The notes below the pieces were generated by a model. That model worked only from the letters and a program-made list of their open reading frames with translations, was not told where the DNA came from and ran no database searches. Positions 1 to 40,137 of a stretch of DNA of 40,137 bases are shown here, piece after piece. How positions within the stretch are numbered: the first letter of the stretch is position 1; each line of letters begins with the position of its first letter. Made by a program: the position numbers and the translations under genes. Origin of the DNA: Nannocystineae bacterium (GTDB taxonomy: Bacteria > Myxococcota_A > Polyangia > Haliangiales > Haliangiaceae); contig SLNH01000025.1 of assembly GCA_007133195.1 (NCBI GenBank), forward strand, positions 1 through 40,137. Direction: 5' to 3'.

Positions 1-333
1 GAGTTCCGCGGACGAGAGGGGTTCCGCGAGCTCCTGTCCATCTACACGACCGCGTTTCCGGACATGCACGTGACGCTCGAGAGCATGGTGGCCGAAGGAG
101 ACCTCGTGGCGAGCCACTACACCATTCGCGGAACCCACGAGGGTAACCTCATGGACCTGCCGCCGACCGGGCAGCGCGCGGCGATTCCAGCCGTCATAAT
201 GAGCCGTTTTCGGGACGGGAAACTCGCCGAGGAGTTCGAGGTCATCGATTCTCTCGACCTCCTGCAGCAGCTCGGCGCAGCCCCACCTTCGGGAGAACAG
301 GCCCCGGGGCCGGGGGACAGGCTAGGGTTGTGA
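1..333 (+). CDS. SnoaL-like ester cyclase family protein (5' truncated by window edge)
   Basis: The frame is open from the first base of the window, so the N-terminus is missing; about 110 residues are visible before the TGA. The segment reads FPDMHVTLESMVAEGDLVA, then YTIRGTHEG, then a C-terminal FEVIDSLDLLQQLG, which is the usual order in the SnoaL/ester-cyclase (NTF2-like) family. Such proteins are small cone-shaped alpha+beta domains; many have no known substrate. The last ~20 residues (PPSGEQAPGPGDRLGL) are low-complexity and probably lie outside the domain. The family assignment rests on motif recognition; no substrate can be inferred. Downstream DNA is degraded, so neighbours give no functional hint. 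Confidence 0.75.
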   Translation, partial: EFRGREGFRELLSIYTTAFPDMHVTLESMVAEGDLVASHYTIRGTHEGNLMDLPPTGQRAAIPAVIMSRFRDGKLAEEFEVIDSLDLLQQLGAAPPSGEQAPGPGDRLGL

Positions 334-464
334 CGGCGCCGCAAGCGCGGGATATCGAACCGATGGGCGATGGCGCACGGTCAGCGCATGCGCCCTCAGA
401 AATCCCCTGACAGGAAGCGTCGTTCGAGGGCGCAGGTGGAGTAGAGCTTTTCGCGCAGCGGTGG

Positions 465-674
465 CTACCACCCGGAGGAGGCCCGAGGGCGACGGTGGCG
501 ATCCACCACGGGCTCCTCGAGGAGGTCGATGCCCGCTCGGTCGAGCATCCGCGCCACGGCGAGCGACTCCGCCGGCGAAAAGCCACCTCGCGCGAAGTCC
601 GACACATTCAGCTTCACTCGATGGTGAACCCGGGGCCGCAGGCGGCCCGGGCGCGCCGCACGACCTCCGACAGA
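465..674 (-). pseudogene. Relic of NADH:flavin oxidoreductase (Old Yellow Enzyme family), frameshifted
   Basis: Read on the minus strand, one frame gives LSEVVRRARAACGPGFTI and then hits a stop. Shifting frame at about 611-615 gives RVKLNVSDFARGGFSP followed by ESLAVARMLDRAGIDLLE. Together these match the end of the TIM barrel of Old Yellow Enzyme/NADH:flavin oxidoreductases, where a conserved 'LLEVVRAVR..VG' helix precedes a 'vKLs.sDf..GG...ees..va..Le.aGvDllE' stretch. The expected SGG motif after DLLE is gone and the frame ends in a TAG 22 codons later. Only about 60 of some 360 residues remain, and the frame change sits inside the conserved block, so this is a dead fragment. Confidence 0.6.
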
Positions 675-806
675 TGGTACCGCCGCCGGATGGGCCGCCG
701 CTCTGCCTGGGTGATGGAGATCCCGAGACAATCCGGCCGATGCCCTATCGTGGGTGCGGCACCTTCCGTGCCCGCGGGGCCCGTCTTACGGGGCTTGTTT
801 CGGGCC

Positions 807-842
807 ATGTACCCATATGACGCGGATGTCATATGGGTACAT
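807..842. repeat. Perfect inverted repeat, copy 1 of a dyad also found at the right end
   Basis: ATGTACCCATATGAC (807-821) and its exact reverse complement (828-842) flank a 6-bp centre, GCGGAT. The inner 12 bp of each arm (TACCCATATGAC) and the 6-bp spacing recur exactly at 40108-40137, where the centre is ATTTAT. Identical arms, identical spacing and an unconserved centre look like a regulator operator or a short dispersed palindromic element. There is no T-tract, so a classical intrinsic terminator is less likely. Confidence 0.85.
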
Positions 843-1134
843 CGCTGGCTCGAGCCCCTCTTGCCGCCGGGGCGACAAGATCGCGGCCCGCCGGTCCGGG
901 GGACCAGCAGGCGGCCGGGCCGCGCGCGGGGATCCGGCGCGCGCCCGCGCCCCTCGACGATGCTGGTACGGATCACCAGGTCCTCGTCGCTAGCGTGGGA
1001 AATCTCAGCTCCCTCCTCCTCGGCGTCATTGAGGGTGCGGCCCACGCCCACCGAGTTCGTGCTCTACTACGACGTGTAGCGCAAAGCGGGTCCGGATCCG
1101 GCGCCGTCGAGGCCGGCCATCATCATCGCCGCGA

Positions 1135-1290
1135 ATGCGCTCCTACTGCCCCATCAACCTTTCGCTGGAGGTCTTCGGAGACCGGTGGTGCTTCTCATCC
1201 TTCGCGACCTGATGTTTGGTGGGAAGCGTCACTTTCGCGAGTTACCGCAGTCCGATGAGCGGATCTCCACCAACATCCTCTCGGACTCAT
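1135..1290 (+). pseudogene. Relic of HxlR-family transcriptional regulator, frameshifted and truncated
   Basis: From ATG 1135 the sequence reads MRSYCPINLSLEVFGDRW, the N-terminal start of an HxlR-type winged helix (YCPI...EV.GDRW). After GDRW the match moves to another frame: VLLILRDLMFGGKRHFRE, then SDERISTNILSD. This is the recognition-helix region of HxlR proteins. The frame break is near 1187-1190. After LSD the match ends abruptly at about 1289, just before the ribosome binding site of the next gene. About half of a normal ~110-residue protein is left. HxlR regulators commonly sense redox or electrophile stress and control nearby oxidoreductases, so it may once have belonged with the OYE relic; that is inference. 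Confidence 0.7.
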
Positions 1291-1327
1291 GCACCAGTTG
1301 CAAAACGCAATCAGAAGGGAAGCATTC

Positions 1328-1750
1328 ATGGCCCTCCAGACCCACACCGGCTCCTGCCACTGCAAGGCGGTTCGGTTCGAGGCTGATCTCGACCTCGCCG
1401 CTGGGACAAATCGCTGCAACTGCTCGTACTGCACCAAGGCACGCGCCTGGTTCGCGTTCGCCAAGGGCGCGGACAGCTTTCGCCTCCTCGAAGGGGCGCA
1501 AGCGCTCACCGAGTACCGGTGGACGCCGCCCGGCAGGCCTGGCCCCTTCCTGACCTACGCGTTCTGCGCCACCTGCGGCATCCGCGTCTTCGGACGCGGC
1601 GAAATGGAGGCGCTCGGGGGCGTCTTTCATGCAGTGCCGGTCAACATTCTCGACGATATGAGCCCGGCGGAGTTCGCATCGGTGCCCATCAACTACATCG
1701 ACAACCGCCACGATCGATTGGAGCCTCCGGAGATCGTCGCCTACCTGTAG
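1328..1750 (+). CDS. GFA (glutathione-dependent formaldehyde-activating)-family zinc protein
   Basis: This 140-residue protein has the cysteine layout of the GFA/CENP-V fold: GSCHCKAV (C10, C12), NCSYC (C30, C32, C35) and FCATCG (C80, C83). These residues bind two zinc ions in the family. Length and spacing are normal. The founding member was proposed to speed the reaction of formaldehyde with glutathione, but most family members have no proven substrate, so a broad call is appropriate. ATG 1328 is chosen over the upstream in-frame ATG at 1289 because AGAAGGGA sits just before it and the motif starts within ten residues. It immediately follows the HxlR relic. Confidence 0.9.
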   Translation: MALQTHTGSCHCKAVRFEADLDLAAGTNRCNCSYCTKARAWFAFAKGADSFRLLEGAQALTEYRWTPPGRPGPFLTYAFCATCGIRVFGRGEMEALGGVFHAVPVNILDDMSPAEFASVPINYIDNRHDRLEPPEIVAYL

Positions 1751-1868
1751 ATATGGCGCCCGTCCTGGAGCTGGGCGTCGTCTAGGTTGAGAGTTTCCTC
1801 GACGCCTACATCGCCGTCGTACGAAACGGCTACCTTTACGGACTGCACCGGCCGTAACTCGCGCGTGG

Positions 1869-2987
1869 TTAGCTCGAATCGGTGGCGCGCGCGTACACGG
1901 TCTCGAGTCGCGCCGTGAGCTCGGCGCGGGGCGAAAGCCGCGGAGGCTCGGCTCGGCGCTCCCCGGCCAGGGCGCTTCGGAGCTCGCGGGCGAGCCCGGC
2001 CACATCGCCCCACGCCGGCAGCGGGCCGGGGTGCCATTCTGCGATGCCGCCGCTGTCCCACGCCGCCACGGGCACCCCCGCGGCGAGCGCTTCGAGCCCC
2101 ACGATACCGAACGGCTCTTGCCAGCGCGACGGCATGACGACGGCCAGCGCGCGCCGGTAAAGAGCGGACAGCTCTCGCCGCCCGAGCCAGCCGGTGACCT
2201 CGAAGCCAAGCTCCTCGAGGCGCTCGCGCTCGGGCCCCGTTCCCGCGAACACGAGGGGCACGTGGGCCTCGGCGCGCCGCCACGCCTCGATCGCGTCGTA
2301 GACGCCCTTGGCGCGCGCGAGCCGGCCGATGAAGGCGACGCAGGGCGCGCCGCCGGCGTCAGTGTCGGCGGCGGCGTCGCCGGCAGGCATGTCCCACCCC
2401 TCGATGCCGTGCACGAACGGCGGAATCACTTGGATCCTCTCGGCCGAAATCCCAGCCGCCGACAGCTCGCGCTTCATGTAGCTCGACAACACCGTGATTC
2501 CCGCCATGCCGCGCAGCGCGTCGCGCCGTGCCGCGGTCACCTCGTAGATACGGCGGAAGTAGTCGCCCTCGCGAAAGCACCCCGCGCACGCCTCCGTCGA
2601 CATCGGGACGTCACACGTCTCGCCGGCCTCGGTGAGCTTGCCGCGGCCCGGACAAAACACGCGGTGGTCCTGAACGGTCGCCACGGCGCCCCGCGCGGCG
2701 CCCCAGCCGAGCACCTCCGGGCCGATCGCGTTGTGCAGGTGGATCACGTCGGGCCGAAATGCGCGCACCTCGGCCTCGAGCGCCTCGGACGCGCGGCGGG
2801 CGCGCCTCGTCTCGGCGAGCGGGCGCGCGATCGACACGGGCACGGGCGCCTTGGCCGTGCCGTCGTCGCGCCCGGCGACGACGAGGAGCTCGTGCCCCCT
2901 GTGAGCGAGGTCCGAGAGCACGCCGAGAAGGTGCCAGTCCGCGCCGCCTCGAGCGCTCACCCGGTCAGTGATGTGAAGGATTCGCAA
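1869..2987 (-). CDS. Glycosyltransferase family 4 (GT-B fold)
   Basis: The protein begins LRILHITDRVSARGGADWH, a typical GT4 N-terminus with the glycine-rich donor loop, followed by an FRPDVIHLHN segment. A C-terminal EPFGIVGLEALAAGVPV block (E-x7-E) binds the nucleotide-sugar donor. The central region has a Cys-rich patch (CDVPMSTEACAGC) seen in some GT4 enzymes. It probably adds a sugar to a surface polysaccharide or lipid; acceptor and donor are unknown. The frame opens at TTG 3026, but TTG 2987 puts RILHIT at the very N-terminus and has TAAGGT (2999-3004) as a possible -10 box 17 nt upstream, so 2987 is preferred. It is divergent from hemH and has no other polysaccharide genes around it. 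Confidence 0.85.
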   Translation of the reverse strand: MRILHITDRVSARGGADWHLLGVLSDLAHRGHELLVVAGRDDGTAKAPVPVSIARPLAETRRARRASEALEAEVRAFRPDVIHLHNAIGPEVLGWGAARGAVATVQDHRVFCPGRGKLTEAGETCDVPMSTEACAGCFREGDYFRRIYEVTAARRDALRGMAGITVLSSYMKRELSAAGISAERIQVIPPFVHGIEGWDMPAGDAAADTDAGGAPCVAFIGRLARAKGVYDAIEAWRRAEAHVPLVFAGTGPERERLEELGFEVTGWLGRRELSALYRRALAVVMPSRWQEPFGIVGLEALAAGVPVAAWDSGGIAEWHPGPLPAWGDVAGLARELRSALAGERRAEPPRLSPRAELTARLETVYARATDSS

Positions 2988-3042
2988 AGGCCGGCGGCAC
3001 CTTAGCCGAGGAGCCCGCGCGGGCAAAGCCGCCGCTCTCTGT

Positions 3043-3048
3043 TATAAC
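3043..3048 (+). promoter_or_regulatory. Candidate -10 box of hemH (leaderless arrangement)
   Basis: TATAAC begins 13 nt before the hemH ATG, so transcription would start at or beside the start codon. There is no Shine-Dalgarno sequence in between. No clear -35 box is visible. Confidence 0.45.
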
Positions 3049-3055
3049 CACGCCC

Positions 3056-4120
3056 ATGCACGGGCTGCTCCTCATCAACCTCGGCACCCCCGACGAGCCC
3101 ACAAGCCCCGCGGTGCGGAGGTACCTGCGCCAATTCCTCTCCGATCCGCGCGTCATCGATATCCCCGCCGCGGCCCGCGCGGCGCTTTTGAACCTCGTCA
3201 TCCTCCCCCGCCGCCCGGCGCAAAGCGCCGCCGCGTACCGGAGCATCTGGACCGAGCGAGGCTCCCCCCTCCTGTTTCACAGCGAAGATCTGGCGGAGGC
3301 CGTGCGCGCCCGCCTCGGGTCCACGTGGCGCGTGGCGATCGGCATGCGCTACGGGAGCCCCTCGATCGCGAGCGCCCTGGACACGCTGTCGCGCGCGGGC
3401 TGCGAGCGCGTCGTCGTGTTTCCGCTTTATCCCCAGTACGCTTCGTCGTCCACGGGAACCGCGCTCGAGGTCGCCTACAGCGCCGCCGCGAGCTACTGGA
3501 ACGTGCCGAGCCTCACCTCCGTTCCACCGTTTTACGACCACCCCGGCTACATCCGGGCGTTTTCCGAACGGGGACGCCCCGTCATCGACGAGCGCGAGCC
3601 CGATCACGTGCTGTTTTCGTTCCACGGCCTCCCGGAGCGCCACCTCAAAAAGAGCGACGCGGCCAAGACCCGCTGCTTGCTCCGCCACGACTGCTGCGAG
3701 AGCATCACGGACGAAAACGCCTGGTGCTACCGCGCGCAGTGCTTCGCGACGGCGCGCCTTCTCGCCCAGGAGCTCTCGCTTCCAAACGATAAGTGGAGCG
3801 TGAGCTTTCAGTCCCGCTTGGGACGCACGCCGTGGATCCGCCCGTTCACAGACGAAGTGATCCCCGAGCTCGCAAAGCGCGGCAATCGGCGCGTCGTCGT
3901 GTTTTCGCCGGCGTTCGTCGCCGACTGCCTCGAGACCCTCGAGGAGATCGGAATCCGCGCCGTGGAGCTGTTTCGCGAAAGCGGCGGAGACGACCTCGCC
4001 CTCGTGCCTTCGCTGAACAGCACGCCTCCTTGGGCCGACGCAGTCGCGGACATGGCGCGCCGCGCGCTGCCGGCCGGCGATCAAGCCGGAGACGATCCCT
4101 CGCATAGGAGCACCGCATGA
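3056..4120 (+). CDS. hemH: Ferrochelatase
   Basis: Inserts ferrous iron into a porphyrin, the terminal metal-insertion step of heme synthesis. The 354-residue protein starts GLLLINLGTPD, has the active-site His in FSFHGLPERH (H190) and the C-terminal block VFSPAFVADCLETLEEIG with the conserved acidic residues. Directly after the active-site His is a cysteine-rich insertion, C207, C213, C214, C224 and C229, which the E. coli enzyme lacks. Internal four-cysteine [2Fe-2S] ferrochelatases are described in some proteobacteria, so a cluster here is plausible. The stop overlaps the next start by 4 bp (ATGA at 4117-4120), implying translational coupling. Confidence 0.96.
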   Translation: MHGLLLINLGTPDEPTSPAVRRYLRQFLSDPRVIDIPAAARAALLNLVILPRRPAQSAAAYRSIWTERGSPLLFHSEDLAEAVRARLGSTWRVAIGMRYGSPSIASALDTLSRAGCERVVVFPLYPQYASSSTGTALEVAYSAAASYWNVPSLTSVPPFYDHPGYIRAFSERGRPVIDEREPDHVLFSFHGLPERHLKKSDAAKTRCLLRHDCCESITDENAWCYRAQCFATARLLAQELSLPNDKWSVSFQSRLGRTPWIRPFTDEVIPELAKRGNRRVVVFSPAFVADCLETLEEIGIRAVELFRESGGDDLALVPSLNSTPPWADAVADMARRALPAGDQAGDDPSHRSTA

Positions 4121-5262
4121 CCCGCGCGCTCGATCACATCTACGGCGACACGCTCGTCGTGAGGCCCCCGGTACCGGTCACCGTGAACAAGGCCGGCGCC
4201 AACTACAAGAGCGAGGTCACCCACACGTCCTATTCGCCGCGCAGCGCCTACGACGAGTGGCTCGCCATCTGCGACGCCATCGTCGCCTGCGGAGGCGACG
4301 CGCTCGTTCAGTTCGAGGACGCGGACGAGGCGTTTTTGGACGCTCCCGGCCTCGAGGTCGATCCGGCGGGCGATGTGCGGCCCGAGGGCTCACGCGAGGT
4401 TTTGGGCAATCTGGAGGACATCCTCACCGGAAGGGTGTTTACGGCAAACGGCCCCTGGGTCGTGGCCCGCGACCGAAAGCTTTGCGCCGCGATGCCTCAC
4501 ATGCTTCCGCACCGGCAGGCCGAGGCGCCCTACTATCGCGATCTGCTCGCGCGCGTCGCCGACGCGTGCGGGCTCGAGCTCGAGCTTTTGGAAAATCCGC
4601 ACCGCTGGGAAGGCATGGCAGACGTGGCCGCCGTGGGCGAGCGCGTCGTCCTCACCTACGCGGTCCCCGGCCACTACGACGAGGGGCTGTCACCGAAATC
4701 CAGGCGCTCATCGCGCGAGGGTGTCGCCTTCGCCGCCGACGTGGCCGGCGTCCCCGAGGAGGCCAGGATTTACGCCGAGCTCGTCTACCCGCACTTTCAC
4801 GGCGACACCGTCCACTTCGGCGCGCGCCCCGCCCGCGGCGAGCCGGCGCTCGTCCAGTATCCCGGCGGACTTTGGGGCGACGGCGCGAGCCGCATCCGAG
4901 AAGACCTCGGCGCCGATCGGATCGTGCCCACCGGGCGCATAGACGCCGCCGACAACTACGCGACGAACTCTCGCCAGGTGCGCGGCGGCGTGCTCATCCC
5001 CGAGCACGCGAGCGCCGAGTTCGAAGCCGCGATGGAGGGCCTGGGGCTTATCTGCCACCGCCTTCGCCTCTACGAGCTATTCGGCAAGGCCGGCGGGGGA
5101 CCGGCGTGCGCCACGCTCTATCTCCCGGAAAACCTCGACATCCCCGCGCGGTTTCCGCACCGCTACAGCGTATCGCGCGAGGAAATCCGCGCGCGCCGCG
5201 ATCGGGTCCCCGATCGCGTCACCGTCGATCCTGGCTACTTCGAAGACAAGTCGCGAGGCTAA
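4117..5262 (+). CDS. Pentein-superfamily (amidinotransferase/DDAH-like) protein
   Basis: A 381-residue protein with the landmarks of guanidine-modifying pentein enzymes: an early VNKAGANYKSEV stretch, TANGPWVVARDRK and MLPHRQAEAPYY in the middle, a YPHFHGDTVHFG segment carrying the probable catalytic His, and a C-terminal GKAGGGPACATLYL with the probable nucleophilic Cys at residue 331. Family members hydrolyse or transfer amidino groups from arginine or methylated arginines; which reaction applies here cannot be told. It starts inside the hemH stop codon, an unusual partnership, because no heme-pathway role for a pentein is known to me. Annotators may call it amidinotransferase or arginine deiminase-related. 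Confidence 0.75.
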   Translation: MTRALDHIYGDTLVVRPPVPVTVNKAGANYKSEVTHTSYSPRSAYDEWLAICDAIVACGGDALVQFEDADEAFLDAPGLEVDPAGDVRPEGSREVLGNLEDILTGRVFTANGPWVVARDRKLCAAMPHMLPHRQAEAPYYRDLLARVADACGLELELLENPHRWEGMADVAAVGERVVLTYAVPGHYDEGLSPKSRRSSREGVAFAADVAGVPEEARIYAELVYPHFHGDTVHFGARPARGEPALVQYPGGLWGDGASRIREDLGADRIVPTGRIDAADNYATNSRQVRGGVLIPEHASAEFEAAMEGLGLICHRLRLYELFGKAGGGPACATLYLPENLDIPARFPHRYSVSREEIRARRDRVPDRVTVDPGYFEDKSRG

Positions 5263-5342
5263 AGCCCGCCACCGGATCACTTGGCTGCGCGGCCCGTGCT
5301 CATCCGATCGGACACGCGGGAGCGCGGCGCAGTCACCGGCGC

Positions 5343-5372
5343 TTGGCCCTCACGAGCGCGCCGTACTACGCT
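5343..5372 (+). promoter_or_regulatory. Candidate promoter of the HIT gene (leaderless)
   Basis: TTGGCC (5343-5348), an 18-bp spacer and TACGCT (5367-5372). The -10 box starts 13 nt before the ATG at 5380, so the mRNA would have little or no leader. Confidence 0.45.
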
Positions 5373-5379
5373 GCCTCCC

Positions 5380-5793
5380 ATGGCAGAGACGATCTTCAGC
5401 AAGATCATCGCGGGGGAAATCCCGTCGCATAAGGTGTACGAAGACGATCAGGTCCTGGCGTTTTTGGACATCGGGCCGCTTAGTAAAGGGCACACCCTCG
5501 TCATCCCCAAAGAGCCCGCCGAGACGCTCGACCAGCTGTCGGACGAGTCGGCAGAAGCGATCGGCCGCGTCCTGCCCCGCATCGCCCGCGGCGTGATGAA
5601 GGCCACCGGGGCCACCGAGTACAACGTGCTCCAGAACAACGGCAGCCGGGCACACCAGGCCGTCATGCACGTCCACTTTCACATCATCCCAAAAGAAGGA
5701 GACGGCACCGGCCTCGGCATCGGCTGGAAGCCGCAGAGCCTGGACAACGAAGAAGCCGCGGAGCTCGCGGCCCGCATCGCCCGCGAACTCTAG
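5380..5793 (+). CDS. HIT-family (histidine triad) nucleotide-binding protein
   Basis: A 137-residue HINT-like protein. It starts AETIFSKIIAGEIP, the canonical HINT opening, and carries the triad HVHFHII (H97, H99, H101), whose middle histidine attacks the phosphoramidate of nucleoside 5'-monophosphoramidates. An earlier in-frame start at 5281 would add 33 unconserved residues, so ATG 5380 is chosen; a promoter-like TTGGCC/TACGCT pair just upstream supports it. It is probably cytosolic and monocistronic. Substrates of bacterial HINT proteins in vivo are not well known. Confidence 0.93.
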   Translation: MAETIFSKIIAGEIPSHKVYEDDQVLAFLDIGPLSKGHTLVIPKEPAETLDQLSDESAEAIGRVLPRIARGVMKATGATEYNVLQNNGSRAHQAVMHVHFHIIPKEGDGTGLGIGWKPQSLDNEEAAELAARIAREL

Positions 5794-5826
5794 AGTTGCA
5801 CCGGCTGGCGAAGCTAGAGCGTTGCG

Positions 5827-6087
5827 CTACTCGCTCTCGCTGGTCGCGTGGTGCGCGCGCCCCTCGGCCAGTTGCGACAGGCGATCCGCCTCCTCGTGGC
5901 CGAGCCGCGACGCCTCCTCGACGAGCATCACCGGGATATCGTCGTCGATTCGATAAGCGAGTCGAGACGTCGGGCAAAACAAGAACGGCTCGCCGCCGTG
6001 CTCGGGATCCCCGTCCGGAAAGTAGACGAGTGGCGCCTTGGATTCCGGACAGACGAGGATCTCTAAAAGCTCGCGACTCGGCGCCAT
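5827..6087 (-). CDS. Trm112 family protein
   Basis: 86 residues. The N-terminus APSRELLEILVCPESKAPLVYF and the later FCPTSRLAYRIDDDIPVML match the short Trm112/YcaR-type fold; one Cys lies in each half (LVCPES and FCPTS). In eukaryotes and archaea Trm112 is a small zinc-binding activator of methyltransferases; bacterial versions have no settled role. The frame opens as far up as 6288, but the extra 67 residues are Arg-rich and not family-like, so ATG at 6087 is used. It has an acidic/His tail (EGRAHHATSESE). It converges with the HIT gene and is divergent from the MscS gene. Confidence 0.85.
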   Translation of the reverse strand: MAPSRELLEILVCPESKAPLVYFPDGDPEHGGEPFLFCPTSRLAYRIDDDIPVMLVEEASRLGHEEADRLSQLAEGRAHHATSESE

Positions 6088-6305
6088 AAGCGCAAGGGAA
6101 TCCCATGCCTCGAGCGCTGTCAAGGCATCTGTGGACGCTTGCAAGCGCCGGCACGCTCGCTTAGTGTGCCGCTCGGCGGCTCGTGACCGTAGGCCCACGG
6201 CCAAGGGGCGGTCCGTCCGTCCGCCAGCCCTACCAAGCTCGGCGCCGCCCGGGATCCACGACACCAAGGCATCGGCCCTCCGGCACACCGCGAAGGACTC
6301 GCTTC

Positions 6306-8114
6306 ATGGCACGTCGCCACCTCTACCGCCGGTATCGCGTCCAGTTGGGCGCTGCGTGCGTACTGATCGCGCTCTTGGTCGCGCTGCCCCGGCCCGCGGC
6401 CGGCCAACTCGGGGTGCCCGAACAGGGCTCTGTCGAGGACGCCGGCGGCGCGCAGGACGAGGTGCCAAAGCGCGAGCTGCCCGCGCCGGTCGAGGAGGCC
6501 CAGGGCACGTGCGAGACGCCCCGCCAGGCGTGGCTCCAGCTGCTATTTTGGCTCGGCAACGAGCATTGGGATCCCAACAAGGCGAGCACTTGCTTCGACG
6601 CTGAGCACATCAGCGCCGACGAGGCCGCCGCGCGCGCGGTCGAGCTCAAACAGATCCTCGACGCCAACGGCTGGCGCATCAGCGCCTCCCAGCTGCCGAC
6701 CGATCCGGACTACGTCGATCCCGAGCGAGGGGCCGCCGTCTACGAGGATCCCGCCGTCGAGGGGCGCGGCATCTACGTGGTCCGGCACGGCGACTACTGG
6801 CTGTTTTCTTCGGACACCGTCGATCTCGTCCCCGAGCTCTACCCGGGCATCACCCGCCACATCTTGAACTCGGCGCCCGGGTGGCTCCGCGTCGACCTCC
6901 TCGGGGTCGAGGCGTGGAAGTACCTCGGCGTCATCGCCCTCATCCTCATCGCGCTGGGGATCCAGAAGGTTATCGCCTTCGTCATAAACGCGTACCTGCG
7001 GCGCCTGCTCGCCGACAAGCCCGGTTTGGACCGGGCGGTGCGCCGCGCGGAGCGCCCGGTGGGCGGCCTCGCCATGGCGGCCACCTTCTACGTCGGGTTC
7101 CCTCAGCTCCTGTTCCCGCTCCAGATCAGCCAGATCGCCATCGTGGCCACGCAGGCGCTCGCCGCCTTTTCCATGGTGTGGCTCGGCTTCCGGATCATCG
7201 ACGTCATCGGCGAGACGATGGCCGCCAAGGCGGCCACCACGGAGAGCAAGCTCGATGAGCAGCTCGTGCCGCTTTTGCGCAAGACGCTCAAGGTCATCCT
7301 GGCGCTCGTCGGGGGCCTGTTCGTCCTGCAGAACCTCGACGTCGATGTCTCCTCGCTGCTGGCCGGCCTCGGCATCGGGGGCTTGGCGTTCGCGCTGGCC
7401 GCGCGCGACACCATCGCCAACTTCTTCGGCTCGGTCATGATCTTCGTCGACAAGCCGTTTCAGCTCGGTGACTGGGTGGTCGTCGGCGAGGTCGAGGGCG
7501 TGGTGGAGGAGGTCGGGTTTCGAACGACCAAGGTCCGTACCTTTTACGACTCGCTCGTCACGGTCCCGAACGCCAGCGTGGTCGATACGGCCGTCGACAA
7601 CTACGGCATGCGGAGCTACCGGCGCTACTTCACGACGCTCTCGCTCCACTACGGGACGCCGCCGGCCAAGGTGCAGGCGTTTTGCGAGGCGGTGCGCGCG
7701 ATCGTTCGGAGCATCCCCGAGATGCGCAAAGACTTCTACCTCGTGGAGTTCACCGACTTCGCCGACAGCGCCCTTCAGGTCATGGTCTATACCTTCATCG
7801 ACACTGACAGCTGGAACACCGAGATGCGCACGCGCTCGCGCCTCAACCTCGAGATCATGAGGGCGGCCGAGCAGCTCGGCGTCCGGTTTGCGATGCCGAC
7901 CCGCACCCTGCACGTGGACAACCTCGTGAATCCCGGCCAAGACAAGCCGACGCACAGCGGCCCCACCGAGGCGGCGGCGCTCGCCAGCGTCATCGACGGC
8001 TTCGGCCCCGGCGGGCGCCTCGGCAAGCCCCAAGGCTTCGAGCTCACCCCCCACGGCTACGACTCGCGCCTAGGCGCCGGCGGGGGGACCTCCCCCGACG
8101 AAGACAGCGGGTGA
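6306..8114 (+). CDS. MscS-family mechanosensitive ion channel with a periplasmic N-terminal domain
   Basis: A 602-residue membrane protein. It has a basic N-terminus and a signal-like hydrophobic stretch (residues ~11-30), then about 150 polar residues likely outside the inner membrane. Hydrophobic segments follow around WKYLGVIALILIALGI, LAMAATFYVGFPQLL and TLKVILALVGGLFVL. The pore helix and beta domain signature follow: LAGLGIGGLAFALAARDTIANF, then FVDKPFQLGDWV and TVPNASVVDTAVDNYG. This is the MscS core, which opens under membrane tension to release solutes. The last ~50 residues are Gly/Pro-rich and variable. ATG 6306 is preceded by GAAGGA at good spacing; an upstream in-frame start at 6183 adds only Arg/Pro-rich sequence. 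Confidence 0.93.
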   Translation: MARRHLYRRYRVQLGAACVLIALLVALPRPAAGQLGVPEQGSVEDAGGAQDEVPKRELPAPVEEAQGTCETPRQAWLQLLFWLGNEHWDPNKASTCFDAEHISADEAAARAVELKQILDANGWRISASQLPTDPDYVDPERGAAVYEDPAVEGRGIYVVRHGDYWLFSSDTVDLVPELYPGITRHILNSAPGWLRVDLLGVEAWKYLGVIALILIALGIQKVIAFVINAYLRRLLADKPGLDRAVRRAERPVGGLAMAATFYVGFPQLLFPLQISQIAIVATQALAAFSMVWLGFRIIDVIGETMAAKAATTESKLDEQLVPLLRKTLKVILALVGGLFVLQNLDVDVSSLLAGLGIGGLAFALAARDTIANFFGSVMIFVDKPFQLGDWVVVGEVEGVVEEVGFRTTKVRTFYDSLVTVPNASVVDTAVDNYGMRSYRRYFTTLSLHYGTPPAKVQAFCEAVRAIVRSIPEMRKDFYLVEFTDFADSALQVMVYTFIDTDSWNTEMRTRSRLNLEIMRAAEQLGVRFAMPTRTLHVDNLVNPGQDKPTHSGPTEAAALASVIDGFGPGGRLGKPQGFELTPHGYDSRLGAGGGTSPDEDSG

Positions 8115-8276
8115 GCAGGCCTCACACCTTGCTCCCAAACCATCGCCCGCGGCTGAGCCCTCGGAGCCGCCCGCACCCGCGCCGCCCTGTCGACAACGAA
8201 GGAATTTCAAGCTCCTGACGCGGCGCACAGGGAACGGCAGGCGAGGCGCCGAGGCCGCCCCGCGCGCGCGTCACCC

Positions 8277-8306
8277 TTGACGACAGATGGCGGGAGCGTG
8301 TACATG
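8277..8306 (+). promoter_or_regulatory. Candidate sigma70-type promoter of prs
   Basis: TTGACG (8277-8282), an 18-bp spacer and TACATG (8301-8306) lie about 40 bp before the preferred GTG start of prs. This is the best -35 match I saw in the window. Confidence 0.4.
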
Positions 8307-8346
8307 CCTGCCTTCTTTCCGGTCCGGACTCCGAGCGAGGTTCTCC

Positions 8347-9294
8347 GTGCTCAAAGCGCTCTCGATATTCACGGGCAACGCCAACCCGACGCTCGCGGAA
8401 GAGATTTGTCGCTACGTCGAGATCCCGCTCGGCACCGCCCAGGTCACCCACTTTTCCGACGGAGAGGTCTACGTCGAAGTCCAGGAAAATGTCCGGGGCG
8501 TCAATTGCTTCGTGGTGCAGCCGACCTGCTCGCCGGTCAACGAAGCGGTCATGGAGCTCCTCATCATGATCGACGCCCTGCGCCGCGCCTCGGCGGGGAG
8601 CATCGTCGCCGTCATCCCCTACTTCGGGTACGCCCGCCAGGATCGGAAGGTCAAGCCGAGGACACCCATCACCTCCAAGCTCGTGGCCGACCTCATCTCG
8701 GCGGCCGGCGCCGATCGCGTGGTGTCGATGGATCTCCACGCGGGCCAGATCCAGGGCTTTTTCAATATTCCCTTCGACCACCTGTACGCCATGCCCGTGT
8801 TCCTCGAGGAGCTCAAAAGGCGGGGCTACAGCGGCAGCCAGTCCGTGGTGGTCTCTCCCGACGCCGGCGGTGTGGAGCGGGCGCGCGCCTTCTCCAAGCG
8901 CCTCGGCGCCGGCCTGGCCATCATCGACAAGCGCCGGTCCGCCCCGAACGTCTCCGAGGTGATGAACATCATCGGCGACGTGAAAGGCAAGTCGGCCGTC
9001 ATCGTCGACGACATCATCGATAGCGCCGGCACGCTCGCCAACGCCGCCCACGCCGTGATCGACGCGGGCGCCACCGCCGTGAGCGCCTGCGGTAGCCACG
9101 CCGTGTTCTCGGGTAACGCGGTCGAGCGGATCGAGGCGTCCCCCCTTCACGAGGTGATCGTATCGAACTCGATCCCGCTTCGCCCCGACGCGGAGCAGTC
9201 CGAAAAGATCCGCGTCAAGTCCGTCGGCAGGCTCCTCGGTGAGGCTTGTAAGCGCATCCACCACGGGGACTCGATAAGCTCGCTTTTCATCTGA
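8347..9294 (+). CDS. prs: Ribose-phosphate pyrophosphokinase (PRPP synthetase)
   Basis: Makes PRPP from ribose-5-phosphate and ATP for nucleotide, histidine and tryptophan synthesis. From GTG 8347 the protein is 315 residues, the usual length. It has IFTGNANPTLAEEI at the start, HFSDGEVYVEVQENVRG, YFGYARQDRKVKPRTPI (ATP/catalytic flexible region), MDLHAGQIQGFF (metal site) and the PRPP-binding motif VIVDDIIDSAGTL. The frame is open to 8287, but the extra 20 residues (Cys/Arg/Ser-rich) are not family-like and the ATG there overlaps the likely promoter, so GTG 8347 is preferred. It is followed by rplY and pth, a common bacterial order. Confidence 0.96.
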   Translation: MLKALSIFTGNANPTLAEEICRYVEIPLGTAQVTHFSDGEVYVEVQENVRGVNCFVVQPTCSPVNEAVMELLIMIDALRRASAGSIVAVIPYFGYARQDRKVKPRTPITSKLVADLISAAGADRVVSMDLHAGQIQGFFNIPFDHLYAMPVFLEELKRRGYSGSQSVVVSPDAGGVERARAFSKRLGAGLAIIDKRRSAPNVSEVMNIIGDVKGKSAVIVDDIIDSAGTLANAAHAVIDAGATAVSACGSHAVFSGNAVERIEASPLHEVIVSNSIPLRPDAEQSEKIRVKSVGRLLGEACKRIHHGDSISSLFI

Positions 9295-9377
9295 CGCCGC
9301 GGCCGGCGCGCCCACCGCCAAGGGCCCGCCGCGCCGGGCGGCACACTCCTCGCCCGCTGTCACGCTCGAACAGGATC

Positions 9378-10022
9378 ATGACCTCCATGGAAATCGGAAA
9401 ACTCACCGTCCACCGCCGGCGCGAGACCGGAAAGGGCATCAGCCGCAGGCTCCGCGCTCAGAACCTCGTTCCCGGGACCTGCTACGGCGCCGGTCTCGAC
9501 GAGGCGATTTCGATCACCGTCGACCCGAAGGTGCTCCAGGAGTCGCTCGACCCGATCAAGCGGCAGAACACCGTGCTCACCCTGGACATCGAGGACGACG
9601 GCGCGGACAAGCGGCAACTGCTCGCGATGCTCTGGGACTACCAGATCCACCCGCGCCGCCGGGAAGTCACCCACGTGGACATCATCACGATCGATCCGGA
9701 ACAAGAGATCGACGTCGAAGTCCCCCTGGAGCTCGTCGGCAAGCCCGCCGGCGCGGTCTACGGCGGCCAGCTCAACATCTCGCTGCACCAGCTCCCCATT
9801 CGAGCCAAGCCGCGCTTCGTTCCCGGCCGCATTCAGGTTGACGTCTCGGGCATGAACGTCGGCGACTCCCTCCACGTAAGCGACATCAGCCTTCCCGAGA
9901 ACGTCGCCTCGAACGCCTCCGAAGAGCTCAGCATCGTGACCTGCACGGCGCCCGAGTCCGAGGTCCTCGTCGCCGGCGGCGAGGCCACGGAAGCGGCGGA
10001 GAGCGAGGGCGAAGGAGCCTAA
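9378..10022 (+). CDS. rplY: 50S ribosomal protein L25/general stress protein Ctc
   Basis: A 214-residue two-domain L25 of the CTC/TL5 type. The N-terminal 5S-rRNA-binding domain begins TVHRRRETGKGISRRLR and includes LVPGTCYG and the DYQIHPRRREVTHVD segment. The C-terminal domain (~residues 100-190) ends in a variable acidic tail (EATEAAESEGEGA). It binds 5S rRNA in the central protuberance of the large subunit. ATG 9378 and ATG 9387 are both possible starts, differing by three residues. It sits between prs and pth, as in many bacteria. Confidence 0.94.
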   Translation: MTSMEIGKLTVHRRRETGKGISRRLRAQNLVPGTCYGAGLDEAISITVDPKVLQESLDPIKRQNTVLTLDIEDDGADKRQLLAMLWDYQIHPRRREVTHVDIITIDPEQEIDVEVPLELVGKPAGAVYGGQLNISLHQLPIRAKPRFVPGRIQVDVSGMNVGDSLHVSDISLPENVASNASEELSIVTCTAPESEVLVAGGEATEAAESEGEGA

Positions 10023-10086
10023 CCCGTCGCCTCCGCCGGCGGGTGCGAGCGCGACACGCCCCTTGGGGCCAAAGGGGGATGACCCG

Positions 10087-10686
10087 ATGGTGTGGCTGGT
10101 CGCAGGTCTCGGCAACCCCGGGGCGAAATACGCCAAGAATCGGCACAACGTCGGCTTCCACGTGGTCGACGAGCTCGGCGAGCGGCGCGGCGCGGGCGGT
10201 TTCAAAAACAAGCTCGGCGCCGACGTCGCCTCGTGCGTGCTCGCGGGCCACAGCGTGCTCCTCGTCAAGCCGACCGAGTTCATGAACCGGAGCGGCTACG
10301 CACTGTCCCGCCACGCCCAGTACCGGGACGTGGCCGCCGAGCACATCGTCGTGGTGCACGACGAAATCGACCTCGAGTTCGGCCGCCTCAAGATCAAGTC
10401 GGGCGGCGGACACGGCGGGCACAACGGCCTGCGATCGATCGTCAGCCAACTGGGCAGCCGCGAGTTTCACCGGGTGCGGGTGGGCGTGGGCAAACCTCCA
10501 GGAGGGTCAGACTACGGCGACCGCCGGGTGTCCAACCATGTGCTGTCGGATTTTCCGAAACACCTGGAAACCGACCTGCGGGATGTGGTAAATGCGGCGG
10601 CCGACGCCGTGGAGCTGATCCTCCGGGACGGCCCCGCGGCGGCGATGAATGCCTATAACGGCCGCGACGTGATCGCCCCCTCGTGA
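10087..10686 (+). CDS. pth: Peptidyl-tRNA hydrolase
   Basis: Releases tRNA from prematurely terminated peptidyl-tRNA. The 199-residue protein has all catalytic markers: LVAGLGNPG (N10), NRHNVGF (H20, the general base), KPTEFMNRSG (N67), VVHDEIDLEFG (D92) and GGGHGGHNGLRS (second Asn). ATG 10087 places the conserved MVWLVAGLGNPG at the N-terminus and has the purine-rich AAGGGGGAT just upstream; the open frame from 10063 would add eight unneeded residues. It is the third gene of the prs-rplY-pth string, preceded by a 64-bp gap. Confidence 0.96.
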   Translation: MVWLVAGLGNPGAKYAKNRHNVGFHVVDELGERRGAGGFKNKLGADVASCVLAGHSVLLVKPTEFMNRSGYALSRHAQYRDVAAEHIVVVHDEIDLEFGRLKIKSGGGHGGHNGLRSIVSQLGSREFHRVRVGVGKPPGGSDYGDRRVSNHVLSDFPKHLETDLRDVVNAAADAVELILRDGPAAAMNAYNGRDVIAPS

Positions 10687-10751
10687 TCGCGCCGCGCCGA
10701 GGCCTCCTTGCTCAGCCGCGCGCTGGGCTTTATCAGCCGAGAGGAGACAGC

Positions 10752-11351
10752 ATGGCCGATTTGCAGAGCCTGGCCGACTCGCCAGACACCTTGCGCGAGT
10801 ACGAAACGATCTACATCCTGCGTCCGGACACGCCGAACGATCGCGTGGCGGACATCAACGAGCGCGTGCGCGGCATCATCGAGAAGATGGGCGGCAAAGT
10901 GCTCGAGGTGGACAACTGGGGCCGGCGCCGCCTCGCTTACGACATCGCCAGCCACACCCGGGGCATCTACTTGTTCTGGCAGTACCTGGGCTCCCCCACC
11001 GCGGTCGCCGAGTTCGAGCGCAACATGCGGATGTTCGACTCGGTCATCCGCTACATGACCGTCAAGCTCGAAGAGAGCATCGATCCGCAAGCGCGCACCT
11101 CGGGCGTAGACGAAGAGAGCTACGAGCGCGCCGCCACCACCGCCAGCGCCGACGAGGAGCTCGCCGCGGCCGGTGACGAAGGCGACGCCGGGGAGGCCGA
11201 AGGGACCGAGGCCGAAGGGGCCGAGGCCGGCGGGACCGAGGCCGGCGGAGCCGAGGCCGGTGGAGCCGAGGCCGGCGCAGGGGGCGATAAGGAAGCCACC
11301 CCCACGGACGACGGCGACGGCGCCGACACCCCCGACGAGGACAAGGAGTAA
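10752..11351 (+). CDS. rpsF: 30S ribosomal protein S6 with a long acidic, repetitive C-terminal tail
   Basis: Residues ~15-110 are the S6 fold: LREYETIYILRPD, then KMGGKVLEVDNWGRRRLAYDI, and NMRMFDSVIRYMTVKLEE. S6 pairs with S18 on the platform of the small subunit. From residue ~120 to 199 the protein is an acidic, Ala/Gly/Glu-rich tail that includes five copies of a pentapeptide (EAEGT/EAGGA). E. coli S6 ends in a short tail that RimK extends with glutamates; here a longer acidic tail is genetically encoded. ATG 10752 follows GAGGAGAC; the open frame to 10683 is rejected. It is followed by rpsR after 6 bp. Confidence 0.95.
   Translation: MADLQSLADSPDTLREYETIYILRPDTPNDRVADINERVRGIIEKMGGKVLEVDNWGRRRLAYDIASHTRGIYLFWQYLGSPTAVAEFERNMRMFDSVIRYMTVKLEESIDPQARTSGVDEESYERAATTASADEELAAAGDEGDAGEAEGTEAEGAEAGGTEAGGAEAGGAEAGAGGDKEATPTDDGDGADTPDEDKE
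11193..11278 (+). repeat. 15-bp in-frame tandem repeat in rpsF
   Basis: Five consecutive copies of a 15-bp unit (consensus GAGGCCGGCGGAGCC) plus a partial sixth run from 11193. Each copy encodes one Glu-Ala-Glu/Gly-Gly-Thr/Ala pentapeptide. Because the unit is a multiple of three, gain or loss of copies would keep the frame, so length variation between strains is likely. Confidence 0.9.
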
Positions 11352-11357
11352 GCGGCC

Positions 11358-11669
11358 ATGGCCACCGAGGAAACGAACGAAAACCAGACGAAGCAGGGCG
11401 ATGTCCAGCGGCCGGTGATCCGGATGCTCGGCAAGGCGCGGAGCCGCTCCGGGGTCTCGCGGCGCAAGGTCTGCCGCTTTTGCGCCGACACCACCTTGGC
11501 CATCGACTACAAGAACCCGAGCCTTCTAAAGAGCTTCATCACCGATCGCGGCAAGATCGTGCCTCGGCGCATCAGCGGAAACTGCGCCCGCCACCAGCGG
11601 AGCCTGTCGGTCGCGATCCGCCGGGCGCGGATGATCGCGCTCATGCCGTTTACGGTCACGGGGAGGTAA
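11358..11669 (+). CDS. rpsR: 30S ribosomal protein S18
   Basis: A 103-residue S18 with [39 protein letters not shown] and [25 protein letters not shown]39 and C42 with the later NCARH suggest the zinc-binding form of S18. The ~25-residue N-terminal extension is polar and not conserved. It lies between rpsF (6-bp gap) and rplI (5-bp gap); the Shine-Dalgarno of rplI overlaps its stop codon. Binds S6 on the small-subunit platform. Confidence 0.96.
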
Positions 11670-11674
11670 ACGCG

Positions 11675-12130
11675 ATGTCGATTCAGGTCATTCTTACGAC
11701 GAGCGTTCACCACCTCGGCAAGGCGGGCGAGATGGTCAGCGTCGCGCCGGGCTACGCGCGCAACTACCTGCTGCCGCAAGGCCTCGCGGTCACGGCCACC
11801 AGCCGCAACCGCGCGCAGCTCGAGCACGAGCGCGCTCAGATCGAGCGCCGCGTGGCCAAGGAGCGCGCCGACGCCGAGGGCCTCGCCGAGCGGCTAAACG
11901 GCATGACGCTGCAGTTCGAGCGCCGCGTCGGTGAGCAGGACAAGCTGTACGGATCGGTCACCTCACGCAATATCGCCGACCAGCTCAAAGTGGCCGGCCT
12001 GCAGATCTCCACGAAGCAGATCGACCTCGATGAGCCGATCAAGTCTCTCGGCAAGTACGAGATCCCGATCAAGCTCACCGCCGACGTCACCGCGAACCTG
12101 AAGTTCTGGGTGGTCGGCAAAGACGAGTAG
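11675..12130 (+). CDS. rplI: 50S ribosomal protein L9
   Basis: 151 residues, normal for L9. The N-terminal rRNA-binding domain reads [17 protein letters not shown] followed by [16 protein letters not shown]. It is joined by a long charged helix (residues ~45-80) to the C-terminal domain ([14 protein letters not shown], then [11 protein letters not shown]). ATG 11675 follows GGGAGGT at 8 bp, a strong ribosome binding site. An earlier frame opening at 11480 runs through rpsR and is a shadow. L9 binds 23S rRNA near L1 and helps maintain frame during translation. Confidence 0.96.
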
Positions 12131-12147
12131 GGCTCCGCCCCTCGCCC

Positions 12148-12179
12148 GGGCGCGCGGGGGCGAGCCTCCCGCGCCGCCC
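12148..12179 (+). terminator. Possible hairpin after rplI
   Basis: A GC-only stem-loop of roughly 13 pairs with a single bulge and a single mismatch (loop CGAG at 12161-12164) lies 18 bp after the rplI stop. No T-tract follows, so this is at best a U-less terminator or an RNA-processing structure. The following 60 bp are low-complexity GCGCCCC repeats. Confidence 0.3.
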
Positions 12180-12348
12180 CCGTCCACATCCCGCGGCGCC
12201 GCGCGCAGACCCGCCGCGAGGCGGCCTGCTCGCCGCCCCTTCCTGCGCAGGATGCGCGGCGCCCGATGCCGCGCCCCGCGCCCCGCGCCCCGGCCTCGCC
12301 CAGGACAGCTTCCGGGCGATACGGTAGCCCGGGGCGGGCCGACGCCGC

Positions 12349-12354
12349 TACACT
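12349..12354 (+). promoter_or_regulatory. Candidate -10 box of dnaB (leaderless)
   Basis: TACACT begins 13 nt before the GTG start of dnaB; no Shine-Dalgarno lies between. This same distance is seen at several other genes here. Confidence 0.4.
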
Positions 12355-12361
12355 CGCGGTC

Positions 12362-13732
12362 GTGTCGGAACCGCAAAAGCGCGTCTTGCCGCACAGCCTC
12401 GACGCCGAGGCCTCCGTGCTCGGCGGCATCCTCCTTCGCAACGAGGTCCTCAGCCAGCTCGACACCCTGACCGAGGAGGAGTTCTACGATCCGAGGCACC
12501 GCGCCGTGTTCGCCGCGATCCGCGCGCTCGAGGACCAGTCCAAACCGGTAGACGAGGTCACCCTGGAGGATCAGCTCGCGCAGATGGGCAAGCTCGAGGC
12601 GGTGGGAGGCGTGGCCTTCTTGGCCGACCTCGCCCTCGCCGTCCCCACCGCCGACAACGTCGTCCACTACGCGCACATCATCCAAGACAAGTCGGCCGCC
12701 CGGCGCCTCATGCTCGCGGCGTCGGAGGTCGCGGCGCGCGGCTACGAGGAATACGGCGACGTCCGCGATTTCCTCGACGAGGCGGAATCCAAGATCTTCG
12801 AGGTCACCCAGCGCAACCAGCGAGGTGGCCCCGAGCCGCTCAAGAGCCTGCTCAAAAATGTCTTCTCGGCGCTCGACCACCGCTTCGCCTCCGACGGCGG
12901 AATCACGGGTTTGCCCACGGGCTTTCAAGAGCTCGACGAGCGCACCGCGGGCCTTCAGCCCACCGAGCTCATCGTGCTCGCGGCCCGGCCCGCCATGGGC
13001 AAGACCTCGTTCGCCCTGTCGATCGCGCAAAACGCCGCCATCGGCGACGGCTGGCCAGCCCTCGTGTTTTCGCTCGAGATGTCGGCGATGCAGCTGGCCG
13101 AGCGCATGCTGTGCTCCGAAGCGCGCGTGGACTCCGCTGCGCTCCGCCGCGGGATGCTCCAGCGCCAGGACATGACGAACCTCACCTACGCGGCCAACAA
13201 TCTGTCGAAAGCGCCGATTCTCATCGACGACACCCCGGCGCTGTCCATCCGCGAAGTCCGCGCCCGCGCAAGGCGCTTCATGTCGAACAAGGAGCTCGTG
13301 GGCGACAAGGGGTTCGGCCTCATCGTCATCGACTATCTCCAGCTCATGCGCGGCAGCTCGCAGCGCGCCCAGCACAGCCGCGAGCAGGAGATCTCGGAGA
13401 TCTCCCGAGGCCTCAAGTCGCTGGCCAAGGAGCTCGGCTGCCCGGTGGTCGCGCTGTCGCAGCTAAACCGCAGCCTCGAGTCCCGCACCGACAAGCGCCC
13501 GCAGCTCGCCGATCTCCGGGAGTCAGGCGCAATCGAGCAGGACGCCGACCTCATCCTCTTCATCTACCGCGATGTCGTCTACAATCCCGATATCGACGCC
13601 GACAGGCAAAAGGTCGCGGAGCTCATCGTCGGCAAGAATCGACACGGCCCCGCCGGCACCGTGGAGATGCTGTTCGAGGGCCGATACACGAGGTTCGAAA
13701 ACCTGGCCCACCGCGGTGACCAGGACTACTGA
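12362..13732 (+). CDS. dnaB: Replicative DNA helicase DnaB
   Basis: The hexameric 5'-3' helicase at the replication fork. The N-terminal domain begins [17 protein letters not shown]. The RecA-like ATPase has Walker [14 protein letters not shown] (~208-220), [15 protein letters not shown], Walker [11 protein letters not shown] and the DNA/nucleotide loop [12 protein letters not shown], then [13 protein letters not shown]. The C-terminus [16 protein letters not shown] is canonical. From GTG 12362 the protein is 456 residues, the usual size; the open frame from 12266 adds Arg/Pro/Ala-rich sequence from the low-complexity spacer, so GTG is preferred. Placement after rpsF-rpsR-rplI is conserved in many bacteria. 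Confidence 0.96.
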
Positions 13733-13761
13733 TCGGCCTCTCGCAGGCCGCCGGATATGAC

Positions 13762-14837
13762 ATGTCGGAGTGGAGCGTCGGAGCCAGGATTGATCGATAC
13801 CGCATCGACGGGGGAATCGGCAGCGGATCCACCGGAGAGGTGTACCGCGCCTTCGACTTGGACCTCGAGCGGCCGATCGCGCTCAAGATCCTGAGCGCGT
13901 CGCACCGCGAAAACGACGAGCTGCGCGCCCGGTTTCTGCGCGAGGGGCGGGCGGTCGCCAAGGTGACGCACCCGCACGTCGTCCAGGTGTTTTCCACCGG
14001 CACTCACGACGGGCGCCCCTACATCGCCATGGAGCTTTTGCGGGGGGTCGATCTCGAGTCGGTCGTCTCCCAGCGCGGACCGTGGGGCTCGCGGGCGGCG
14101 GCGCGAGCGGCGCTCGACGCCACCCGGGGCCTCCAGGCGGCCAGCGCCGCGGGCCTCATCCACCGCGATGTCAAGCCGTCGAACCTCGTCCTCGTCGAGA
14201 CCGGCTTCGTGAAGGTGACGGATTTCGGGCTCGCCAAGCCGGTCGATCCGAGCCAGGAGCCCGCGCTCACCGCCCAGGGCGTGGTGGTTGGAACCCCCGA
14301 TTACATCGCGCCCGAGCAGGCGCGCGGCGAACGCATCGACGAGCGTGTGGACATCTACGCCCTCGGTGGCACGCTCTACTTCCTTCTCACCGGCTGGCCG
14401 CCTTTTCGGCTCGGCGAATCCAGCGAAGACAAGTACCTGAAGGTCGTCGCGCGCCACCTCAAGTTCCCGGCTCCCGACGCGCGCAAGCTGCGCCCCGAGG
14501 TCGACGGCGAGCTTGCCGAGCTTTCGCGCGCGATGATGGAAAAGCGCCCGGCGGATCGCCCCGATTACCCCCAAGTGGCCCGCGCGCTCGCCGGCATCGT
14601 CAAACGCCTACCTCCTCCCGGCGGGTCGGATCCGGGCTCGAGCTCGAGCGGCGGCTCAGGCCGGGGCCGGCCGCGGGTGGCGCCCACCCCGTTCGTGGGG
14701 AGGCCGCCGGGCGGCGATCCGGGAGGCCTGGGCGCCCGGAGCCTCGAAGGAGCGGGCGGCCCGACCGCGCCGCCAGCGCGCTGCGGCGCCAGCGACTCGC
14801 GCGGCCGCGCGCCGCCGAGTTATAGTAAACGCCTCCC

Positions 14838-14841
<4 letters not shown>
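13762..14841 (+). CDS. Ser/Thr protein kinase (Hanks type), cytosolic
   Basis: Residues ~13-270 are a complete kinase domain: glycine loop [15 protein letters not shown]-type lysine in IALKIL (K42), helix-C glutamate near FLREG, catalytic loop HRDVKPSN (134-141), DFG (154-156) and [13 protein letters not shown]. All key catalytic residues are present, so it should be active. No transmembrane segment is visible; the last ~80 residues are Pro/Gly/Ser-rich and disordered. Such kinases are numerous in myxobacteria. The stop overlaps the deoC start (ATGA at 14838-14841). This could couple kinase and salvage-operon translation, but a TATAGT box just before deoC suggests a separate promoter as well. 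Confidence 0.93.
14821..14826 (+). promoter_or_regulatory. Candidate -10 box of the deoC operon
   Basis: TATAGT begins 17 nt before the deoC ATG, inside the 3' end of the kinase gene. It would give a leader of only a few bases. No good -35 is visible. Confidence 0.4.
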
Positions 14842-15776
<935 letters not shown>

Positions 15777-15786
15777 CGTTCATCCT

Positions 15787-17109
15787 ATGTCGACGAGCGC
15801 TCCGCTCTTTCAAGAGATCATCCGCAAAAAGCGCGACGCCGAGGAGCTGTCTCCCGGCGACATCCAGCGCTTCGTCGCCGGCGCGACCACCGGCTCGCTG
15901 CCCGACGAGCAGCTCGCCGCGATGCTGATGGCGGTGTTCTTGCGCGGCCTTTCCGACGCCGAGCTCGCGGCCCTCGCCGACGCCATGCTCCACTCCGGCG
16001 ACGTGCTCGACCTCCCCGGTGTCGATCGCCCCAAGGTGGACAAGCACTCCACGGGCGGCGTCGGCGACAAAATCTCGATCCCCCTCGCCCCGGCCGTGGC
16101 CGCCTGCGGCGCCGCCGTGCCGATGGTGTCGGGACGCGGCCTCGGACACACCGGGGGTACGCTCGACAAACTGGAGTCGATCCCGGGTTTTCGCGTCGAT
16201 CTCGACAGCGCGCGCTTCGCCGAGATCGTCTCTCGCGTGGGCACCTCGCTCATCGGGCAAACCGATCGGCTGGCCCCCGCGGATCGCCGGCTTTACGCGC
16301 TACGCGACGTCACGGCCACGGTCGAGTCGATCCCGCTCATCGCTTCGTCGATCATGTCCAAGAAATTGGCCGAGGGGATCGACGCGCTGGTGCTCGACTG
16401 CAAGGTGGGCGGCGGCGCGTTCATGAAGACCCGCGAGCGGGCCCGCCAGCTGAGCCGAGCGATCCAGGTCATCGGCCGATCGGCGGGCGTGGAGGTCCGA
16501 GCCGTGGTGACGGCGATGGACGCCCCCATTGGCCGCTACGTCGGAAACGCCACCGAGATCCTCGAGTCGGTGGAGGTCCTGCGCGGCGGGGGCCCCGCCG
16601 ATACCCGCGAGCTCACCGCGCGCCTCGGCGGCGAAATGCTGGCGATGGCCGGGGTCGCCGACAGCGCCGAGGACGGCACGGCGCGCATCGAGACCGCGCT
16701 CGATGAGGGCAGCGCCCTCGATGTGTTCCGGCGGCTCGTCGAGGCGCAGGGCGGCGATCCCCGCGTGGCCGACGCCCCGGCCGACGTCTTGCCGAAGGCG
16801 CGCGAGCGCACCCCGGTCTTGGCCGACCGGAGCGGGGTCGTAACAGACATCGGCGCGACGGAGGTGGGCCTCGCCGCGCTGTGTCTGGGCGCCGGGCGGC
16901 GCCGCAAAGAAGACAAAATCGACCCCGCCGTGGGCGTGGAGATCGTGCGCCGCGTCGGCGAACCCGTCGAGGCCGGTGAGCCGGTCGCGCACCTTCTCCA
17001 CAACGGCGATGGCGAGGAGGCGGCCCGCGAGCGACTCGCCGCCGCCATCCGCATCGCGGACGACGCGGAGGCATCCGCCGCCGGCTCGCGCATCCTCGAG
17101 GTGCTGTAA
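15787..17109 (+). CDS. deoA: Thymidine/pyrimidine-nucleoside phosphorylase
   Basis: Phosphorolyses pyrimidine (deoxy)nucleosides to base plus (deoxy)ribose-1-phosphate. The 440-residue protein has the phosphate-binding signature KHSTGGVGDKISIPLAP (from residue 86), SGRGLGHTGGTLDKLESIPG, SIMSKKLAEGIDALVLDCKVG and GAFMKT, all normal for the family. Whether it prefers thymidine (deoA) or is a broad pyrimidine enzyme (pdp) cannot be decided by eye. It follows deoC after 10 bp and its stop overlaps the punA start (TAATG), so the genes are one transcript. Its product, after mutase action not encoded here, feeds deoC. Confidence 0.95.
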   Translation: MSTSAPLFQEIIRKKRDAEELSPGDIQRFVAGATTGSLPDEQLAAMLMAVFLRGLSDAELAALADAMLHSGDVLDLPGVDRPKVDKHSTGGVGDKISIPLAPAVAACGAAVPMVSGRGLGHTGGTLDKLESIPGFRVDLDSARFAEIVSRVGTSLIGQTDRLAPADRRLYALRDVTATVESIPLIASSIMSKKLAEGIDALVLDCKVGGGAFMKTRERARQLSRAIQVIGRSAGVEVRAVVTAMDAPIGRYVGNATEILESVEVLRGGGPADTRELTARLGGEMLAMAGVADSAEDGTARIETALDEGSALDVFRRLVEAQGGDPRVADAPADVLPKARERTPVLADRSGVVTDIGATEVGLAALCLGAGRRRKEDKIDPAVGVEIVRRVGEPVEAGEPVAHLLHNGDGEEAARERLAAAIRIADDAEASAAGSRILEVL

Positions 17110-17966
17110 TGTCAAAACCAAGCGAAGGGCTCTACGAGCGCGTACAGGAGGCGGCGCGCGCGATACAGGATCGCGTCGGCGAAAGGCGCCCCACCACCGC
17201 GCTCATTCTCGGCAGCGGCTTGGGCGGGTACGCCGACCAGTTGCAGGACGCCGTGGCCATCCCCTACGAGGAAATCCCGCACATGCCGGTGTCTACGGTG
17301 ACCGGCCACGCGGGGAGGCTCGTCGTGGGCTGGCGCGGAAACCTGTGCTGCGCGGCCATGCAGGGACGAGTTCATTACTATGAAGGTCATCCGGCGCGAG
17401 AGGTCGCGTTCCCCGCGCGCGTTCTCGCCATGCTGGGCGCCGAAACCTTCATCATCACGAACGCGGCCGGTGGGATCGACCCCGGACTCGAGCCGGGGAC
17501 CCTGATGCTGATCCGCGATCATCTAAACCTCATCCCCGACAATCCGCTCCGCGGCGAAAACGACGAGCGCTTCGGACCGCGCTTTCCCGATATGACCCGC
17601 GCGTACGCGCCCCGCCTGCGCGCCCTCGGCCGCGACGCCGCCCACCGGCTCGGGCTCGACGTGGCCGAAGGCGTCTACGCGGGGCTCCCCGGGCCTTCTT
17701 ACGAAACACCGGCGGAGGTCGCCATGCTCGAGGCGCTCGGCGCCGACGCCGCCGGCATGTCCACCGTGCCCGAGACGATCGTCGCCAACCACATGGGGGC
17801 GGAGGTGCTCGGAATATCCTGCATCACCAACAAGGCGGCCGGCATCACGGGCGAGGCGCTGTCGCACGACGAGGTCACGGAGACCGCGGCGCGAGTGCGC
17901 GAGACCTTCGAAACGCTGCTCGGTACCGTGCTCACGTCCTTGGAGCGCGGGGATCGCAAGGGATGA
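17109..17966 (+). CDS. punA: Purine nucleoside phosphorylase (trimeric PNP type)
   Basis: Phosphorolyses purine nucleosides. It is 285 residues with ALILGSGLGGYADQL (phosphate loop), MQGRVHYYEGHPAREV, ITNAAGGIDPGLEPG, AGLPGPSYETPAEVAML and AGMSTVPETIVANHMGAEVLGISCITNKAAG, which carries the purine-binding residues. These mark the trimeric class specific for guanosine/inosine rather than hexameric DeoD. It overlaps deoA by 1 bp and cdd by 4 bp, giving strong evidence for an operon. Confidence 0.95.
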   Translation: MSKPSEGLYERVQEAARAIQDRVGERRPTTALILGSGLGGYADQLQDAVAIPYEEIPHMPVSTVTGHAGRLVVGWRGNLCCAAMQGRVHYYEGHPAREVAFPARVLAMLGAETFIITNAAGGIDPGLEPGTLMLIRDHLNLIPDNPLRGENDERFGPRFPDMTRAYAPRLRALGRDAAHRLGLDVAEGVYAGLPGPSYETPAEVAMLEALGADAAGMSTVPETIVANHMGAEVLGISCITNKAAGITGEALSHDEVTETAARVRETFETLLGTVLTSLERGDRKG

Positions 17967-18409
17967 GCGGCGGCGACGACACAGCCGACGCGGGCCAAAG
18001 CGATGGGGAAGACGCCCTCGCGCAGCGCGCGCTCGAGGCCAGAAAAAGCGCCTATGCGCCCTACTCCGGCTTCTCCGTCGGCGCGGCCGCTGTCGTGGAC
18101 GGCGTGACCTACCCCGGCGCGAACGTAGAAAATGCCTCGTACGGGGTGACGATCTGCGCCGAGCGCACCGCCATCGCGGCCGCCGTCACCGAAGGACAGC
18201 GCCGCCTCGAGGCCGTGGCGGTGGCGACCTCGTCGTCGCCGCCGGCCACCCCGTGCGGCATCTGCCTGCAGACGATGCTCGAGTTCGCCGAGGATCCGCG
18301 CGATGTGCGCGTCATCCTCGTCAATCCGTCCGGAGAGCGGCGCGCCCTATCGCTCGCCGACCTCATCCCCCACGGTTTCGTCTCCGCGTCGCTACCCGAA
18401 GGGAGCTAA
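17963..18409 (+). CDS. cdd: Cytidine deaminase
   Basis: Converts (deoxy)cytidine to (deoxy)uridine, feeding the pyrimidine phosphorylase two genes upstream. The 148-residue tetrameric-type enzyme has AYAPYSGFSVGAA, the catalytic CAE (C65, E67) within YGVTICAERTAI and the second zinc pair PCGIC (C98, C101). The first ~20 residues are an acidic, variable leader. The start overlaps punA by 4 bp; the next gene follows after 4 bp. Confidence 0.96.
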   Translation: MSGGDDTADAGQSDGEDALAQRALEARKSAYAPYSGFSVGAAAVVDGVTYPGANVENASYGVTICAERTAIAAAVTEGQRRLEAVAVATSSSPPATPCGICLQTMLEFAEDPRDVRVILVNPSGERRALSLADLIPHGFVSASLPEGS

Positions 18410-18413
18410 GCCA

Positions 18414-19751
18414 ATGGCCGAGGTGATCATTCGCGGCGGCACGATCGTCACGATGGATCCACAGTGGAGCCTCGAGACGGGCGACGTCGCGTGCCGCGAC
18501 GGGGAGCTCGTGCAGGTCGGGGGCCGCTACGTGCCGCAGGAGCACGAATACGAAATCTTGGACGCCGAGGGCTGCGCGGTCATTCCGGGGCTCGTGCAGT
18601 CACACGTCCACATGTGCCAGACCCTCGCCCGCGGCAGGGCAGACGATCTCGAGCTTTTGCCGTGGCTTCGTGATTTGGTTTGGCCCTATGAGGCGAGCCT
18701 CGAAGCCGTGGATATGGCCGCGTCGGTGAGGCTCGCGTGCGCCGAGCTCCTGCTCGGCGGCACCACCGCCGTGCTCGACATGGGCACAGTGCGGCACACA
18801 GGCGAGATCTTTGCCGCGGCGCAGGGCGCGGGCCTGCGAGCGACGAGCGGCAAGGTCATGATGGACGAGGCCACGCCCGACATCCCCATACCGCTACGCG
18901 AAGATACGCGCGCGTCCCTCGACGAGTCCCACCAGCTCCGCAAGGAGTGGCACGAGCGCGCCGCAGGGCGGCTGCGCTACGCATACGCGCCGCGCTTTGC
19001 GCTGTCGTGCACCCGCGACCTCCTCGAGGAAACGGCCCAGTCGGCGCGGGCTGCGGGCGTCCGCATTCACACCCACGCAAGCGAGAACCAAAGCGAGATC
19101 GCCGAGGTCGAGCGTCGGACGGGGCTTTCGAACATCGCATACCTAAACGAGGTCGGCCTCACCGGCGGGGACGTGTGCCTCGCGCACTGCGTCTGGGTGA
19201 CCGAAGCGGAGCGCGAGATCCTGCGCGAGACCGGCACGCACGTGTCCCACTGTCCGTCGTCGAACCTCAAGCTCGGGTCGGGGATCGCCGAGGTGCCGGA
19301 GCTCATGGAGGCCGGCGTGCCGCTCTCGCTCGGCGCCGACGGCGCCCCCTGCAACAACAACCTCGACGCGTTCGTCGAGATGCGCCTGGCCGCGCTCCTA
19401 CACAAACCGCGGCGTGGTCCGGCGAGCATGCGCGCCCCCCTCGTACTGCGGATGGCGACCCAGGGCGGCGCGCGCGCGCTCGGGCTCGGCGACCAGATCG
19501 GCTCGCTCGAGCCGGGCAAGCGCGGTGACGTGGCCGTGGTCGATCTTTCCACCGAACACGCGATCCCCGCCTCGAATCCCTATTCGGCGCTCGTCTACGC
19601 CGCGCGCGCCAGCGACGTGCGCCACACCGTCGTCGACGGCGAAGTCGTCGTGCGCGACCGGCACCTGCTCACCCTCGACCAAGCCGAGGTGGTGAGCGAG
19701 GCGCGCGCCCGCGCGCGCGAAGTATTCACCCGCGTCGGCCGCACCGCGTGA
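18414..19751 (+). CDS. Amidohydrolase, SAH/5'-deoxyadenosine deaminase-like (TrzN/AtzA subgroup)
   Basis: A 445-residue metal-dependent hydrolase. It has HVHMCQTLARGRADDLELLPWL (metal His64 and His66), a THASENQSEI block with the third metal His, LAHCVWVTEAE, and the catalytic Asp in LGADGAPCNNNLDAF. The C-terminus DVAVVDLSTEHAIPASNP closes the small beta domain. This subgroup includes S-adenosylhomocysteine, methylthioadenosine, 5'-deoxyadenosine and guanine deaminases. Its position at the end of a nucleoside operon favours a nucleoside or base deaminase; the exact substrate is inferred only as adenosine-like. ATG 18414 is the family-like start and lies 4 bp after cdd. Confidence 0.88.
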   Translation: MAEVIIRGGTIVTMDPQWSLETGDVACRDGELVQVGGRYVPQEHEYEILDAEGCAVIPGLVQSHVHMCQTLARGRADDLELLPWLRDLVWPYEASLEAVDMAASVRLACAELLLGGTTAVLDMGTVRHTGEIFAAAQGAGLRATSGKVMMDEATPDIPIPLREDTRASLDESHQLRKEWHERAAGRLRYAYAPRFALSCTRDLLEETAQSARAAGVRIHTHASENQSEIAEVERRTGLSNIAYLNEVGLTGGDVCLAHCVWVTEAEREILRETGTHVSHCPSSNLKLGSGIAEVPELMEAGVPLSLGADGAPCNNNLDAFVEMRLAALLHKPRRGPASMRAPLVLRMATQGGARALGLGDQIGSLEPGKRGDVAVVDLSTEHAIPASNPYSALVYAARASDVRHTVVDGEVVVRDRHLLTLDQAEVVSEARARAREVFTRVGRTA

Positions 19752-20166
19752 CCCGCCCGCTACCCGAGCGAATTGGTCCGCGCAACGTTCGAGGTTGAGG
19801 TGCTCTAGCCACTGTCATACCTCCGTCTGGCCCGCGAGGTAGCGCGCCGGAAAAGGGCCGCGGTGAGCTGCCCGTCGCGCGCGTAGAGACAGCGACCAGG
19901 TCGCCGCGCCGCCCGCGAAAGCGCGCCTTCGACGTTCCGCACCGACGCGAATAAGCCTGCGGCACTTCTTCGCAGCCCGTGTCGCGCCCGCGGCCGCGCG
20001 CGGGAGCGAGCGCGGCCCGCTGCGCACGGCGCGGACAGCCGCGGAGCCGAGCGAGAAGCCGGATCGGCGGCTCCCAGCATCCGACCTGCGATCCCCGCCC
20101 ACACGACGAAGCGCCGAAATCGGCGCGGGATGAGGGACCGAACGCTGGTCACGGGATGGAGGCACG
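19752..20166. other. Intergenic stretch of 415 bp with no gene seen
   Basis: No frame here looks like a protein; the open frames are Arg/Ala-rich shadows. I saw no tRNA-like cloverleaf, no T-tract terminator and no clear promoter. It separates the nucleoside operon from a lipoprotein gene. Confidence 0.6.
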
Positions 20167-20694
20167 ATGTTTTCGCGGAGCGGGCGCTCTGACGTAGCCG
20201 CTTTTGTGCTGGGCGCTGTCACCTTCGCCAGTGCCTGCACGATCATCGGCACGCTCACGTTCACCGAAAAGAGCGAGGAAATCGAGATCGAAGGCGATGC
20301 CCTCTCCGACCAAGCCGGCGATCTGTTCCCGCCCGATGTGCCGATTATCATCAACCTCGAAAAGCACATAGACGAACAAGACGCCGGCGGCGCCCGCGCC
20401 CTGCACCTCATTTCGCTCGAAGTCCGCATGACAGAGAACACCGTCGAGCGCGACTTCGACTTCCTCGATACGGTGGAGGTGGACATCGCCGCCGAGGATC
20501 ACAGCCGCGAGCTTTTGGCGTGGCGCGACGATATTCCGGCGAGCGACAGCTTCACCATGTTCGTAGACGACCAGCTGGACTTAAAGCCCTACGTCGAATC
20601 CGGCGTCACGCTGCTTACCGAGGTCGAGGGCATCGCCCCCGCCGCGACGGCCCGTTTCAAAATCGTCGCTACATTCGAGGTCGAGGTGCTGTAA
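20167..20694 (+). CDS. Putative lipoprotein of unknown function
   Basis: A 175-residue protein I do not recognise. The N-terminus has Arg residues, a hydrophobic stretch (AAFVLGAVTFASAC) and a Cys at residue 24, a weak lipobox (ASAC). The mature part is acidic and beta-like, with repeated hydrophobic-alternating segments (PIIINLEKHID, FDFLDTVEVDI, FKIVATFEVEVL). It could be an outer-membrane or periplasmic lipoprotein. It is monocistronic. Reality as a gene is supported by its non-GC-rich residue composition (many I, E, D, T) compared with shadow frames. Confidence 0.7.
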   Translation: MFSRSGRSDVAAFVLGAVTFASACTIIGTLTFTEKSEEIEIEGDALSDQAGDLFPPDVPIIINLEKHIDEQDAGGARALHLISLEVRMTENTVERDFDFLDTVEVDIAAEDHSRELLAWRDDIPASDSFTMFVDDQLDLKPYVESGVTLLTEVEGIAPAATARFKIVATFEVEVL

Positions 20695-20999
20695 CCGCTC
20701 GCCGCGGGCGACCCGGCACGCAGACGACTGTCCTCGATCAGACGGCCGCAATCACACATCGCCCTCCCCTTGTCGAGGGCCGAAGTGCTTGGCTCGTCGA
20801 CGCCGCCGCATTAGCCGCTTTGCGGCTCAATCGCACTCTTTACCGCTTCGCCACGGTAGCGGCGGCGCCCAGTCCGCCCCGCGCCAGGAAGTTCGGCCAT
20901 TCTGCAGCTGATGCCGGCCTTCGTGTATCGAAGCCAGGAAGCGAAGCCGCGTAATGAAGTAAGTCACGAAACTAACCTCACGAAGGCAATTCGGTTGCA
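20695..20999. other. Intergenic region before the aminotransferase cluster
   Basis: 305 bp without a gene. It holds two hairpins (20761-20780 and 20813-20827). The last ~70 bp (about 20930-20999) are visibly richer in A/T than the surroundings, as expected of a promoter; TAATGA and ACTAAC are possible -10 boxes but neither is convincing. Confidence 0.5.
20813..20827 (+). terminator. Possible terminator hairpin after the lipoprotein gene
   Basis: AGCCGC-TTT-GCGGCT is a perfect 6-bp stem with a 3-nt loop, about 120 bp after the lipoprotein stop. A second 6-bp stem (GCCCTC/GAGGGC) sits at 20761-20780. No clean T-tract follows either. Confidence 0.35.
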
Positions 21000-22166
21000 A
21001 TGGTACCTGCGTCGATCCTACCCCTGCTCGAGCCGCTCGAGACGTTCGAGGCGATCCGCCGGCGAGCGGCGCGCCTCGGCGACCGCCTGTGCGATCTGTC
21101 TTATGCCAATCCCTATGACGGCGCACAGCAGGGCGCGCGCGCGGCGCTGCGCGACGCGCTCGACGAAAGCCGGCTTCTCAGCCTGCAGTACACTCCTTTT
21201 GGCGGGCACACCGTCGCCCGGCGGGTCGTGGCCGACGACCTGCGGCGCAGCCACGGATTACCGTTCGCACATCGCGATGTGATCCTCACCCCCGGCGCCA
21301 TGTCGGCGCTGCAGATCGCGCTTCTGGCCGCGCACGCCCGAGGCGGCGAGGTCGTGGTTCCCACGCCGTGCTGGCTTGACTACCCCATCTACGCCCGCCA
21401 CGCCGGCGCCACACCGGTCATGGTGCCGCCGGATGGCGACGTGAAGCTCGACCCCCACGCGGTCGCCGCGGCAATCACCGAGCGCACCCGCGCGATCGTG
21501 CTCTCGCACCCCTGTAATCCCACCGGAGAGCGGTATCGCGATTCCACTTTGACACAGCTCGCGGAGGTCATCTCGGCGCGACAAGAGGCCCTCGGCACCG
21601 CCATTACCCTGATCGCTGACGAGACCCATCGGGACTTCACCCCGCCGGGCACCTACCAGAGCCTCAGCCGGCGCTTTTCCCGCGCGGTGATCGTCTACTC
21701 CTTCGGGAAATACCACTTCCTGCAGGGCCAGCGGCTCGGCTATGCCGCGGTTTCGCCGAACCATCCCGAGCGCGACGAAGTCGGCGCCGAGCTCGTTCGC
21801 TGGACCCGGATCGCAGGCGTGGCCACGCCCACGGCGCTCATGCAAAGCGCAATCCCGCGGCTTGTCGAGCTCACATACGATGACGCCTGGCTCGCGCGGC
21901 GGCGCGCGTGGCTCGTAGCCCGACTGCGGAGCGCCGGCTACCGCGTGGCTGAAACCGACGCCACGCTGTTCGTCTACGTGAAAACGCCGCGAGGCTGGTC
22001 CGACTGGGCGTTCACTCGAAGCCTCGCCTCGCGCGGCGTCCTCGTCCTGCCGGCCCCAGTCTTCCACCACAGTGGCTGGTTTCGTGTGGCGCTTACGGCC
22101 TCGGAGCCGATGATCGAACGTGCCCTCGAGGTGTTCGCACAGGAGGTAACTCAGTGCCCCGCATAG
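21000..22166 (+). CDS. PLP-dependent aminotransferase, class I/II fold
   Basis: A 388-residue fold-type-I enzyme. The PLP lysine is K237 in SFGKYHFLQGQRLGY, which lines up exactly with the usual 'SxSK.....G.R.GY'. Other PLP contacts are N173 in HPCNPTG and D207 in IADETH. The tyrosine that normally follows in 'DExY' is replaced by histidine (H210), which is unusual. The C-terminal FRVALTASEPMIERALE carries the carboxylate-binding Arg. Substrate is unknown. It opens a tight cluster: its last 13 bp overlap the asparagine-synthase-like gene. It probably supplies or modifies an amino acid for the downstream carrier-protein module; that is inference. Confidence 0.88.
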   Translation: MVPASILPLLEPLETFEAIRRRAARLGDRLCDLSYANPYDGAQQGARAALRDALDESRLLSLQYTPFGGHTVARRVVADDLRRSHGLPFAHRDVILTPGAMSALQIALLAAHARGGEVVVPTPCWLDYPIYARHAGATPVMVPPDGDVKLDPHAVAAAITERTRAIVLSHPCNPTGERYRDSTLTQLAEVISARQEALGTAITLIADETHRDFTPPGTYQSLSRRFSRAVIVYSFGKYHFLQGQRLGYAAVSPNHPERDEVGAELVRWTRIAGVATPTALMQSAIPRLVELTYDDAWLARRRAWLVARLRSAGYRVAETDATLFVYVKTPRGWSDWAFTRSLASRGVLVLPAPVFHHSGWFRVALTASEPMIERALEVFAQEVTQCPA

Positions 22167-23473
22167 AGCTTTTCGGCGAGTCCGATCCGGTGCTCGCCTG
22201 GGACGGAACCGCGATCTACGGTGACGAAGCCGCGCTCGCCGGCGAGCCGCCGCCAGCGCGGCTCGAGGGTTCGGCTGCGGCCGCGCAGCCGCTCGCCAGC
22301 GGACAGGTGCGCCTGTTTCGCGATCGGCTCGGCCTCGGCAAGCTGTTCTGGGCGAAAAACGCGGGCGGCGATCTCGCCTTCGCCTCGCAGCCGCTAAAGC
22401 TCGTGCGCGCGGGGTATGACCTCGGCGACATCGCGGCGGCTCCGCGGGGTCGCGTCATCACGCTCGACGCGGACGGTAGCCTCGCCTCGGTGAGCGCCCT
22501 TAAACCGGCAGGGCCCACGCCGGCCGTGAGCGCGAGCGTCGCGCAGATCGGCGCCCACATCCGAGAGGCGCTCGATGCCTACCTGGCGGCGGTGGCGACT
22601 GCCTACCCCGACAGGCGCGCGTATCTCTGCCTGTCGGGCGGTCTCGACAGCTCTACGATCGCCGTCTTGGCGCGCAGGCATTTCTCGGCGCTCACCGCGG
22701 TGAGCTTCGACATCGCGGACGCCGGCCGCGCGCCGAGCGCGGACCGACTCGCGGCTGAGCGGCTTTGCGCCGACCTCGGCGTGCCCATGATCGAGGCCAA
22801 CGTCACGACCGAAGAGCTCATTTCGTACCTGGACACCGTGCTCGTCGCCGGCATCGACTGGCGCGATTTCAACGTCCACTGCGGCCTGGTCAACGCCGCC
22901 ATCGCGGACGCGATCGCGCAAAGCTCGTCCGAAGGCGATCCGCCCCCGATCGTCATCACCGGCGATCTCCCAAACGAGCTCCTCGTCGATTACCAGCCCG
23001 AGGTCTACAAGGGCGCCACCTACTACGGGCTGCCGCGGGTCGACGTCGCGAAGCTGCGTTCGGTGCTCGTCGACGGGCTCGACACGTGCCACCGCGAAGT
23101 CGGCGTGTTCGGCGCCTTCGGTCTCTCGGTGGCGCAGCCCTACGCCGCCTGCGTCGACGCCTATCTCTCGCTCCCAGCGTCGCTGCTCGCCGAGCAGGAC
23201 CGCAAGGACCACTTGGTCACGAACATCGTGGGCTCGGAGCTGCCCGCCTACATCTACGAGCGCCCCAAGCTGCGCGCTCAAATCGGAGACACCCACGACA
23301 AGGGAACGCTCGCCGCCTGTATCGATCGGGGTATCGACGGATCGTGGCTCCGGGGCCGGTTCTCGGCGCTTCACGGCGTGGGTGAGGAACGCGCGCTCGA
23401 CCGCTTCATACGTGCCGGGCGCTACCAAACGGCGATGCCAACAGGCACCACCACGACGGAGGAAGATCAATGA
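22154..23473 (+). CDS. Asparagine-synthase-like ATP-dependent amide ligase with degenerate glutaminase domain
   Basis: Residues 161-167 (SGGLDSS) are the PP-loop of the asparagine synthase/beta-lactam synthetase family, followed by a synthase-like domain (VITGDLPNELLVDY, FGLSVAQPYAACVDAYLSLPA). The N-terminal part (1-115) still resembles a class II glutaminase (VRLFRDRLGLGKLFWA, DLAFASQPLKLVRAG) but is about half length, and the protein starts MPRIELF with no Cys at position 2. Glutamine therefore probably cannot be its nitrogen source. Loss of this Cys is the hallmark of beta-lactam synthetase-type enzymes, which adenylate a carboxylate for intramolecular or other amide formation. It overlaps both neighbours. 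Product unknown. Confidence 0.85.
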   Translation: MPRIELFGESDPVLAWDGTAIYGDEAALAGEPPPARLEGSAAAAQPLASGQVRLFRDRLGLGKLFWAKNAGGDLAFASQPLKLVRAGYDLGDIAAAPRGRVITLDADGSLASVSALKPAGPTPAVSASVAQIGAHIREALDAYLAAVATAYPDRRAYLCLSGGLDSSTIAVLARRHFSALTAVSFDIADAGRAPSADRLAAERLCADLGVPMIEANVTTEELISYLDTVLVAGIDWRDFNVHCGLVNAAIADAIAQSSSEGDPPPIVITGDLPNELLVDYQPEVYKGATYYGLPRVDVAKLRSVLVDGLDTCHREVGVFGAFGLSVAQPYAACVDAYLSLPASLLAEQDRKDHLVTNIVGSELPAYIYERPKLRAQIGDTHDKGTLAACIDRGIDGSWLRGRFSALHGVGEERALDRFIRAGRYQTAMPTGTTTTEEDQ

Positions 23474-23757
23474 ACACGTCCAATATCGCGCTCAAGCTCG
23501 AGTCGTTTACTCGCAAATCGTTTCAGATCGCCGATGACGATCCGGACTTTAGCCGCTCCGTCCATCTCTTCGAAGAGGGCTACGTCGACTCCATCGGCGT
23601 GATCGAGATGCTCACCTTCATCACCGAGACCTTCGGCGTGCAAATCCCCGACGACGCGCTCCAGTCCGACGGCTTCGCCACCATCGACGGGATGGCGCAG
23701 GTGATCGCCGAGCTCATGGCGCCGGCGGACGCCAAAGCCGCCGTCACCGCCTCCTAG
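23470..23757 (+). CDS. Acyl/aminoacyl carrier protein
   Basis: A 95-residue carrier protein. The phosphopantetheine attachment site is S41 in LFEEGYVDSIGVIEML, followed by helix III-like sequence ETFGVQIPDDAL and a C-terminal AQVIAELM. It has the DltC/aminoacyl-carrier style 'EGYVDSIG' rather than the housekeeping AcpP 'LGADSLD'. It overlaps the asparagine-synthase-like gene by 4 bp (ATGA) and is 10 bp before the next gene. No ketosynthase, acyltransferase or AMP-ligase is adjacent, so loading must come from the neighbour or from a gene elsewhere. Confidence 0.92.
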   Translation: MNTSNIALKLESFTRKSFQIADDDPDFSRSVHLFEEGYVDSIGVIEMLTFITETFGVQIPDDALQSDGFATIDGMAQVIAELMAPADAKAAVTAS

Positions 23758-23767
23758 GAAGCCGAAC

Positions 23768-24517
23768 ATGAGGGAGCTGGAAAAGGGGCTGCGAGCCCTG
23801 ATCGCCCGGGCGGCGCGGGGCGAGGTTTCGGAAATCGCCGCCGTGCTGCGTGCAGGCCTTTGGAGCGAGCGGCATTGGATCGTGCTGCGCCGGGATCTGA
23901 CCGAGGCACTCCAGGTCACCAAGCCTCCGGTGCCGTTTTCGATCCGCCGCTATCGCCCCGCCGACGCCGACGTTCTGTTCGACGAAGGCTCGCGGGCCGA
24001 GCGGCGGGAGCGCGCGCGGCGCGAGCGCTGGATGCGCAGAGGGCTGGGCCGGTGCTACGTCGCGTCGCTCGCGGACGGCACCGCGACGTTCATGCAGTGG
24101 CTGTGCACCCCGGAGGAAAACGCGGCGCTCCGCGAAAGCCTCCCGTTCGTCAAGCCGGCTGCGCTGCCCGGCGGCGTCGTTCTGGAAGGGGCCTATACCC
24201 CTCCGCGGTTCCGGCGCCTACCGATCATGCCGGCGGCGATGGCCCAAATCGCCGAGGAGGGCCGCCAGCTCGGCGCGCGCTTCGCCGTGGTCTATGTCGA
24301 GGAGCAAAACGCGTCGATGATCAGAGCCGCCAAGTTGGCCGGGTTTACCCCCTGGCGCACCCGGCGCGTGCGGCGCCGGCTGTTTTTGTCGCTCTTCAGT
24401 GAATCGGCGCTTACCAGCACGGCCGACGAGCTGGCGACGGGCTCGATGCGGCCACGGAGATCGGCCGCGGCGCAAGGGGCGAAACGGGCCCGCGAGCGCG
24501 CATCTGCATCCGCGTAA
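23768..24517 (+). CDS. GNAT-like N-acyltransferase family protein
   Basis: A 249-residue protein. Residues ~55-210 look like a GNAT fold: FSIRRYRPADADVLF, a central beta strand VVLEGAYTPPRFRRLPIMPAAM where the acyl-donor loop would lie, and ARFAVVYVEEQNASMIRAAKLAGFTPW, the typical 'N..s...a.k.GF' ending. The classic Q/RxxGxG/A loop is not clearly present. The C-terminal ~35 residues are Arg/Ala-rich. Because it follows a carrier protein by 10 bp, it may use an acyl-carrier thioester as donor, as some GNAT-fold enzymes do; that is inference. Confidence 0.72.
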   Translation: MRELEKGLRALIARAARGEVSEIAAVLRAGLWSERHWIVLRRDLTEALQVTKPPVPFSIRRYRPADADVLFDEGSRAERRERARRERWMRRGLGRCYVASLADGTATFMQWLCTPEENAALRESLPFVKPAALPGGVVLEGAYTPPRFRRLPIMPAAMAQIAEEGRQLGARFAVVYVEEQNASMIRAAKLAGFTPWRTRRVRRRLFLSLFSESALTSTADELATGSMRPRRSAAAQGAKRARERASASA

Positions 24518-24591
24518 GCGCGCACCGGGCGACACGACCGGCCTTTGGCGTTATGCTCCCGCCCGGGCTCGATTCGGTCCCGCGAGTGTCC

Positions 24592-25485
24592 ATGGCGTCG
24601 CTACCACAAGCTTCCACCGTGTCAGCCACCGGGCTCGGTTACCGCGCGGCGTTCGCGGAGGCGCTGCTGTCGATGCACGCCCCGCCGGTGCCGTGGCTGG
24701 AGATCCACCCCGAAAACTACATCCGGCGGGGCGGGCGCTACGCCCGGCTGTTCGATCGCGCTGCCGAGCGATTCCCTCTCGTGCCCCACGGGCTCACGAC
24801 CTGCTTCGGCAATCCAGAGCCGCCGGGCGCCGCCTGGCTGCGCGACCTGCGCGCGCTGTGCGAGCGCATCGGGGCGCCGTGGTTTAGCGACCACCTGTGC
24901 TTTAGCGCCGCCGGCGGCGCTCACGCCCACGATCTTCTCCCGGTTCCGCGGACGACCCAGATGGCCCGGGAGGTGGCCGACCGCATCTGCCGCACGCGAG
25001 ACGCGCTGGGGATCCCGGTGGCCGTCGAAAACGTAAGCTTCTACGGACATCCCCCGGGCTCCGAAGGCGCCTCGGACGCAGCCTTCATCACCGAGGTCGT
25101 CGAGCGCGCTGACGCCCTGCTCCTCCTCGACGTCAACAACGTCGTGGTAAACGCACGAAACTTCGGCTACGACGCGGGCGCCTACGTAGACGACCTCCCC
25201 CTCGAGCGCGTGGTGCAAATCCACATCGCCGGCCACACGCGCCGGAGCGACGGGCTGAGAATCGATACCCACGATCGCCCCGTCGACGCAGAGACCACCG
25301 CGCTGCTCGGCCGCGTCCTCGCCAAAACGGGTCGCGTCCCGGTGCTGCTCGAACGCGACGGCCGCTACCCTCCGCTCGAGGCGCTGCTTTCCGAGCTGGC
25401 CGACATTCAGGCTGTCGTGGACCGAGCGCTCCATGTCGACCAGGCCGAAACGCCGCCCCGGACGGGCGCCGACGCCGCGCGCTGA
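24592..25485 (+). CDS. MNIO (DUF692) multinuclear non-heme iron enzyme, MbnB/BufB-like
   Basis: A 297-residue TIM-barrel protein with every landmark of the DUF692 family: GLGYR, VPHGL (H66), WFSDHLCFS (D100, H101), HDLLPVP, VAVENVS (E146), LLLDVNNVVVNARN (D180, N183), QIHIAGH (H211), DTHDRPV and a final LERDG. These residues hold two or three iron ions. Known members (MbnB, TglH, bufferin BufB) oxidatively modify cysteine or other residues of ribosomal peptides together with a partner protein. ATG 24592 is chosen; an in-frame ATG at 24553 adds 13 residues. TATGCT at 24552-24557 may be a -10 box. The partner gene follows after 4 bp. Confidence 0.95.
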   Translation: MASLPQASTVSATGLGYRAAFAEALLSMHAPPVPWLEIHPENYIRRGGRYARLFDRAAERFPLVPHGLTTCFGNPEPPGAAWLRDLRALCERIGAPWFSDHLCFSAAGGAHAHDLLPVPRTTQMAREVADRICRTRDALGIPVAVENVSFYGHPPGSEGASDAAFITEVVERADALLLLDVNNVVVNARNFGYDAGAYVDDLPLERVVQIHIAGHTRRSDGLRIDTHDRPVDAETTALLGRVLAKTGRVPVLLERDGRYPPLEALLSELADIQAVVDRALHVDQAETPPRTGADAAR

Positions 25486-25489
25486 CCCC

Positions 25490-26233
25490 ATGGCACCTGC
25501 ACAGGACTTTCGCGACCAGCTCGTGCGCTACTGCTTCGCCGAGGCGCCCGATCCCGGGCTACTCGCCGATCTCGGCAAAGACGCCGAAGCGTGGCAGCTA
25601 TACCGGCGCATGATCCGCAATCGCATCTTCCGCTTCATAGCCGGCGCCCTGCCGCGCTATCGCCGCGCCGTCGGCGGCGAGCGGTTCGATGGGGATCTGG
25701 CCCGGTGGCTCGAAAGTGGCGGCAGCGCCGAGCGCCAGATGTTCCTCCTCCCGCTCGCGCACGCTCGCTGGCTGCTTGCGCACGGGCCCCCCGAGGAGCC
25801 CGCGTGGGCGGGCGATCTGCTGCGTTTGGAGGCGGCGCGCATCGAGGTCCGAAACGCCGACGATGTCGAGCCGGGTCCCCTCCGCCCGTTCGACTTTCAG
25901 CTTCCCCTCGCGGTCTGCGAGCCGATTCGGTGTCTCCAACCGGCCTGGGACGTGACCCGCAAGGAGCCGCACAGGCTGCCGTCGCTCCGGGTGCTCATCG
26001 TGTGGCGCGGTCCGAAGCGCACCGCGCGCACCGCGTGGGCGGAGCCTTGGGTCGGCGAGTGGCTGTGCGACGAGCGGGCGGCGTCGTGGCCTTCCCACGA
26101 CCTGATCCGAAACATCTGGCAAGCGCGCGGCGTGGTCCCCACCACCGAACGGATCGAGCACGCCGCGAGCGTCCTGGGCCCGCTCGTGGAGGCCGGCGCC
26201 GTGGCCAGCCCCGCCGCGGCCAAGTCCCGGTAG
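25490..26233 (+). CDS. DUF2063-type partner protein of the MNIO enzyme (BufC/MbnC-like role)
   Basis: A 247-residue protein. Residues ~5-95 match the DUF2063 N-terminal domain: FRDQLVRYCF, then WQLYRRMIRNRIFRFIAGALPRYRRAVGGERFDGD in pieces of the expected order, then a long helical/strand domain (PFDFQLPLAVCEPIRCL, SLRVLIVWR). Such proteins bind the precursor peptide leader and present it to the DUF692 enzyme. ATG 25490 is 4 bp after the MNIO stop, so the two are co-translated. The first 19 codons of the longer frame from 25433 overlap the MNIO gene and are rejected. Confidence 0.88.
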   Translation: MAPAQDFRDQLVRYCFAEAPDPGLLADLGKDAEAWQLYRRMIRNRIFRFIAGALPRYRRAVGGERFDGDLARWLESGGSAERQMFLLPLAHARWLLAHGPPEEPAWAGDLLRLEAARIEVRNADDVEPGPLRPFDFQLPLAVCEPIRCLQPAWDVTRKEPHRLPSLRVLIVWRGPKRTARTAWAEPWVGEWLCDERAASWPSHDLIRNIWQARGVVPTTERIEHAASVLGPLVEAGAVASPAAAKSR

Positions 26234-26349
26234 CCGGGGCCGGGCCCAAAAACCAACAGAGCGCGCTGTCGTTCTATGCCGCTGCGCCTTCGACACGGCG
26301 GGAGACCCTGTGAGAGCCTCGCCGGGCACGAACATCTGGATGACCTGCG

Positions 26350-26375
26350 CCCCGAACGGCCCTCGCGGCCCGGGG
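26350..26375 (+). other. Hairpin in the spacer upstream of the acidic precursor gene
   Basis: CCCCG/CGGGG (5 bp) encloses GGCC/GGCC (4 bp) with a 3-nt bulge and the loop CTCGC, 43 nt before the next ATG. It could protect or process a separate precursor mRNA, or attenuate transcription between the enzyme genes and the precursor. There is no T-tract. Confidence 0.3.
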
Positions 26376-26418
26376 AGAAGCAGCGTCCCGCGCGACTCAC
26401 CATTGGAGGTCTACACGC

Positions 26419-26718
26419 ATGAAGACGCCCTCGACCAGTAAACGCCTGATGCTATCCGCCGCAACCGCCTTCGGCATGTCGATCGGTGCGGCCGGCGTCG
26501 CCGGGTGCGGCGGCGCCGAAGACGCCGCCGAAGAGCCCGAAGAGCCGGCCATCGAAGAGCAGGACTGCGCCGGTGAAGCCGATTGCAGCGCCGCAGCCGA
26601 CGACATCGACGCGGACTACGCCGACGAAGCCGACTGCAGCGGCGAAGCCGACGATGAGGCCGCCGCGGACGACGAGGAAGCCGACTGCGGCGCGGACTGC
26701 GCCGGCGCAGACGAGTAG
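26419..26718 (+). CDS. Acidic Cys-containing lipoprotein, probable MNIO-RiPP precursor
   Basis: 99 residues. The N-terminus has Lys/Arg, a hydrophobic stretch and a perfect lipobox, GVAGC (C30), so signal peptidase II processing and lipidation are predicted. The mature part is almost only Asp, Glu, Ala, Gly and Cys, with cysteines at 50, 56, 73, 90 and 94 in a recurring (A/Q)DC-x-GEAD-like context. This fits a substrate for the adjacent MNIO/DUF2063 pair, as bufferin precursors are small secreted Cys proteins beside the same enzyme types. A strong Shine-Dalgarno (GGAGGT, 8 bp before ATG) suggests high expression. The role as precursor is inferred from position and composition; metal binding is a reasonable guess. 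Confidence 0.8.
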   Translation: MKTPSTSKRLMLSAATAFGMSIGAAGVAGCGGAEDAAEEPEEPAIEEQDCAGEADCSAAADDIDADYADEADCSGEADDEAAADDEEADCGADCAGADE

Positions 26719-26979
26719 TCCGCTCGGCCCGAGCCCTGGCTCCTATTCGGGGCCCAGAGCCTGCGGGCATCTATTCGAACAGTCGTGGCGCTCTCGCCGG
26801 GGTATTCGCCGGGATTCGCGGCCGAACACCTCGGCGAGCCGTCCGGCCCGCCCGTACCGCCCTCGCGCTCGCTCGCTCGTCGCCGCCGGCTTCACGACGG
26901 CAGCCGCATCGCCGGGCTGCGCAGCGATTGGCCGGCGACGCCCCTCCCCTCGTGCTCACGAGGCGGACGCAGGCAACCG

Positions 26980-27270
26980 CTATCGCGCGCGCAGGTCCGC
27001 CTCGGCGCGGAGCCAGTCCTCGAGATCGTGCCCGTGCTCGTAACCGCGGGCTGCGAACAGCTCGTACGCGCGCGCGGCGATCTCCTCGCTGCTCGGCGCC
27101 CGAACCTCCGTCTTGGCGCCGGCGCGGGCGCGCTTGGGCGCGGTCGTCGAGCTTCGCGCGGTTTTGCGCGAGCGCGCGGGGGGCGTGCCATTCACACCCG
27201 CCGGCTTCGCCGCGGTCTTGGGGGTCCCGGTCTCGCTCGAGGTCGTCTTCTTGGTCGGTCGCTTGGCCAT
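26980..27270 (-). CDS. DUF2934-domain protein with a basic Lys/Ala-rich N-terminus
   Basis: 96 residues. The C-terminal ~38 residues (SSEEIAARAYELFAARGY, then HDLEDWLRAEADL) are the DUF2934 motif, a short two-helix element of unknown function common in soil proteobacteria. The first ~58 residues are Lys/Thr/Ala/Pro-rich, like histone H1-type tails, and may bind nucleic acid. ATG 27270 is preceded by AGGAGAA on the minus strand, a strong ribosome binding site; the longer frame to 27357 is rejected. It points towards the precursor gene and is transcribed convergently with it. Confidence 0.85.
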   Translation of the reverse strand: MAKRPTKKTTSSETGTPKTAAKPAGVNGTPPARSRKTARSSTTAPKRARAGAKTEVRAPSSEEIAARAYELFAARGYEHGHDLEDWLRAEADLRAR

Positions 27271-27535
27271 GGAGTTTCTCCTGGTGTCCGGCGCCGCCGG
27301 CTTCGGGCCAGCGCGCCGAGACACTCGACCGATATACGCATCCCGGCGGCCTGTCAAAAAAACCGACGAGCAGCCCTGCCATCCTCACTCGCCGACGCCT
27401 TGGCCACCTTGTGGAGAGTGCCGGGCTGGTCGGCGTAGCGCCGTCGCACGTGGCTGCGCGGCCTGCGCTGCATGCACGCCCGCCCCAGACGCGCCCGACC
27501 ACTCGATCCGATCATCGAAGGGATGAGACAGTGGC

Positions 27536-28930
27536 ATGATTCGACTGCACGAAGTCACCACGGTGGAGCGCGAAGTGGGCGAGTGCTTCCGCTACCTGGC
27601 CGATTTCTCCACGGCGGAGCAGTGGGACCCCGGCGTGTACCGAGCCGAAAAACGGACGCCAGGCCCGCCGGCGCCGGGGACCAAGTTCGCGCTTACGCTA
27701 AGCGCCGGGGGGCGGCGCATTCCGATGACCTACCAGCTCGAGGAGCTTGTACCGAACGAGCTCATCGCGCTCACGGGTGACGGGGAAGGCTTCAGCGCCC
27801 GTGACCGAATCACCCTCGAATCGCCCTTCCCGGGCCGCACCCGCATCGCGTATGAAGCGGTGTTGGCGTTCTCTGGGGCGGCGGGACGCGCCGAGCCGCT
27901 TTTTCGCCCCTGGCTCAAAGGCGTGGGGCGCAAGGCGGTGGAGGGCATGACGCGCGCGCTCACCTTGGGGACCGCGCCCTCGCGCGGGCCCTTGGACAAT
28001 CTCGGCCATCGGCTCGTTTTGCCCGCCGCGTGGTCCTTTACCGAGCGCGGCTATCTCGCGATGCCAGACAAAGGGCTGAGCGAGTTCATCGATGATCGAA
28101 TCTGGGTGATCACAGGCCCCACGAGCGGCCTCGGATTGGCCACCGGCTGCTTGCTGGCCCGATTGGGCGCACGGCTTTTGCTCGTGGGGCGAGGTGGTGA
28201 TCGCCTGCGAGAGGCTGCGGCTACGATCGATGCGTTCAGCGGCTGCGGACGCGAGCGCATCCAGTGCTTCGAAGCCGAGCTTTCGCTCGCGCGCGAGTGT
28301 CGCCGCGTGGCCGCCGAAATCGCCGCGGCGCAGCCGGCCATCGACGGGCTGGTGAATAACGCCGGCGCCTTGTTCGCCGAGCGCGGGGAGACCGAAGAAG
28401 GGCACGAGCGGGCCCTGGCCATCAATCTGGTGGCGCCGTGGGTGCTCACCCGCGAGCTTTTGCCTGCGATGCGACGGCGCGGCGCGCGAGTCATAAACGT
28501 CGTGAGCGGCGGCATGTATCTTCAGCCGCTGCGCCTGGACGACATGCAGTTTCGGGTGGGCCGCTACGACGGCTCCGTCGCCTATGCCCGCGCCAAGCGG
28601 GCGCTCGTCGCCGTGACGGAGCACTGGGCCGAGACGACCCCGGACGTGGATTTTTACAGCATGCATCCGGGCTGGGCGGCCACCCCGGGCGTCGCGCGCT
28701 CGCTTCCGGCGTTTGACCGCCGGATGCGAAGATGGCTTCGCGACAGCCGCATGGGCGCGGACACCATCGCCTGGCTCGCCACGACCGCGGCCCTGGCGGG
28801 CCACAGCGGAGAGTTTTGGTTTGATCGCAAGCCCCGCCCCACGGCGGTGGTCCCCGGGACGGCCGTGGACGCGCGCCAGCGTGCCGAGCTCGTAACGTGG
28901 CTCGAAGCTGCCCAGGCTCGGGCGTCATGA
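27536..28930 (+). CDS. Fusion of an SRPBCC (START-like) domain and a short-chain dehydrogenase/reductase
   Basis: A 464-residue two-domain protein. Residues 1-150 look like an SRPBCC hydrophobic-ligand domain (VEREVGECFRYLADFSTAEQW, RITLESPFPGRTRIAYEAVL). Residues ~187-460 are a classical SDR: Rossmann loop TGPTSGLG (193-200), VNNAGALFAERG, a VVSGGM serine and the catalytic YARAK. The SDR half resembles DHRS12/retinol-dehydrogenase-like members. A ligand-binding domain fused to an NAD(P)-dependent oxidoreductase suggests a lipid-like or polyketide-like substrate. It is alone on its transcript; the bioA gene converges on it. Confidence 0.9.
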   Translation: MIRLHEVTTVEREVGECFRYLADFSTAEQWDPGVYRAEKRTPGPPAPGTKFALTLSAGGRRIPMTYQLEELVPNELIALTGDGEGFSARDRITLESPFPGRTRIAYEAVLAFSGAAGRAEPLFRPWLKGVGRKAVEGMTRALTLGTAPSRGPLDNLGHRLVLPAAWSFTERGYLAMPDKGLSEFIDDRIWVITGPTSGLGLATGCLLARLGARLLLVGRGGDRLREAAATIDAFSGCGRERIQCFEAELSLARECRRVAAEIAAAQPAIDGLVNNAGALFAERGETEEGHERALAINLVAPWVLTRELLPAMRRRGARVINVVSGGMYLQPLRLDDMQFRVGRYDGSVAYARAKRALVAVTEHWAETTPDVDFYSMHPGWAATPGVARSLPAFDRRMRRWLRDSRMGADTIAWLATTAALAGHSGEFWFDRKPRPTAVVPGTAVDARQRAELVTWLEAAQARAS

Positions 28931-28949
28931 TCCGATCGGGCGAGCCAGG

Positions 28950-30233
28950 TTAGGTGTGGTCGCGAACGACCTGGGTGATCGCCCCCGTGATGCGCGAGAG
29001 ATCACCTTGCTCGATCACGAACGGCGGCATCGTGTAGACGAGGCGGCCGAACGGCCGAATCCATACGCCCCGGTCCACGAACGCGGGCTGCACGACGTCC
29101 ATGTCGACCGGATCGCAAAGCTCCACCACGCCGATGCCCCCGAGCGCCCGCACGTCTTTGACCTGAGCGAGCTCGCGGCACGGGGCGAGCTCGCGGACGA
29201 GCTGCTCCTCGATGGCGGCGACGCGCGCCTGCCAGTCCGACTGAAGCAGCAGATCGATGCTGGCGAGCGAGACCGCGGCGGCCAGCGGGTTGGCCATGAA
29301 GGTGGGCCCGTGCATGAACAGGCCGGGTGCGCTGTCGCGAATGCCTGCGGCCACCTCTCCGGTCGCGAGCGTCGCCGCCGCGGTCATCATGCCGCCGGTG
29401 AGCGCCTTGCCCAGGCACATGATGTCCGGGGCGATGCCCGCGTGCTCGCAGCCGAAAAGCCGGCCCGTTCGGCCGAAGCCGGTGGCGATCTCGTCGAGGA
29501 TGAGGAGCGCGCCGTGCTCGTCGCAAAGCTCGCGCACCCGCTCGAGGTAACGCGGCGAGTAAAACCGCATGCCCCCGGCGCCCTGGACCACGGGCTCGAG
29601 GATCACCGCCGCGATTTCACCGCCGCGCTGTTCGAGGCGGCCTTTGAGCTCGCCGATGTGTGCCTCGTCCCACGGCTCGCCGAAGCTCGGCGACGGCGGC
29701 GGGACGAAGTGATGCTCGGGCAAAGCGCCGCGAAACAGGGTGTGCATGCCGTTTACGGGGTCGCAGGTGGCCATCGCGCCGAACGTGTCGCCGTGGTAGC
29801 CGCCGCGCACGGTCAAGAGCGACTGCTTTTTCGGCCTGCCGCGCCCCTGCTGATACTGAAGGGCCATTTTGATGGCCACCTCCACCGACACCGAACCCGA
29901 GTCGCACAAGAACACGCGCTCCAGCGGATCGGGGGCGAGGGAGGCCAGCTTCTCGGACAGCTCCACGGCCGGCCGGTGGGTGAGGCCGCCGAACATCACG
30001 TGGGCCATGTCTTTGGCCTGGCGCTCGATCGCCTCGACGAGCGCCGGGTGCCCGTAGCCGTGAATCGCCGCCCACCACGACGACATGCCGTCTACGAGCT
30101 CGCGCCCGTCCTCGAGGTAAAGGCGGGTGCCCTCGGCGCGGCGCACCGGGTAGATCGGGCCGACCGCCGGGGAGGCGTTATAGGGATGCCAAACGCTGCG
30201 CCTGTCTCGGGCGAGGAGATCGCGTGCGGTCAT
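28950..30233 (-). CDS. bioA: Adenosylmethionine-8-amino-7-oxononanoate aminotransferase
   Basis: Transfers the amino group of S-adenosylmethionine to KAPA, giving DAPA in biotin synthesis. The 427-residue protein has the BioA start (DRRSVWHPYN), the SSWWAAIHGYGHPALVEA block, FCDSGSVSVEVAIKMALQYQ, YHGDTFGAM, LLILDEIATGFGRTG and the PLP lysine in CLGKALTGGMM. The SAM-specific Tyr/Trp-rich region (SSWWAAIHG) separates it from generic class III aminotransferases. Other bio genes are not in the window. It is divergent from the Rieske gene with a 171-bp shared control region. Confidence 0.94.
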   Translation of the reverse strand: MTARDLLARDRRSVWHPYNASPAVGPIYPVRRAEGTRLYLEDGRELVDGMSSWWAAIHGYGHPALVEAIERQAKDMAHVMFGGLTHRPAVELSEKLASLAPDPLERVFLCDSGSVSVEVAIKMALQYQQGRGRPKKQSLLTVRGGYHGDTFGAMATCDPVNGMHTLFRGALPEHHFVPPPSPSFGEPWDEAHIGELKGRLEQRGGEIAAVILEPVVQGAGGMRFYSPRYLERVRELCDEHGALLILDEIATGFGRTGRLFGCEHAGIAPDIMCLGKALTGGMMTAAATLATGEVAAGIRDSAPGLFMHGPTFMANPLAAAVSLASIDLLLQSDWQARVAAIEEQLVRELAPCRELAQVKDVRALGGIGVVELCDPVDMDVVQPAFVDRGVWIRPFGRLVYTMPPFVIEQGDLSRITGAITQVVRDHT

Positions 30234-30242
30234 CGGCGAGCG

Positions 30243-30248
30243 ACCCTA
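30243..30248 (-). promoter_or_regulatory. Candidate -10 box of bioA
   Basis: TAGGGT on the minus strand begins 15 nt before the bioA ATG. It would give a very short or no leader. Confidence 0.3.
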
Positions 30249-30392
30249 CCACGGCGCCTCCCGCACCCTTACGAAGGCGCCTCGCCTGCCCTGGGCCTGA
30301 GCCCCGCCTGCGACTCGGACTCCCGGCGCTCGAGCCGCCGCCGGGTCTCCCGGACCGAAGCGCCGCGGCGCGACGTTCCGTCCGATTCGAGC

Positions 30393-30398
30393 TACGCT
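30393..30398 (+). promoter_or_regulatory. Candidate -10 box of the Rieske gene (leaderless)
   Basis: TACGCT begins 12 nt before the GTG at 30405; the same TACGCT precedes the HIT gene at 13 nt. Confidence 0.4.
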
Positions 30399-30404
30399 GT
30401 CCTG

Positions 30405-31484
30405 GTGACCCACGAGCCCCGCCTCACGCCCCCCCTCGCCAAGGGACACATCTCCGTCGCGCGCCTCGCCGACTACTGGTACGTGGCGCTCCAGTCCAAC
30501 GAGCTCGGCCCGCGCCGCCCGGTCCAGCGGACGGTGCTCGGCACCCCCTTGGCGCTGTTTCGCGACGGCCAAGGGCGCCCCGCGGCGCTTTTGGACCGCT
30601 GCCCGCACCGAAACGTGCCGCTTTCGCTCGGCCGCATCCACGAAGACGGCCATCTCGAGTGCCGCTACCACGGTTGGCGATTCGACACGAGCGGCGCCTG
30701 CCGGGCCATTCCCGGCCTGTGCGACGGCGCCCCCGGCCGCGCACACAACGCAACCGCTTACCCGGTGCGCGAACGCGACGGTCTCGTCTGGGTCTATATG
30801 AACCCCGATGCGAAAGAGGTGCGCGGCGAGCCGTTTTCGTTCGAGGAGCGGCCCGGATACACCACCGTGCGCGGCACCATCGACATGGAGGCCTCCCTCC
30901 ACGCCACCCTCGAAAACATCCTCGACGTTCCCCACACCGCCTTCCTACACCGGGGCCTGTTCCGCAAGGAGGCGACCACCGAGATCGAGGCGGAGGTGAG
31001 GCGCGGCCCCGACCGGGTGGAGGCCGAGTTCATCGGCGAACCCCGTCCGCCCGGCATCGCCGCGCGCCTTTTGTCCCCGTCGGGCGGCACAGTGGAGCAC
31101 ACCGATCGGTTCATCCTCCCGTCGATCGCGCAGGTGGAGTATCGGCTCGGCGAGGAAAACCACTTTCTCATCACCCAAACCCTCACCCCCATCGGCGACC
31201 ACCATACGCGGATCTTTGCCGACATCTCGTTCCGGCTGCGCATCCCGGGTTTCGTCCTGCGCCCGCTCCTAACCCCCGTGGCGTGGCACATCCTCCGCCA
31301 GGACGCCGCCATCCTCCGCGCCCAGACGGAAAACGTCAGGCGTTTCGGCGGCGAGCAGTTCGCCCACACCTCCATCGACCTGCTGGGCCGGCCGATCTGG
31401 CGGCTTCTGCGCGAGGCCGAGCGCGGCGAGCTGCGTTCCCTAGACGGCGGCACGGAGGCCCAGCGCGTTCGCATGACTGTTTGA
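30405..31484 (+). CDS. Rieske [2Fe-2S] non-heme iron oxygenase, large subunit
   Basis: A 359-residue ring-hydroxylating-type oxygenase. The Rieske motif is C66-x-H68 (CPHRN) and C86-x2-H89 (CRYHGW). The mononuclear iron site is ENILDVPHTAFLH, with D174, H177 and H182 in the expected spacing. Related enzymes (vanillate demethylase, choline and phytochemical monooxygenases) act as a single alpha subunit with a separate reductase; none is adjacent. Substrate unknown. The frame is open far upstream, but that part is antisense to bioA; GTG 30405, with a TACGCT box 12 nt before it, gives a normal N-terminus (AKGHISVARLADYWYV). Confidence 0.93.
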   Translation: MTHEPRLTPPLAKGHISVARLADYWYVALQSNELGPRRPVQRTVLGTPLALFRDGQGRPAALLDRCPHRNVPLSLGRIHEDGHLECRYHGWRFDTSGACRAIPGLCDGAPGRAHNATAYPVRERDGLVWVYMNPDAKEVRGEPFSFEERPGYTTVRGTIDMEASLHATLENILDVPHTAFLHRGLFRKEATTEIEAEVRRGPDRVEAEFIGEPRPPGIAARLLSPSGGTVEHTDRFILPSIAQVEYRLGEENHFLITQTLTPIGDHHTRIFADISFRLRIPGFVLRPLLTPVAWHILRQDAAILRAQTENVRRFGGEQFAHTSIDLLGRPIWRLLREAERGELRSLDGGTEAQRVRMTV

Positions 31485-31554
31485 GCCGGCTCGGCGGGCC
31501 GTGGAGCCGGCCGAAATCCCGCCGCCGCGCGTAGAGCCCGACCGCCTGGGCCGT

Positions 31555-31560
31555 TACCAT
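31555..31560 (+). promoter_or_regulatory. Candidate -10 box of the diacylglycerol-kinase-like gene (leaderless)
   Basis: TACCAT begins 13 nt before the ATG at 31568. No Shine-Dalgarno lies between them. Confidence 0.4.
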
Positions 31561-31567
31561 CCCGGGC

Positions 31568-32731
<1,164 letters not shown>

Positions 32732-32734
32732 TGC

Positions 32735-33331
32735 TTAGTCGTGATACGTGGCGACCCAGAACGTATCGGTCACGCCCACGCCGACGTGGCGCCGCGCCGC
32801 GCCGAGCATCGCCTCTCGATGTCCGTCGTCGCTCTGCAGCCATAAATCGACTGCACCTCGAGGCGTCCCCGGGCCGCAGGCGATCGTCTCGAAGTGCGCC
32901 GCCGTAAGCTCTCCGCCGCAGCCCACGATTCGATCGGGAAAGTCTGAGCCGTCGCTGCCCTCGTGCTCACACGCGATTGCCGCGCCGTCGTCCTCGCTGT
33001 GCGCCTGCGCCGCGCACACGAGATCTTCTCGGAGCTCCACCGGATAGACGCCCTCGGCCGCCCGCTCCTCGTTGATGATGTCGAACAGCTCCTGCGCCTC
33101 GGGCTCGAGCGCATCGTAAAGCGGCCCGTCGCCCCCCGGGAAGCCCGGCCGCGCGTCTGAATCCGGCGCGTCGGGGGACTCGTCGGCGGCGTCGGCGCCG
33201 CCAGCGGTGGATGCGTCGGCGGTGGGCGCCGCGGCGTCGGCGCCATCTCCCGGGGCGGCGTCGTCGCTCCCGCACGCCAGCCCAGCAGCCAGCATGGCCC
33301 AAAGCCACAGCGAATCGCGATGGCGCAACAT
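32735..33331 (-). CDS. CAP (SCP/PR-1)-domain lipoprotein
   Basis: 198 residues. It starts with a signal peptide and lipobox GLAC (C20), followed by a ~50-residue Asp/Ala/Pro linker of GADA-type repeats. The C-terminal CAP domain has ELFDIINEERA, LVCAAQAHSEDD (active-cavity His), GCGGELTAAHFETIACG and GHREAMLGAARRHVGVGVT (second His and Glu). Bacterial CAP proteins bind lipids or act at the cell surface; function here is unknown. ATG 33331 is preferred over 33418 because it begins the signal peptide and a TTCAGT/TACAGT promoter lies just before it. Confidence 0.9.
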   Translation of the reverse strand: MLRHRDSLWLWAMLAAGLACGSDDAAPGDGADAAAPTADASTAGGADAADESPDAPDSDARPGFPGGDGPLYDALEPEAQELFDIINEERAAEGVYPVELREDLVCAAQAHSEDDGAAIACEHEGSDGSDFPDRIVGCGGELTAAHFETIACGPGTPRGAVDLWLQSDDGHREAMLGAARRHVGVGVTDTFWVATYHD

Positions 33332-33337
33332 CTGACG

Positions 33338-33366
33338 ACTGTAGCGCGCCGAGCCCGAGCACTGAA
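33338..33366 (-). promoter_or_regulatory. Candidate promoter of the CAP-domain gene (leaderless)
   Basis: On the minus strand: TTCAGT (33366-33361), 17-bp spacer, TACAGT (33343-33338). The -10 box begins 12 nt before the ATG. Confidence 0.45.
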
Positions 33367-33455
33367 ACCGGATCAGTCGGGTCTCCGCGATCGGCCGGGG
33401 CGAGCGTTCGCGCGCCACGACAGGCCGCGGCTACGCATCCGCGTAACGCGCCGCG

Positions 33456-33839
33456 CTACTCGAAAAGGACCGCCACCGATTCGGGCGGCCGACCGAGCGC
33501 GGCCCGATCGCCGCGGATGACCACCGGGCGCTCGATGAGGCGCGGATTGTCGGCCATTGCCCGAATGAGCTCGTCGCGGCTCAAGTCCTCGCGGCCGAGG
33601 TCGAGCTCGGCGTAGAGCTTTTCCTTCTTGCGAAGCAGCGCCCGGGGGCCCGCGCCGAGCTTGCCCAGCACGTCCGCGATTTCGGCTTCGCTCGGCGGGT
33701 CGGTGAGGTAGTTTCGCACCACCGGCGAGGCGCCGCGGCCCTCCAAGAGCTCGAGCGTTTTCTTCGATGTCGTGCAGCGCGGGTTGTGCCAGATGGTAAT
33801 CGCCGTGTCCGGCGACCGTTCATCGAATTTTCCACCCAT
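33456..33839 (-). CDS. ArsC-family (arsenate reductase/Spx-like) protein
   Basis: A 127-residue thioredoxin-fold protein. ITIWHNPRCTTSKKTLELLE places the catalytic Cys at residue 22, as in E. coli-type, glutaredoxin-dependent ArsC and its YfgD-like relatives. RNYLTDPPSEAEI and the C-terminal RLIERPVVIRGDRAALGRPPE, with the substrate-binding Arg residues, complete the family pattern. It probably reduces arsenate, but no ars efflux gene is nearby and relatives have other thiol roles. AGGAG lies 11 nt before the ATG on the minus strand. Confidence 0.9.
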   Translation of the reverse strand: MGGKFDERSPDTAITIWHNPRCTTSKKTLELLEGRGASPVVRNYLTDPPSEAEIADVLGKLGAGPRALLRKKEKLYAELDLGREDLSRDELIRAMADNPRLIERPVVIRGDRAALGRPPESVAVLFE

Positions 33840-34029
33840 AGCCGGCTTCTCCTAACTCGTTCCAGTCGCCCGGCATCTTCCGCGGGCTCCGAGGGTCACC
33901 GCCTACCCGGGGCGCCCCGCGTCACGATAGCGCAGCTCGCCGCCGCAAGGGAGTGCCCCGTGCAGCGCATGCGAGCGGCTGCTATATTCCGCGCTGATTG
34001 TCTCCTGTACCCGCTTGGCCCCCCTACTG

Positions 34030-34332
34030 ATGCCGTCCGCCGCCGCACCCAAAGCCCCGCTCATCGGCCCCCTCGCGGCCGCCTGCCTGGCCTTCGCCGC
34101 CGCCTGCGATCGCGGCCCGAGCTGCGAGGAGGTGGCCGACCGCATGGTCGACATCGCGAACGCGCCGATGGCTGACGACGACGAAGAGGCAACCAAGCCC
34201 GAGGCCGCCGCCGCCCTCGAACAGGCCTGCGACCGCGAACAGTGGCCGGCAGACATCCGGCGCTGCGTGGTCTCGGCGGACGACCAGGAAGACGTCACGG
34301 GCTGCATGCGCGATCTCGCGCCCGGCGAGTAG
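34030..34332 (+). CDS. Small Cys-rich lipoprotein, function unknown
   Basis: 100 residues from ATG 34030, with a hydrophobic stretch (GPLAAACLAFAAAC) and a probable lipidated Cys at 26. The mature part has four further cysteines, in SCEEVADRM, EQACDREQW, RRCVVS and GCMRDL, possibly forming two disulfides. I recognise no family; the CEEVADRMVDI layout resembles small predicted lipoproteins in myxobacteria. A TTG at 34015 would add five residues. TATATT at 33983-33988 may be its -10 box. It lies 69 bp before the ThDP enzyme and may be co-transcribed. Confidence 0.7.
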   Translation: MPSAAAPKAPLIGPLAAACLAFAAACDRGPSCEEVADRMVDIANAPMADDDEEATKPEAAAALEQACDREQWPADIRRCVVSADDQEDVTGCMRDLAPGE

Positions 34333-34401
34333 CCCTCGCCGTTTCGTCGTGCCAACCTCTCCGCGGCTGGCGGCGCGCGCCGGCTGCGAAGGGAGGACGC
34401 G

Positions 34402-36171
34402 ATGAGCCGAAAAAGCGGAGGGCAGCTAGTCGGCGAAATCCTCGCGCAACGGGGCGTGACGTCCGTGTTTACGCTCTGCGGGGGTCACACTGCTCCTATC
34501 CTCAAAGGAGCCAAGGACCAAGACATCCGCGTCGTCGATGTGCGCGACGAGCGGTCCGCGGTGTTCGCCGCCGACGCGGTCGCGCGGATGACAGGCATCC
34601 CGGGCGTGGCCGTGGTGACGGCCGGCCCCGGCGTGACGAACGCCGTCACCGCGGTGGAAAACGCCAAGCTCGCCGAGTCGCCCGTCGTCGTGTTCGGGGG
34701 CGCGGCCGCCACGCTCCTCAAGGGCCGCGGCGCGCTGCAAGACATCGATCAGCTCTCGATCATGAAGCCCATCACCAAGTGGGCGACCACGGTCAAGACG
34801 ATTTCCCAACTCGAAGCCGTCACCGCTCGCGCCCTCGAGGTCGCCAGCGCGGGCGTCCCGGGGCCGGTGTTCGTCGAGGTCCCCGTGGACATCCTTTACC
34901 CCGAGCACGTCGTGCGCGAGTGGTACTTCAAGGAAAGCGGGGTGGAAAACCCGCGCGGCCTCGGCCAGCGGGCGCTCAAGCTCGCCCTGCAGGGGCACCT
35001 TCTCAAGCAGTTCCGCGCCCCGCGCGTGCGCGACGCGCTGCCTCGGCCGTCGCCAATCGCGCGCGACGGCGGCGACGGGGCGGGCGCGAGCTTCGCCACC
35101 AACGTTCAGCGGACGGCCGCGCTCGTCAGGCGCGCCGAGCGCCCGGTGCTCGTCGTGGGCAGTCAGGCGCTCGCGGCGCGGCGGGACGCGGACGAAATCG
35201 CCGAGGCCGTGGCGTCGCTCGGCGTGCCGACCTTCCTCGCGGGCACCGCCCGCGGGCTCCTCGGCAAACGAAGCGACATCCAGTTCCGGCACGGACGGAG
35301 CAAGGCCCTCAAGGAGGCGGACGTCGTCGTCGTTGCCGGCTTCCCGTTCGATTTTCGGCTCGGCTACGGGCGCGCGATTGGCAAGCAGGCCACCGTGATC
35401 GCCGCGAACCTGAGCGATCGCGCGCTTACGCAAAACCGGCGCCCCGAGATCGCCGTGTTGGGCCACCCCGGGCGCTTTCTCCGCGATCTGTCGGCCGAGA
35501 CGCGAAGCCCGGACGGCGCGCGGTGGTCATCGTGGTTCGAAACCCTCCGAGACCGAGAGCGCGCCCGAGACGACGAGATCGCGCAAAAGGCAAAGCCCGG
35601 CGGGGAGCTCGTCGACCCGATCGCGCTATTGCGGGCGATGGAAGACGTCATCGACGACGACGCGACCCTCATCGTAGACGGCGGCGACTTCGTCGCCACG
35701 GCCTCGTACATCCTGCGCCCGCGCGGGCCGCTGTCCTGGCTCGATCCCGGCGCGTTCGGGACCCTCGGCGTGGGCGGCGGGTTCGCCGTCGGCGCCGCGG
35801 TCGCGCGCCCCGGGCGCGAAATCTGGCTCCTTTACGGCGACGGCTCGTGCGCCTACAGCCTGGCCGAGATCGACACCTGCGTCCGCCACGGGCTCGCGCC
35901 TATCGCCGTAATCGGGAACGACGCCTCGTGGGCGCAGATCGCGCGCGAGCAGGTCGAGGTGCTCGGCGACGACGTGGGCACCGTGCTCGCGCGGACCGCC
36001 TACCACCGCGTCGCCGAGGGCTACGGCGGCGCGGGCCTGCTTCTCGACGACCCCGCCAAGACGGGCGAGGTCCTCGGCGAGGCCAAAAGGCGGGCGAAAG
36101 CGGGGACGCCGGTCGTCATCGACGCGCGCATCGCCGCCACCGACTTCCGCAAGGGCTCGATCTCCATCTAG
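34402..36171 (+). CDS. ThDP-dependent enzyme, ILVBL/HACL2-like (acetolactate synthase family)
   Basis: A 589-residue ThDP enzyme in the usual three-domain order. E50 in [15 protein letters not shown] activates the cofactor. [32 protein letters not shown], split over the PYR domain, and [15 protein letters not shown] closely follow the human ILVBL (2-hydroxyacyl-CoA lyase 2) pattern. The C-terminal [13 protein letters not shown] and [10 protein letters not shown] form the GDG...N metal/ThDP site (from residue ~480). It may cleave 2-hydroxyacyl-CoA or make acetohydroxy acids; the ILVBL resemblance favours C-C lyase activity. No ilvN-like regulatory subunit follows. GGGAGG precedes the ATG at good distance. 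Confidence 0.9.
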
Positions 36172-36351
36172 CGCCTCACGGTCGCTCGCACCAATCACCG
36201 GGAAAATGTGACCGTGGAACCGCCGGAAAGGGTAAGCTCTCGGCTCCACTTCCGCGCTCGCTAGCGAAGGGCGCCACCGTCCGAATCGGCGGCGAAGAAA
36301 CTCGCTTATGCGCGCGCACGGCCCCCGCTTTCGCGGGCGAAGGAAGCAGTC

Positions 36352-36975
36352 ATGGGCAAGTTCGTCATCGGTTGTCTCGCCGTCGTTGGCGGTCTCGTCA
36401 TCGCTGGTGCGCTCGTCGGCTACTTTTTCTTCCTACGGCCGGCGCTGGACTTCGGGAAAGAAGCAATGCGCATCGGCGAGGAGTTTCAGGAGCTGGAAGC
36501 GGCGGTGGAAGACCAGGGGCCTTACGATCCACCGCACGACGGGAAGGTGTCCGAGGATCAGCTAGAGCAGCTCCTGGCGGTGCAAGCTGACCTGCGGGCG
36601 GATCTCGAGGACAACCTCGCGGCACTTCAGGAAAAGTACGACGAGCTCGAAGAGGAGATCGAGGCCGCCGACCGCGACCTCCGCCTGCGAGAAATGGCCG
36701 AGGCCTATACGGATCTCGGAGATCTCTTGCTTAGCGCCCGTCGCGCGCAGGTGGCGGCGCTAAACGAGCAGGGGTTTTCGCTCGAGGAGTACGCGTGGGT
36801 CCGCGGACAGGTCTACCAGGCTATCGGCGAGACAGTGGCCGTCGGCATGAGCCAGTTCACCGAAGGTGAGCGGCCAGCGCGCTCGACGGATCTCCACGAG
36901 GATACGGTGGCGATGGTCGAGCCGCATCGCGAGCGGCTCCTCGAAGCCCACGCGCTCGCGTGGTGGGGTTTTTAG
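36352..36975 (+). CDS. Membrane-anchored coiled-coil protein, function unknown
   Basis: A 207-residue protein. Residues ~4-27 form one N-terminal transmembrane helix (VIGCLAVVGGLVIAGALVGYFFF) and residues ~65-115 are heptad-like, Leu/Glu-rich (QLEQLLAVQADLRADL, LEEEIEAADRDLRLRE), a coiled coil. The C-terminal part is helical and ends in LAWWGF. I do not recognise a family. AAGGAAG before the ATG supports the start. The composition differs clearly from shadow frames. It lies 64 bp before the M17 aminopeptidase, which has its own candidate promoter. Confidence 0.8.
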   Translation: MGKFVIGCLAVVGGLVIAGALVGYFFFLRPALDFGKEAMRIGEEFQELEAAVEDQGPYDPPHDGKVSEDQLEQLLAVQADLRADLEDNLAALQEKYDELEEEIEAADRDLRLREMAEAYTDLGDLLLSARRAQVAALNEQGFSLEEYAWVRGQVYQAIGETVAVGMSQFTEGERPARSTDLHEDTVAMVEPHRERLLEAHALAWWGF

Positions 36976-37027
36976 CGCCGGCGCGGACCGGCTGTCGGCG
37001 CCCTTCCCCGGTGCCGCCGGGTGACTG

Positions 37028-37033
37028 TACCCT
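37028..37033 (+). promoter_or_regulatory. Candidate -10 box of the M17 aminopeptidase gene (leaderless)
   Basis: TACCCT begins 12 nt before the ATG at 37040, with no Shine-Dalgarno between. Confidence 0.4.
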
Positions 37034-37039
37034 TCGACC

Positions 37040-38395
37040 ATGCCCGAGCAAAGCGACGCGCTGGAGCTGCGACTTCATCTCCTCGGCCCGGCGGCAGAGA
37101 TCCCGCCTTCGGCCCCAGTGTCCGCCACCGGCGGCGGCCGCGCCGGCGTGAACCTCACAGCCGAGGGCGCCGACCTCTTCATCGCCGTGCCCGATCGGCC
37201 GCTCGCCGAGGTGCGCTGGATCGTAGACCGCATCATTCGATCCGTCACCGCGGTGGCGGAGCTCGAGGCCGCGAGCGTCGTCGCGGCCGAGGGTCTCAGT
37301 GATGCCGGCGTCGTCAGCGTCGGACTCGACCTTCACCACCGCTTCGGGGGTCGCGTGCACATCCCCGCCTCGCCGGCGCTCGCAGCGCGCGTGCGCGACA
37401 TCGGCGCGCGGGAGGATGAATACCGAGCCTGGGTCGACGAGGACGCCTCGACCCGGACGAGCCTGGCGATCTGCCGGGACATCCGGGAGCTCGCCGCACA
37501 CCACGACCACATCGAAGCCGAAATCTTGGATGAGGAGGCGCTCGGCGAGCGCGGGCTCCGGCTCCTGCTCGCGGTCGGATCCGGAAGCGAGGCGTCCCCG
37601 GCCCGGCTGGCCCTCGCGCGCTACCGGCCCCCGGGCGCTTCGCAACCGCCGCTCATGCTGCTCGGCAAGGGCATCACCTTCGACACGGGCGGGATCAACG
37701 TAAAGCCCTACGAGTCGTTCGTCTCGGCGATGAAGAACGACATGGGCGGCGCCGCCCTCGCCTACTCGCTGTTTCACGCGCTCGTGGCGTCGGGATATCC
37801 AGAGCCGATCTCGCTCGTCATTCCCGCGTGCGAAAACAGCATCGGTCCCCGGGCGATGCGACCGGGCACGATCGTGAAGAGCTACCGCGGCCCCACCGTC
37901 CGGATCGATCATACCGATGCCGAGGGCCGCCTCATCCTCGCCGACGCCCTCGCCTACGCCGCCGACACCGACGGGCCAACGCAGGTCCTGTCGTTCGCCA
38001 CCCTCACCACCGCTGCGCTCGTCAGTTACGGCCCCTATGCCACCCCGGTTCACTTCGCCGACCCCGAGCTCCAGGCGATGCTTCGGCGCGCATCCGAAGA
38101 GACGGGCGAAGATCTCCACATGTTCCCCGAGCGCGTCTGGCACCTCGAGGCCAACCGCGACCGGGAAGCGGACCTCCGCAACACCGCGCGCCTGCCGGGT
38201 GACGCCTCGCGCGGCGCCGGCTCGCGAAACGCCGCCCACTTTCTCAAGCACTTCACCGACGTGCCGCTCTGTCACTTCGACATCTTCGCCTCGACCTGGA
38301 ACTGGTCCGGGGAAGCGCCGGGAGCCGGCTACGGAGCCACCGGCGCCCCGCTCCGCACGCTCATCCGCGCATTCGAAGAGCCACGCGGTCGCTGA
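37040..38395 (+). CDS. Leucyl aminopeptidase family (M17) protein
   Basis: A 451-residue di-zinc aminopeptidase. The metal-binding lysine and aspartate are in LGKGITFDTGGINVKPYESF (~residue 210). The signature is VRIDHTDAEGRLILADAL (~292), where the usual Asn of NTDAEGRL is His, a known variation. KNDMGGAALAYSLFHAL and IPACENSIGPRAMRPGTIV are also conserved. The N-terminal ~150 residues are the variable macro-like domain. It hydrolyses N-terminal residues of peptides in the cytosol. It is probably pepA-like in role, but sequence divergence makes a symbol uncertain. Confidence 0.92.
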   Translation: MPEQSDALELRLHLLGPAAEIPPSAPVSATGGGRAGVNLTAEGADLFIAVPDRPLAEVRWIVDRIIRSVTAVAELEAASVVAAEGLSDAGVVSVGLDLHHRFGGRVHIPASPALAARVRDIGAREDEYRAWVDEDASTRTSLAICRDIRELAAHHDHIEAEILDEEALGERGLRLLLAVGSGSEASPARLALARYRPPGASQPPLMLLGKGITFDTGGINVKPYESFVSAMKNDMGGAALAYSLFHALVASGYPEPISLVIPACENSIGPRAMRPGTIVKSYRGPTVRIDHTDAEGRLILADALAYAADTDGPTQVLSFATLTTAALVSYGPYATPVHFADPELQAMLRRASEETGEDLHMFPERVWHLEANRDREADLRNTARLPGDASRGAGSRNAAHFLKHFTDVPLCHFDIFASTWNWSGEAPGAGYGATGAPLRTLIRAFEEPRGR

Positions 38396-38645
38396 CTGCG
38401 AATTCGCGCTCCATCGACGTCATCGCGTGTGCCGCACCTAGCGAGAGCCGCGTCGAGGAGCCTAACTGCCGCATTTCGCCGCCGGGCCCCTTGCGCGACG
38501 CAGCCTGAATAGGCACAGGTCTTCCCCCTCCAAAGGAGCCTGACGCGAGCCGGGCACGGCACCTGCAGCTCGCAACAGCGGCCTTTCCGTGGACGCCGCG
38601 CTCACGGACGAGTGGGTGCGCGTCGGTTACTGTAGGTTACGGTCG

Positions 38646-39428
38646 GTGTTTGATCAACTACCCGGTTGGGTGCTGTTCGTCGGCACCGTCATCGTGTTTG
38701 CCGTGGCTGCCGAAATCGGCATTCGGCTCGCCCGCTGGCGCCGCAAGAAACCGGCCGATGACGACCGCAAGTCTCACTCCAGCGTGCTCCTTGCGGCGAT
38801 CCTCGCCCTGCTCGGGCTGTCCTTGGCCTTTAGCTTCAGCATGGCTGAAACTCGGTTTGCAGAGCGGAGGGCGCTCGTGCTGGAGGAGGCGAACGCGATA
38901 GGCACGACCTATTTGCGCGCGACCCTTCTTCCTGAGCCGCATAGCCGCGAGGCGCGGGAGCTACTGCGCCAGTACGTGGACATTCGCGATGTCCCGACGC
39001 CCGAAGCTCTGGCCGGCGCGATGGAGCGTTCTCAGCCGCTTCATAACGAACTGTGGGCTGTGGCAGTCGCCGCAAGTGAAGAGCAACCCGATCCTATGAC
39101 CGCGCTCTTCGTGCAGTCGCTCAACCAGTTGATCGACCTTCACGAGGACCGCACAACGGTCATTCTGCACCAGCGCCTCCCGGGCGCGATACTGCTCACG
39201 TTGTACTTGGTAGCGCTCCTCGCGATGGGCACGCTCGGCTACAGCGTCGGGTTAACCCGCACCCGCCCGATCTTGCCCTCGCTGGCCGTCATCGCGGCTG
39301 TTGCGATCGTCCTGCTGCTCATCGTCGAGCTCGACCGGCCGTTCGAGCGCGTATTCGAAGTAGACCAGGCCGCCCTCGATGACGTACGCGAGACAGTCTC
39401 GCGCAGTGAGGCGGTACAGCGCTACTGA
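38646..39428 (+). CDS. DUF4239-like (bestrophin-like domain) membrane protein
   Basis: About 260 residues with four hydrophobic helices: WVLFVGTVIVFAVAAEIG, VLLAAILALLGLSLAFSFS, AILLTLYLVALLAMGTLGYS and SLAVIAAVAIVLLLIVE. Between helix 2 and 3 is a ~100-residue helical cytosolic part (RRALVLEEANAIGTTYLRA, then RELLRQYVDIRD). The ending LDRPFERVFEVDQAALDDV is typical of DUF4239 proteins. Function is unknown; a role in transport or membrane stress has been guessed for the family. GTG 38646 puts helix 1 at the N-terminus; GTG 38589 would add 19 residues. Neither has a good ribosome binding site. Confidence 0.8.
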   Translation: MFDQLPGWVLFVGTVIVFAVAAEIGIRLARWRRKKPADDDRKSHSSVLLAAILALLGLSLAFSFSMAETRFAERRALVLEEANAIGTTYLRATLLPEPHSREARELLRQYVDIRDVPTPEALAGAMERSQPLHNELWAVAVAASEEQPDPMTALFVQSLNQLIDLHEDRTTVILHQRLPGAILLTLYLVALLAMGTLGYSVGLTRTRPILPSLAVIAAVAIVLLLIVELDRPFERVFEVDQAALDDVRETVSRSEAVQRY

Positions 39429-39683
39429 GGAGTTCATCTCCTATCTCCGCGAGTCCGCCCCCGTGCGCGGCTGGGCGTCCTGGACGAGGCCGATCAGGAC
39501 ACCGAGCCGTCATCGGAGCGGGTGGAATTTCGGCTCGAAGAAATCCCGACCGGGACTCGCCTCACAGTCGTCGAGTCGGGCTTCGCGATGCTCCCCGACA
39601 GCCGGCGCGCCACGGCCATGCGCGAAAACGCGGGCGGCTGGGACATCCAGACGACCAACATCAAGCAGCATGTCGAGGGCTAG
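39429..39683 (+). pseudogene. C-terminal relic of an SRPBCC/AHSA1-family protein
   Basis: The frame ending at TAG 39683 reads RVEFRLEEIPTGTRLTVVESGF and then ATAMRENAGGWDIQTTNIKQHVEG. This is the C-terminal half of AHSA1-type SRPBCC proteins, which are usually 150-170 residues. Upstream in this frame the sequence turns into Arg/Pro-rich noise and meets a stop at 39426-39428, immediately after the DUF4239 gene, and there is no start codon of the right kind. The N-terminal half is therefore missing. Such genes commonly sit next to an ArsR regulator that controls them, and the ArsR gene still overlaps the relic's last codons. Confidence 0.75.
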
Positions 39684-40020
39684 CACTTCAGCCAATGCAG
39701 TCGATCCGGCGGCCGCGTTCGCCGCCCTCGGCGACAGGACACGGCTGGCGATCATCACGCAGCTTCGCGATGGCCAGCCGCGGTCGATCAACTGGCTGGC
39801 CACGCGACTGGCCGCCGACACCGACATCACCCGGCAGGCGGTGACGAAGCACCTGCGCGTCCTCGAGCGCGCGGGTCTCGTGCGCACCCGCCGGGTCGGG
39901 CGGGAGAGCCAGTGTTCGTTTCAGCCCGAGGTCGTAGCCGGGCTCAGAGATTATCTAGACACCGTGTCGCGGCAATGGGAAGACGCCCTCACCCGGCTCA
40001 AGAGCTTCGTCGAGGACTAG
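39670..40020 (+). CDS. ArsR-family winged-helix transcriptional regulator
   Basis: 116 residues with DPAAAFAALGDRTRLAIITQL, an ADTDITRQAVTKHLRVLERAGLV recognition helix and wing RTRRVGRESQCSFQPE. The C-terminal helix YLDTVSRQWEDALTRLKSFVED is typical of regulators paired with SRPBCC/AHSA1 proteins. The classic ArsR metal site (ELCVCDL) is absent, so it probably does not sense arsenic. It overlaps the end of the SRPBCC relic by 14 bp. The partner is broken but the regulator appears intact. The palindrome at 40108-40137 lies 87 bp downstream. Confidence 0.92.
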   Translation: MSRASTSANAVDPAAAFAALGDRTRLAIITQLRDGQPRSINWLATRLAADTDITRQAVTKHLRVLERAGLVRTRRVGRESQCSFQPEVVAGLRDYLDTVSRQWEDALTRLKSFVED

Positions 40021-40107
40021 TGTGCGATCCGCGGACGTTGATCCGCGATAAGTGTATTGTCGGGTCTGGGGATGCACGAGTCGGCCGAAGGGCTTACTGG
40101 GCTCGTG

Positions 40108-40137
40108 TACCCATATGACATTTATGTCATATGGGTA
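40108..40137. repeat. Palindrome, copy 2 (ends at the last base of the window)
   Basis: TACCCATATGAC, 6-bp centre ATTTAT, then the exact reverse complement of the arm. The two A/T pairs inside the centre extend the perfect arms to 14 bp. Arms and spacing equal those of the copy at 810-839; the centre and outer flanks differ, apart from a shared GT outside the left arm. The window stops here, so the outer extension on the right cannot be checked. Confidence 0.85.

Follow-up and report, generated by a model that had tools for sequence, protein, structure and literature searches.

Positions 21,000 to 24,517 of a Nannocystineae contig hold four tightly packed genes, raising the question of whether they form one pathway and what that pathway would make. 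The window analyzed here is the entire 40,137-base contig, from a genome of 5.6 Mb. A first-pass annotation had proposed a single coupled cassette of four genes, and its open reading frames, coordinates and spacings were all recovered on the + strand. The first gene (AT, 21,000–22,166) encodes a class I/II, fold-type-I PLP aminotransferase (Aminotran_1_2, E=5e-38; nearest NCBIfam model PRK06836). The second (ASN, 22,154–23,473), which starts at GTG, encodes a glutaminase-less amide ligase resembling asparagine synthetase and beta-lactam synthetase (BLS; Asn_synthase, E=1e-14), and the third (ACP, 23,470–23,757) a stand-alone phosphopantetheine carrier protein. The fourth (23,768–24,517) encodes a putative GNAT-family acyltransferase. 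No NCBIfam equivalog was found for any of the four. AT and ASN overlap by 13 bp and ASN and ACP by 4 bp (ATGA), while a 10-bp gap separates ACP from the GNAT-like gene; the overlaps and the GGAGG-type ribosome sites preceding ASN and ACP agree with the proposed translational coupling. The operon may extend past 24,517, because an ORF of an adjoining MNIO/DUF2063 bufferin-like locus (24,553–26,718) begins 35 bp after the GNAT-like gene.

To establish which of these genes belong together, their distribution in other genomes was analyzed. A single-protein search with ASN matched few relatives, plus a Kitasatospora plasmid carrying, in order, an AMP-binding protein, an aminotransferase, ASN and ACP. 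An alignment-based scan of genome contigs yielded 30 ASN loci which, with the plasmid and a complete-level Myxococcota genome (L060), make 32 loci outside the window, duplicates having been merged before counting (L006 with L015, L007 with L035, L061 with L031, and L062 with L026). A 1e-6 match in genome G133 (L004/L008) was omitted, being weak and only 215 aa long, with neither AT nor ACP found. AMP-ligase, AT, ASN and ACP occur in the same order and on the same strand in 24 of the 32 loci, across about seven phyla; this count takes in L022 and L027, where a contig end cuts the ligase, and L036, where ASN is internally deleted. The full cassette is found in Actinomycetota, Gemmatimonadota, Myxococcota, Acidobacteriota, Planctomycetota, Rokubacteria and Proteobacteria, and its named carriers include Streptomyces canus (L024), Sulfidibacter corallicola (L016) and Acanthopleuribacter pedis. 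ACP is present in 30 of the 32 loci and comes after ASN in full cassettes; in L013 and L014, ASN and ACP occur but ligase and AT do not. Within the window's own class, a cassette-type AT was detected in 5 of 289 sampled genomes, separated from other aminotransferases by a gap in score (at least 493 versus at most 315 bits). The distances of AT and ASN correlate (r=0.86, 0 of 2000 permutations), a pattern to be expected of genes that travel together, with shared ancestry contributing. A viral origin of the cassette was rejected, as it has no relatives among viral contigs.

The AT-ASN-ACP core, colinear on a single strand from 21,000 to 23,757 in the window, is real and conserved, and the fourth member of the conserved cassette is an AMP-ligase, not the GNAT. 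The core of the originally proposed set stands, but the exact set of four is not a conserved unit; no other copy has a close homolog of the GNAT-like protein beside it.

The cassette ligases resemble TIGR03098, the exosortase-A-associated acyl-CoA ligase (462–600 bits), and that of L006 passes the model's cut-off (599.6 versus 592.35). They have D-Y-G-(L/C)-N-Q and MYGL(T/S)EAFRS in common, with rare exceptions, while their alignment to a characterized A domain is too uncertain for the A-domain code to name a substrate. In the window, AT is not preceded by a TIGR03098-like ligase and, as the first-pass annotation had reported, no AMP-ligase, ketosynthase or condensation domain was seen nearby; a tblastn search of the window with two cassette ligases gave neither a convincing match nor a ligase remnant. 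The locus does not resemble a nonribosomal peptide synthetase either, since A and C domains were not found near the cassette, which has a free carrier only. The annotation had taken the missing ligase as a defining feature. It is most likely a secondary loss in the window's lineage, because the window ASN groups within ligase-bearing copies from Nitriliruptorales and Acidimicrobiia (support 96/92 and 96/93). The best ligase match in the same genome lies on another contig, C204 (429 bits versus 261 for the next), next to its own ACP, a full-length AsnB, an NAD-synthase-like gene and a polysaccharide deacetylase. This TIGR03098-like ligase is the best candidate to load the window ACP in trans.

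A copy without its ligase might also be a decaying or non-functional remnant that has acquired unrelated neighbors and makes no product. We consider this improbable, even though the ligase is missing in a clade that mostly has it, and ASN is broken by a deletion in L036, the closest AT/ACP relative of the window copy. The window AT is 71% identical to this Pseudaminobacter AT and 57–61% identical to those of L009–L012, and decay could likewise have reached the window copy. In seven genomes of the family, the same nucleoside-salvage genes are conserved but are not followed by the cassette and MNIO locus; this absence would also fit a remnant and makes the whole stretch lineage-specific. However, the three core ORFs are intact and retain their overlaps, their ribosome sites and every invariant residue, the GC3 of the cassette ORFs (0.82–0.88) is similar to that of host genes, and L013 and L014 illustrate that a ligase-less state can persist. 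Judged by their sequences, the AT, ASN and ACP proteins look active.

What ASN might catalyze was approached through its fold and motifs. Its AF2 model (pLDDT 89.8) matches AsnB, human ASNS, BLS and CarA about equally well (Z about 25–28), with values of 27–28 for AsnB and ASNS (27.6 to 1ct9), 26–27 for BLS and 25–26 for CarA. Its alignment with E. coli AsnB begins only at AsnB residue 41, so the stretch that would carry the glutaminase Cys is absent and not simply mutated, which confirms the Cys-less ligase of the first reading. The GATase_7 match covers only positions 72–121 of a 123-position profile, and ASN scores 49.4 bits with TIGR01536, below the cut-off of 267.1. The motifs SGGxDS (S161-G-G-x-D165-S166), TGD271xxN274E275 and DxRxFNxH, as well as K372, are invariant in 29 ASN sequences. 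In a profile alignment, the TGDxxNE motif coincides with SGEGSDE of human ASNS and K372 with ASNS K466, the invariant Asp271 falling on the corresponding Glu of SGEG. Beta-lactam synthetases carry a Tyr at the AsnB Glu348 position (the Y348-E382 pair); in the profile alignment to human ASNS, ASN has Asp271 there and so departs from that family. Sequence and fold support carboxylate adenylation and glutamine-free amide formation as the chemistry class of ASN; the ATP-dependent, glutamine-free reaction proposed at first is supported for a protein that lacks the glutaminase domain and keeps the ATP motif intact.

The Asn-synthetase fold is also used for cyclization of lasso peptides, and with the MNIO ORF only 35 bp from the GNAT-like gene, ASN could be imagined as a lasso- or macrolactam-cyclase-like enzyme that modifies the peptide of the bufferin-like locus. 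This is very unlikely: MNIO/DUF2063 genes were not seen among the scanned neighbors of other copies, tblastn searches of L005–L038 with the proteins of this locus found none, MNIO/DUF2063 bufferin-like loci are normally cyclase-free, and ACP would be left unexplained.

The two other core proteins keep their active sites. In 22 cassette ATs, the PLP-binding Lys237, the pyridine-binding Asp207, Trp125, Tyr64 and Arg362, which occupies the usual alpha-carboxylate position, are invariant. Because this carboxylate-type Arg is retained, AT may act on free amino acids, in which case its tie to ACP would be loose. In ACP, G37, D40 and S41 are invariant among 26 carriers and the DS(x)G phosphopantetheine site is retained; together with the PP-binding match (E=2e-6), this supports the predicted work on a carrier protein.

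The GNAT-like gene stands outside the conserved core. Its assignment to the family is weak: the Acetyltransf_1 match (E=0.014) is below the Pfam cut-off, and some support comes from a protein annotated as an N-acetyltransferase, to which it is 30% identical (E=2e-9). Its single-sequence fold (pLDDT 41) is of too low confidence for use, and its best plasmid relative adjoins respiratory genes. No convincing homolog was found in 144 relatives or in 377 sampled Myxococcota genomes, nor any beside other cassette copies, and it was therefore rejected as a conserved partner. The gene is a lineage-specific neighbor, yet a fair analog of the cassette-linked acyltransferases elsewhere, because about 14 of the 32 loci have an acyltransferase nearby, drawn from several unrelated families (GNAT or hexapeptide). 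A hexapeptide acyltransferase directly follows ACP in L016, L021, L023, L031 and L060 and precedes ASN in L029, and L010, L013, L014, L018, L019, L020, L022 and L038 have GNAT-type proteins, from two unrelated families, next to the cassette or close to it; no obvious acyltransferase adjoins L009, L011, L012 or L036.

Many of the cassette loci lie in clusters for glycans or amino sugars that also encode N-deacetylases. L018, L020 and L030 are glycan loci with deacetylases, flippases or glycosyltransferases and a full-length AsnB, and L029 is a nonulosonic-acid cluster in which NeuB, a PIG-L deacetylase, a hexapeptide transferase and a cytidylyltransferase surround ASN and ACP. Actinobacterial copies are accompanied by Gfo/Idh, DegT-type, HAD and polysaccharide-deacetylase genes, with the Gfo, DegT-type and deacetylase genes seen in Kitasatospora, S. 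canus and Virgisporangium. The window's own genome holds a parallel locus of deacetylase, AsnB, ligase and ACP on C204. This recurring logic of deacetylation followed by reacylation points to an acyl donor as the product of the cassette.

The same neighborhoods bear on the main alternative, in which a free small molecule (for example, a lactam, a dipeptide-like antibiotic or a signal) is released from ACP, the GNAT serves as a self-resistance or capping acetyltransferase, and no glycan is involved. The actinobacterial copies lie in natural-product-like clusters with an ABC transporter, a phosphotransferase and Gfo/DegT/HAD genes, a set that recalls kanosamine biosynthesis; L034 and L035 have NRPS-like neighbors, and glycan genes, exosortase and deacetylase were absent among the scanned neighbors of the window cassette. 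On the other hand, the rokubacterial copies, L030 and L029 sit within polysaccharide or sugar-acid genes, and neither a thioesterase nor an exporter recurs across all copies. A free product seems less likely to us, though it is the rival to be taken most seriously.

The explanation that we favor, at slightly less than even odds (a probability of roughly 0.45), is that the window carries a degenerate copy of an AMP-ligase/AT/ASN/ACP cassette whose product is an unusual acyl thioester, derived from an amino acid and destined for an amine. What the analysis shows directly is the order of the genes, their conservation, the intactness of their motifs and the fold; substrates, step order and acceptor are inferred. 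AT, given its family and intact active site, would yield or use an alpha-amino acid by transamination. The adenylating ligase, normally encoded just upstream, would put this amino acid on Ser41 of ACP; in the window's genome, the ligase would act in trans and the C204 enzyme would be the best candidate. ASN would then adenylate a carboxylate and, with no need for glutamine, join it to an amine: it might cyclize the bound substrate to a lactam in the manner of beta-lactam synthetase, or attach a further acid through an amide bond. Finally, a neighboring acyltransferase would pass the completed acyl group on to an amine; the probable acceptor in many loci is an amino sugar that has lost its N-acetyl group and belongs to a glycan or natural product. 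In the window, the candidate for this step is the GNAT-like protein at 23,768. The transfer to an amine is suggested by the acyltransferases beside many other copies, and the link to glycans likewise comes from neighborhoods in other organisms. Counting against this explanation, the window copy has neither a ligase nor adjoining glycan genes, and its GNAT is weakly assigned.

A broader proposal, which we hold more tentatively, is that the cassette represents a pathway in which a glutaminase-less ASN of the TGDxxNE type acts on an amino acid attached to the carrier, builds an amide or lactam there and so supplies an acyl donor of a new class for the N-acylation of amino sugars or natural products in several phyla. 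If true, known chemistry would gain an amide ligase of the Asn-synthetase fold that works with a carrier protein in a small multi-phylum cassette, unusual N-acyl groups on bacterial glycans could be explained, and genome mining would have a new signature.

The first-pass annotation knew of no characterized pathway with this set, and we found no description of the cassette in the literature searched; it is provisionally undescribed. The window ACP is similar to the carriers DltC and AmcB, the latter from cispentacin biosynthesis, with scores below the cut-off. In D-alanylation by DltA and DltC, the carrier is loaded by a stand-alone adenylating ligase, a principle that the cassette would share. 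Cispentacin biosynthesis uses type II PKS-like enzymes (PMC10698177), and the Asn-synthase-like hydrazine transferase Afn14 belongs to a different kind of pathway (PMC11705231).

Like BLS and CarA, ASN combines the same fold and ATP PP-loop with the absence of a working glutaminase, a predicted glutamine-free amide formation and a conserved Lys at the family's catalytic Lys position. Unlike them, it has no counterpart of roughly the first 40 Ntn-domain residues, has TGDxxNE in place of the SGEGSDE of human ASNS, and is linked with a carrier protein, a PLP aminotransferase and an AMP-ligase. With AsnB and ASNS it has the fold, the ATP site and the PF00733 match in common, whereas the Cys nucleophile and the N-terminal glutaminase region are absent and the Glu of SGEG is replaced by Asp271. 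Exosortase-A exopolysaccharide loci encode a TIGR03098 AMP-ligase, an ACP, a TIGR03108 AsnB and a DUF3473 deacetylase. The cassette ligases are TIGR03098-like, L018, L020 and L030 join the cassette to a full-length AsnB, a deacetylase and glycan genes, and C204 follows the same logic; the window cassette, in contrast, has no ligase, deacetylase or glycan genes and has an aminotransferase and a short ASN. We know of no stand-alone carrier system that combines a fold-type-I aminotransferase with a glutaminase-less Asn-synthetase-like ligase. The parts belong to known families and their combination is, to our knowledge, an uncharacterized variant of carrier-protein-based acyl activation.

The nearest cassette copy to that of the window, judged by the aminotransferase (AT) and the carrier protein (ACP), is found in Pseudaminobacter soli (L036), where the gene for the glutaminase-less asparagine synthetase-like ligase (ASN, L036 3392-4029) carries an internal deletion and a frameshift. 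The cassette's AMP-ligase, AT and ACP at this locus are intact.

A second arrangement, in which ASN and ACP are paired with a full-length AsnB, was observed at L013, L014, L029, L035 and L037, all of which lack the cassette ligase and AT. The L029 copy sits within a nonulosonate (sialic-acid-like) cluster.

The genome of the window itself harbors a second carrier-based locus (L063 5286-12404, contig C204), encoding a polysaccharide deacetylase, an NAD-synthase-like protein (PRK00876), a full-length AsnB, a TIGR03098-like ligase, an ACP and a 347-aa protein with no family assigned.

Within the window, a nucleoside-salvage run (14838-19751, + strand) encodes deoxyribose-phosphate aldolase, thymidine phosphorylase, purine nucleoside phosphorylase, cytidine deaminase and 5'-deoxyadenosine deaminase, and its gene order is partly kept among the family genomes. 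Downstream, 35 bp after the end of the GNAT-like ORF, begins a bufferin/HvfA-like RiPP locus (24553-26718, + strand) encoding an HvfB/BufB-like MNIO maturase, a DUF2063/HvfC-like protein and a peptide of 99 aa with six cysteines and a lipobox-like AGC.

Follow-up and report, generated by a model that had tools for sequence, protein, structure and literature searches.

Organization of the locus

Three genes on the forward strand of the window (the whole 40,137-nucleotide stretch of Nannocystineae bacterium DNA that was analyzed) encode an MNIO enzyme, a partner protein recognized from its predicted fold, and a small acidic lipoprotein (Table 1).

Table 1. Features of the MNIO locus, with positions in the window
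Feature	Position	Strand	Basis
MNIO (DUF692, MbnB/TglH/ChrH family) enzyme	24592..25485	+	PF05114, HvfB/BufB models, 3BWW/TglH similarity, invariant residues
MNIO partner protein: N-terminal DUF2063-like helical domain and C-terminal RRE-like domain	25490..26233	+	PF09836 below cut-off, phmmer, predicted fold
Shine-Dalgarno GGAGGT of peptide gene	26405..26410	+	8 nt ahead of ATG, read from sequence
Precursor lipoprotein, 99 aa: signal peptide 1-29, lipid Cys30, acidic mature part	26419..26718	+	sequence, motif/charge table, motif control

The enzyme (297 aa) matched PF05114 at 280.6 bits, above the Pfam cut-off of 25, and its best NCBIfam models were HvfB (251.9 bits) and then BufB (249.2 bits), both under their equivalog cut-offs; by family scoring it is nearest to these two. 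It was also similar to PDB 3BWW (E = 3.4e-46) and to TglH (E = 4.3e-20). Judged by alignment to relatives and to 3BWW, the conserved metal-site motifs (His, Asp, Glu, Asn) are kept, and H66, H101, H113, E146, N147, D180, N182, N183, H211, D225, H227, E254, and D256 are among the retained residues, which are invariant in 48 related enzymes. The domain score and these residues bear out the original prediction of a complete DUF692 enzyme with its metal-site motifs. A genome scan found this to be the sole MNIO gene of the genome and, by analogy, its product is predicted to oxidize Cys residues of the peptide.

A DUF2063-type partner had been claimed 4 bp later. The spacing is right (4 bp separate the MNIO stop from the partner ATG at 25490), but Pfam does not return the family: the protein scored 22.1 bits against PF09836 (DUF2063), under the cut-off of 27.2, and is thus not a type 1 PME by Pfam; with the NCBIfam HvfC model it reached 32 against a cut-off of 142. 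By phmmer, most of the proteins encoded just behind the closest related MNIO genes matched it (E about 1e-7 to 1e-25). Its AlphaFold2 model (pLDDT 85.7) gave 3DEE (NGO1945) as the top Foldseek match (E = 8e-6, probability 1.00, TM 0.59/0.70), with TglI also at probability 1.00 (8HI7 chain A, E = 1.7e-4; 8HCI chain A, E = 9.6e-4), and MbnC next (7DZ9 chain C) at a nonsignificant E of 0.09. Since the protein is too diverged for the Pfam and NCBIfam cut-offs, its assignment comes from homology to the partners of relatives and from the predicted fold; the model gives it the NGO1945 fold, a helical DUF2063-like domain joined to an RRE-like domain, and so identifies it as an MNIO partner (type 1 or 2). 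By analogy, its predicted role is peptide binding and activation of the enzyme.

The peptide has the lipobox V-A-G-C30, called by pattern, beside an MNIO gene, and so agrees with the sequence definition of a DAG-RiPP. Each of its five internal Cys (Cys50, 56, 73, 90, and 94) is preceded by Asp and followed by Ala, Ser, or Gly, the contexts being, in order, EQDCA, EADCS, EADCS, EADCG, and GADCA, with 5, 16, 16, and 3 residues between successive Cys and no CxxxxC after the lipid Cys. Asp or Glu occupies 30 of the 70 residues of the mature peptide, which has no Lys or Arg and a net charge of -30. When the mature part was shuffled 20,000 times, at least five DC pairs appeared in 7 trials and EADC never occurred three times, both statistics having been picked after the sequence had been seen. 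GC content by codon position (0.74/0.55/0.82) is like that of the surrounding genes, as expected of a real gene in this genome; together with the sequence, it upholds the original prediction of a 99-residue acidic Cys protein behind a GGAGGT. The peptide had no match to any known family in Pfam or NCBIfam. Its repeats are E-A-D-C-S/G and variants, EGKCG being absent, which places it outside the Buf_EGKCG/oxazolin precursors; neither the peptide (no Pfam match) nor the genome has DUF2282, the mark of Buf1 bufferins.

A scan for sigma-70 promoters and terminators at the locus gave nothing useful. Neither the window nor the relatives sampled showed a copper gene, DoxX, or a metal regulator in the vicinity. 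A search for conserved neighbors that might point to a metal or a function found no recurring unit other than the trio itself in the sampled loci. Upstream (21000-24517), a class I/II aminotransferase, an asparagine-synthase-like protein whose glutaminase is only a weak remnant, a small carrier, and a protein of 249 aa that has no Pfam match are encoded by four tightly packed genes, apparently a small biosynthetic cassette in its own right. Downstream, a class-III, BioA-like aminotransferase (PF00202, 418.6 bits) is encoded on the minus strand at 28950-30233. In the frame of ORF 28956-31484, the motif CPHRN...CRYHGW at about 30400-31484 suggests a Rieske-type oxygenase; ORF 30224-31534, which overlaps it in another frame, has no Pfam match.

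Related MNIO genes adjoin lipoproteins with repeated Cys motifs

Related MNIO genes were drawn from the genome scan, from relatives, and from the phylum, and further regions were extracted. The nearest enzymes, 45-52% identical to that of the window and nearly all from Myxococcota, nearly always have as a neighbor a lipoprotein that is small, in most cases acidic, and built with repeats of E-[A/G]-S-C-[G/S]; the repeats of the window peptide keep this frame but place Asp ahead of each Cys. A Cys-motif precursor was detected beside 75 of 91 distinct related MNIO genes, with a lipobox in 57 of the 75 (these are counts of distinct enzymes rather than of independent events, and the sample of relatives includes near-duplicate genomes); in most of the other 16, either a contig end truncates the region or a candidate is present that escaped the filter. 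Among the 241 Cys of the lipoprotein relatives, the next residue is Gly, Ser, or Ala at 235 and the residue at -3 is Glu at 164, and the window peptide agrees in both respects. CxxxxC, as in SCGEGSC, occurs in 45 of the 57 lipoprotein precursors. Some relatives (L133, L128) carry exact EGKCG repeats in their lipoproteins, which by sequence provides a link to the oxazolins.

The motif is specific to such loci in the DNA examined. Of 13,997 open frames (1.08 Mb), 55 had three or more E-[AGQS]-x-C-[AGS] motifs in a span of 60 residues, and all 55 lie in stretches with an MNIO gene or are repeats of the window's own peptide. A profile of 11 related precursors with the window peptide left out did not recover that peptide from its own genome at E <= 1, and the same profile with the peptide included is circular. 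Because the related peptides are short and repetitive, this negative result is not strong counter-evidence; homology of the peptide is not statistically supported by the profile, so the case is made by motif, location, and enzyme phylogeny.

Two variations on the arrangement were seen. In L099, L100, and L142, two similar lipoprotein precursor genes stand in tandem upstream of one MNIO gene, and in L015 and L017 (Obscuribacter phosphatis and a Melainabacteria MAG) the precursors that accompany the MNIO gene are secreted, rich in Lys, and of two types: one carries EGSCK repeats, and the second, encoded by an upstream gene, has DSSCGEGSCG motifs.

Enzyme phylogeny and gene order

In a tree of 77 enzymes, that of the window lies within the lipoprotein-precursor clade (SH-aLRT 96 for 50 rows and 91 for 27 rows). 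Two rows of this clade labeled SPI look like artifacts, as judged from their sequences: a lipobox appears in L116 if it is read from a GTG start, and L149 reads ATLLAC, which the lipobox pattern missed. The L116 precursor (L116:1276-1729) is a long lipoprotein with 15 Cys and repeats of NADCxGGCPSEADGEQxC, probably with a GTG start; its MNIO branches beside that of the window without firm support. These results tie a whole Myxococcota MNIO clade to lipid-anchored precursors, instead of scattered cases.

The end branch of the window enzyme is the longest in the lipoprotein clade (0.8), and we found no comparably similar MNIO enzyme in the other genomes examined from the same family, to which DnaB (70-76% identity) assigns the contig. 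This lineage may have gained the trio, or other lineages may have lost it. Decay, with the enzyme or peptide nonfunctional, would account for both the long branch and the loss of the upstream gene order, and the lack of a similar enzyme in the family fits with it. Three open frames, intact catalytic residues, normal codon-position composition, and a strong ribosome-binding site, however, make a decaying system highly improbable.

The original prediction had suggested looking for such a gene beside related enzyme pairs. Co-occurrence in Myxococcota relatives was strongly positive, but gene order differed: the peptide gene is directly upstream of the MNIO gene in all 74 of the other detected cases, and downstream in the window, 185 bp from the partner gene. 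This position and the separate ribosome-binding site would fit an enzyme pair that acts on a different, unlinked precursor, the lipoprotein gene being an unrelated neighbor; the genome does have other acidic lipoproteins (e.g., L173), and the profile lacking the window peptide failed to recover it. We nevertheless regard this as very unlikely, given that the motif was confined to MNIO loci in the DNA examined, that no Cys-motif gene lies upstream of the window enzyme, and that no better candidate emerged when the genome was searched by profile. No convincing second precursor was found elsewhere in the genome, the two best profile matches proving on inspection to have no Cys repeats. The related loci, the shared motif, and the enzyme tree thus favor the predicted MNIO RiPP system, with the lipoprotein as the probable substrate of the enzyme pair.

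Asp before Cys and enzyme specificity

The residue before Cys sets the window peptide apart. In the lipoprotein relatives (n = 241), it is Ser at 177 Cys, Lys at 13, Asn at 8, and Asp at only 5, all five in L131. The L131 precursor, an acidic lipoprotein encoded upstream of its MNIO gene and carrying five EGDCG motifs, is the closest parallel to the window peptide, and its enzyme branches beside those of L133 and L128 (EGKCG) and L139 (EGSCG). Asp before Cys goes with the most acidic peptides (net charge -30 in the window, -28 in L131, and -26 in L116); it is also present in secreted, nonlipidated precursors, e.g., L013 and L134, and from these sequences it seems to have arisen more than once.

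FonBC tolerates Ala, Arg, or Thr before Cys, and Glu or Phe severely reduces processing (PMC12668002). By analogy, Asp at this site may block the usual reaction unless the enzyme is adapted, and the poor handling of Glu therefore leads us to predict an adapted enzyme with altered specificity at the window. At position 120, a Phe in most of the enzymes, those of the window and L116 both have Arg; as a specificity residue it is a weak lead, because among Asp-type rows only L116 shares it, which is too few independent cases.

The peptide might accordingly be a lipidated substrate and yet not an oxazolin, either because Asp-Cys is converted to another group or because a polyacidic chain with Asp-flanked azoles binds a harder metal (zinc, iron, or calcium). 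In its favor are the Asp before all five internal Cys, which is rare and tied to the most acidic peptides, the FonBC result for Glu (PMC12668002), the shared Arg120, and the known activity of MNIOs on Asp in addition to Cys (PMC12636315). Every conserved metal-site motif is retained, though, and L131 lacks Arg120 and groups with EGKCG and EGSCG enzymes, which suggests one chemistry on several residues; on balance, this alternative is unlikely. A more specific proposal is that enzymes serving extremely acidic lipoproteins with Asp-Cys repeats form an MNIO subgroup of changed specificity, whose carboxylate-flanked azole (or other product) binds a noncopper metal at the cell surface; it is speculative and quite unlikely. 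The natural series of Lys, Ser, Asn, and Asp before Cys nonetheless lets the choice of Cys and the effect of the flanking residue on the metal be tested, and activity of the Asp variant, if present, would restrict how widely the FonBC specificity data apply.

Proposed mechanism

From the genes, motifs, predicted partner fold, and association across Myxococcota described above, we infer the reaction, its timing, the metal, and the role of the product as follows. In the cytoplasm, the RRE-like domain of the partner would bind the unexported precursor and let the iron enzyme act on the internal Cys, each of which would most likely lose four hydrogens to give a 5-thiooxazole, as with HvfBC and FonBC on EGKCG repeats. 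The modified peptide would then be exported by Sec, lipidated at Cys30 by Lgt, and relieved of its signal peptide by signal peptidase II, so that no dedicated protease or exporter would be needed. That NedA is both modified and triacylated indicates that modification can precede export and lipidation (PMC12636315). The product would be anchored in the envelope as a strongly acidic chain that offers up to five thiolate-azole sites. It would bind a soft metal, probably copper, as a buffer, a role that we infer from work on oxazolins and bufferins. By analogy with these systems, we consider it likely that the trio is a self-contained MNIO RiPP system with a lipid-anchored, probably copper-binding product modified by 5-thiooxazole formation.

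Comparison with known systems

The statement in the original prediction that known precursors use only ordinary signal peptides is outdated: among Buf2 precursors, about 16% are predicted to be lipoproteins (PMC12452194), and triacylation of NedA has been shown (PMC12636315). With such lipidated products already published, the window product is not the first lipid-anchored MNIO product; the locus is an unusual representative of a partly known type of system that is common across related bacteria.

NedABC of Neisseria dentiae, a lipidated oxazolin and hence a DAG-RiPP (PMC12636315), shares with the window an MNIO, a partner, and a lipoprotein precursor with repeated Cys motifs. Both would use the ordinary lipoprotein pathway, as shown by mass spectrometry for NedA, which NedBC also changes by -12 Da (PMC12636315), and by the lipobox pattern for the window. 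NedA, however, has EGKCG, with Lys before Cys, whereas the window peptide has Asp before Cys, a mature chain without basic residues, and a gene downstream of the enzymes.

HvfBC, FonBC, and NedBC take four hydrogens per Cys in EGKCG repeats (PMC12668002, PMC13419390, PMC12636315), the product being assigned as a 5-thiooxazole for HvfA and FonA (PMC12668002, PMC13419390) and left open for NedA (PMC12636315). HvfABC and FonABC (oxazolin/fontiphorin; Buf_EGKCG, captophorins) resemble the window in having a repeat of five residues whose fourth is Cys and whose fifth is small, and HvfB is the top NCBIfam model for the window enzyme. They differ in that their repeats are EGKCG, that HvfA has an ordinary secretion signal, and that FonBC is poor with Glu before Cys.

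The CxxxxC family comprises MNIO-linked signal-peptide precursors (PMC12452194) and Cluster X comprises lipoprotein MNIO precursors (PMC12636315). The window peptide is likewise an MNIO-linked signal-peptide precursor and, as in Cluster X, a lipoprotein, but unlike the CxxxxC family it has no such spacing after the lipid Cys. Since CxxxxC is frequent in the lipoprotein precursors of the wider Myxococcota group, both published families may overlap that group.

Finally, the Buf1 and Buf2 bufferins share with the window an MNIO and a DUF2063-type partner, and some Buf2 precursors share a predicted lipoprotein signal. Unlike Buf1 (DUF2282), which has no counterpart in the window genome, and Buf2 (6/12 Cys), to which the pattern of relatives such as L069 and L072 is similar, the window peptide is an acidic repeat and lacks that Buf2-like pattern; the metal-buffering role of the bufferins is the one proposed, by analogy, for its product.

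Follow-up and report, generated by a model that had tools for sequence, protein, structure and literature searches.

The window, i.e., the whole 40,137-nucleotide stretch of Nannocystineae bacterium DNA that was analysed, carries an ORF of 99 aa that is very probably the substrate of the neighbouring iron enzyme, an MNIO (DUF692). The ORF was assigned, with a probability of about two in three, as the precursor of a lipidated 5-thiooxazole metallophore of the captophorin/bufferin kind, in a variant with an acidic residue before each core Cys (position -1). Judged by the sequences compared, the frame of its Cys sites is already known, and Asp(-1) at every site appears so far unique.

Precursor ORF and gene neighbourhood

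The initial annotation had given the ORF limits, its start, its length, and Cys residues at 30, 50, 56, 73, 90, and 94, and all of these proved exact. The features of the gene, all on the forward strand, are as follows.

26405-26410, +, Shine-Dalgarno-like GGAGGT, 8 nt 5' of the precursor ATG (from the sequence)
26419-26718, +, putative lipoprotein RiPP precursor, 99 aa, with five ExDC-type core Cys (from the sequence)
26419-26508, +, predicted type II (lipoprotein) signal peptide with lipobox VAGC, C30 at 26506-26508 (sequence only)
26566-26568, +, core Cys50, EQDC-A (context EQDCAG)
26584-26586, +, core Cys56, EADC-S (context EADCSA)
26635-26637, +, core Cys73, EADC-SG (context EADCSG)
26686-26688, +, core Cys90, EADC-GA (context EADCGA)
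26698-26700, +, core Cys94, GADC-AG (context GADCAG)
26575-26693, +, 51-bp (17-residue) tandem repeat with EADC, 2.3 copies, 76% match

The coding nature of the ORF is supported by the GC content per codon position (0.74/0.55/0.82) and by the GGAGGT site. A lipobox signal peptide, which marks the DAG-RiPPs (RiPP-lipoproteins), is present by sequence, and the V-A-G-C is preceded by a hydrophobic N-terminus bearing K/R. In E. coli, Gly after the lipidated Cys would direct a lipoprotein to the outer membrane. The ORF had no match in Pfam, and none in NCBIfam at E<=10.

The mature region of 69 aa (A20 D16 E14 G6 C5, one Tyr) is 81% A/D/G/E and 43% acidic, without any K, R, or H. The core Cys are spaced by 5, 16, 16, and 3 residues, and the EADC sites of C56, C73, and C90 recur at exactly 17 residues with the 51-bp DNA repeat beneath. 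The core Cys had been described as nearly always preceded by Asp; they always are (5/5). The x-GEAD said to follow often is found after C50 and C73, not after the other core Cys. In 20,000 composition-preserving shuffles of the mature region, five DC pairs arose in 0.04%, three D-C-x-G in 0.005%, and four A-D-C in 0.01%, the motifs having been picked after the data were seen. A chance origin of the motifs is unlikely for this composition.

The expected DUF692 neighbourhood was confirmed, as an intact MNIO gene and a PME-type partner gene adjoin the ORF.

24553-25485, +, MNIO enzyme (DUF692, PF05114), 280 bits, E 1.7e-83
25357-25365, +, D269-G270-R271 of the MNIO, i.e., the FonB D249 equivalent, Gly at the Phe250 site, and an unusual Arg
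25490-26233 (start may be 25433), +, MNIO partner protein (DUF2063/RRE type, PME)

No second MNIO was found in the genome. In an alignment of 194 MNIOs, the His, Asp, Glu, and Asn positions with at least 95% conservation are all retained by this enzyme, so the MNIO with conserved metal and catalytic residues that defines MNIO-PME1 RiPP clusters is found at this locus. On DUF2063, the partner reaches 22 bits and stays below the Pfam cut-off of 27.2. It matches the partner ORF of a related locus at 5e-20 by phmmer, and that ORF itself passes the DUF2063 cut-off. The four best PDB matches of its AlphaFold model (pLDDT 79.7) are 3DEE (NGO1945), two TglHI entries, and MbnC. Sequence and model together indicate the DUF2063/RRE partner of MNIO-PME1 clusters.

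The same-strand order is Asn-synthase-like gene, acyl carrier protein, 249-aa ORF, MNIO, partner, a 185-bp gap, and precursor. At 21000-24517, genes for a PLP aminotransferase, the Asn-synthase-like protein, the acyl carrier protein, and the 249-aa protein (no Pfam match) run tightly into the MNIO gene with a gap of about 35 bp. They may form a small biosynthetic operon that shares a transcript with the MNIO block. The Asn-synthase, ACP, and 249-aa ORF had no match at any other MNIO locus retrieved. No metal-related gene adjoins the precursor, the upstream genes being biosynthetic, and no sigma-70-like promoter was found in the 185-bp gap. Within 20000-31000, no further ORF combines a lipobox with repeated Cys sites.

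The gene order at the window is B-C-A, with the precursor behind the partner gene, instead of the A-B-C order of MNIO-PME1 clusters. In bufferin clusters the bufABC order is described as strictly conserved, and the candidate precursors of that study are genes preceding MNIO genes (PMC12452194). In an automatic two-way scan of 114 MNIO loci of the class, 95 of them with at least 1500 bp downstream, a motif-bearing precursor lay upstream in 81, downstream in 0, and on neither side in 33. Looser looks gave upstream precursors in 4 of 26 loci lacking a first pick and, among 14 of the remaining loci that were inspected, in 6. The B-C-A order is unusual on the count of 81 upstream against 0 downstream.

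Related precursors in the class and in known systems

Of 289 class genomes, 166 gave MNIO matches at E<=1e-50. In the family with the nearest enzymes (50-52% identical), 22 of 33 genomes gave a match at 1e-80. Directly upstream of related MNIOs lie small lipoprotein ORFs, e.g., one ending EASCGEGSCGGAKEGEASCGEGSCGGSK. A set of 86 distinct MNIO-linked precursors with 348 core Cys was compiled; 83 of the 86 have a lipobox, and their repeats read E-[AG]-S-C-[GSA]. The set leaves out L111, L112, L113, and L207 (junk or unrelated ORFs) and the Buf2-like L115, L116, L118, and L120, and includes ten precursors entered by hand where the automatic scan had picked the wrong ORF or none. All 86 lie upstream of the MNIO gene, but the underlying scan favoured upstream ORFs.

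Among the 348 core Cys, the residue at -1 is Ser in 244, Gly in 44, Thr in 26, Ala in 12, and Asn in 11, with rarer Lys (6), His (3), Pro (1), and Gln (1). Asp occurs in none. At -3, Glu is found in 185 of 348 (4 of 5 in the window). At -2, Gly (183) and Ala (122) make up 305 of 348, and the window has Ala in 4 of 5. At +1, Gly (254), Ser (56), and Ala (21) account for 331 of 348, with Pro in 13; all five window sites carry such a residue (A, S, S, G, A). By sequence, the E-A-D-C-[ASG] of the window is the class frame with Ser(-1) changed to Asp, a -1 residue unique in the sample.

These counts bear on the motif proposed in the initial annotation. An invariance of D-C-x-G-E/A among the homologues is not supported, since the precursors of the closest MNIOs read E-[AG]-S-C-[GSA], and a new recognition motif is not upheld by 0 of 348 core Cys with Asp(-1) in 86 class precursors. 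The stated difference from EGKCG-type motifs survives in part: the frame E(-3)-[AG](-2)-x(-1)-C-[small](+1) is of the EGKCG type, and the residue at -1 is new. No homologue that lost its Cys while keeping the enzyme genes was seen in this sampling from MNIO genes. None lacking an MNIO neighbour was seen either, although a sample started at MNIO genes could hardly reveal such a case. Among 46 further uncurated candidates (L017-L100, some of L017-L030 being of the same class as the window), Asp(-1) was found in 4 of 276 Cys, every one in a Buf2-like context and without an acidic residue at -3.

The window precursor shares with the class precursors a lipobox, a core that in the class is often acidic and rich in Ala, Gly, Glu, and Asp, E(-3), a small +1 residue, and an MNIO from their enzyme clade. 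Its DCAGEADC is spaced like the SCGGEASC of L139. It differs in Asp(-1) at 5/5 sites, where the class has mostly Ser and never Asp, and in its place downstream of the partner gene, whereas class precursors were found upstream of the MNIO gene. It is the most acidic of the class set, with 43% against 34% in the next. Many class precursors end in SCG-x-G-[ST]-C (C-x4-C), whereas the window precursor ends in DCGADC (C-x3-C). When a profile was made from 20 relatives with the window left out, it did not recover the precursor ORF from its own genome at E<=0.01. In hhalign, the window precursor aligned to relatives with 85% probability, mostly over the signal peptide and first Cys pair. As the precursor ORF is of low complexity, its kinship to the class family rests on context and frame.

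Further copies were sought. A DNA pattern for EADCxGEAD hit 2 of 317 class genomes, i.e., the window and G021, where the pattern falls by chance in a different frame of an ORF rich in Lys and Ala. ORFs with at least four DC in all loci retrieved were the window's own copies only. A weak precursor match in G001 covered the signal peptide region, with no Cys repeat and no MNIO within 9 kb, and was rejected. As a second precursor in the window's genome, acidic lipoprotein profile matches on contigs C214 and C298 were discarded for want of core Cys. The Cys-rich ORF on C288 (G000; L233 1551-2442) was likewise set aside. It encodes a secreted protein, very rich in Cys (ExxC), that resembles MYXO-CTERM surface proteins and has a MYXO-CTERM-like tail.

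The nearest MNIO from the window's own family shares 42% identity with the window enzyme, while the DnaB encoded on the window contig is about 70-76% identical to that of most genomes in the family. The DnaB identity fits the contig to its bin and speaks against mis-binning. From this pair of values, the MNIO block probably arrived by horizontal transfer, or was retained while its kin lost it.

Other precursor types were met at MNIO loci. In the window's own family, L115, L020, and L023 have Buf2-like precursors (VDCxGxNxCKG) with other MNIOs, a type that differs from the window. In L104 (8099-8512, G048), an ORF adjoining the MNIO gene carries about ten AGCPGTT heptads, i.e., another, Cys-Pro type of Cys-repeat precursor. 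About 1 kb upstream of the L109 MNIO gene (G018:C25) lies an ORF that combines a Cys-rich core with a leader of bacteriocin-like type (LTVKQLSEVSGAG); the search gave no lipoprotein precursor for that MNIO. In the Melainabacteria-type loci L032-L055, KEGSCKGKEGSCKGKE repeats with Ser(-1) and Lys(+1) adjoin RR...ERDQ-type MNIOs.

Of the known systems, the captophorins/Buf_EGKCG-oxazolin (FonA, HvfA, NedA) are likewise secreted precursors with an MNIO, a DUF2063/RRE partner, and repeated E-x-x-C-[small], and NedA is also described as a lipoprotein (PMC12636315). They have Lys at -1 where the window has Asp in a mature region without basic residues. The window further differs in having mostly one Cys per 17-residue repeat and its precursor gene after the partner gene. 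The repeated EGKCG motif that defines Buf_EGKCG/oxazolin is absent, the window reading EADC[AGS]; a Ser-type relative scored 18.6 on NF050137, against a cut-off of 19.5. The bufferins Buf1 (DUF2282) and Buf2 are also Sec-exported copper binders modified by an MNIO and a partner, but the window ORF has no DUF2282 match and, unlike Buf2 with 6 or 12 conserved Cys and Cys-Lys, has five core Cys and no Lys in its mature region. Some Buf2-like rows do have Asp-Cys (VDC, NDC), though E(-3) is missing from them.

The uncharacterised CxxxxC family of Antoine et al. (PMC12452194) and lipoprotein Cluster X (PMC12636315) are, as described there, also MNIO-linked with a signal peptide. The window lacks the C-x4-C described for the former. 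The C-x4-C endings of many class precursors suggest that some of them are members of the CxxxxC family, and by the main-text description in PMC12452194 the class family may overlap with it. No Asp-Cys or EASCG precursor family is named in the titles and abstract openings of the MNIO, bufferin, and captophorin papers that the searches listed, and EASCG and EGSCG have zero occurrences in the main text of the MNIO papers searched for them.

The MNIO enzyme

In a tree of 51 MNIOs, the window enzyme falls inside a clade (support 100/96) of 38 rows, all from lipoprotein-linked loci of the class, and in a subclade (88/82) of 21 rows, of which 16 have E-[AG]-S-C precursors. A quick tree of 108 rows agrees on this placement. 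The end branch of the window MNIO is 1.72, against a median of 0.63, and leaves its exact place unsure; fast evolution of the enzyme is the best reading.

According to PMC13097082, Asp249 of FonB is proposed as the catalytic base and Phe250 contacts the -1 and +1 residues, and a model places Glu(-3) of the substrate between Arg15 and Arg16. The window MNIO has R31, A32, D269, and G270, then R271. The Arg16 and Phe250 positions are likewise not conserved across 114 class MNIOs; the Phe250 site is Gly in 11 of them, and the R271 column is Arg or Lys in 5, the window included in both counts. Two of the latter, L201 and L206, which are one lineage, adjoin precursors among the five most acidic of the 86, with Ser(-1). 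With two independent cases, a link between Arg/Lys in this column and acidic precursors is a hint, not a result. The MNIOs of L201 and L206 read ERDKK, against ERD[NQ]N in most, and very acidic EASC precursors adjoin them (DADADADAEASC in L201).

The same report (PMC13097082) describes FonBC as tolerating Ala, Arg, and Thr at -1 and as badly hindered by Phe and Glu. At +1, Gly or Ala only were accepted among the doubles tested, and the 5-mer HNDCK, with Asp before Cys, was left unprocessed. As FonBC handles Glu(-1) badly, adaptation of the window enzyme to Asp(-1) is predicted.

Compensation of charge between core and enzyme was rejected. The net charge of the MNIO rises with that of the core (Spearman 0.40, n=89), where compensation would call for the opposite trend, and the relation between partner and core charge was not significant (Spearman 0.22, n=64).

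Proposed product, alternatives, and meaning

We infer a substrate role for the ORF, its descent from the class family, and the following chemistry, lipidation, metal, and role. The precursor would descend from the class-wide acidic E-[AG]-S-C lipoproteins by a change of Ser(-1) to Asp at every site. In the cytoplasm, the DUF2063/RRE-fold partner would present it to the MNIO with the signal peptide as leader; HvfBC is described as preferring a precursor with its signal peptide attached (PMC13419390). The MNIO would oxidise the five Cys of the E-[AQ]-D-C-[AGS] sites by four electrons each, the likeliest product being 5-thiooxazoles that incorporate the carbonyl of the preceding Asp. After Sec export, the product would be lipidated on C30 and retained in the envelope. 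Modified and lipidated forms are reported for NedA, a lipidated EGKCG precursor, and for DybA (PMC12636315). Held in the envelope, the product would bind a soft metal, with copper as the default guess because EGKCG products and bufferins bind copper. Asp(-1) would set a carboxylate beside every ring, and any effect on the choice of metal is conjecture.

Three other explanations were weighed. An ordinary acidic envelope lipoprotein, placed after the MNIO operon by chance while the true substrate lies elsewhere or was lost, would fit the gap and the reversed gene order. The genome also has other acidic lipoproteins, e.g., the unrelated pair on C214 and C298, but these proteins lack core Cys, whereas all five Cys of the precursor lie in one site frame, common to the putative substrates of sister enzymes. 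With one MNIO in the genome and the precursor standing alone near it as a lipobox ORF with repeated Cys sites, this explanation is distinctly unlikely. Decay of the system, with a drifting enzyme and a precursor rebuilt by slippage of the 51-bp acidic repeat, is highly improbable. It could account for the long MNIO branch, the tandem repeat, and the occurrence in a single genome; yet the enzyme keeps all its highly conserved residues, and the five sites are intact with small +1 residues and normal coding signs.

The ORF could also be a true substrate in which Asp(-1) serves another chemistry or metal. Either a carboxylate arm on the ring would provide mixed O/N/S ligands and so suit a harder ion, or the MNIO would make a different product from Asp-Cys. 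All five sites changed together, the enzyme branch is long, and the Gly at the Phe250 site is followed by Arg, in a column where Arg or Lys is rare and accompanies very acidic precursors in L201 and L206. However, that single lineage keeps Ser(-1), and the Gly is shared with other class MNIOs; this explanation appears unlikely. The acidic variant of a 5-thiooxazole metallophore precursor is the preferred reading. A further reading, unlikely as well, is a metallophore class with every thiooxazole on Asp-Cys and thus a carboxylate arm on each ring, in which the enzyme (by the Arg near its catalytic Asp) and the precursor changed together, moving from Cu(I) towards harder or mixed-ligand ions as an envelope-anchored polyanion.

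The residue at -1 donates its carbonyl to the ring, and the permitted -1 residues were probed on FonBC, where Glu failed, according to PMC13097082. Asp at all five sites beside the Ser clade offers a natural pair for enzyme and substrate swaps on -1 specificity, and the same pair could show whether the -1 residue tunes the choice of metal. A survey limited to ORFs that precede the MNIO gene can overlook precursors behind the partner gene, as placed here. For the class as a whole, the sequences indicate a large family of lipoprotein precursors.
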